Origin: Ralstonia sp. ASV6
Lineage (GTDB): Bacteria > Pseudomonadota > Gammaproteobacteria > Burkholderiales > Burkholderiaceae
Direction: 5' to 3'
Length of the DNA: 32,024 nucleotides
Assembly: GCF_016429285.1 (NCBI RefSeq)
Contig: NZ_JAELUI010000061.1
Location: 1 to 32,024, forward strand
The position numbers and the translations under genes are program-made. Numbering within the stretch: the stretch's first letter is position 1; the number at the start of each line of letters is the position of its first letter. Under the pieces are notes generated by a model. It did not search any database. It saw only the letters and a list, made by a program, of their open reading frames with translations, and was not told the DNA's origin. This document shows positions 1 through 32,024 of this stretch, piece by piece.

Positions 1-630
1 CAAGGTACCGAAGAAGCGGCGCCCGAGGGGCCGCCTATGGTTCAACGATGGCTCCTGTGTGCGGCTGCGCCCGGAGTATCCACATCACGTCTGGAGCTAC
101 GACTTCGTGCACCACACTACCGAAGACGGCCGCAGCCTGCGACTGATGACGCTCGTCGACGAGTTCTCGCGCCAGTGTCTAGCCATCAAGGTAGGGCGAC
201 GCTTAAACAGTATGGACGTCATCGAGACGCTGGCCGACGCCATGCTGGTACATGGCATCCCCGCGCATGTGCGCTCGGACAACGGTGCGGAGATGACAGC
301 GAACATCGTGCGTGACTGGCTGGGACGTTTGGGCGCGAAGACGCTGTTCATCGCACCCGGCAGCCCGTGGGAGAACGGCTACTGCGAGTCCTTCAATGGC
401 AAGCTGCGCGATGAACTGCTCAACGGCGAACTGTTCTACAGCCTCAAAGAAGCGCAGGTCGTCATTGAACAGTGGCGCCGGCACTACAACACGCGGCGAC
501 CGCATTCGTCGCTTGGATACCGTCCGCCGGCACCTGCCGCCCACTGGCCAACACCGATGCCCGCACAGCAACCAGGCACCATCCAATAAACTTCAATCCT
601 CTCATAAGAACTGGACCGGAATACCGGTCA
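1..630 (+). mobile_element. Right end of an IS3-family insertion sequence, cut by the window edge
   Basis: The left part carries the C-terminal half of an IS3-type transposase, and the sequence after its stop runs to a plausible terminal repeat. At 614-629 there is an inverted repeat gaccgg-aata-ccggtc followed by 'a', so the element would end in CA at 630, as IS3-family elements do (TG...CA ends). The left end, orfA and the opposite terminal repeat lie outside the window, so the exact boundary and any target duplication cannot be checked. The element marks the edge of the accessory gene block. Confidence 0.6.
2..589 (+). CDS. IS3-family transposase OrfB (integrase core), 5' partial
   Basis: This is the catalytic subunit of an IS3-family transposase, which cuts and joins the element's ends. 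The frame is open at the left edge, and its first visible residues ([13 protein letters not shown]) are typical of the region just before the DDE domain. The DDE acid residues are visible: Asp in 'WSYDF', Asp in 'RSDNGAE', and Glu in '[16 protein letters not shown]'. The C-terminal '[15 protein letters not shown]' motif is diagnostic of IS3 OrfB. The visible part is about 195 codons and ends at TAA 587-589. It looks intact as far as it goes. The style resembles the IS407 group, but the subgroup is from memory. Confidence 0.9.
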
Positions 631-740
631 CGTCAACGTGGCTTCACAGAACCCCGAGCCCTCTACCCATCGCGGATGCCATGCGGAAGCGGCCAGCGAT
701 CGATGCATCAAAAGAGAAGTCTCTACGCTGGCAGTCAACG
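590..740. other. Non-coding stretch between IS end and Rrf2 regulator
   Basis: The first 40 bases are the presumed IS terminus. The remaining roughly 110 bases hold no credible gene: the short frames present have no ribosome binding site and no recognisable protein. No clear terminator hairpin for the flanking regulator gene (stop at 741) is visible. Confidence 0.5.
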
Positions 741-1187
741 CTATACAGAGTGATTCGCCTGAGGCTCCGACGCGAACGAGATGCACTCTGTTGCGAGCGC
801 TGACAAGCGCTTGCCTTGAAAGCACCTCAACAGTTCATTCTCCGCCGCACGCTGCGCTTCGCTGACAAAGCGGTTCACCACCGCTTCTACTGGACACTGC
901 GGGTTGTCTTGGGCTGGCCCGAAAGCAAACGGACTGGCACTCGCAATCGCTGCATGAATGTCGCCCACCGTGAGCGCGTCGAGTCCGCATGCGAGTGTCC
1001 AACCTCCGCTGCGCCCGCCAGCGGAGGCAACGTAGCCCGCGTCACGCAGCGCCGCCATGGTCCGTCGCACTACGACCGGATTGGTGTGCAGCATCCGCGA
1101 AATCGTTTCAGAACTGGTAGAGCCACCGCGCAGATGCATGTGAATGAGTACGTGCAACAGCCGGGCAAGGCGTACGTCTTGAGCCAT
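741..1187 (-). CDS. Rrf2-family transcriptional regulator
   Basis: A 148-residue DNA-binding protein of the Rrf2 family. The N-terminal half is a winged helix-turn-helix: 'LARLLHVLIHMH' is helix 1, and 'TSSETISRMLHTNPVVVRRTMAALRDAGYV' spans the recognition region, followed by the wing 'SAGGRSGGW'. The family length is about 130-165 residues. The three-cysteine Fe-S cluster motif of IscR/NsrR is absent; only scattered cysteines (CPVE, LLRCF, TECI) occur, so it is more likely a YwnA-type sensor of another signal. It is divergent from the epoxide-hydrolase-like gene across 68 AT-rich bases, so it probably represses that gene and itself. No strong Shine-Dalgarno sequence precedes the ATG at 1187. 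Confidence 0.85.
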   Translation of the reverse strand: MAQDVRLARLLHVLIHMHLRGGSTSSETISRMLHTNPVVVRRTMAALRDAGYVASAGGRSGGWTLACGLDALTVGDIHAAIASASPFAFGPAQDNPQCPVEAVVNRFVSEAQRAAENELLRCFQGKRLSALATECISFASEPQANHSV

Positions 1188-1255
1188 ATTCAGAAGATGC
1201 TTTTATTCCGTAACTATGTATATTACAGTATTGGCTCACGCACAGCGAGACACTC
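1188..1255. promoter_or_regulatory. Divergent promoter/operator between Rrf2 regulator and hydrolase
   Basis: This 68-base gap is conspicuously AT-rich in a GC-rich region. A TATATT hexamer at 1219-1224 could be the plus-strand -10 element. GTAA at 1210-1213 and TTAC at 1223-1226 form an inverted pair with a 9-base spacer that could be the Rrf2 operator. AAGATGC at 1194-1200 resembles half of an NsrR-type site, but the second half is not evident. Assignments are by eye only. Confidence 0.4.
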
Positions 1256-2233
1256 ATGACGACAGCTTCTCATCGCCTGGTCGATGCCAACGGAATACGC
1301 CTTAGTCTGCTTGAACAAGGCCAGGGGCCCTTGGTCCTGCTCTGCCACGGATTTCCAGAGACCTCCCTCGCGTGGCGCCATCAGTTGCCGGCGCTTGCAG
1401 CGGCAGGCTACCGCGCCGTCGCTCCAGATTTGCGTGGCTATGGACGCAGTGAGCAGCCCGAGGCAGTCGACGCATACACGGCACTGCAAGTGGTCGGCGA
1501 CTTGGTCGCGCTGCTCGATGCATTGGGAGAGCAGCAAGCCGTGGTTGTCGGCGGAGATTGGGGCGCGACGATTGCCTGGCAAGCAGCGCTTTTGAGACCG
1601 GACCGATTCCGAGCGGTGGCCGCACTAGGGGTGCCCATGATGGGCCGTGCGCCCATGGCACCCAGCCGGCTTTTTCCCCAGACTCCAGACGCCTGGTTCT
1701 ACACGCACTACTTTGCATCTCCAGGCCTGGCGGAGCGAGAGCTGGAGGCCGATGTGGCGACAACCCTGCGCAAGATCTACTTTGCGGCTTCAGGAAGTGC
1801 TGGGCCACGCGACGATGTGCTCACACCGAATCCCTTCGGCATGCTTGCTCGCTCAGACGGACTGCTTACGGCATTGCCGACCCCACAAGCCCTGCCGGAC
1901 TGGCTCAGCGCCGTGGACTTTGAGCAGCTTGTGCGCTCGTTTGAGAAAAGCGGTTTTCGCGGTGGTCTGAATTACTACCGCAACCTTGACCGCAATTGGG
2001 CAGCCGAGGCAGCCTTTGTCGGCCTGCAAATCCATGTGCCCGCCATGTACTTGGTGGGCGAAAGCGATACTGGCCTCGCGATGCCGGGCATGCAGAACAT
2101 CATCGATGCCATGCCGTCGTTAGTGCCTCAGCTGCGCGTGTCGCAGGTGGTACCCAAGGCGGGCCATTGGCTCCAGCAAGAAGCACCTGAGGCGGTCAAC
2201 GCGGCACTGATCGGCTTCTTGAAATCACTCTGA
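1256..2233 (+). CDS. Alpha/beta-fold hydrolase, soluble epoxide hydrolase-like
   Basis: A 325-residue cytoplasmic alpha/beta hydrolase whose motifs match soluble epoxide hydrolases, which open epoxides to diols through an aspartyl ester. Visible: oxyanion motif HGFPE (31-35); nucleophile Asp101 in GGDWGA, an aspartate rather than serine; lid tyrosines at 149/152 (YTHY) and 240/241 (NYY); acid Asp271 (GESDTG); and catalytic His304 (AGHWLQ). The set is complete, so the enzyme should be active. The substrate cannot be read from sequence. A related haloalkane dehalogenase is less likely because the paired lid tyrosines are typical of epoxide hydrolases. It is divergent from the Rrf2 regulator, its probable controller, and convergent with ackA across 36 bases. 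Confidence 0.85.
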   Translation: MTTASHRLVDANGIRLSLLEQGQGPLVLLCHGFPETSLAWRHQLPALAAAGYRAVAPDLRGYGRSEQPEAVDAYTALQVVGDLVALLDALGEQQAVVVGGDWGATIAWQAALLRPDRFRAVAALGVPMMGRAPMAPSRLFPQTPDAWFYTHYFASPGLAERELEADVATTLRKIYFAASGSAGPRDDVLTPNPFGMLARSDGLLTALPTPQALPDWLSAVDFEQLVRSFEKSGFRGGLNYYRNLDRNWAAEAAFVGLQIHVPAMYLVGESDTGLAMPGMQNIIDAMPSLVPQLRVSQVVPKAGHWLQQEAPEAVNAALIGFLKSL

Positions 2234-2269
2234 TCACCTTTCGCTACGGCCAAAGACCAATATCAACGA

Positions 2270-3454
2270 CTACCGCGACTGCTCACTCTGGGCGACATGC
2301 CGTGCAGCGACCCACTCCTCATTTGTGGGCTCCACCGCCACACGAATCCGGCTGGCCGAACTGGAAATGATTGCGGCGTGCGCTTGGTTGGCCGCGTCAT
2401 CCAAATCGGCGCCCAGATAGCCGAGCGCACGCACGACGCGCTCACGCAGCACGGCGTTGTGTTCGCCAATCCCCGCCGTGAAAACCAGCAAGTCCAAGCC
2501 GCCAAGAACAGCCACCAGGGCACCGATTTCGCGGACGATGCGACGCACGTAAAGCGCCAGCGCCGCCTGCACGCGCGGGTTGTCGGCTTCTTGCGCCAAT
2601 AGATCGCGCGGGTCAGATGACACCCCCGACACGCCGAGCAGACCGGATTCGTGATACAGCACGTGCCCCACCTGTGCGGGAGAAAGATGCTCCGTCTCCA
2701 TCAGGTAGAGCACCGCGCCTGGGTCCAGGGCGCCGCAGCGTGTGCCCATCATCAGGCCGTCGAGCGCGGAAAACCCCATCGTGGTCGCCACGCTCTCGAG
2801 CCCGCGCATGGCACACAGGCTGGCACCGCTGCCAAGGTGCGCGACGATGGTTCTCCCACGGGCGATATCGCCATGTCGCTCGGGCAAGACGATCGACATG
2901 TACTCGTACGACAGCCCGTGAAAACCGTAGCGCCGCAACCCGCGCTCCCACGCGGCATACTGTAGCGGCAGCATCATTTCAACTTGCGGCAGCGTGTGGT
3001 GGAACGCTGTATCGAAACAGGCCACCTGCGGCACCTCGGGCAGATCTGACAGCAGCGCCTCGATGGCCTCCAACGCAAACGGCTGGTGCAGCGGTGCCAG
3101 CGGGATGAAGCTGCGCAAATCGGAAAGCACCTCCGCGTCCACACGTACGGGTGCAAAGTACTTGGCTCCGCCGTGCACCACACGGTGTGCCACGGCAACC
3201 AACCGACGGTTGCCGAGCACGTGCTCGACACGCCGGCGAATGTGCAGCAGCGCAGCGTGATACGGCTGCGCGGCGTCAAGCTCCACGGCCTGCGCTGGCG
3301 CTCCGACTTCCGCTACGGTGGGGTGATCGGTGCCGATGCCTTCCACTTTCCCGCTCCACACGGGGGTACGGGGCAACGGAAGCTGTGTGGCATCGAACAA
3401 CGCAAACTTGATGCTCGACGAGCCACAGTTCAGTACGACGATGCAATCGTTCAT
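2270..3454 (-). CDS. ackA: Acetate kinase
   Basis: A 394-residue cytoplasmic enzyme converting acetyl phosphate and ADP to acetate and ATP. It starts 'MNDCIVVLNCGSSSIKF', the N-terminal signature of the family (N7, S/T phosphate loop). Further motifs are HRVVHGG, 'CFDTAFHHT', 'RRYGFHGLSY', 'AHLGSGAS', 'MGFSALDGLMMGTRCGALDPG', 'FTAGIGEHN' and the C-terminal 'EPTNEEWVAA'. The length matches the usual approximately 400 residues. The ATG overlaps the stop of the upstream phosphate acetyltransferase gene by ATGA (3451-3454), so translation is probably coupled. It is the last gene of the PHA operon and supplies substrate-level ATP from acetyl-CoA together with its neighbour. A longer open frame runs upstream to 4000, but it overlaps the neighbour and has no family match there. 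Confidence 0.95.
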   Translation of the reverse strand: MNDCIVVLNCGSSSIKFALFDATQLPLPRTPVWSGKVEGIGTDHPTVAEVGAPAQAVELDAAQPYHAALLHIRRRVEHVLGNRRLVAVAHRVVHGGAKYFAPVRVDAEVLSDLRSFIPLAPLHQPFALEAIEALLSDLPEVPQVACFDTAFHHTLPQVEMMLPLQYAAWERGLRRYGFHGLSYEYMSIVLPERHGDIARGRTIVAHLGSGASLCAMRGLESVATTMGFSALDGLMMGTRCGALDPGAVLYLMETEHLSPAQVGHVLYHESGLLGVSGVSSDPRDLLAQEADNPRVQAALALYVRRIVREIGALVAVLGGLDLLVFTAGIGEHNAVLRERVVRALGYLGADLDDAANQAHAAIISSSASRIRVAVEPTNEEWVAARHVAQSEQSR

Positions 3455-4896
3455 GGCGGGAGGATGCGGTAACGGTGCGCCAGCAACGTGGCGACGGCAC
3501 ATGACGCAATGCGCGATTCGCGTGAATCGGCACGGCTGGTCAATACGATGGGCACGCGTGCGCCGAGCACAATGCCCGCGCTGGCGGCCCCACCCAGGTA
3601 TTCCAACTGCTTGGCGAGCATGTTGCCGCTTTCCAGATCCGGCACCACCAGCACATCGGCCTGCCCTGCCACTTCCGAAACGATGCCCTTGATGCGGGCT
3701 GCAGCGGCCGATACCGCGTTGTCGAAGGCCAGTGGCCCGTCCAGCACGCCTCCTTCGATCTGGCCGCGGTCGGCCATCTTGCACAACGCCGCTGCGTCGA
3801 GCGTGGCGGGCATGTGCGGGTTCACGGTTTCGACTGCCGCCAGGATCGCCACGCGCGGCCGCGCCACGCCAATCGCATGGGCCAGATCGATGGCGTTGCG
3901 GATGATGTCGGCCTTCTGATCCAAGGTCGGTGCAATGTTGATAGCGGCATCCGTCACGATAAACGGGCGTGGATACGCTGGTGTCTGCATGACGAAGCAA
4001 TGGCTGATCCGACGCTTGGTGCGCAGCCCGGCTTCAGCGCGCACCACGGCCGCCATCAGCTCATCCGTATGCAGGCTGCCTTTCATGAGCGCCTCGGCCT
4101 TGCCCAGCGCCACAAGCTCCACCGCGCGGGTGGCCGCGGCGCTGCTGTGTGGCACGTCTTCGATTTCCAGGCCGCTCAGGTCAAGCCCGGCTTCAGCGGC
4201 GACGCGCATCAACTTGGCGCGCGGTGCGACCAGGCACGGCACGATGAGCCCTTCAGCGCGGGCATCTAGCGCGGCGGACAGGCTCAGCGCATCGCACGGG
4301 TGGACGACCGCCATGCGGATCGCCCCCAGGGGCCGCACGTGATCAAGCAGCCGATGGATGCCATTGCCGCCGGTGGTGATGCGTACATCGGGCAGCGTTG
4401 TACGTGGGCGCTCGATCCGCTCGGTAGGCGCGATGACCTCGGCTTCTCCGGTAACGGCGATGACGCCACTGTCGTTGGTACAGGTGCACGCCAGCTTGAG
4501 CCGCTTGCTCCGCTCTTCCTTGCTGGTGACCGTCACGCGGATGGTCAACGTATCGCCAATACGCACCGGCGCGTGAAACTGCAATGTCTGCCCAAGATAG
4601 ACCGTACCGGGCCCAGGCAGGCGCGTTCCGAGCACGGCGGAAATCAACGCACCGCCCAGCATGCCGTGGGCAATCACACCATGAAAGCGCGTGGAGACCG
4701 CAAACTCGGGGTCCAAGTGCTGCGGGTTGACATCGCCCGACAGCACGGCAAAGAGCTGGATGTCCTCTGCTGTGAGCGTGCGCTGGATGGCGGCCGTTTC
4801 ACCAACGGCGATTTCGTCAAAGGTGCGATTGCGCACCACGCTCAGATCGCCGCCCGGCAGCGATGCCGGCGGCGCCGGCAGGTGGTCGGGGCCCAT
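3451..4896 (-). CDS. Bifunctional MaoC-like hydratase / phosphate acetyl(butyryl)transferase
   Basis: A 481-residue fusion. Residues about 20-160 are a MaoC-type hot-dog domain with the hydratase motif around 'LSGDVNPQHLDPEFA' (Asp and His of the catalytic pair), which in this family hydrates (R)-specific enoyl-CoA. Residues about 175-480 are a phosphotransacetylase/phosphotransbutyrylase domain ('MKGSLHTDELM', 'CFVMQTP...FIVTDAAINI', 'GPLAFDNAVS', 'ADVLVVPDLESGNMLAKQLEYL'). It should convert acyl-CoA plus phosphate to acyl phosphate, which the next gene, ackA, uses to make ATP. A GAGGAG ribosome site lies 5-6 bases before the ATG. The hydratase part could supply (R)-3-hydroxyacyl-CoA to PHA synthase in the same operon; that link is inference. 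Whether acetyl or butyryl is preferred is not readable. Confidence 0.9.
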   Translation of the reverse strand: MGPDHLPAPPASLPGGDLSVVRNRTFDEIAVGETAAIQRTLTAEDIQLFAVLSGDVNPQHLDPEFAVSTRFHGVIAHGMLGGALISAVLGTRLPGPGTVYLGQTLQFHAPVRIGDTLTIRVTVTSKEERSKRLKLACTCTNDSGVIAVTGEAEVIAPTERIERPRTTLPDVRITTGGNGIHRLLDHVRPLGAIRMAVVHPCDALSLSAALDARAEGLIVPCLVAPRAKLMRVAAEAGLDLSGLEIEDVPHSSAAATRAVELVALGKAEALMKGSLHTDELMAAVVRAEAGLRTKRRISHCFVMQTPAYPRPFIVTDAAINIAPTLDQKADIIRNAIDLAHAIGVARPRVAILAAVETVNPHMPATLDAAALCKMADRGQIEGGVLDGPLAFDNAVSAAAARIKGIVSEVAGQADVLVVPDLESGNMLAKQLEYLGGAASAGIVLGARVPIVLTSRADSRESRIASCAVATLLAHRYRILPP

Positions 4897-4905
4897 GTGT
4901 GCTCC

Positions 4906-5412
4906 TCAGGAAGCCGTGCGAAGTTGACCGTTGCCCATGCTGCGCGCAGGTGCCGTGCCTGGCAACACTACTGCCGAGCGAATGAACGCATCGGCCGGCG
5001 CCCCCAACGAAGACAGCATGCCCTGCAGCACCGTATGTACCGGCATGGCATTCCCGGCCGCGCTCAGTGCCTGCACAGAGGCCTGCTGCCACGCCATCAT
5101 GGCGCGCTGGTAGTCCGTTGCAAAGCTCGCTTGATTGGCGATCGCTGTTTGCATCACGCCCTGAACCACATTCATTGCGCGTTGGTTGGCCTGCCAGAAA
5201 GCGCTGGGGAGCAGCGTTGCCCATGCGTTCCAGTCTTCAACGCCTTGCAGCTCGGTCAGCGCAGATTCTGTACGTCCTACGTCTTCAGCCAGCAATTCTG
5301 CACCCAGTTCATACCAGCGCTGCCGCGCCGTCTTGAGCAGGCCCAGTGTTTGCAGCCCGAGTGCGACTTGCGCCTTGAAGAGCGCGAGAGGAAGGTTGGC
5401 AGGTGTATCCAT
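4906..5412 (-). CDS. Phasin-like PHA granule-associated protein
   Basis: A 168-residue, mostly helical amphipathic protein rich in Ala, Gln and Leu, without signal peptide or membrane segment. Its pattern ('LFKAQVALGLQTLGLLKTARQRWYELGAELLAEDV', 'WNAWATLLPSAFWQANQRAM') fits small phasins that coat polyhydroxyalkanoate granules and control their size. AAGGAG stands 6 bases before the ATG. It sits between the ABC permease (9-base gap) and the MaoC-Pta fusion (9-base gap), in the operon led by PHA synthase, which supports the phasin assignment. The family call is by composition, helix pattern and context rather than a diagnostic motif. Confidence 0.7.
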   Translation of the reverse strand: MDTPANLPLALFKAQVALGLQTLGLLKTARQRWYELGAELLAEDVGRTESALTELQGVEDWNAWATLLPSAFWQANQRAMNVVQGVMQTAIANQASFATDYQRAMMAWQQASVQALSAAGNAMPVHTVLQGMLSSLGAPADAFIRSAVVLPGTAPARSMGNGQLRTAS

Positions 5413-5421
5413 GTTGGCTCC

Positions 5422-6573
5422 TTAAGCCATCTGGCTGATGGTTTTACGAAAGCGCGTCAATGATGCGACAAACAGCACGGCACCGATTGCACCGATGGCC
5501 AGACACTGCGGCCATACGACGGACAATCCTGCGCCCCGATAAAGAATCGCTTGTGACGCCGATACAAAATGCGTGGTCGGCGCGGCCAGCATGATGTCCT
5601 GCACGAGTGCTGGCATGCTCTCGCGCGGGGTGGTACCGCCCGAGAGCAACTGCAGCGGCAGCAGCACCAGAACCAGCAGCATGCCGAACTGCGGCATGGA
5701 CCGCGCCACCGTCGCAAGGAAGATACCCATCGAGGTGGTGGCAAACAGGTGCAGCGTCGCCACCAGCATGAACAGCAGGATCGAACCTTCGATGGGCACA
5801 TGCAGCGCGCCTTGCACCACGCACACCAGTGCCATCAGCGCGGCCAGCACCACCACTAGCCCCATCGACCACACCTTGGCCGTCATGATCTCGAACGGCG
5901 TGACGGGCATCACCAGCAGGTGTTCGATGGTGCCGTGCTCCCGCTCCCGGATGAGCGCGGCGCCGGTCAGGATGATCGACAGCATGGTCACGTTGTTGAT
6001 GATCTCCATCAGCGAGCCGAACCACGTCTGTTCCAGGTTGGGGTTGAAGCGCGTGCGCAGCACCAGGTCAACCGGCGCGGCCGGTGCCGCACGGTGGCGC
6101 TGCAGGAACTCGCTCACCTCGCCCGAGACGATCTGCTGGATGTAGCCGTTTCCGGTAAAGGCCTGGCTCATGCGGGTGGCGTCAATGTTGAGCTGGATGG
6201 CCGGCGCGCGCCCCGCCAGCACGTCGCGCTGGAAGTTGGGCGGGATGTCGAGCACAAAGGTGTAGCGGCCGCTATCCATCCCGGCGTCCATCTCGGTAAG
6301 CGGAATCAGCGCGGGCGTGCGGAAATGCGGCGGATAGAACGCCGAGACAATGCGTGCCGACAACGGCGAGCTGTCCTCATCCACGATGGCAATCGAGGCG
6401 TTGTGCAGGCTCTCCGGCATGGCGGTGGCTGCCACGTAGATCGATAGCGTGAAAGTGTAGGCAATCAGCACCAGCATCATTGGGTCGCGTACCAGGCTCC
6501 ACAGCTCCTTCACACCAAGGCGGAAGATGTTGCGCAAGCGTGCCGCGCGGCGATCGGTCGGATGGTCTGACAT
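5422..6573 (-). CDS. ABC-2 type transporter permease, YhhJ-like
   Basis: A 383-residue inner-membrane permease of the ABC-2 family. One transmembrane segment near residues 28-52 is followed by a large periplasmic domain ('ATRMSQAFTGNGYIQQIVSGEV'), then 'FGSLMEIINNVTMLSIILTGAALIREREHGTIEHLLVMPVTPFEIM' and four to five more hydrophobic segments. The 'REREHGTIEHLLVMPVTP' loop is the ABC-2 family signature. It follows the RbbA-like gene by 9 bases, with an AGGGG ribosome site. In E. coli the same trio yhiI-rbbA-yhhJ occurs, so this is the second permease of that exporter. The substrate is unknown. Confidence 0.88.
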   Translation of the reverse strand: MSDHPTDRRAARLRNIFRLGVKELWSLVRDPMMLVLIAYTFTLSIYVAATAMPESLHNASIAIVDEDSSPLSARIVSAFYPPHFRTPALIPLTEMDAGMDSGRYTFVLDIPPNFQRDVLAGRAPAIQLNIDATRMSQAFTGNGYIQQIVSGEVSEFLQRHRAAPAAPVDLVLRTRFNPNLEQTWFGSLMEIINNVTMLSIILTGAALIREREHGTIEHLLVMPVTPFEIMTAKVWSMGLVVVLAALMALVCVVQGALHVPIEGSILLFMLVATLHLFATTSMGIFLATVARSMPQFGMLLVLVLLPLQLLSGGTTPRESMPALVQDIMLAAPTTHFVSASQAILYRGAGLSVVWPQCLAIGAIGAVLFVASLTRFRKTISQMA

Positions 6574-6582
6574 GGCGCGCCC

Positions 6583-9384
6583 CTACCGATCCTGCTTGCG
6601 CAGCATCAACAGCGTGGCCGCCAGGATGACCGGCACCGCCGCCAGCAGCGGCCAGAAGGCGCTGCCCAATGCCCCCACATCCAGCGCCTTGCTGAACACG
6701 CCGCGGCTGATGGTCAGGAAGTGGGTGGCCGGATACACGCGCCCGATCATGGCCCCCACGCCCTCCAGCGACGACACGGGGTTGAGCAAACCCGCAAACT
6801 GCACACACGGGATGATCGTGCCGATCATGGTGACGAACATGGCGGCAATCTGGCTTTGCGTGAACGTGGACGCAAACAACCCGAAACCCGTCGAGCACGT
6901 CACGAAGATCAGCGCACCCAGCGCGAGCGTCGCAAAGCTGCCCTTGATCGGCACACCGAACACCGTCACCGCCAGCAACGCCAGCAGCAAGAAGTTCAGC
7001 ATCGCCAGCACGATGTACGGCGCCTGCTTGCCCAGCACGAATTCCGCCCGGGTGACCGGCGTCACGTAGAAATTGATGATGGAACCCAGTTCCTTTTCGC
7101 GCACCACCGACAACGCCGCCAGCATGGCGGGAATCATCATCAGCAGCATCGGAATCACGGCGGGCACCATGGCGGGCAGGCTTCTCACGTCGGGGTTGTA
7201 ACGATAGCGCGTCTCAATCGTGCTGGGCATCGCGAGCCGCATCCCCAGCCGGTGCACGGCGGCGTCTGCCAGCCAGAGTTGGTGGATGGCCTGCACATAG
7301 CCGCGTACGGTTTCTGCACGGGTGGGCATGGCGCCGTCCACCCAGGCGCCGATTTGTACGGCCGTGCCACGCTCCACATCGCGCGCAAAGCCCGGGGGAA
7401 TTTCAATCGCCAGCGACAGCTCGCCGTTGCGCATGCGGCGGTCCAACTCAGCGTAGTCGCGAATCGGAGGTTTTTCGATGAAATACCGCGAGCCGGCCAG
7501 GTTGAGCGCGTAATCGCGGGAAATTGCGGTCTGGTCGCGGTCGAGCACCGCGTAGGTGAGGTTCTCCACATCCAGGCTGATGCCGTATCCGATGATGAAC
7601 ATCAGGATGGCCGTGCCCAGCAAAGCCAGCGTGGCGCGTACCGGGTCGCGGCGCAATTCCAGCGCCTCGCGTTGCGAGTAGCTCAAGGCACGCGCGAGGC
7701 TGAAGTGACGGCGTGTAGACGTGCCGGTTGATGCGGTGGTTGTTGCTACGGGTGCGGGTGCGGCAATCTCGGCGGCGCCGGGAGCCGCGTCGGACACCGT
7801 TTCAGACGCCTCCCGCAGATAGGCGATGAATGCCTGCTCCAGCGTCTGCGTGCCGCGCGTACGTACCAGCGCGGCGGGCGCATCGCTCACCAGCACGCGG
7901 CCCGCATGCATGAGCGAGATGCGGTCACAGCGCTCGGCCTCGTTCATGAAGTGCGTGGAGATGAAGATGGTCACACGATCTTGCCGTGCCAGGTCAACCA
8001 TCAGGCGCCAGAACATGTCACGCGCGACCGGGTCGACCCCGGAGGTCGGTTCATCCAGGATCAGTAGTTCCGGCTTGTGCACCATCGCCACGGCCAGCGA
8101 CAGGCGCTGCCGCATGCCCAGCGGCAAGCGTTCGGGCAAGCTGTCGGCCACGTCCTGGAGCCCGAAGCGGGCGAGCATCTCTGCCGCGCGCGGCTGCACC
8201 TCGGGTTCGGGCAGTTGGAACAGGCGCGCATGCAGCACGAGGTTCTGGCGCACGGTCAACTCACCGTACAACGAGAACGCCTGCGACATGTAGCCCACGC
8301 GCCGGCGCGTATCGATGTCCTTGGGGTTGACCGGATGGCCAAACAACCACGCCTGGCCCTCGCTGGCGGGCAGCAGGCCGGTGAGCATCTTCATGGTGGT
8401 CGACTTGCCGCAGCCGTTGGAGCCGAGAAAACCGAAGATCTCACCACGGCGTATGCGGAAGTCGACGTGGTCGACCGCCACAAAGTCGCCAAAACGCATG
8501 GTCAGCCCGCCCGCCTGCACGGCCACATCGTCTTCCGCACCAGCCACCAGCGGTGGCACCACCACGGCTTGGTGCCCCTGCCGGCGCGCTGGCGGCAGCA
8601 GCGCAATGAACGCCGCCTCCAGCGAATCGGTGCTCGTGCGGCTGCGCAGCGCTGCCGGCGTGCCGGTGGCAAGCACCTGCCCTGCGTCCATGGCGACCAG
8701 CCAGTCAAAGCGTTCGGCCTCTTCCATGTACGCGGTGGCCACAACCACGCTCATGCCCGGGCGCCCGGCCCGAATGCTTGCAATCAAGTCCCAGAATTGG
8801 CTGCGCGAGAGCGGGTCAACACCCGTGGTCGGCTCATCGAGAATCAGCAGATCCGGGTCATGGATCAGCGCGCAGCACAGCGCCAGCTTCTGCTTCATGC
8901 CGCCCGACAACTTACCCGCCGGCCGCGAAAGGAATGGCCGAAGGCCGGTGCTGGCTGTGAGCGCATCGATACGTCGGCGGCGCTCCGCTGCGTTGTGACC
9001 GAACAGGCGGCCGAAGAACTGCAGGTTCTCTTCAACCGACAGCGTGGGGTACAAGTTGCGCCCCAAGCCTTGCGGCATATAGGCGATGCGCGGGCCGACC
9101 ACGGCACGTGCGCGGCGGTCGGCCATGTCACTGCCCAGCACATGCACCGCGCCATCCTGCAGGGCCCGTGCACCCGCCACCAACGACAGCAGGCTCGACT
9201 TGCCCACACCGTCGGGCCCGATCAGGCCCACCATGCAACCGGCCGGCAGGTCAAGCGTGATGCCATCCAGCGCCAGCGTCTTGCGGTAACGCAGGCTCAC
9301 GCCGGCCAGACTGACTACGGATGGACCAAGCGGCGGCCCAAGCTGGGCATCGTGCTGGGTAAGCGGATTGGCGAACGGGGTCAC
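6583..9384 (-). CDS. RbbA-like ABC transporter: two ATPase domains fused to an ABC-2 permease
   Basis: A large fusion (about 933 residues from the GTG start). The first ATPase has Walker [10 protein letters not shown], signature LSGGMKQK and Walker [13 protein letters not shown]. The second has Walker [11 protein letters not shown], Walker [13 protein letters not shown] and a degenerate signature LPLGMRQR in place of LSGG. The C-terminal approximately 370 residues form an ABC-2 permease with a periplasmic domain and the loop '[22 protein letters not shown]'. The organisation matches E. coli RbbA (YhiH). I chose GTG at 9384 because it overlaps the adaptor's stop as GTGA (9381-9384) with AAGG 7 bases upstream; ATG codons at 9417 and 9444 in the same frame would overlap the adaptor more. 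It probably exports a small molecule through the adaptor and outer-membrane channel. Confidence 0.88.
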
Positions 9385-10454
9385 TGCGGAACCTTGATCG
9401 CCAGGTTGACCGGCCATTCGGCTTGCGCATCGAGCTTGAGCCACGCCATGCCGGGCAGACCCGTCTTCACCAGCTTGAGGTGCTTGCGCAGCAGATCACG
9501 ATCAATCTGCGCCTTGACACGGAACATCAGCTTCTGGCGCTCGGAGGCGGTTTCTACAGTCTTGGGTGTGAACTGTGCGGTACTGGCCACGAACGATACG
9601 CGGGCCGGAATCACGTACTGCGGCGCGGCGTCGAGCACGATGCGCACCTCGCTGCCCATGGCAATGCGTCCAGCGTCCGTTTCTGGCACGAAGAAGGTCA
9701 TGTAGACGTCGGACAGATCCACCAGGTTGAGCAACCGCCCGCCACCGGCCAGCACCTCGCCAGGCTGGGCGATGCGGTATTGCACGCGGGCGTCACGCGG
9801 GGCAGCCAGGGCGCTGTCGTCAATATCCGCTTTTACGCGCGACACCGTCGCGTCTGCTGCCTTGACCGTGGCATTGGCGCCGGCCACCTGCGTGCGGGCT
9901 GCGGCCACAGCGGCCTGCGCCGCTTCCGCTTGCGCGCGGGCCGCCACCAGTGCGGCCTTGGCGCCACGCACACGGGCGCGATCGTCATCCAGCTCCTGCA
10001 TGGACGACGCCCCTTCGCGCGACAGCGTTTCAGAACGCGCCAACCTGCGCTGTGCAGCATCCAGGTCGCTTTCGCGCAGGGCGACCTGTGCCAGGGCCGC
10101 CTGCCGGTCGGCCTCGCGCACGGCCACCTGGGCTTGTGCACTGGCCACGGCGGAGACGGACTGCTGCTGCCGCGCCTGGGCCTCGTCGCGCTGGGCCTCC
10201 AGCGTCTGCACCTGCATGTGCGCCAGCGGCTGGCCGGCGTTCACGAAGTCGCCCTCATCCACCAGAATGTCCTGCACGCGGCCGGGCAGTTTGGTGGCCA
10301 CGTCGATCTCGGTGGCTTCAATGCGGCCGTTACCGCTGGCAAATCCCTTGCCGGGGCCGTCCTGCTGCAAGGCCTTCCACGCAAACGCACCACCGGCAAT
10401 CACCAGGGCGGCAGCGATCAATGCAATCCATCGTTGTTGGGGCGTTGTTGTCAT
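9381..10454 (-). CDS. HlyD-family periplasmic adaptor protein, YhiI-like
   Basis: A 357-residue membrane-fusion protein. An N-terminal membrane anchor ('[22 protein letters not shown]') is followed by a lipoyl half ('[34 protein letters not shown]'), a long Ala/Gln/Arg-rich coiled coil, and the second lipoyl half and beta-barrel ('[38 protein letters not shown]'). It bridges the inner-membrane ABC transporter and the outer-membrane factor. The ATG overlaps the upstream gene's TGA (ATGA, 10451-10454). Its stop overlaps the GTG of the ATPase gene, so the export genes are translationally coupled. A longer frame upstream to 10754 is the shadow of the outer-membrane gene. Confidence 0.9.
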
Positions 10455-11974
10455 GGTGTTGTTTTTCCCGATGCGCGCGGGGGCGGCGTCAGGCTCAGAT
10501 GGGTATGGGTATCGGATGCGGATTCGACGGCCTGTGTACCGCCGCCCAGCGCCGCGTACAGCCCTACGCGGCTGGAGAGCAGCGCGCGGCGCACCTGCAC
10601 CAGTTGCTGCTGCGCGGCCAGCAGATCGCGCTGTGCGTCGAGCACCTCCAGAAATGCCGAGGCCCCCGCATCGAAGCGCAGTTGCGACAGCCGTGCGCGC
10701 TCGGTCTGCGCTGCCAGCGTGGCCTGCGCGATGTCGAGCTGTTCGGCCAGCCACTTGCGCGCGGACAACGCATCAGACACATCGCGAAACGCGCTTTGTA
10801 CGGTCTTCTCGTAGCCCGCGACGGCAAGATCACGGCGGGCTTGCGCCAGGTCCAGGTTGCTGCGCAGCTTGCCGCCTTCGAACAGCGGGAGGGTCACGCT
10901 CGGCGCAAAAACCCAGGCACGCGTGCCGGGTGCAAACAGGTTGCCCAGTTCTGGGCTGACCGTGCCGTAGGCGCCCGTCAATGCCACGCGCGGGAAGAAT
11001 GCCGCGCGTGCCGCGCCGATGCTGGCGTGCGCAGCACGCAGCCGGTGCTCTGCGGCAGCGATGTCCGGGCGTTGCGTCAGAAGATCAGAGGGCAGCCCTG
11101 CACGCAACTCCACCAGCATCCGGTGCTCATCGAGTGGCTCTGCTACCGGTGGCAGGTCGATGGGCTTACCCACGAGCAGCGTCAGGCCATGCGCCTGCGC
11201 ATCGCGCGCTTGCTGCAGTTGCGTGAGCAGTGCCTGCGCCTGGGTCAGCAGAGTCTCGACTTGCGTCTGGTTCAACCGCGATGTCGCCCCCACTGCCACG
11301 CGGCGCGAAAAGATGCGCAGGGTCTCGGTGCGGCTGTCCACGGTCTGCTGTGCCAGCGCGATGCGCTCATCCAGCTCACGCAGGACCAGATAGCTGTCAG
11401 CCACCTGCGCGATCAGCCCGAGTGCGACTGCACGGCGCGCCGCATCAGACGCCACGTAGCTTTCCAGCGCGGCGTCATTGAGATTGCGCACGCGCCCCCA
11501 GAAATCGATCTCCCAACTTGAGACACCGGCGCCCACCTGGTACTGGCTCACGCGCATGGGCATGCCGAAGGGGCTCAGGTCAGCCGGAATGCTCAGGCGG
11601 TTGATGCCAGCCTGCGCGTTGAGGTGCGGAAACGTTTCCGCGCGCTGGATGCCGAACGCCGCGCGTGCCTCTTCCACGCGCAGCACCGCGGTCCGCAAGT
11701 CGCGGTTGTTCTCCAGCGCCTGGGCAATCAACGCCTGCAGACGCGTATCCGTAAAGTAGGCTTGCCAGCCGACGGCAGCGGCGGACAGACCATCACGGTC
11801 ATCGTTGGCGTCATAGTGCTGGGCCACGGGCAGCGCCGGGGCTTCGTATGGCGGCGCCATCGAGATGCAGCCCGACAACGCCAGTACGGCTGTGGCTGAG
11901 GCCATTGCGGCAAGGGCGGCCATATGCGTGCCGGCGTACCAGCCGTACGCCGTGGTCTTATCCTGCTCACGCAT
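10451..11974 (-). CDS. Outer-membrane efflux lipoprotein, NodT/OprM type
   Basis: A 507-residue outer-membrane channel of the TolC/OprM class. An N-terminal hydrophobic stretch ends in the lipobox LSGC at about residue 35, followed by 'ISMAPPYEAPALPVAQHY', typical of the NodT family. Two repeats of the TolC fold are visible, with family motifs 'DFWGRVRNLNDAALESY', 'QRPDIAAAEHRLRAAHASIGAARAAFFPRVALTGAYG' and 'FEGGKLRSNLDLAQARRDLAVAGYEK'. The start ATG directly follows the stop of the PHA synthase gene (TAA at 11975-11977). It completes a three-part exporter with the HlyD-like and RbbA-like proteins. Confidence 0.9.
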   Translation of the reverse strand: MREQDKTTAYGWYAGTHMAALAAMASATAVLALSGCISMAPPYEAPALPVAQHYDANDDRDGLSAAAVGWQAYFTDTRLQALIAQALENNRDLRTAVLRVEEARAAFGIQRAETFPHLNAQAGINRLSIPADLSPFGMPMRVSQYQVGAGVSSWEIDFWGRVRNLNDAALESYVASDAARRAVALGLIAQVADSYLVLRELDERIALAQQTVDSRTETLRIFSRRVAVGATSRLNQTQVETLLTQAQALLTQLQQARDAQAHGLTLLVGKPIDLPPVAEPLDEHRMLVELRAGLPSDLLTQRPDIAAAEHRLRAAHASIGAARAAFFPRVALTGAYGTVSPELGNLFAPGTRAWVFAPSVTLPLFEGGKLRSNLDLAQARRDLAVAGYEKTVQSAFRDVSDALSARKWLAEQLDIAQATLAAQTERARLSQLRFDAGASAFLEVLDAQRDLLAAQQQLVQVRRALLSSRVGLYAALGGGTQAVESASDTHTHLSLTPPPRASGKTTP

Positions 11975-13732
11975 TTATTTCTCCAGCACGTAGATGCCAG
12001 GCGCATCGCCCAACGGCGGCAGGCCCGGAGCCCCCATCTTCGGCGGCTTGACCGGTGTGGGGGCAGATGCATGCGTGGTCAGCCACGCATGCCATGCCGG
12101 CCACCATGAACCGTCCGTGGTTGGGGCCGACGCCAGCCAGTCATCCGGCGCCAGCGAAACCCCGCCCGCGTGACGTGTCTGCATCTGGAAGCGCCGATGC
12201 GAATTTGCCGGTGGGCTGACAATGCCGGCATTGTGGCCGCCGCTGGTCAGCACGAATGTCAGCTCCGCCTCGGTCAAGTGATGCAGCTTGTAGACCGAGC
12301 GCCATGGCGCGACATGATCGGTCAGCGTGCCCACCACGAAGATCGGCAGGTCCAGATCGTTCAGGATCACCGGCTTGCCGTTGACGGGGTAGCGGCCCTC
12401 GCTCAGGTCGTCGTTCAGGAACAGGCGCCGCAGGTACTGGCTATGCATGCGCGCGGGCATGCGCGTGGCATCGGCGTTCCAGGCCATCAGGTCGTTCATG
12501 GGCGCGCGATCACCCAGCAGGTATTCGCCCACCACGCGTGACCACAGCAAGTCATACGACCGCAGCATCTGGAAGGCGCCAGCCATCTGGCTTGCACGCA
12601 GATAGCCGGTCTGCGCCATCTGCGCCTCAAGCAGACTGACCTGCGCTTCGTCAATGAAGAGCCCCAGCTCACCCGGTTCGCAAAAGTCCGTCTGCGCGGC
12701 AAAGAGCGTCATGGACGCCAGCCGCGCATCGCCATCGCGCGCCATGGCCGCCGCTGCAATGGCCAGCAGTGTGCCGCCCAGGCAGTAGCCCGTGGCGTGC
12801 ACGCGCTGATTCGGCACGATGGCGTTGACCGCATCGAGCGCGGCGAAGACGCCGAGCTTGAGGTAGTCATCCATGTCGAGATCGCGGTCGGCCTCGTCAG
12901 GGTTCTTCCACGAGATGCAGAACACAGTATGGCCCTGCTCCACCAGATAGCGAATCAGCGAGTTCTGCGGGGACAGATCCAGGATGTAGTACTTCATGAT
13001 CCACGCCGGCACGATCAGGATGGGCTCGGCCTGGACCTTGGGCCTGACAGACGGGTTGGGCGCGTACTGGATCAACTCCATCAGGCGATTGCGCAGCACG
13101 ACCTTGCCGGGCGTCACCGCCACGTCGCGCCCCACCACAAAGCGTTCGGTGCCGGCGGCCGGCGCACCGCTCATGGCACGTTCCAGATCGTCAAGCGCGT
13201 TGAGCGCGCCCCGCACGAGATTGGCGCCGTGCTGCTCAAAGGTTTGACGCAGGACGACGGGGTTCGTCGCCAGTTGGTTGCCCGGCGACATCATGTCGAG
13301 CCACTGCCGTGCGGCAAAGGCCACCACGTCTTCATGGTGCTGGGCGACACCCCACACGCCGCGTGTTGTCGCCTCCCACCATTGCTCAGTCAGCAGGAAG
13401 GTTTGGTGCAGCACGTTGAACGGCCACAGGCGCCACTCATCGGCCTGGAAACGACGGTCTTGTGCCGGCGGCAGAACGCAAAGACTCGCCTGTTGAGGGC
13501 CAGCCGCCATGCAGTTCTGGATGTAGCGCCCGAGCTGCTCGGCCTGGGTCAGTGCCAGGCGGCACAGATCGAGCCGCTTGCCGGGCGACACCGCCAAGTG
13601 CAGTGCCCAATCGAGCAACGCCAGTTGCATCGATACCAGTGACAACGAACCCGACGTACGTGCAAGTGCAGCGTGAAACGGTGGATCAATCAACTCGGCA
13701 GCTGGGGAAGACGGCACGGGGGCGGTGCGCAT
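11975..13732 (-). CDS. phaC: Class I poly(3-hydroxyalkanoate) synthase
   Basis: Polymerises (R)-3-hydroxyacyl-CoA into polyester granules in the cytoplasm. The lipase-like box 'GYCLGG' holds nucleophile Cys317 (ATG numbering), close to the Cys319 known in Cupriavidus necator PhaC. The catalytic Asp is in 'VVGTLTDHVAPW' and the His in 'TSGGHNAGIV'. The total of 585 residues fits class I. An in-frame TTG at 13756 would add 8 residues, but a TTG start would leave almost no leader from the predicted promoter, so ATG 13732 is preferred. An FNR-like box lies upstream at 13796-13809. It is the first gene of the eight-gene operon ending with ackA. No phaA or phaB is in the window, so it is probably an accessory synthase. 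Confidence 0.92.
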   Translation of the reverse strand: MRTAPVPSSPAAELIDPPFHAALARTSGSLSLVSMQLALLDWALHLAVSPGKRLDLCRLALTQAEQLGRYIQNCMAAGPQQASLCVLPPAQDRRFQADEWRLWPFNVLHQTFLLTEQWWEATTRGVWGVAQHHEDVVAFAARQWLDMMSPGNQLATNPVVLRQTFEQHGANLVRGALNALDDLERAMSGAPAAGTERFVVGRDVAVTPGKVVLRNRLMELIQYAPNPSVRPKVQAEPILIVPAWIMKYYILDLSPQNSLIRYLVEQGHTVFCISWKNPDEADRDLDMDDYLKLGVFAALDAVNAIVPNQRVHATGYCLGGTLLAIAAAAMARDGDARLASMTLFAAQTDFCEPGELGLFIDEAQVSLLEAQMAQTGYLRASQMAGAFQMLRSYDLLWSRVVGEYLLGDRAPMNDLMAWNADATRMPARMHSQYLRRLFLNDDLSEGRYPVNGKPVILNDLDLPIFVVGTLTDHVAPWRSVYKLHHLTEAELTFVLTSGGHNAGIVSPPANSHRRFQMQTRHAGGVSLAPDDWLASAPTTDGSWWPAWHAWLTTHASAPTPVKPPKMGAPGLPPLGDAPGIYVLEK

Positions 13733-13767
13733 GGTCGGGGCGTTAAACGTTTGCAAATATGCAATCC

Positions 13768-13773
13768 ATTAGA
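13768..13773 (-). promoter_or_regulatory. Candidate -10 element of the phaC operon promoter
   Basis: On the minus strand the hexamer reads TCTAAT, 5 of 6 matches to TATAAT. Its first base is 29.5 positions from the centre of the FNR-like box at 13796-13809, exactly the -12 to -7 placement of a class II FNR promoter (box at -41.5). The predicted transcript start is near 13761. Confidence 0.6.
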
Positions 13774-13795
13774 TGCCAGCTGCCGCAGCATGAAC

Positions 13796-13809
13796 TTGAT
13801 GCATCTCAA
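13796..13809 (-). promoter_or_regulatory. FNR/Anr-type binding site upstream of phaC operon
   Basis: The site reads ttgat-gcat-ctcaa on the plus strand (TTGAG-ATGC-ATCAA on the minus), 9 of 10 positions of the consensus TTGAT-N4-ATCAA. With the -10 hexamer at 13768-13773 it forms a class II arrangement, which predicts activation of the operon when oxygen is low. Confidence 0.7.
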
Positions 13810-13859
13810 ACCGAGACAAGAGTGCCGACTCTAGACGCCCTTCACAGAAATGACACGCA

Positions 13860-13872
13860 GCCTTTGCAAGGC
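13860..13872 (-). terminator. Small hairpin just after the 13874 gene
   Basis: GCCTT-TGC-AAGGC forms a 5-bp stem with a 3-base loop immediately after the stop codon of the hypothetical gene on the minus strand. There is no T-run behind it, so terminator function is doubtful. Confidence 0.25.
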
Positions 13873-13873
13873 A

Positions 13874-14323
13874 TCACAACGGCGGCGGCGGGGCGCCCCG
13901 ATACAGTGCAAAGTCGTGCCGTTTGTCTTGCGCGGTGACGCGAATCGAATCGCCGTCGTCAAAAAACAGCGCTGTCGGCACGGTGCGGTTGATGCTGAAG
14001 CCGGTATCCGCCGCCAGCCCGGCGAATTGCGACTCCAGCTCAGCACTCAGCCACTCACCAATGCGTCGGCACACCTGTTCCCGACCGGGGTGGCCCAGTG
14101 CGCAGTAGACGCGGGACGCATCGGCAGGAAAATGAATCGCCAGCGCGCACAACATCGAATTGCCATGTGCGCCGAGCCAGGGCCATTTGGCTTCAACGTT
14201 GTAGCCTCCGCAATCCGAGCGCGTCGCACGAATCAACGCGCTCCAAGGCAAGGTTGCTGCCACCGTTGCCTCAAGCTCCCACAGCGTGGCCGCAAATACT
14301 TCATCGGGCTGTTTTTCCAACAT
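13874..14323 (-). CDS. Hypothetical protein with its own FNR-like promoter
   Basis: I do not recognise this 149-residue protein. It is soluble, without signal peptide or membrane segment, and mixed in character, with 'EVFAATLWELEATVAATLPWSALIRATRSDCGGYNVEAKWPWLG', a Pro/His/Cys-containing middle ('VYCALGHPGREQVCRR') and a C-terminus ending in a proline run. An alternative start at 14371 adds 16 residues, but the predicted -10 element (14370-14375) overlaps that codon. The ATG at 14323 also has a GGGGGA ribosome-site-like stretch 5 bases upstream. It lies between the mgtA-like gene and the phaC operon on the same strand and may belong to either neighbourhood. Confidence 0.6.
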   Translation of the reverse strand: MLEKQPDEVFAATLWELEATVAATLPWSALIRATRSDCGGYNVEAKWPWLGAHGNSMLCALAIHFPADASRVYCALGHPGREQVCRRIGEWLSAELESQFAGLAADTGFSINRTVPTALFFDDGDSIRVTAQDKRHDFALYRGAPPPPL

Positions 14324-14369
14324 GGTTTCCCCCACTGGGGCGTATTCCCACCCCTTCTTGTCTTGACCC

Positions 14370-14411
14370 ATGCTACGACGCCAGACCCAAGGCGCGGCTG
14401 ACGATAGTCAA
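14370..14411 (-). promoter_or_regulatory. Weak FNR-like promoter of the 14323 gene
   Basis: On the minus strand TTGAC-TATC-GTCAG (14411-14398) matches the FNR consensus at 7 of 10 positions. TAGCAT at 14375-14370 (4 of 6 to TATAAT) falls at exactly the class II distance from its centre. The match alone would be unconvincing; the spacing and the similar promoters nearby raise it. Confidence 0.4.
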
Positions 14412-14462
14412 ATGGGCACGCTCCCGCGCCCTCTGTGCATGGCGCCCGTACCATCGACCAGC

Positions 14463-17090
14463 TCAGTCGAGCCCGTACCGGCGCACGTACCAGGTCTTCA
14501 TCAGATGGGTGAGCAAGGCATAAACGACAACAATCGCCACCAGGCAGGGCCAGTAGGCAACTGGCAAAGGCACAAAGCCAAACAGCGTGCCCAACGGTGT
14601 CAGCGGCATGGCAACCCCAACACAGGCAATGGCGACACTGGTTGCGATCAGAGCCGTACTTGCACGGCTTTCCACAAAGGGCACCTTGGCGGTCCGGATG
14701 ATGTGGATGATGAGCGTCTGGGTCAGTAGTGATTCGACAAACCACCCCGATTGGAAAAGTTGCGGATTGCCCCAAGCATGAAACACCCCCAGCATCAGGG
14801 CGTACGTTGCAAAGTCGAACACCGAACTGACAGGCCCGATGTACAGCATGAACTTCAGGATGTGGCCGATCTCCCACCGACGCGGCCGCACAAGGTAGTC
14901 CTCATCCACGTTGTCAGTCGGTATGGCGGTTTGCGAGAAGTCGTACAGCAAGTTGTTCAGCAGCACCTGGACCGGCGCCATCGGCAGAAACGGCAGAAAC
15001 AGGCTGGCGCCCAGCACACTGAACACGTTGCCGAAGTTCGAGCTGGCACCCATCTTGATGTACTTGACGATGTTGCCGAAGACCTTGCGCCCCTCCGTCA
15101 CACCCTCGCCCAGCACAGCCAGGCTTTTCTCCAGCAGGATGATGTCGGCGGATTCCTTGGCGATGTCCACGGCACTGTCCACCGAGATACCGACATCGGC
15201 CGTCTTGAGCGCCGGCCCGTCGTTGATGCCATCCCCCATGAAGCCGACAACATGCCCCTTGCGGTGCAGCGCCTCGACAATCGCCGCCTTCTGTGCGGGC
15301 GACACCTTGGCGAACACCGAGGCGCGCTCCGCCATCTCGGCCATCTGATCCGGCGACATGGCGGACAGCTCCGTGCCCAGTACAACGGGATCGACATCCA
15401 GACCGACCTCTCGGCAGATCTTGCGCGCAACGATGGTGTTGTCACCGGTCAAGATCTTGACGGTAACTCCGCTGGCCTTGAGTGCGGAGAGGGCTTCGGC
15501 AGCGGTCTCCCGCGGCGGGTCAAGAAACGCGATGAAGCCGAGCAATATCAGGTCCGACTCATCCGCCACGGCGTACTGGGACTGTTGCTGCGGTAACGCC
15601 TTGTACGCCACCGCCACCGCACGGAAACCATCGCTATTCAAGTCCTCCGCCATGCGCTTGGCGTGTTCCAGATGCCCTGACTCCAGCGGACCGACCTCGT
15701 CGCCGCTGACGTAGCGCGTGCTGACGCCCAGCACCTCTTCCACCGCACCCTTGCAGATCAGAACGTGGCTGCCATCGCTCCGCTCCAGAACCACCGACAG
15801 GCGTCGCCGCTCGAAGTCGAATGGCAGTTCGTCAATCTTGCGAAAGCGCGCGTGGACGTCCAGCCGCTGCTCCAGCTCAACGTGCTTGAGCACCGAGATA
15901 TCCAGCAGGTTCTTCAGGCCAGACTGGTAGAAGCTGTTCAGGAACGCATACTCCAGCACCTGATCGGACTCCTCGCCACGCAAGTCCAGGTGATGTTTGA
16001 GAATGATGCGGTCTTGGGTGAGCGTGCCTGTCTTGTCGGTACACAAGACATCCATGGCACCAAAGTTCTGGATGGCGTTGAGCCGCTTGACGATGACCTT
16101 CTTGCGCGACATGGCGATCGCGCCCTTGGCAAGGTTCACCGTCACGATCATCGGCAGCATCTCGGGCGTCAGGCCCACTGCAACAGCCACAGCAAACAAG
16201 AGCGCCTCAAACCAGTTGCCTTTGGTCAACCCGTTGATAAGGAAGACGGTTGGCGCCATCACCAGGATCAACGTCAGCATGAGCCAGGTAAAGCGCGTGA
16301 TGCCACGGTCGAAGCTGGTCTGCACACGCTGTGCGGCAATCAGGTCTGCCACGCTCCCGAAGGCGGTCTGCTGACCGGTCGCCAGCACGACGCCTGTGCC
16401 AAATCCGCTGACAATCGCGCTGCCCATGAAGCACAGGTTGGGCAGATCGAAGTCTGCGTCGACCATCCCGCCATACTGCTCGGCGTGCCGTTCTTGCGGC
16501 ATCGCTTCGCCGGTCAAGGCGGACTGGTTGACGAACAAGTCCTTCGCACTGAGCAACCGCAGGTCCGCCGGCACCATGTCGCCAGCAGCGAGTTGCACGA
16601 TGTCACCCGGCACCAACTGTTCAATGGGAATCTCTTCGTTGCACTCTGTTCCATCGCCGCCCATACGGCAGGCAGCCGCGGTGGTATGAACCATGCGCCG
16701 CAACGCCTCTGCGGCCCGGTTCGAGCGATGCTCCTGCAGAAACCCCAGCGTCACGCTCAGCACCACCATCCCCGCAATCAGGACAGCCGCCCGAATGTCG
16801 CCAAGCGCGGCCGAGATACCCGCCAGTGAAATCAGCAGTACGTTGAGCGGATTGAGTGAGCGATTTGCCAGCTCGGCAAGTACGGATGCATGGTGCCCGT
16901 CGGCCACCCGGTTCAGACCGTACTCGCGAAGGCGCGCGGCGGCCTCTTGCTGCGTCAGGCCTTGCGGTCGTGTCTCCAGGCTATCGAGCACATCCTGCGG
17001 TTGCATTGCCGCCCATGCCGATGGGCTCGTGCGGGCCGAATGCGGTTGCATCGCCTTTGGAATTGCCCTCCAGGATGGCCGCCCGCGCAT
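14463..17090 (-). CDS. mgtA: Magnesium-translocating P-type ATPase, MgtA/MgtB type
   Basis: An 875-residue inner-membrane P-type ATPase (type IIIB) importing Mg2+. Domains in order: N-terminal cation-ATPase domain with 'LTQQEAAARLREYGLNRV', two membrane helices, actuator domain with TGEA near residue 193 (TGES in many pumps), helices with 'VGLTPEMLPMIVTVNLAKGA', the phosphorylation site DKTGTLT near residue 352, nucleotide domain ('KGAVEEVL', 'FLDPPRETA', 'KILTGDN'), GDGINDGPAL near residue 618, and six C-terminal helices ('ASSNFGNVFSVLGAS', 'NNLLYDFSQTAIPTDNVDE'). These last motifs are typical of MgtA. It starts 3 bases after the phosphorylase stop; another ATG at 17051 is possible. It is the last gene of the hsp20 operon. 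Confidence 0.92.
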   Translation of the reverse strand: MRGRPSWRAIPKAMQPHSARTSPSAWAAMQPQDVLDSLETRPQGLTQQEAAARLREYGLNRVADGHHASVLAELANRSLNPLNVLLISLAGISAALGDIRAAVLIAGMVVLSVTLGFLQEHRSNRAAEALRRMVHTTAAACRMGGDGTECNEEIPIEQLVPGDIVQLAAGDMVPADLRLLSAKDLFVNQSALTGEAMPQERHAEQYGGMVDADFDLPNLCFMGSAIVSGFGTGVVLATGQQTAFGSVADLIAAQRVQTSFDRGITRFTWLMLTLILVMAPTVFLINGLTKGNWFEALLFAVAVAVGLTPEMLPMIVTVNLAKGAIAMSRKKVIVKRLNAIQNFGAMDVLCTDKTGTLTQDRIILKHHLDLRGEESDQVLEYAFLNSFYQSGLKNLLDISVLKHVELEQRLDVHARFRKIDELPFDFERRRLSVVLERSDGSHVLICKGAVEEVLGVSTRYVSGDEVGPLESGHLEHAKRMAEDLNSDGFRAVAVAYKALPQQQSQYAVADESDLILLGFIAFLDPPRETAAEALSALKASGVTVKILTGDNTIVARKICREVGLDVDPVVLGTELSAMSPDQMAEMAERASVFAKVSPAQKAAIVEALHRKGHVVGFMGDGINDGPALKTADVGISVDSAVDIAKESADIILLEKSLAVLGEGVTEGRKVFGNIVKYIKMGASSNFGNVFSVLGASLFLPFLPMAPVQVLLNNLLYDFSQTAIPTDNVDEDYLVRPRRWEIGHILKFMLYIGPVSSVFDFATYALMLGVFHAWGNPQLFQSGWFVESLLTQTLIIHIIRTAKVPFVESRASTALIATSVAIACVGVAMPLTPLGTLFGFVPLPVAYWPCLVAIVVVYALLTHLMKTWYVRRYGLD

Positions 17091-17093
17091 CGT

Positions 17094-18668
17094 TCACTGC
17101 CCTTGCTGGCAAGTGGGTGCCTCAGGCGAGCACACAGCCACATGCTCGATTGGGGCCAGAGATACCGCCGCGTGCATCCGCGCATAGGCTGAGGAGTACT
17201 CCAACTCGCCCGAGGCCTGAGCGTGAATGGTAAAGAGCGGCTGCCCCGCCTGAACCTGATCGTGCAGCCTTGCGTGCATTTCTACGCCGGCCACTTGGCG
17301 CACCGGCGCCCCGGCAAGCTTGGCGATACGGGCGAGGTGCCGGTTGTCGATCTCGGTCACGATGCCATCGTGTTCGGCAACAACATCGCGACGAAAAATC
17401 GCTTCGCCCGGTACGCGCAGCCCGCCTTGCGCTTCGCAGATCTCCTCGAACTTGCGCCACGCAGCACCACTGTCAAGCAAGCTCGTCGCCAATTGAAGCC
17501 CCTCGCCCTGCGCTGCCGCCTCACAGAACTCCAGCAGTACCGCAGCCAGCAGCAACGACCGTTCCCGCAAATCAAACGGTGCCGTTGGCGAGCGCTGCAG
17601 CACGGCCAGAACGTCTCGCGCTTCAAGTGCCGGGCCAATGCCACGGCCGACGGGTTGAGAGCCGTCGGTACGCACGATCATGACGCGCACACCAAACGCT
17701 CGCGCCACGCGCTCCAGCAGCATGCGCAAACGCTCCAGATCCTGCAGGCGGCGCACTTTGGCTGTCGGCCCAACCGGCACGTCGATCAACACGTGGGTCG
17801 ACCCAGCCGCGATCTTCTTTGACAGGATGGAGGCCACCAGCTGGGCATCGCTGTCCACATCCAGCGCCCGCTCCACGCGGATCAGCACATCATCTGCGGG
17901 GCTCAGGCTCAACGCACCGCCCCAGGCTAATGAAGCCCCCACCCGATCAACCACGCGCCGCAGCTCCGTGGCGCTCAACGCCACGCGAGTGAGGGTTTCC
18001 ATTGTGTCGGCCGTGCCGGCGGGTGAGGTGATCGCGCGTGAGGACGTCTTGGGCAGCAAAAGCCCCGCCGCTGCTGCAATCGCCACCACGATCGGGCTGG
18101 TACGGTTGCCGGGCAGGCCGCCCACGCAATGCTTGTCCGCCACGACGGCGCGATCCCATTTGAGACGCTCACCCGTATCGACCATCGCTTGCGTCAGGTC
18201 GATGGTCTCTTTGATGCTCATACGCTCGCCGCCGCAAGCGCTCAGGAATGCTGCGATATGGACATCGGCATAGCGCTCCTTGGCGATATCGCTCACGACG
18301 CTTGCCAGTTGGTGCGTATCCAGATGCGCCCCATAGATCTTGGCCCGCACCGCCCGCAACGACTCCAGCGCGGGAGCATGGCTGACGGTCACGGCATCGC
18401 CCGGCCTAGCCATCAGCGACTCGACGGCGCTGACGGACAGGCTGACCTCGTGCATCTCCAGCAAGCCTGAACCAACCAGATTGAGTGTCGCTATCAAGGA
18501 CCGCCGGCCAATCCGTACATCCACCCGGGCCTGTGCGGTGAACCCTTCCGACCGGCAGATCGCACAGTCCGGATGCATGTAGATGACATGCTCCTGCCAG
18601 GTGTCGATGCCCAGGGGCTTGAAGATCAACCGATCTGGCAGCACCGTTACCTCAGGCGGAACAAGCAT
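17094..18668 (-). CDS. Archaeal-type AMP/thymidine phosphorylase
   Basis: A 524-residue nucleoside/nucleotide phosphorylase. Residues about 1-95 form an N-terminal domain absent from bacterial DeoA but present in archaeal AMP phosphorylase. The catalytic part carries DKH at 178-180 followed by '[14 protein letters not shown]', and '[13 protein letters not shown]' at 209-221. Bacterial DeoA/Pdp instead have 'GGVGDKVS' and a GHTGGTLDK-type loop. This points to the archaeal subfamily, whose characterised members split AMP (or CMP/UMP) with phosphate into base and ribose 1,5-bisphosphate. Database annotation is often 'thymidine phosphorylase', so the substrate remains open. GGGAG lies 8 bases before the ATG. 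It is embedded between a DUF1488-like gene and the Mg2+ pump, with a PRPP-synthetase-like gene nearby. Confidence 0.87.
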
Positions 18669-18688
18669 GGCGACGGCTCCCGATCCGC

Positions 18689-18967
18689 TTAGAGGCCAAA
18701 GCGGAAGTGGCCACTATGCAGGGTGATCTGCTTGGACCCGGTCATCTCAAACATGGCCCGGGCAACGGCCTCGATATCGTTGCGGTGCCCCGAGAAGGCC
18801 TGCACGAGATCTTCTGAACGGCACGACCGGGCACCAAAGTGGTCTTCGAGTGCTTCTGCCGTAATGGCATAGGTAGCGTTATTGCCATCCACCGAGGCGC
18901 CGCACAGCAACGTTGGGCCCACCGCACAGTAGGTTGGCTCGCAAGCCAGGAATTCGATCTGTTTCAT
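18689..18967 (-). CDS. DUF1488-like small protein
   Basis: A 92-residue soluble protein. The pattern of a short beta start ('[27 protein letters not shown]'), then '[15 protein letters not shown]', '[23 protein letters not shown]' and a final strand fits the DUF1488 family of uncharacterised proteins. The family call is from memory of its 'ALxDHFG...F..hR..Ie..A' pattern. The function is unknown. It lies 55 bases after the PRPP-synthetase-like gene and 20 bases before the phosphorylase gene in the same operon. No strong ribosome site is visible; an in-frame extension upstream looks non-coding. Confidence 0.7.
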
Positions 18968-19022
18968 AAGGCATCTCTCACGGGGTGGGGGTCTTGGCAT
19001 CGTCAGCGTAGGAACCCAGCCC

Positions 19023-19985
19023 TTACCACGCAAGGCGCCGCGTCGCGGTGGGCAGAGGTAGATCAAACATGTGCGAGATCGCCGCGGCGATAGGCTCCGT
19101 CAGCTCGATGCGGTTCGTGGGGTGGGCGATGGTGTCGCAGGTGACCACGTCGGCCGCTACGGCGCTCAGCTCGCTGTAGGCATCGGCGGAAAACACGGCA
19201 TGCACTGCCACGCATACGGGGCGCGGCAATCCTGCCCTGCGCAACTGGTTGGCCGCTGCGATCATGGTGCGGCCGGTCGAGATGATGTCGTCAAGCAGTA
19301 CAGGCGTGCGCTCCGTCTGCAAATCGGATCGGACAGCCGACACCTCCACACTCCAGGCGCTGTGGCGCGTCTTGTTCAGGACAGTCCAGGGCGCATTGCA
19401 GAGGTTGGCCACGTGCTCGACCCACTGGCGGCTTTCTTCATCGGGCCCTACCAACAGCGGGTTGGTTACGTGGGCCTGCAACCAGGCAGCCACTGCCGGT
19501 GCAGCCTGCACTGTCACCGCAGGCACCGCATAGATGTCCGACAGGTTTGGAATGCGATGCAAGTGAGGATCGACCGCAACCATCCAGTCGAAGTAGCGTG
19601 TCAGCAACTCAGCAAAATGCTGCGCTGCGCAGATCTCCCCCGGCTGGAAGATGGCGTCTTGCCGCATGTAGGCCAAATACGGCGCGACCAGTCCAACGCG
19701 GCGCGCCCCACCCTGGTGGGCCGCAATGGCAAGCCATAGGAGCGCCAGCACTTTCTCGTCCGGCCGATCCAGCGTACAGACGACCACCACTTCAGCATCG
19801 CTCACGGGCGTTTGCAGCCTCACGTGGGACTCACCATCGGGAAAGCGCTTGAGTTCGGCGTGTCCAATTTCGGCGGCCAGCGGCACGGCCAGCCTGCCGG
19901 CCGCCGCCTGGTTACCGGGCAAGGCCAGTACCACACGCCTGGGCGTCTCACCCATGACCGTACGAAGTGGTGTTGGGGTTTCCAT
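19023..19985 (-). CDS. Ribose-phosphate pyrophosphokinase-like protein, archaeal-style
   Basis: A 320-residue PRPP synthetase family protein (ribose 5-phosphate + ATP to PRPP + AMP). Visible motifs: 'LKRFPDGESHVRL', 'PYLAYMRQDAIFQPGE', metal-binding 'VAVDPHLHR', 'VGPDEESRQWVEHVA', 'LNKTRHS' and the PRPP loop 'DDIISTGRTM'. The KTR motif in place of the DKRR loop of classical bacterial Prs resembles archaeal enzymes. The start METPTPL lies 2 bases after the stop of the beta-CASP gene; a second ATG at 19955 is possible. As a second, specialised copy next to a nucleotide phosphorylase it could recycle ribose phosphate during starvation; that role is inference. A housekeeping prs would be expected elsewhere in the genome. 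Confidence 0.85.
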   Translation of the reverse strand: METPTPLRTVMGETPRRVVLALPGNQAAAGRLAVPLAAEIGHAELKRFPDGESHVRLQTPVSDAEVVVVCTLDRPDEKVLALLWLAIAAHQGGARRVGLVAPYLAYMRQDAIFQPGEICAAQHFAELLTRYFDWMVAVDPHLHRIPNLSDIYAVPAVTVQAAPAVAAWLQAHVTNPLLVGPDEESRQWVEHVANLCNAPWTVLNKTRHSAWSVEVSAVRSDLQTERTPVLLDDIISTGRTMIAAANQLRRAGLPRPVCVAVHAVFSADAYSELSAVAADVVTCDTIAHPTNRIELTEPIAAAISHMFDLPLPTATRRLAW

Positions 19986-19987
19986 GT

Positions 19988-21346
19988 TCAGCTCAGCACA
20001 TAGGACTGCCGGTACTCCGGCATGCATACCGGCCATTGCAGCTCGCGTTCAATCCGCTGGCGTAAAGCGTCGCTGGCGGCCGGCTCGCCGTGGACGATGA
20101 ATGTCTGCTGCGGCGCGCGAGAGAAGCCGCGCAGCCAGGTCATCAGCTCGTTGGCATCGGCGTGGGCGGAAAGATTGGCGATCTGCTCAACCGCCGCACG
20201 GATGGCGACATCGCGGCCATGCACGCGCAGTTGCCGCTGCCCCGCCACCAGCGCCGCCCCACGCGTGCCGGCAGCCTGGAAACCTGACATCAGAATGGCA
20301 TTGCGCTTGCCGCCGCCAAAGCTCTTGAGGTGATGCAAGACACGGCCGCCAGTGGCCATTCCGCTGGCTGCGAGGATGATCTTCGGCGCCCGGTCGTTCG
20401 ACAGATGCATCGACTGCTGCGGGCTTTGCACTGGAATCGCCAGAGCACAGGCCGCCTGACAATCCACGGCATCGATGTGCAGTTCGTCAACGTGGCGTGC
20501 AAACACCTCGGTGGCCCGCTCGGCCATCGGGCTATCAAGATAGATCGGTACGTGCGGAATCCGATGCGCCTGGATCAGCTTGTAGAGGCAGTACAGCAGC
20601 GCTTGCGTGCGACCGACCGCAAATGCCGGAATCAGCAGCGTGCCGCCCTGCTCCAGGGTCCTGTGCACGATGCGTTCGAGTTCGTCGAGCGGATCACCGG
20701 ATGGATGCAGCCGATCCCCATAGGTGGATTCGACCAGCAAGGTATCGGCCTCCGCCAGGGGCTCAGGCGGACGCATGACAGGATCGGCTTGCCGCCCCAA
20801 ATCGCCCGAGAAGACAATGCGCCGGCCTTCCGCCAGCACCGTCACCGTGGAGGCGCCGATGATGTGTCCGGCACGGTGAAACTCGGCCTCAACCCCATCC
20901 GCCACAGAGAAGCGTTCCCCATAGCCCATGGGGTGCAATCGGCGTAACGCCTTGGCAGCGTCGTGTTCGTCGTAGAGGGGCAATGCAGGATGGTGGCGCG
21001 AGAAACCCTGTGCGTTGGCGTACTGGGCATCTTCAACGGCAAGCCGTGCGCTATCGGGCAGCAGGATGTTGCACAGCTCGGCTGTACCCTTCGTGCAGTA
21101 GACGGGACCACGAAACCCGTTGCGCACCAGTAGCGGCAGGTAGCCGCTGTGGTCGATATGGGCATGCGTGAGGACGACGGCGTCGATATGGTGCGGATTG
21201 ACGGCAAGCGCGTCCCAGTTCCGCAGTCGCAAGGACTTGTAGCCCTGGAACAGCCCGCAATCAACCATGACGCGATGCGCGCCTGTCTCCAGCACGTACT
21301 TCGAGCCGGTCACCGTTTCGGTGGCCCCGAGAAACTGCAATCGCAT
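19988..21346 (-). CDS. Metallo-beta-lactamase-fold beta-CASP nuclease-like protein
   Basis: A 452-residue protein with a metallo-beta-lactamase domain and a beta-CASP insertion, as in CPSF73/Ysh1-type and bacterial RNA-processing nucleases. Visible: 'FLGATETVTGSKYVL', Asp29 in 'VDCGLFQG', motif 2 HAHIDH (61-66), 'HRAGHIIGAS' (motif 3), 'FSGDLGR' (motif 4), and in the beta-CASP part 'LLVESTYGDR', 'IPAFAVGRTQALLY', 'LDSPMA', 'ILAASGMATGGRV', 'NLSAHAD' and 'IVHGEP'. All metal ligands appear intact. Likely a cytoplasmic RNA endo/exonuclease, although the target is unknown. GGGAG lies about 7 bases before the ATG. It follows hsp20 by 15 bases and precedes the PRPP-synthetase-like gene by 2. Confidence 0.9.
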   Translation of the reverse strand: MRLQFLGATETVTGSKYVLETGAHRVMVDCGLFQGYKSLRLRNWDALAVNPHHIDAVVLTHAHIDHSGYLPLLVRNGFRGPVYCTKGTAELCNILLPDSARLAVEDAQYANAQGFSRHHPALPLYDEHDAAKALRRLHPMGYGERFSVADGVEAEFHRAGHIIGASTVTVLAEGRRIVFSGDLGRQADPVMRPPEPLAEADTLLVESTYGDRLHPSGDPLDELERIVHRTLEQGGTLLIPAFAVGRTQALLYCLYKLIQAHRIPHVPIYLDSPMAERATEVFARHVDELHIDAVDCQAACALAIPVQSPQQSMHLSNDRAPKIILAASGMATGGRVLHHLKSFGGGKRNAILMSGFQAAGTRGAALVAGQRQLRVHGRDVAIRAAVEQIANLSAHADANELMTWLRGFSRAPQQTFIVHGEPAASDALRQRIERELQWPVCMPEYRQSYVLS

Positions 21347-21361
21347 GCGCCGCTCCCGCGC

Positions 21362-21784
21362 TCAACGAATCGTGATGCGTTGCTGCGGAGAAGCTTCCTT
21401 CTTGGGCAGCGTCACGTGCAGCAGCCCGTTCTCGTAGGTGGCTTCGACCTTGCCTTCGTCGATGACGGCATCCAGCGTGAACATACGCTGCATCGATCCG
21501 CTGTAACGCTCGCTGCGGATGACGCGCTCGCCCTCCTTCTTCTCGGACTGGCGCTCCACCTTGGCCGAGAGCATCACCGTGCCGCGGTCGACGGTCACGT
21601 CAATGTCTTCCTTCTTCGCGCCCGGGATTTCCGCAACGACGGTGTACGCAGTGTCGGATTCCGTTACGTCGACTTTGAACGGCAATGCGCCCTCCACGCC
21701 ACCGCGAAATGACCGCAGAAGCCCTTGAAAAATGTCACCCACCGGTTCGATGGCAAATGGGTCGTAACGCCTGATTTGACTCAT
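21362..21784 (-). CDS. Small heat-shock protein, Hsp20/alpha-crystallin family
   Basis: A 140-residue holdase chaperone. A short N-terminus ('RRYDPFAIEPVGDIFQGLLRSF') precedes the alpha-crystallin domain, from 'FKVDVTESDTAYTVVAEIPGAKKEDIDVTV' to 'YENGLLHVTLPKK', which includes the conserved G-x-L-x-x-x-x-PK motif. The C-terminal ITI-type motif is present as 'RITIR'. GGAGG stands 6 bases before the ATG. It leads the minus-strand operon ending with mgtA. A partial FNR-like box lies about 78 bases upstream (21862-21875). Confidence 0.93.
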   Translation of the reverse strand: MSQIRRYDPFAIEPVGDIFQGLLRSFRGGVEGALPFKVDVTESDTAYTVVAEIPGAKKEDIDVTVDRGTVMLSAKVERQSEKKEGERVIRSERYSGSMQRMFTLDAVIDEGKVEATYENGLLHVTLPKKEASPQQRITIR

Positions 21785-21861
21785 GACAGCCTCCTGATGA
21801 ATGGCCCCGCAGAACTCGGGGGGCCGGCCTATTCATCGTGGCACGACGGGTCGGACACGTT

Positions 21862-21875
21862 TTGCGGCAGATCAA
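21862..21875 (-). promoter_or_regulatory. Partial FNR-like box upstream of hsp20
   Basis: On the minus strand it reads TTGAT-CTGC-CGCAA, 8 of 10 matches to the consensus: one perfect half-site and one weak half. No good -10 hexamer is seen at the class II position, so it is less convincing than the others. Confidence 0.35.
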
Positions 21876-21980
21876 CGTCGCGAGGCATCGTCATCCTGGC
21901 CGCGTGCGCCATCAGCCCCAAGCGATCTGATGCCCCTTACCATCGCCCGCCTCGGTGCCTTCGGAGGGGTCCACAACGCC

Positions 21981-21998
21981 TGTCAGATTTCCCTGACA
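21981..21998. repeat. Inverted repeat TGTCAG-N6-CTGACA
   Basis: A perfect 6-bp inverted repeat with a 6-base spacer about 108 bases upstream of the LRAT fragment. It could be an operator or a small hairpin; nothing distinguishes these. Confidence 0.35.
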
Positions 21999-22105
21999 CG
22001 AAGGCGCACCGGCCCGACAGCATATTCAGCCCTGCCTGCATGACGCCCTTGCCTGCGCCGCCAATACTGGGGGCATACAAGCAGGCCACCCCACAGGGGC
22101 ACGCC

Positions 22106-22312
22106 ATGCGTCGGAACATCGCAGCCCCCACCGTATGGCACGCACAGGAAGGGGTTGCCCAGCCGCATCTGGCCTTGCTCGTCGGCGCGCATCTCGACAC
22201 CGAGCGCAAGGGGTATGAGCATCACAGCATCCATGTGGGCGATGGTCAGGTGATTCACTATGCGGGCCGCATGCACACTTTTTCGGCTGATGCTGCTAGC
22301 GCTTGCCGTTGA
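22106..22312 (+). pseudogene. Truncated LRAT-domain (NlpC/P60-like) protein
   Basis: A 68-codon frame with AGGGG ribosome site. Its middle ('LLVGAHLDTERKGYEHHSIHVGDGQVIHYAG') matches the N-terminal half of bacterial LRAT-domain proteins, with the catalytic His region (YEHHSIHVGDG) and the second His (VIHYAG). Full family members continue about 80-100 residues to the catalytic Cys in an NCEHF motif. Here the frame stops 14 residues after YAG, and no NCEH-like continuation is seen in the other two frames downstream. It is therefore most likely a gene remnant lacking its nucleophile; a short functional variant is less likely. Confidence 0.6.
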
Positions 22313-22398
22313 GTGGCGCACAGCATGGCCCGAAGCGCAGGTCGCCAGAGGCACCAGACGGCATGCGTACGAGAAGACCGCAGAAGCTGGAGGACAAA

Positions 22399-22620
22399 AT
22401 GCTGAACGACCACACATCTCTTCGCGAATTGCTCGCCAAGTGGTTTGGCCCGAGCGATACGCCGCATCTGCGCATCACGCGCCTGCACTGTCCCGGGCTC
22501 GAACGCGGTTGCGTGCGAGCAGAGCTGGCCACATCGACGCCGACGCTGGCGATCATCTTCTTTCGCCACCAGACCGGCTGCTGGCAGCTGTTCCCTCCAT
22601 CTCACGTGCGCCCCAGATAG
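22399..22620 (+). CDS. Small hypothetical protein
   Basis: A 73-residue basic protein that I do not recognise. The start is well supported by GGAGG with a 6-base spacing to ATG 22399. It is soluble, with 'LRELLAKWFGPSD' as a likely helix and 'TLAIIFFRHQTGCWQLFPP' as a hydrophobic C-terminal part, perhaps two strands. It ends about 30 bases before the FNR box of the ftsH promoter, on the same strand. Confidence 0.6.
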   Translation: MLNDHTSLRELLAKWFGPSDTPHLRITRLHCPGLERGCVRAELATSTPTLAIIFFRHQTGCWQLFPPSHVRPR

Positions 22621-22649
22621 CCGTGTGAACGCTCACGTGTGCGGGTCCG

Positions 22650-22663
22650 TTGATCCGTATCAA
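22650..22663 (+). promoter_or_regulatory. FNR/Anr-type binding site upstream of ftsH
   Basis: TTGAT-CCGT-ATCAA is a perfect 10 of 10 match to the FNR/Anr consensus. It lies 98 bases before the preferred ftsH ATG (22762). No convincing -10 hexamer is seen at the class II position (22686-22691), so the promoter architecture is unclear. Confidence 0.7.
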
Positions 22664-22761
22664 ACGCGCTTCGGTTGAAAGCGCGAAGCTCCAAGCAGGC
22701 TCGGTACGTCGGCCACGCAACGGCAGCACTCTTGAGCGAGGCCAACAAACGGATAGACGGC

Positions 22762-24615
22762 ATGGAACCGCGGCAGCAAAAATTCTCTATCTGGTATGGC
22801 ATCGTGGCGATGTTGGCCATACTCGCCATCCAGACCCTGTTCCTCTCCGATCAGGTCGAGACACTGCCTTACAGCGATTTCAAGGTGCTGTTGAAGGCGG
22901 GCAAGATCAAGGACGTTTCCGTTGGTGAACAGGACATCACCGGCACGTTCTCCACGGAGGGCGTTGACGCGCTCCTCTCGAAGCCGCAGATCGAAGAAAT
23001 CAACCGCGCAGGTAAAGGTGACCATGCTTTCCTGACACTGCGTGTGACCGATCCGACGCTCGTGCCGGAACTGGAAGCCGCCAAGGTGCGCTTTGTTGGC
23101 CGCCCTGACAACAAGTGGCTGGGGGCGCTCCTGTCATGGGTCGTGCCCGTGCTCATCGTCTTGGCCCTGTGGCGTTTTCTCATCAAGCGCATTGGGGGCG
23201 CCGCCAGCGGGCTGATGGAGATCGGAAAGAGTAAAGCCAAGGTCTACATGCAGAAGGAAACGGGCGTGACCTTTGCTGATGTTGCCGGTATCGACGAAGC
23301 CAAGGAAGAGCTGTCTGAAATCGTGAGCTTTCTGAAGGATCCCCTGCGGTACCAACGCCTGGGCGGCAGGATTCCCAAAGGGGTTTTGCTGGTGGGAGCC
23401 CCCGGCACCGGCAAGACGTTGCTTGCCAAGGCTGTTGCGGGTGAAGCGGCGGTTCCATTCTTCAGCATGAGCGGCTCCAGCTTTGTCGAGATGTTTGTGG
23501 GTGTGGGTGCCGCTCGGGTGCGCGACCTGTTCAGCCAGGCCGAGACCATGGCGCCCTGCATCATCTTCATCGACGAACTCGATGCCTTGGGCAGAACCCG
23601 CGCGCTGAGCATGGTTGGCGGCAACGAAGAACGCGAGCAGACCCTGAACCAGCTGCTGGTGGAGATGGACGGCTTTGACAGCAACAAAGGCGTCATCATC
23701 ATGGCAGCGACCAACCGCCCCGAGATACTGGACCCGGCGCTGCTGCGCCCCGGCCGCTTCGACCGCCACATCGCACTGGATCGGCCAGACCTCAAGGGGC
23801 GCGAGCAGATCCTTCGGGTTCATGTCAAAAATGTCACGCTCGGCAGCGATGTGGACTTGAACAAGATCGCCGCCCGCACGCCCGGCTTTGCTGGGGCGGA
23901 CTTGGCCAACCTCGCCAACGAAGCGGCGCTGTTGGCCGCCCGCAAGGGCAAATCGGCGGTCGAGTCAGAAGACTTTGACGAGGCACTGGATCGTATCGTC
24001 GGTGGGCTCGAAAAGAGGAGCCGCGTGATCAACGCCAAGGAGAAGGAGACCATCGCCTACCACGAAGCAGGACACGCCATCGTTGCAGAGCATCGCCCCC
24101 TGGCGGACCGCGTCTCCAAGGTGTCCATCATTCCCAGAGGCGTTACCGCGCTGGGCTACACGCAGCAAACCCCCACGGAAGATCGCTATCTTCTCAAGCG
24201 CAGCGAGTTGCTCGACCGGCTCGATGTGCTGCTGGGCGGCTATGTGGCGGAGCAGATCGTCTATGGCGATGTCTCCACCGGCGCGCAGAACGACCTGCAA
24301 CGCGCCACCGACATGGCCCGCCAGATGGTCACCCAGTTCGGCATGAGCCAACAGCTCGGCCTGGCCACCTATGAAGATGCGCCCAACCCCCTCTTCTCGG
24401 GTACAGGATGGGCGCGGCGCGAACGCAAGGACTATAGCGAAAACACCGCGCAGTTGATCGACACGGAGGTACGCAACGTGCTGGCCGAGGCAAGCACCCG
24501 CGTAACAGCCACGTTGAAGGGCCAACGCACCAAGCTCGAAGCGCTGGCCCGACGGCTGCTCGAGAAGGAGGTGGTCGATCGGCAGGATCTGGACAGGGTC
24601 CTGGCCGACCCATGA
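22762..24615 (+). CDS. ftsH: ATP-dependent zinc metalloprotease FtsH (accessory copy)
   Basis: A 617-residue inner-membrane AAA+ protease degrading misfolded membrane and regulatory proteins. Transmembrane segment 1 (about residues 9-28), periplasmic domain, segment 2 ('[23 protein letters not shown]'), Walker A GAPGTGKT (212-219), Walker B IIFIDELD (267-274), second region of homology '[21 protein letters not shown]', zinc site HEAGH (434-438) and third ligand region '[11 protein letters not shown]'. All catalytic residues are present. An in-frame TTG at 22675 would extend it by 29 residues, but these look unlike FtsH; 'MEPRQQKFS' is a normal FtsH N-terminus. Its FNR box and neighbours suggest an extra copy for low oxygen rather than the housekeeping gene. 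Confidence 0.94.
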
Positions 24616-24702
24616 CTGAACAGGGTCAAGCCAGGACACTGCGTGAACGATGTGAAGACTGAACGCAGGCCCATCCAGCAGGACAGATGCAAGGAGGCCG
24701 AA

Positions 24703-25719
24703 ATGAGCACCGAAACACTGGCAACAGAGGAAGTACGTTCCCTGCCGCTGGATCGTGGCTACGTGTTTGCGGAAGGCGGAACCGGCCGCAGGATCAACGC
24801 AGATGAGGCCATCGAATGGCTCAGCCGCCCTCCAAGCGAGGCCCCAGGGTTCCTTTGGCTGCATTTCCATGACGTCCCAACCGTACTGAGCGGTTGGCCA
24901 AGCCAATTTGTGACGCTGCCTCTGGGGTTCGGCGATGCCCTGCGGGAAGGTCTACGCTCGACCCGCATCGAACACGTCCATCAGAATCTCATTGCCGTGG
25001 TCAACGACGTCGATTACGACGTTGACCACAAGGGCCCGCCCAGCGTCGCGACGTTATGGCTGAGTGTCAGCGTTCGGTGTCTGCTGAGCGTCAGCAGCCT
25101 ACCCCCGCGTTCAGTCGACCGGTTAAGCCGCGAGGTGGAGGCCGGCAGCACTTTTCTCAGCCCAGCGGCACTCCTGATCCGACTGTTGCAAGAGCAGGCT
25201 GATGTCTTGCTGGGCATTGTGCGAAGTGCGACCCAAACCGCGAATGAAGTGGAAACCGCTCTGCGTGTCGGAAATCTGCCAACGCGTTCGAGCCTGGGCG
25301 GCATTCGCCGCGATCTTGTGCGCCTGCGGCGTCTGCTGGCGCCAGAACCAGCAGCGCTGTTCCGGCTGGTCAATCACCCTCCGCGCTGGATGCGAGAGGA
25401 GGACGCGCAATCCTTAAGGCAATCGGCCGAGGAATACTCCCTGGCGCTGCGGGACATGGCTGGCCTTCAAGAGCGGATCCAATTGATCGAAGGCGAAATC
25501 GCCGACAGGGTCGCCGAGCATACCAACCAGAGCGTGTGGGTGCTGACGGCGGTGACTGTGGTGGCCTTGCCGATCAACCTGGTCTCAGGGCTGCTGGGAA
25601 TGAACATCGGCGGTATTCCGTTCCGAGGCGCACAGAACGGTTTCTGGATTGTTGCCCTGCTATCACTCACGCTGACGAGCCTAAGTGCGTGGCTCATCTT
25701 TCGGCGCAGACACGACTGA
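24703..25719 (+). CDS. ZntB/CorA-family divalent metal transporter
   Basis: A 338-residue inner-membrane transporter of the CorA superfamily, ZntB-like. A long N-terminal cytoplasmic domain ('RGYVFAEGGTGRRINADEAIEWL...GFLWLHFHD') and a helical stalk ('SLALRDMAGLQERIQLIEGEIADRVAEHTNQ') lead to two C-terminal transmembrane helices separated by the GMN loop ('LLGMNIGGIPF'). This loop is the family signature. AAGGAGG precedes ATG 24703 by 5 bases; a GTG 60 bases upstream is less likely. It follows ftsH by 87 bases and is probably cotranscribed. Its 3' end overlaps that of the convergent pfkB gene by 39 bases. Zn2+ versus Mg2+ cannot be decided. Confidence 0.88.
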   Translation: MSTETLATEEVRSLPLDRGYVFAEGGTGRRINADEAIEWLSRPPSEAPGFLWLHFHDVPTVLSGWPSQFVTLPLGFGDALREGLRSTRIEHVHQNLIAVVNDVDYDVDHKGPPSVATLWLSVSVRCLLSVSSLPPRSVDRLSREVEAGSTFLSPAALLIRLLQEQADVLLGIVRSATQTANEVETALRVGNLPTRSSLGGIRRDLVRLRRLLAPEPAALFRLVNHPPRWMREEDAQSLRQSAEEYSLALRDMAGLQERIQLIEGEIADRVAEHTNQSVWVLTAVTVVALPINLVSGLLGMNIGGIPFRGAQNGFWIVALLSLTLTSLSAWLIFRRRHD

Positions 25720-26658
25720 AGCTGCGCTCGATAGCGAAACGCCCTGGTAGTACCGCTCGATTTCTGCGGCGCTACCCAGCTCGGTTCCAGCATGCCCGAG
25801 GGCAGCGCCGGCGGCGGCCATGCCGTACCGAAATGCCTGGCGCACGTCAGCTCCCCAATTCAACGCCCACACCATTGCGCCGACAAAGCTATCGCCCGCA
25901 CCAATGGTGCTGTGAACCGACGTTGCAACGGAGCTTGCATACGCCACGTCGTCCTGGGTCACCAGCATGGCTCCGCCCGCACCCAGCGTGAGTGCGACGA
26001 CATCTGCATGCCTTGCCTGGACAATCTCCCGGGCCGCACGCAAGCAATCGGCTCCCGTCTCCAGGGTCAGTCCAGTCAGTTGCCGAAGCTCGTTGAGGCT
26101 CGGCTTGATCAGGTAGGGCGCGCTAGGCAGCGCAAGACGCAGTGTCGGCCCCGATGTATCCAGTACGACGCGGCTGCCGTGCGCCTTGGCCATGCGGATG
26201 ACCCGTGCGTAAAAATCTTCAGGCACCCCGAGCGGCAGGCTTCCGCTCAATACGAGGTAGAGCGGCGCAGGGTGCAGCCCATCAAGGCGGTCCAGGCAGT
26301 GCTGCCACTCCGCCTCAGAGACGACTGGGCCTGGCATCACGAACCGGAACTCGCGGTGGGTGGAGGTTTCCGTTACCGAAAAATTCTCCCGGGTCTCGCC
26401 ACCAATCCGGAGCTGCTCGAATGGCAGCCCTTCTGCGGTCAATAGCCATGCCAAGCGTTCCGCCATGGGGCCACCGGCAAGATACACGGCCAGGCAATCG
26501 CCGCCTAAGCGATGGACGACGCGGGCAACGTTGATGCCCCCTCCGCCCGGGTCGCTGCGCACCGCGGCGCAGCGCATCTTGTGCGTATCCGTCATGCACT
26601 CGACCGACGTGGCGATATCGATCGCTGGGTTGACGGTGAGCGTGACGATGTCCGGCAT
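25681..26658 (-). CDS. pfkB: 6-phosphofructokinase II-like sugar kinase (PfkB family)
   Basis: A 325-residue cytoplasmic ribokinase-family enzyme. Motifs: 'TLTVNPAIDIATSV', 'DPGGGGINVARVVHRLGG' (substrate site), 'REFRFVMPGP', 'SGSLPLGVP', 'IKPSLNELRQLTG', and the catalytic anion hole 'STIGAGDSFVGAMVWAL' (base Asp in GAGD). It closely resembles E. coli PfkB (GGGGINVAR, RFVMPG, GAGDS.VGAM), so fructose 6-phosphate phosphorylation is likely; 1-phosphofructokinase or tagatose 6-phosphate kinase are alternatives. AGGAGG lies upstream of the ATG. It is divergent from DUF3300, with a perfect FNR box between them. Confidence 0.88.
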   Translation of the reverse strand: MPDIVTLTVNPAIDIATSVECMTDTHKMRCAAVRSDPGGGGINVARVVHRLGGDCLAVYLAGGPMAERLAWLLTAEGLPFEQLRIGGETRENFSVTETSTHREFRFVMPGPVVSEAEWQHCLDRLDGLHPAPLYLVLSGSLPLGVPEDFYARVIRMAKAHGSRVVLDTSGPTLRLALPSAPYLIKPSLNELRQLTGLTLETGADCLRAAREIVQARHADVVALTLGAGGAMLVTQDDVAYASSVATSVHSTIGAGDSFVGAMVWALNWGADVRQAFRYGMAAAGAALGHAGTELGSAAEIERYYQGVSLSSAASVVSAPKDEPRT

Positions 26659-26755
26659 GGCAAGCCTCCTGGGCGACGATTCGAAACACGGCACCGCGCC
26701 GCACCCACAACCGGCTCTTCCCGGCAGTTTGCGAGCCGTACTCCACTCCACTCTC

Positions 26756-26761
26756 ATCATG
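26756..26761 (-). promoter_or_regulatory. Candidate -10 element of the pfkB promoter
   Basis: Minus-strand CATGAT matches TATAAT at 4 of 6 positions and lies at exactly -12 to -7 relative to the centre of the FNR box 26784-26797. The predicted transcript start is near 26749, giving a leader of about 90 bases to the pfkB ATG. Confidence 0.45.
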
Positions 26762-26783
26762 GGCACGCAAATGCGCGCCAGCG

Positions 26784-26797
26784 TTGATACGCATCAA
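26784..26797. promoter_or_regulatory. FNR/Anr-type binding site between pfkB and DUF3300
   Basis: TTGAT-ACGC-ATCAA is a perfect palindromic match to the consensus, placed between two divergent genes. Toward pfkB a 4-of-6 -10 hexamer sits at class II distance; toward DUF3300 the hexamer AATATG (26820-26825, 3 of 6) is at the same distance. One site could therefore activate both directions. Confidence 0.72.
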
Positions 26798-26892
26798 CCG
26801 TCATCGGCACGCCTGACCCAATATGGATCGCATGAGGAACAGGCCCGCCAAGGGCTCGCTGCTCCAATGTCGTGAAGGTGAGGAGGCTGTCG

Positions 26893-28092
26893 ATGAACGC
26901 GAGATCGGTGAAGCCGCTGGCAGTGGCCCTGGCGCTCGTGCTGCTGCTCTTCAACGTGGCCTTCTCTCAACCTGGCGTGCTGGTGAGCGACCCGCCTCTG
27001 GCCAGTGCCGAACAGCTCGATCCACTGTTGGCGCCAATCGCGCTGTACCCGGATCCGCTTGTCTCCCAGATCCTCATGGCGGCCACGTATCCGCTCGAAG
27101 TGGTGCAGGCCGATCGTTGGCTGCAGGAGCCCAGCCACGCCGCGCTTGGCGGTGATTCGTTGACCAACGCGCTTGCACCGCTACCATGGGACCCGAGTGT
27201 GAAATCGCTGGTGCCGTTCCCGGGGCTGCTGCGCATGATGGATGACAACCTCGACTGGACAGAGCGCGTGGGCAACGCATTCCTGGCGGACGAGGCGGCT
27301 GTGATGGATTCAATCCAACGCCTACGCAGTCATGCCGCCGCTGCCGGCACACTGGCATCGACCACGCAGGCGATGGTGTCGACAGAGGATGGTGCCATCA
27401 CCATCGAGCCGACCAATCCTGAAGTCGTCTACGTTCCGGTCTACGATCCCTACGTCGTCTATGCGCCTTGGCCGTATCCCGCGTACCCGCCCTACCTCTT
27501 TCCCGATATCTGGGGTGGTGTGGTCATCGGCGGGCTCGGTATCGGCTGGGTCGGTTTCTCGGTGGTCGTCCCGCTGTGGGGCTGGGACCACGTCAACTGG
27601 CACGGCCATCGCATTGATATTGATCGCGGGCGCTTCGGCAATATCGACCACCATCGCGCTCCCATCAGCGGTATCTGGGCACATGATCCGGGGCATCGTC
27701 ACGGCGTTCCCTATCCAAGCGCGATACCAGCGGGGCGATTCGGTGGCGCAGCCATTTCACCGGATGTGCGGCGTGGTTTCCAGGGCTATCCGATGCCCTC
27801 CGCAACGCCGGCCGGATCCGTCATTCGCCCCTCTCCCGTGGGACCTGCACGCCCGGCGCTCGATGCGCCGCGGAGCTCGCCACGTCAGGCGCCTACGGCG
27901 CGCCCGGCTGCGCGTGCACCGTCGCCAAGCTACCCACCAACATTCGAGTCGTACGGACACGGCGCCGACGTGCGCGGCCAAGCGCAACGTGGGCAAGCCA
28001 GCCGTATGTCGGCCGCACCGCAAACAAGCGCGCCCTCGTTCAGAGGTGCCGCGCCACACGCCGCACCCGCTGGCGGCGGCAGGAGACGATGA
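26893..28092 (+). CDS. DUF3300 domain exported protein
   Basis: A 399-residue exported protein of unknown function. An N-terminal signal peptide ('PLAVALALVLLLFNVAFSQPG') precedes the DUF3300 core ('LDPLLAPIALYPDPLVSQILMAATYPLEVVQADRWLQ', 'WDPSVKSLVPFPGLLRMMDDNLDWTERVGNAFLADEAAVMDSIQRLR', 'NPEVVYVPVYDPYVVY'). This is followed by a Gly/Trp-rich hydrophobic section that may insert in a membrane and a Pro/Ala/Ser/Arg-rich low-complexity tail. AGGAGG at 26881-26886 sets the ATG at 26893. It overlaps the DUF2950 gene's first codon, the usual pairing of these families. Confidence 0.9.
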   Translation: MNARSVKPLAVALALVLLLFNVAFSQPGVLVSDPPLASAEQLDPLLAPIALYPDPLVSQILMAATYPLEVVQADRWLQEPSHAALGGDSLTNALAPLPWDPSVKSLVPFPGLLRMMDDNLDWTERVGNAFLADEAAVMDSIQRLRSHAAAAGTLASTTQAMVSTEDGAITIEPTNPEVVYVPVYDPYVVYAPWPYPAYPPYLFPDIWGGVVIGGLGIGWVGFSVVVPLWGWDHVNWHGHRIDIDRGRFGNIDHHRAPISGIWAHDPGHRHGVPYPSAIPAGRFGGAAISPDVRRGFQGYPMPSATPAGSVIRPSPVGPARPALDAPRSSPRQAPTARPAARAPSPSYPPTFESYGHGADVRGQAQRGQASRMSAAPQTSAPSFRGAAPHAAPAGGGRRR

Positions 28093-29039
28093 TGCGAGAG
28101 ACTTGCAAAGTGGCGTGCCTGCGCCGTCTTGCCATCCTTCTTGTGGCGCTGGCGGCCTGGATGACGTGCCCGTCATCATGGGCCGACCGGCAGTTGCAGC
28201 AGGGCTTCGCCTCCCCCGAGAAGGCCGCCGAGGCGTTGGCCGCTGCCTGGCGCAGCGGCAATAGCGATGCTCTTCTCGCACTGTTCGGCCCAGGTGGGGC
28301 GAAGCTGGTGCGGTCCGGCGACCCGATCGGAGAACAGATCGCCCGAAGCAAACTGGCCTCAGCGTACGACGAAGCGCATCGAATCGAAACCGATGGCGCG
28401 GGCTATGCAGTCATCATTCTTGGCAAGGACGATTGGCCTTATCCGATTCCGTTGGCAATGCGCGGCGCGCAATGGCAGTTTGATACCCAAGCCGGTGCGC
28501 AGCAGATCATTGACCGGCGCATCGGCCATCACGAGGCCCATGCCATCCGCGTCTGCCGCGCATATGTTGAAGCACAGTTGCGCTATGCCACATCGCATCG
28601 CACCGTGGATGGGCAGCCCGAGTTCGCCCAACGTATTGCCAGTTCACCCGGCAAGCACGATGGCCTCTACTGGGTCGCCTCGGCCGGCGAGGAAGAAAGC
28701 CCGATGGGGCCACTCATCGCGATCGCAGACGCCCAACGTCACTCCATATCGGCTGCTGTAGTTGTCACGCCATTTCATGGCTATGTCTTTCGCATTCTGA
28801 CGCAGCAGGGCGCCCATGCACCGGGTGGCGCACACGACTACGTTGTCAACGGACACATGACGCGCGGCTTTGCATTGCTCGCCTTCCCTGCGGCGTTTGG
28901 TGCATCCGGCGTCATGACATTCGTCGTCAATCAAAACGGTGTCGTCTACGAGAAGAACCTCGGGCCGCACACGGCTGACATCGCCCGTCGCATGCGGGTG
29001 TATGACCCGGATGACAGCTGGAAGCCCGCACTCCCCTGA
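28089..29039 (+). CDS. DUF2950 domain exported protein
   Basis: A 316-residue protein of unknown function with a signal peptide ('RLAILLVALAAWMTCPSSWA'). The mature part shows DUF2950 features: 'FASPEKAAEALAAAWRSGNSDALLALFGPGG', 'DWPYPIPLAMRGAQWQFDTQAGAQQIIDRRIGHHEAHAIRVCRAYVEAQLRYA', 'ASSPGKHDGLYWVASAGEEESPMGPL', 'FHGYVFRILTQQGAHAPGGAHDYVVNGHMTRGFALLAFPA' and 'FVVNQNGVVYEKNLG'. Its ATG (28089) overlaps the DUF3300 stop, with AGGAG just upstream; ATG 28092 is equally possible. It probably acts in the periplasm together with the DUF3300 protein. Confidence 0.9.
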   Translation: MMRETCKVACLRRLAILLVALAAWMTCPSSWADRQLQQGFASPEKAAEALAAAWRSGNSDALLALFGPGGAKLVRSGDPIGEQIARSKLASAYDEAHRIETDGAGYAVIILGKDDWPYPIPLAMRGAQWQFDTQAGAQQIIDRRIGHHEAHAIRVCRAYVEAQLRYATSHRTVDGQPEFAQRIASSPGKHDGLYWVASAGEEESPMGPLIAIADAQRHSISAAVVVTPFHGYVFRILTQQGAHAPGGAHDYVVNGHMTRGFALLAFPAAFGASGVMTFVVNQNGVVYEKNLGPHTADIARRMRVYDPDDSWKPALP

Positions 29040-29040
29040 G

Positions 29041-29904
29041 ATGGCCCAGAAACACGCCCGCCGCATACACCACGTCATGAACGGAACGCCCACCCCGAAT
29101 AGCAACGAGGCCCCCGCAATCGTAACGGAGCAGTTGACCAAGCGATTCGGTAGTGTGGTGGCACTCGATGGGTTTTCGCTGGCCATCGCCAAAGGGCAGA
29201 TCTTCGGCCTGCTCGGCCCGAATGGCGCGGGCAAGAGCACCACGATCAAGATCCTGACGACCTTGCTCGATGCCAGCTCAGGTTCGGCCAGAGTTGCCGG
29301 TTTCGATGTAGCCAGGAGCCCTGTCGAGGTGCGGCGCCGTATCGGGTATGTGCCGCAACTGCTGTCAGCCGACGGCGCACTGACTGCGCGTGAGAACCTG
29401 GATCTGTCAGCTCGCCTGCACGGCCTTCATGGTGCCCGCCGCAAGGAGCGCGTACAGGAGGCGCTGGCGTTCGCGGGGCTTGGCAATGTGGCCGATTACC
29501 TCGTGCGGACCTATTCAGGCGGCATGATCCGCCGCCTGGAGGTAGCGCAAGCAACATTGCACCACCCCGAGATCCTGTTCCTCGACGAGCCGACGATTGG
29601 CCTGGACCCGATGGCGCGAAAGACCGTGTGGGAGCGCCTTGAGCAGCTTTGCCAGGACCACCAGGTGACGATCCTCATCACAACGCACGACATGGAAGAA
29701 GCCGACGTACTGTGCGACTGTCTGGCGGTGCTCCACGAAGGCCGACTCGCTGTCGTCGGCAAGCCTGAGGAACTGAAATCGCAAGTGGGCCCCGGGGCAG
29801 ACCTGAATGACGTATTCGCACATTTCAGCGGCGCAGTGATCGAGCATGGCGGCAGTTACCGAAACATTCGCGAAAGCCGAAGTGCCATCCGACGACTGGG
29901 GTGA
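29041..29904 (+). CDS. ABC transporter ATP-binding protein, DrrA-like
   Basis: A 287-residue ATPase energising an exporter. Walker A 'GLLGPNGAGKSTT', Q-loop 'YVPQLLSADGALTARENL', signature 'YSGGM', Walker B 'ILFLDEPTIGLDP' and the H-loop 'LITTHDME' are all present. The sequence resembles the DrrA/CcmA-type multidrug and polysaccharide exporters. The DUF2950 stop precedes ATG 29041 by one base; an alternative ATG is at 29077 and neither has a strong ribosome site. It is cotranscribed with the downstream permease, 3 bases away. Confidence 0.92.
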   Translation: MAQKHARRIHHVMNGTPTPNSNEAPAIVTEQLTKRFGSVVALDGFSLAIAKGQIFGLLGPNGAGKSTTIKILTTLLDASSGSARVAGFDVARSPVEVRRRIGYVPQLLSADGALTARENLDLSARLHGLHGARRKERVQEALAFAGLGNVADYLVRTYSGGMIRRLEVAQATLHHPEILFLDEPTIGLDPMARKTVWERLEQLCQDHQVTILITTHDMEEADVLCDCLAVLHEGRLAVVGKPEELKSQVGPGADLNDVFAHFSGAVIEHGGSYRNIRESRSAIRRLG

Positions 29905-29907
29905 CGA

Positions 29908-30678
29908 ATGTTCGGTGTCCTGTACGAAAGTTTCGCCGTTGCAGACGCAGAGATACGCAAACTGCGCCGCGATCCGACCGAGCTGCTCTCTCGCGCCATC
30001 CAACCGGTGCTGTGGCTTGTCGTGTTCGGCCAGGTGTTCAGCGCCGTGCGCGGTATTCCCACCGGCCAACTGCGCTACCTCGACTACATGACGCCGGGCA
30101 TCCTGGCGCAGAGCATTCTGTTCTCCTCAATCTTCTACGGCATTGCCATCATCTGGGAGCGCGACCTGGGCATTGTTCACAAGCTGTTGGTCACGCCTGC
30201 CCACCGCAGTGCTCTGGTACTTGGCAAGGCGTTCGCTGCTGCCCTGCGTGGCCTCGTTCAGGCGATGGTCGTCTACCTCATTGCCGTGGCGCTTCACGTT
30301 TCCGTGCGCACGCAGCCGCTGGCTATCGTGACTGTCATTTGCAGCGTGTTCATCGGCTCGTGCATTTTTTCCACGTTTTCTTTGGTAATTGCCTGCATCG
30401 TGAAGACACGTGAGCGCTTCATGGGCATCGGCCAGGTGTTGACGATGCCACTTTTCTTCGCCTCGAACGCGATCTACCCGCTCGACCTCATGCCGCCCTG
30501 GTTGCGGGTTCTCGCCACGATCAACCCACTCACCTACCTCGTCGATACGCTGCGTGGCGCGATGATCGTCGGGGGTGTCAGCAACTACGGCATCACAACT
30601 AGCTTTGGCGTCATGATCGGCGTATTCGCGGTGCTGCTGGCCGTTGCCACGCGCCTCTATCCAAGCCTGGCGCGTTGA
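29908..30678 (+). CDS. ABC-2 type transporter permease, DrrB-like
   Basis: A 256-residue inner-membrane permease with about six hydrophobic segments: 'PVLWLVVFGQVFSAV', 'GILAQSILFSSIFYGIAIIWERDLGIVHKLLVTPAHRSALVLGK' and the stretches around residues 115-170, 175-200 and 230-250. The 'ERDLGIVHKLLVTP' loop is the ABC-2 signature and 'FASNAIYPLDLMPPWLRVLATINPLTYLVD' is typical of DrrB/NodJ-type permeases. It pairs with the preceding ATPase. The substrate is unknown; the position after DUF3300/DUF2950 suggests an envelope role, which is inference. Confidence 0.9.
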   Translation: MFGVLYESFAVADAEIRKLRRDPTELLSRAIQPVLWLVVFGQVFSAVRGIPTGQLRYLDYMTPGILAQSILFSSIFYGIAIIWERDLGIVHKLLVTPAHRSALVLGKAFAAALRGLVQAMVVYLIAVALHVSVRTQPLAIVTVICSVFIGSCIFSTFSLVIACIVKTRERFMGIGQVLTMPLFFASNAIYPLDLMPPWLRVLATINPLTYLVDTLRGAMIVGGVSNYGITTSFGVMIGVFAVLLAVATRLYPSLAR

Positions 30679-30826
30679 CGGCCGTCATCCTGCCGCGCGA
30701 GGGAGGTTTGCTTGATCCAGCCCAAACCGCAATGCGTTGCGATGGCTAAGCTGAGAAATGACCGACCGCTCGCTCCAGATCGAAGTGCGCTGCGCATCGG
30801 CAGAACTGCGATCAACAGGAGTCAAC
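30679..30826. other. Intergenic region before the zinc-ribbon gene
   Basis: GACGGCCGTC at 30677-30686 is a small palindrome at the permease stop. TTGAT-CCAG-CCCAA at 30712-30725 is a weak FNR-like match (8 of 10) without a -10 hexamer at the right distance. AGGAG lies 6 bases before ATG 30827. No gene is seen. Confidence 0.35.
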
Positions 30827-31327
30827 ATGAAATTGCGTTCCCAATCCGGGCGGGTCCGGCCGGCACGCTGGAGCCCTTTCTCCGAAGAGCCGATCCATGA
30901 GCACTACCGCCAACCCGACAAAACCCCGGCAGCAAGCTGCTGCCCGGTTTGCGGAGCCGTCTTTCTGAAGGGCCGCTGGCAGTGGCGCAATCCGCCTCCC
31001 GGCGCAAAGACGATGGTCTGCTCCGCTTGCCGGCGCGCGGCGGATCAAGTGCCCGCAGCACGCATCCGTCTGTCAGGTCACTTTGAAGCGGCCCATCGGG
31101 AAGAAGTCCTCATGCTCGCGCGCCATCGCGAAGCGGCGTTGCGGGCGGACCACCCAATGGAGCGCATCATGGCGGTGGAGTCGACGGCAGACAGCACCGA
31201 AATCCTGACAACAGGGTTCCACCTGGCGCGAGACATCGGCCACGCAATCCACCATGCGTTCCAGGGGCGACTGACGTTCAATTACGGCAACGCCGCAACC
31301 GAACTGCATGTGGAGTGGGCTCGATAG
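30827..31327 (+). CDS. Zinc-ribbon hypothetical protein, NMD3-like style
   Basis: A 166-residue basic protein. Residues 38-68 form a likely zinc ribbon: Cys39-Pro-Val-Cys42 and Cys65-Ser-Ala-Cys68, separated by a Trp/Pro-rich stretch. The C-terminal half is mixed ('AAHREEVLMLARHREAALRADHPMERIMAVE', 'FHLARDIGHAIHHAFQGRLTFNYGNAATELHVEW'). From memory, similar Burkholderia proteins are annotated NMD3-like or as 'ATPase', but no nucleotide-binding motif is present, so an RNA- or ribosome-related role is only a suggestion. The AGGAG ribosome site fixes the start. It is the only gene between the ABC permease and the convergent rhomboid gene. Confidence 0.7.
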   Translation: MKLRSQSGRVRPARWSPFSEEPIHEHYRQPDKTPAASCCPVCGAVFLKGRWQWRNPPPGAKTMVCSACRRAADQVPAARIRLSGHFEAAHREEVLMLARHREAALRADHPMERIMAVESTADSTEILTTGFHLARDIGHAIHHAFQGRLTFNYGNAATELHVEWAR

Positions 31328-31348
31328 CGCATCAAGACAGAAGACAAG

Positions 31349-31392
31349 GTGCCGCCGCCCCAGAAAGACCTCCGTCTCTGCGCTGGCGGCAC
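31349..31392. repeat. Long inverted repeat between convergent genes, possible bidirectional terminator
   Basis: GTGCCGCC (31349-31356) and GGCGGCAC (31385-31392) are perfect 8-bp complements. Inside the loop AGAC-CTCC-GTCT (31366-31377) forms a second stem that can extend by CAG/CTG across a two-base bulge. It sits between the zinc-ribbon gene and the convergent rhomboid gene. There is no T-run on either side, so it may be a structured RNA end rather than a classical terminator. Confidence 0.45.
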
Positions 31393-31516
31393 GGTGGACG
31401 CCCTTCAGCGGAACGCCGTCGCGAAGCATGTTCCACACCGTTTGCGACCCAACAACGGCGCTGTGCGCCTCCAGCTTGAAACGCTACGGATAGCGCTGAG
31501 ACAACACACGCCCGCC

Positions 31517-32024
31517 CTATGATTCCCGCGCTGGGCCGTGCAACCAATGCCAGAGCATCAGCCCGCTCCCAACCATGCCGCCCAGATGGGCGAAATGCGC
31601 GACATTGCCTTGTGTTCGGCTCACGCCAAGCACCAGTTCAACGATCGCGTAGAGGGTCGCCAACAACCAGGCTGGCATCGGAATGGGCGGAATCAACAGA
31701 ATGACGGTTCGATGCGGGAACAGTACGCAATACGCCAGGAGCAGTCCGAACACGCCACCCGAAGCGCCAATCACCGGCGCCGCTGGAAGGAACCCCAGCG
31801 CTGTGCAAACGATTTGAGCCAATGCGGCACTCAATATGCTGGACACGTAAAGCAGCCAGGCGCGCAGCGCACCTAACGTGCGCTCGACATCGCGCCCGAA
31901 CATGTAGAGACCGAACATGTTGAGCACAAGATGGGCGCCATTTGCGTGGAGGAAAGCGTAGGTCAGCGGCTGCCAAGGCATGAACACGCCATTGCCATCA
32001 CCCGCCGACGCCACCAGCGGCCAC
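31517..32024 (-). CDS. Rhomboid-family intramembrane serine protease, 5' partial
   Basis: An inner-membrane protease cutting transmembrane segments. The visible approximately 168 residues include 'WQPLTYAFLHANGAHLVLNMFGLYMFGRDVERTLG' (HxxxN region), the catalytic serine in GASGG, several hydrophobic helices, and the catalytic His in 'HFAHLGGMVGSG'. The frame stays open to the right edge (codons for W-P-L before the first GTG), so the N-terminus and first helix lie outside the window. Convergent with the zinc-ribbon gene. Both catalytic residues are intact. Confidence 0.9.
   Translation of the reverse strand, partial: WPLVASAGDGNGVFMPWQPLTYAFLHANGAHLVLNMFGLYMFGRDVERTLGALRAWLLYVSSILSAALAQIVCTALGFLPAAPVIGASGGVFGLLLAYCVLFPHRTVILLIPPIPMPAWLLATLYAIVELVLGVSRTQGNVAHFAHLGGMVGSGLMLWHWLHGPARES

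Follow-up and report, generated by a model that had tools for sequence, protein, structure and literature searches.

A probable class II FNR-type promoter upstream of a phaC-led gene run in Ralstonia, in a locus resembling the low-oxygen-activated lxa locus of Burkholderia

The window analysed here (the whole 32,024-nucleotide stretch of contig NZ_JAELUI010000061.1 from Ralstonia sp. ASV6, designated C524) contains on its minus strand a closely packed run of genes that is led by phaC, continues with the components of an ABC export system and a protein of 168 residues, and ends with a fused MaoC-phosphate acetyl/butyryltransferase (MaoC-Pta) gene and the adjoining acetate/propionate kinase gene ackA (Table 1). 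Neighbouring genes from phaC to ackA overlap or stand 0-9 bases apart, and the terminator-like sites on the minus strand within the run (at 4674 and 5494) lie inside genes. Aligned to a PHA synthase from the PDB, the PhaC protein displays the catalytic motifs GYCLG at 315, TDHVAPW at 471 and GGHNAGI at 498, and thus a Cys-Asp-His triad with a lipase-like box, which we take to be formed by C317, D472 and H500. Its score against the NCBIfam model for class I PHA synthases (TIGR01838) is 533.7 bits, below the cut-off of 622.65, so that the enzyme is related to this family but divergent. The left contig end (59-586) is occupied by an open reading frame with an integrase core of the transposase type.

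Table 1. Genes and observed or predicted regulatory features of the window.
Feature	Position	Strand	Remarks
Acetate/propionate-family kinase (AckA)	2270..3454	minus	ATG 3454 taken as start
Fused MaoC-type enoyl-CoA hydratase + phosphate acetyl/butyryltransferase	3451..4896	minus	NF006045 above cut-off
168-residue protein	4906..5412	minus	no Pfam or NCBIfam match; clear Shine-Dalgarno
ABC-2 permease	5422..6573	minus	Pfam/NCBIfam
RbbA-type ABC ATPase/permease	6583..9444	minus	NF033858 above cut-off; start uncertain
HlyD-type periplasmic adaptor	9381..10454	minus	ATG 10454 taken as start; scanned stretch began at 10463
Outer membrane efflux protein (OEP, NodT-type)	10451..11974	minus	Pfam/NCBIfam
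phaC, divergent class I-like PHA synthase	11975..13732	minus	Pfam, NCBIfam; ATG 13732; C317, D472, H500 in catalytic motifs
Predicted transcription start (+1)	13761	minus	inferred from class II geometry
-10 hexamer TCTAAT	13768..13773	minus (13773-13768)	5/6 to TATAAT
FNR-type box TTGAGATGCATCAA	13796..13809	minus (13809-13796)	9/10 to TTGATNNNNATCAA; centre 13802.5 (-41.5)
Second conserved block	13818..13856	minus	GTGTCA (13856-13851), 17 bases, TAGAGT (13833-13828); possible second promoter or other site
Perfect FNR box upstream of ftsH	22650..22663	not assigned	no class II-spaced -10 on either strand
Perfect FNR box before PfkB-family kinase gene	26784..26797	minus	CATGAT (26761-26756, 4/6) at same 29.5 spacing

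In class II FNR promoters the FNR box is centred at -41.5 and the -10 element stands at its normal spacing. Upstream of phaC, the centre of a palindromic box close to TTGATNNNNATCAA and the first base of the TCTAAT hexamer are separated by 29.5 positions on the minus strand of the window, the class II spacing, which places the box at -41.5 from the predicted +1. Recomputation on the minus strand confirmed the preliminary description of this DNA, which had reported a box with nine of ten matches at exactly this distance from a -10 hexamer with five of six; the arrangement exceeds chance expectation, and the class II FNR-type architecture proposed there is borne out by the conservation of box, -10 and spacing detailed below. 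The same box centre and normal -10 spacing are found in the model class II FNR promoter FF-41.5 (named in PMC4505428), from which the present case differs in that the box matches nine of ten positions in the window and eight of ten in seven of 12 sister species, and in that its +1 is a predicted one. A consensus promoter scan of the window did not list the TCTAAT/FNR-box site, because the scan demands a -35 hexamer as well as an A at the second base of the -10 element, and TCTAAT is without that A. A literature search, which misses most subscription journals, found no paper on the phaC FNR promoter.

The predicted +1 also bears on the translation start of phaC, for which the preliminary description had preferred ATG 13732 to TTG 13756. 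This preference holds: the ATG is present in all 13 Ralstonia sequences compared, an in-frame TTG at the corresponding place (-24) occurs in two of them (the window and L003), and insertions and deletions between the -10 element and the ATG alter the frame among the sequences. A transcript starting at 13761 would have a leader of 29 bases before the ATG and of five before the TTG, and TTG 13756 was rejected as the phaC start. There is no Shine-Dalgarno sequence before ATG 13732, unlike several of the downstream genes.

The window holds three FNR boxes with at most one mismatch, where 0.40 are expected, and none of 100 shuffled sequences reached three; such a box together with a -10 hexamer of at least 5/6 at the exact spacing was found a single time in the window, and 150 first-order Markov windows yielded no case. 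Together with the negative housekeeping phaC paralogues described below, these controls speak strongly against a chance match of the box. In the whole genome there are 134 sites with at most one mismatch, versus 13 for a reversed control pattern. Nine of the 134 lie on the window contig and on contig C461, where 1.6 would be expected (binomial P 3e-5, for a comparison picked after the sites had been seen), as do three of the genome's four perfect sites. The perfect box upstream of ftsH is also perfect in a second Ralstonia genome, G137 (L143:10412-10425), where neither strand has a -10 at the class II distance either. The PfkB promoter is weakened as a conserved second case by the lack of a box with at most one mismatch before PfkB in the G137 region fetched; the box at 26784 sits in a stretch (26727-31515, with DUF3300, DUF2950 and ABC genes) that is unmatched in the corresponding G137 region.

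A search of 16 Ralstonia genomes, the present one included, found a full-length phaC of this type in 13, only the last 324 residues in G024, and none in G087 and G151. The 13 promoters (own and 12 others, a second copy in G150 being excluded) were aligned. TTGA-N6-TCAA and TCTAAT are both invariant in all 13, and the distance from box centre to -10 is 29.5 in 12, being one base shorter in L013; this was the scan of orthologous promoters that the preliminary description had proposed as a check. The box matches the consensus at nine of ten positions in six sequences (L002, L003, L010, L012, L013 and L126) and at eight of ten in the other seven, so its affinity may be modest. In three genomes (G043, G121 and G067) DNA similarity to the window begins at 13855; box, -10 element and operon have thus been kept though the DNA further upstream differs. 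L010 (G058) has the same promoter sequence as R. pickettii H2Cu5 (L036), and L009 (G077) the same as Ralstonia sp. UNC404CL21Col (L037). The 330 bases ahead of the phaC remnant of G024 (L027; 324 residues, 92% identical) contain no FNR box.

Beyond Ralstonia, related phaC genes were compared at 80 named loci, the best 80 of 592 confirmed matches, three of which are from Ralstonia. Within 400 bases upstream, a box with at most one mismatch was found in 21 of these best 80 loci and one with at most two in 46, as compared with 0-1 and 1-10, respectively, for six composition-matched control palindromes at the same loci; in 34 of the best 80 there is no box with up to two mismatches within 400 bp. 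At 55 of 94 non-Ralstonia loci there were 65 boxes whose spacing could be assessed, by counting at each distance the hexamers that match TATAAT in at least four of six positions. These peak at 29.5 (17 of the 65 boxes), with eight at 28.5 and 0-3 at every other offset; 48 of the 65 boxes are without such a hexamer at exactly 29.5.

That the box is not universal is illustrated by a set of 37 non-Ralstonia family loci. Fourteen of these (L014-L026 and L028, with proteins 57-60% identical, L028 54%) all carry a box with at most two mismatches, in 12 cases with at most one, while among the other 23 (48-55% identity) a box with at most one mismatch occurs only in L186 and one with at most two in six. 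One control palindrome reached 14 of the 37 loci at two mismatches and three at one, so the two-mismatch figure alone is weak. Eight of the 37 related phaC upstreams, versus none of 20 housekeeping ones, combine a box with a -10 hexamer that scores 4/6 or better and lies no more than one base from the class II position. The regions upstream of housekeeping phaC genes contain no box in 15 Ralstonia cases; in 20 from other Burkholderiaceae there is none with at most one mismatch and there are two weak ones with at most two. These controls, and the 22 of 23 distant relatives without a box of at most one mismatch, rule out, for this sample, FNR control as a general trait of PhaC in this family; nonetheless, the main phaC1 of Herbaspirillum is reported as an Fnr target (PMC5934665), unlike the Ralstonia housekeeping genes. 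At four of the non-Ralstonia loci (L017, L019, L020 and L022) two FNR-like boxes stand 80-94 bases apart upstream of phaC, a pairing that suggests tandem sites.

The genome encodes two FNR proteins. Ten HTH_Crp_2 hits were found, nine of them above the family cut-off, and two of the ten (on contigs C527 and C461; L116 and L117) combine CxxCx5C and a fourth cysteine, placed by alignment to solved FNR-type regulators, with an ETVSR recognition helix, that is, the four cluster cysteines and the E..SR helix of FNR. A motif search of the other eight hits found neither the FNR cysteines nor ETVSR. The C461 paralogue is present in all eight Ralstonia genomes searched, and its gene lies 33 kb (G137), 29 kb (G113), 2.5 kb (G129), about 88 kb (G024), 114 kb (G043) or 171 kb (G067) from phaC, G087 being without such a phaC. 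In the gene order of G137 the start of C461 comes after the right end of the window, which probably makes the C461 FNR gene, here too, a member of the extended locus that includes phaC.

Judged by the comparative evidence, the class II interpretation is well supported, and we consider it probable that phaC is preceded by a class II FNR-type promoter, one that confers oxygen-responsive transcription on the genes from phaC to ackA. FNR binding, activation, oxygen dependence and co-transcription are what we infer from this arrangement: as oxygen falls, a [4Fe-4S] FNR dimer would bind the box centred at -41.5 and touch RNA polymerase at TCTAAT, transcription would begin near 13761, and the transcript, translated from ATG 13732, would cover phaC, the ABC export genes, the 168-residue protein, MaoC-Pta and AckA.

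The box might instead be used by another CRP/FNR regulator of the Dnr/NnrR or FixK type, with nitric oxide or a relay of the FixLJ type as the signal. Invariance is confined to the TTGA...TCAA core (in all 13 Ralstonia sequences one half-site has G at position 5), the regulator of phaC2 in Bradyrhizobium is FixK2 (PMC10888616), and G043 and G067 possess further such proteins that are 37-47% identical to the C461 FNR; against this, the FNR cysteines and the ETVSR helix occur in only two of the ten hits of the present genome, in both cases together, and we regard a different regulator as unlikely. A dual role, with FNR acting as activator at 13761 and as a block on a further promoter upstream (the GTGTCA-17-TAGAGT block), appears quite improbable. 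Such a block is conceivable because the box would fall about 13-26 bases downstream of the start of that promoter (near 13821), and the block shows some conservation in the Ralstonia alignment, where 11 of 13 sequences have TAGAGT and ten have both (A/G)TGTC(A/G) and TAGAGT, and where the segment common to G043, G121 and G067 starts at this very block. Its hexamers, however, match the consensus at only four of six positions each, a total of 8/12 where the consensus scan asks for nine, and L013 has lost the pair, while L011 and L012 show changes in it. That box and hexamer are coincidental, with phaC transcribed by readthrough from the Mg-ATPase genes that precede it, is scarcely credible: these genes are co-directional with phaC and no terminator-like site is listed in the gap, but the box is conserved across genera at fixed spacing, is negative in the paralogue controls, and is retained with its -10 in the three genomes that differ upstream.

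The phaC operon also has a place in a larger locus, which the preliminary description overlooked. In Burkholderia cenocepacia, the low-oxygen-activated locus lxa (BCAM0275-BCAM0323) is reported to be strongly induced at low oxygen and to be needed for anoxic persistence (PMC6127331, PMC9104464), and it contains the FNR protein BCAM0287 (PMC4505428). By family names, the lxa locus as described in PMC6127331 and the window have in common DUF1488, Hsp20-type, metallo-beta-lactamase (with beta-CASP in the window), phosphofructokinase/PfkB and phosphate acetyl/butyryltransferase proteins, and a zinc alcohol dehydrogenase is common to lxa and the adjoining contig C461 (PMC6127331). The FNR gene lies inside the lxa locus (PMC4505428), and in Ralstonia 2.5-33 kb from phaC in three of the eight genomes searched. 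The two loci differ in that the phaC operon of Ralstonia includes an RbbA-type exporter as well as a fusion of MaoC and Pta. In addition, lxa has six universal stress proteins, a domain not found among 30 open reading frames of the window and ten of those on C461. In its gene families, then, the locus of which the phaC operon appears to form one part resembles lxa.

FNR-type control of phaC has been described in other bacteria. The Ralstonia promoter is a new example of a regulatory principle with precedents in Herbaspirillum and Bradyrhizobium and, by gene content, in Burkholderia lxa. In Herbaspirillum seropedicae, where phaC is likewise under FNR-type control, phaC1 and the dksA-phaC2-fabI operon are reported as direct Fnr1 targets (PMC5934665; reviewed in PMC9049629); the operon content differs, and the targets include phaC1, on which PHB accumulation depends (PMC5934665). 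The phaC2 of Bradyrhizobium diazoefficiens, likewise a paralogue under a CRP/FNR-type regulator, is a FixK2 target raised in microoxia (PMC10888616, PMC6515984), FixK2 in this case being fed by FixLJ; its product is reported to be inactive as a synthase and is described as possibly pairing with PhaC1 in heterodimers of lower activity (PMC10888616). According to a review, phaC of Pseudomonas extremaustralis depends on Anr (PMC9049629).

The preliminary description had further concluded that oxygen loss switches on PHA synthesis, export and acetyl-phosphate ATP generation together. The packed, phaC-led run to ackA agrees with this, but the physiological reading is only partly supported and the idea of a single unit is overstated. 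The exporter is optional: G129 lacks the exporter genes between phaC and the gene for the 168-residue protein, and in R. pickettii H2Cu5 (L036 10001-14000) phaC is followed directly by a piece of the ABC permease gene and the 168-residue gene, with no match at this locus for the remaining exporter genes. FNR control of phaC and of the Pta-AckA end is thus the more constant theme, and the exporter looks like an addition to the operon. A second limit concerns PHA synthesis: the FixK2-controlled PhaC2 of Bradyrhizobium is reported to be inactive (PMC10888616), and a fixK2 mutant is reported to contain more PHB (PMC9049629).

The physiological effect of the predicted oxygen response and of any PHA output is probably a low-oxygen survival programme within the lxa-like locus, in which acyl phosphates would supply ATP at substrate level and the PHA synthase paralogue would handle acyl-CoA and reductant. 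In these terms, the promoter is a concrete candidate for an oxygen switch in Ralstonia that governs both a paralogous PHA synthase and a module making ATP from acyl phosphates. A broader proposal, which we find plausible yet on balance somewhat doubtful, is that low oxygen is the particular role of a whole proteobacterial PhaC clade (roughly, proteins at least 57% identical, though with exceptions in both directions), marked by a deeply conserved class II FNR-type promoter absent from housekeeping PhaC of the same family, its enzyme serving redox/ATP balance or tuning the main synthase rather than carbon storage. If true, it might account for second phaC genes like phaC2 of R. eutropha, which is described as being of unknown physiological function and whose deletion together with phaB2 left aerobic PHA unchanged (PMC10788006); such genes may be low-oxygen genes. 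Among the best 80 of the 592 loci, phaC lies near MaoC-Pta and acetate kinase genes in 31.
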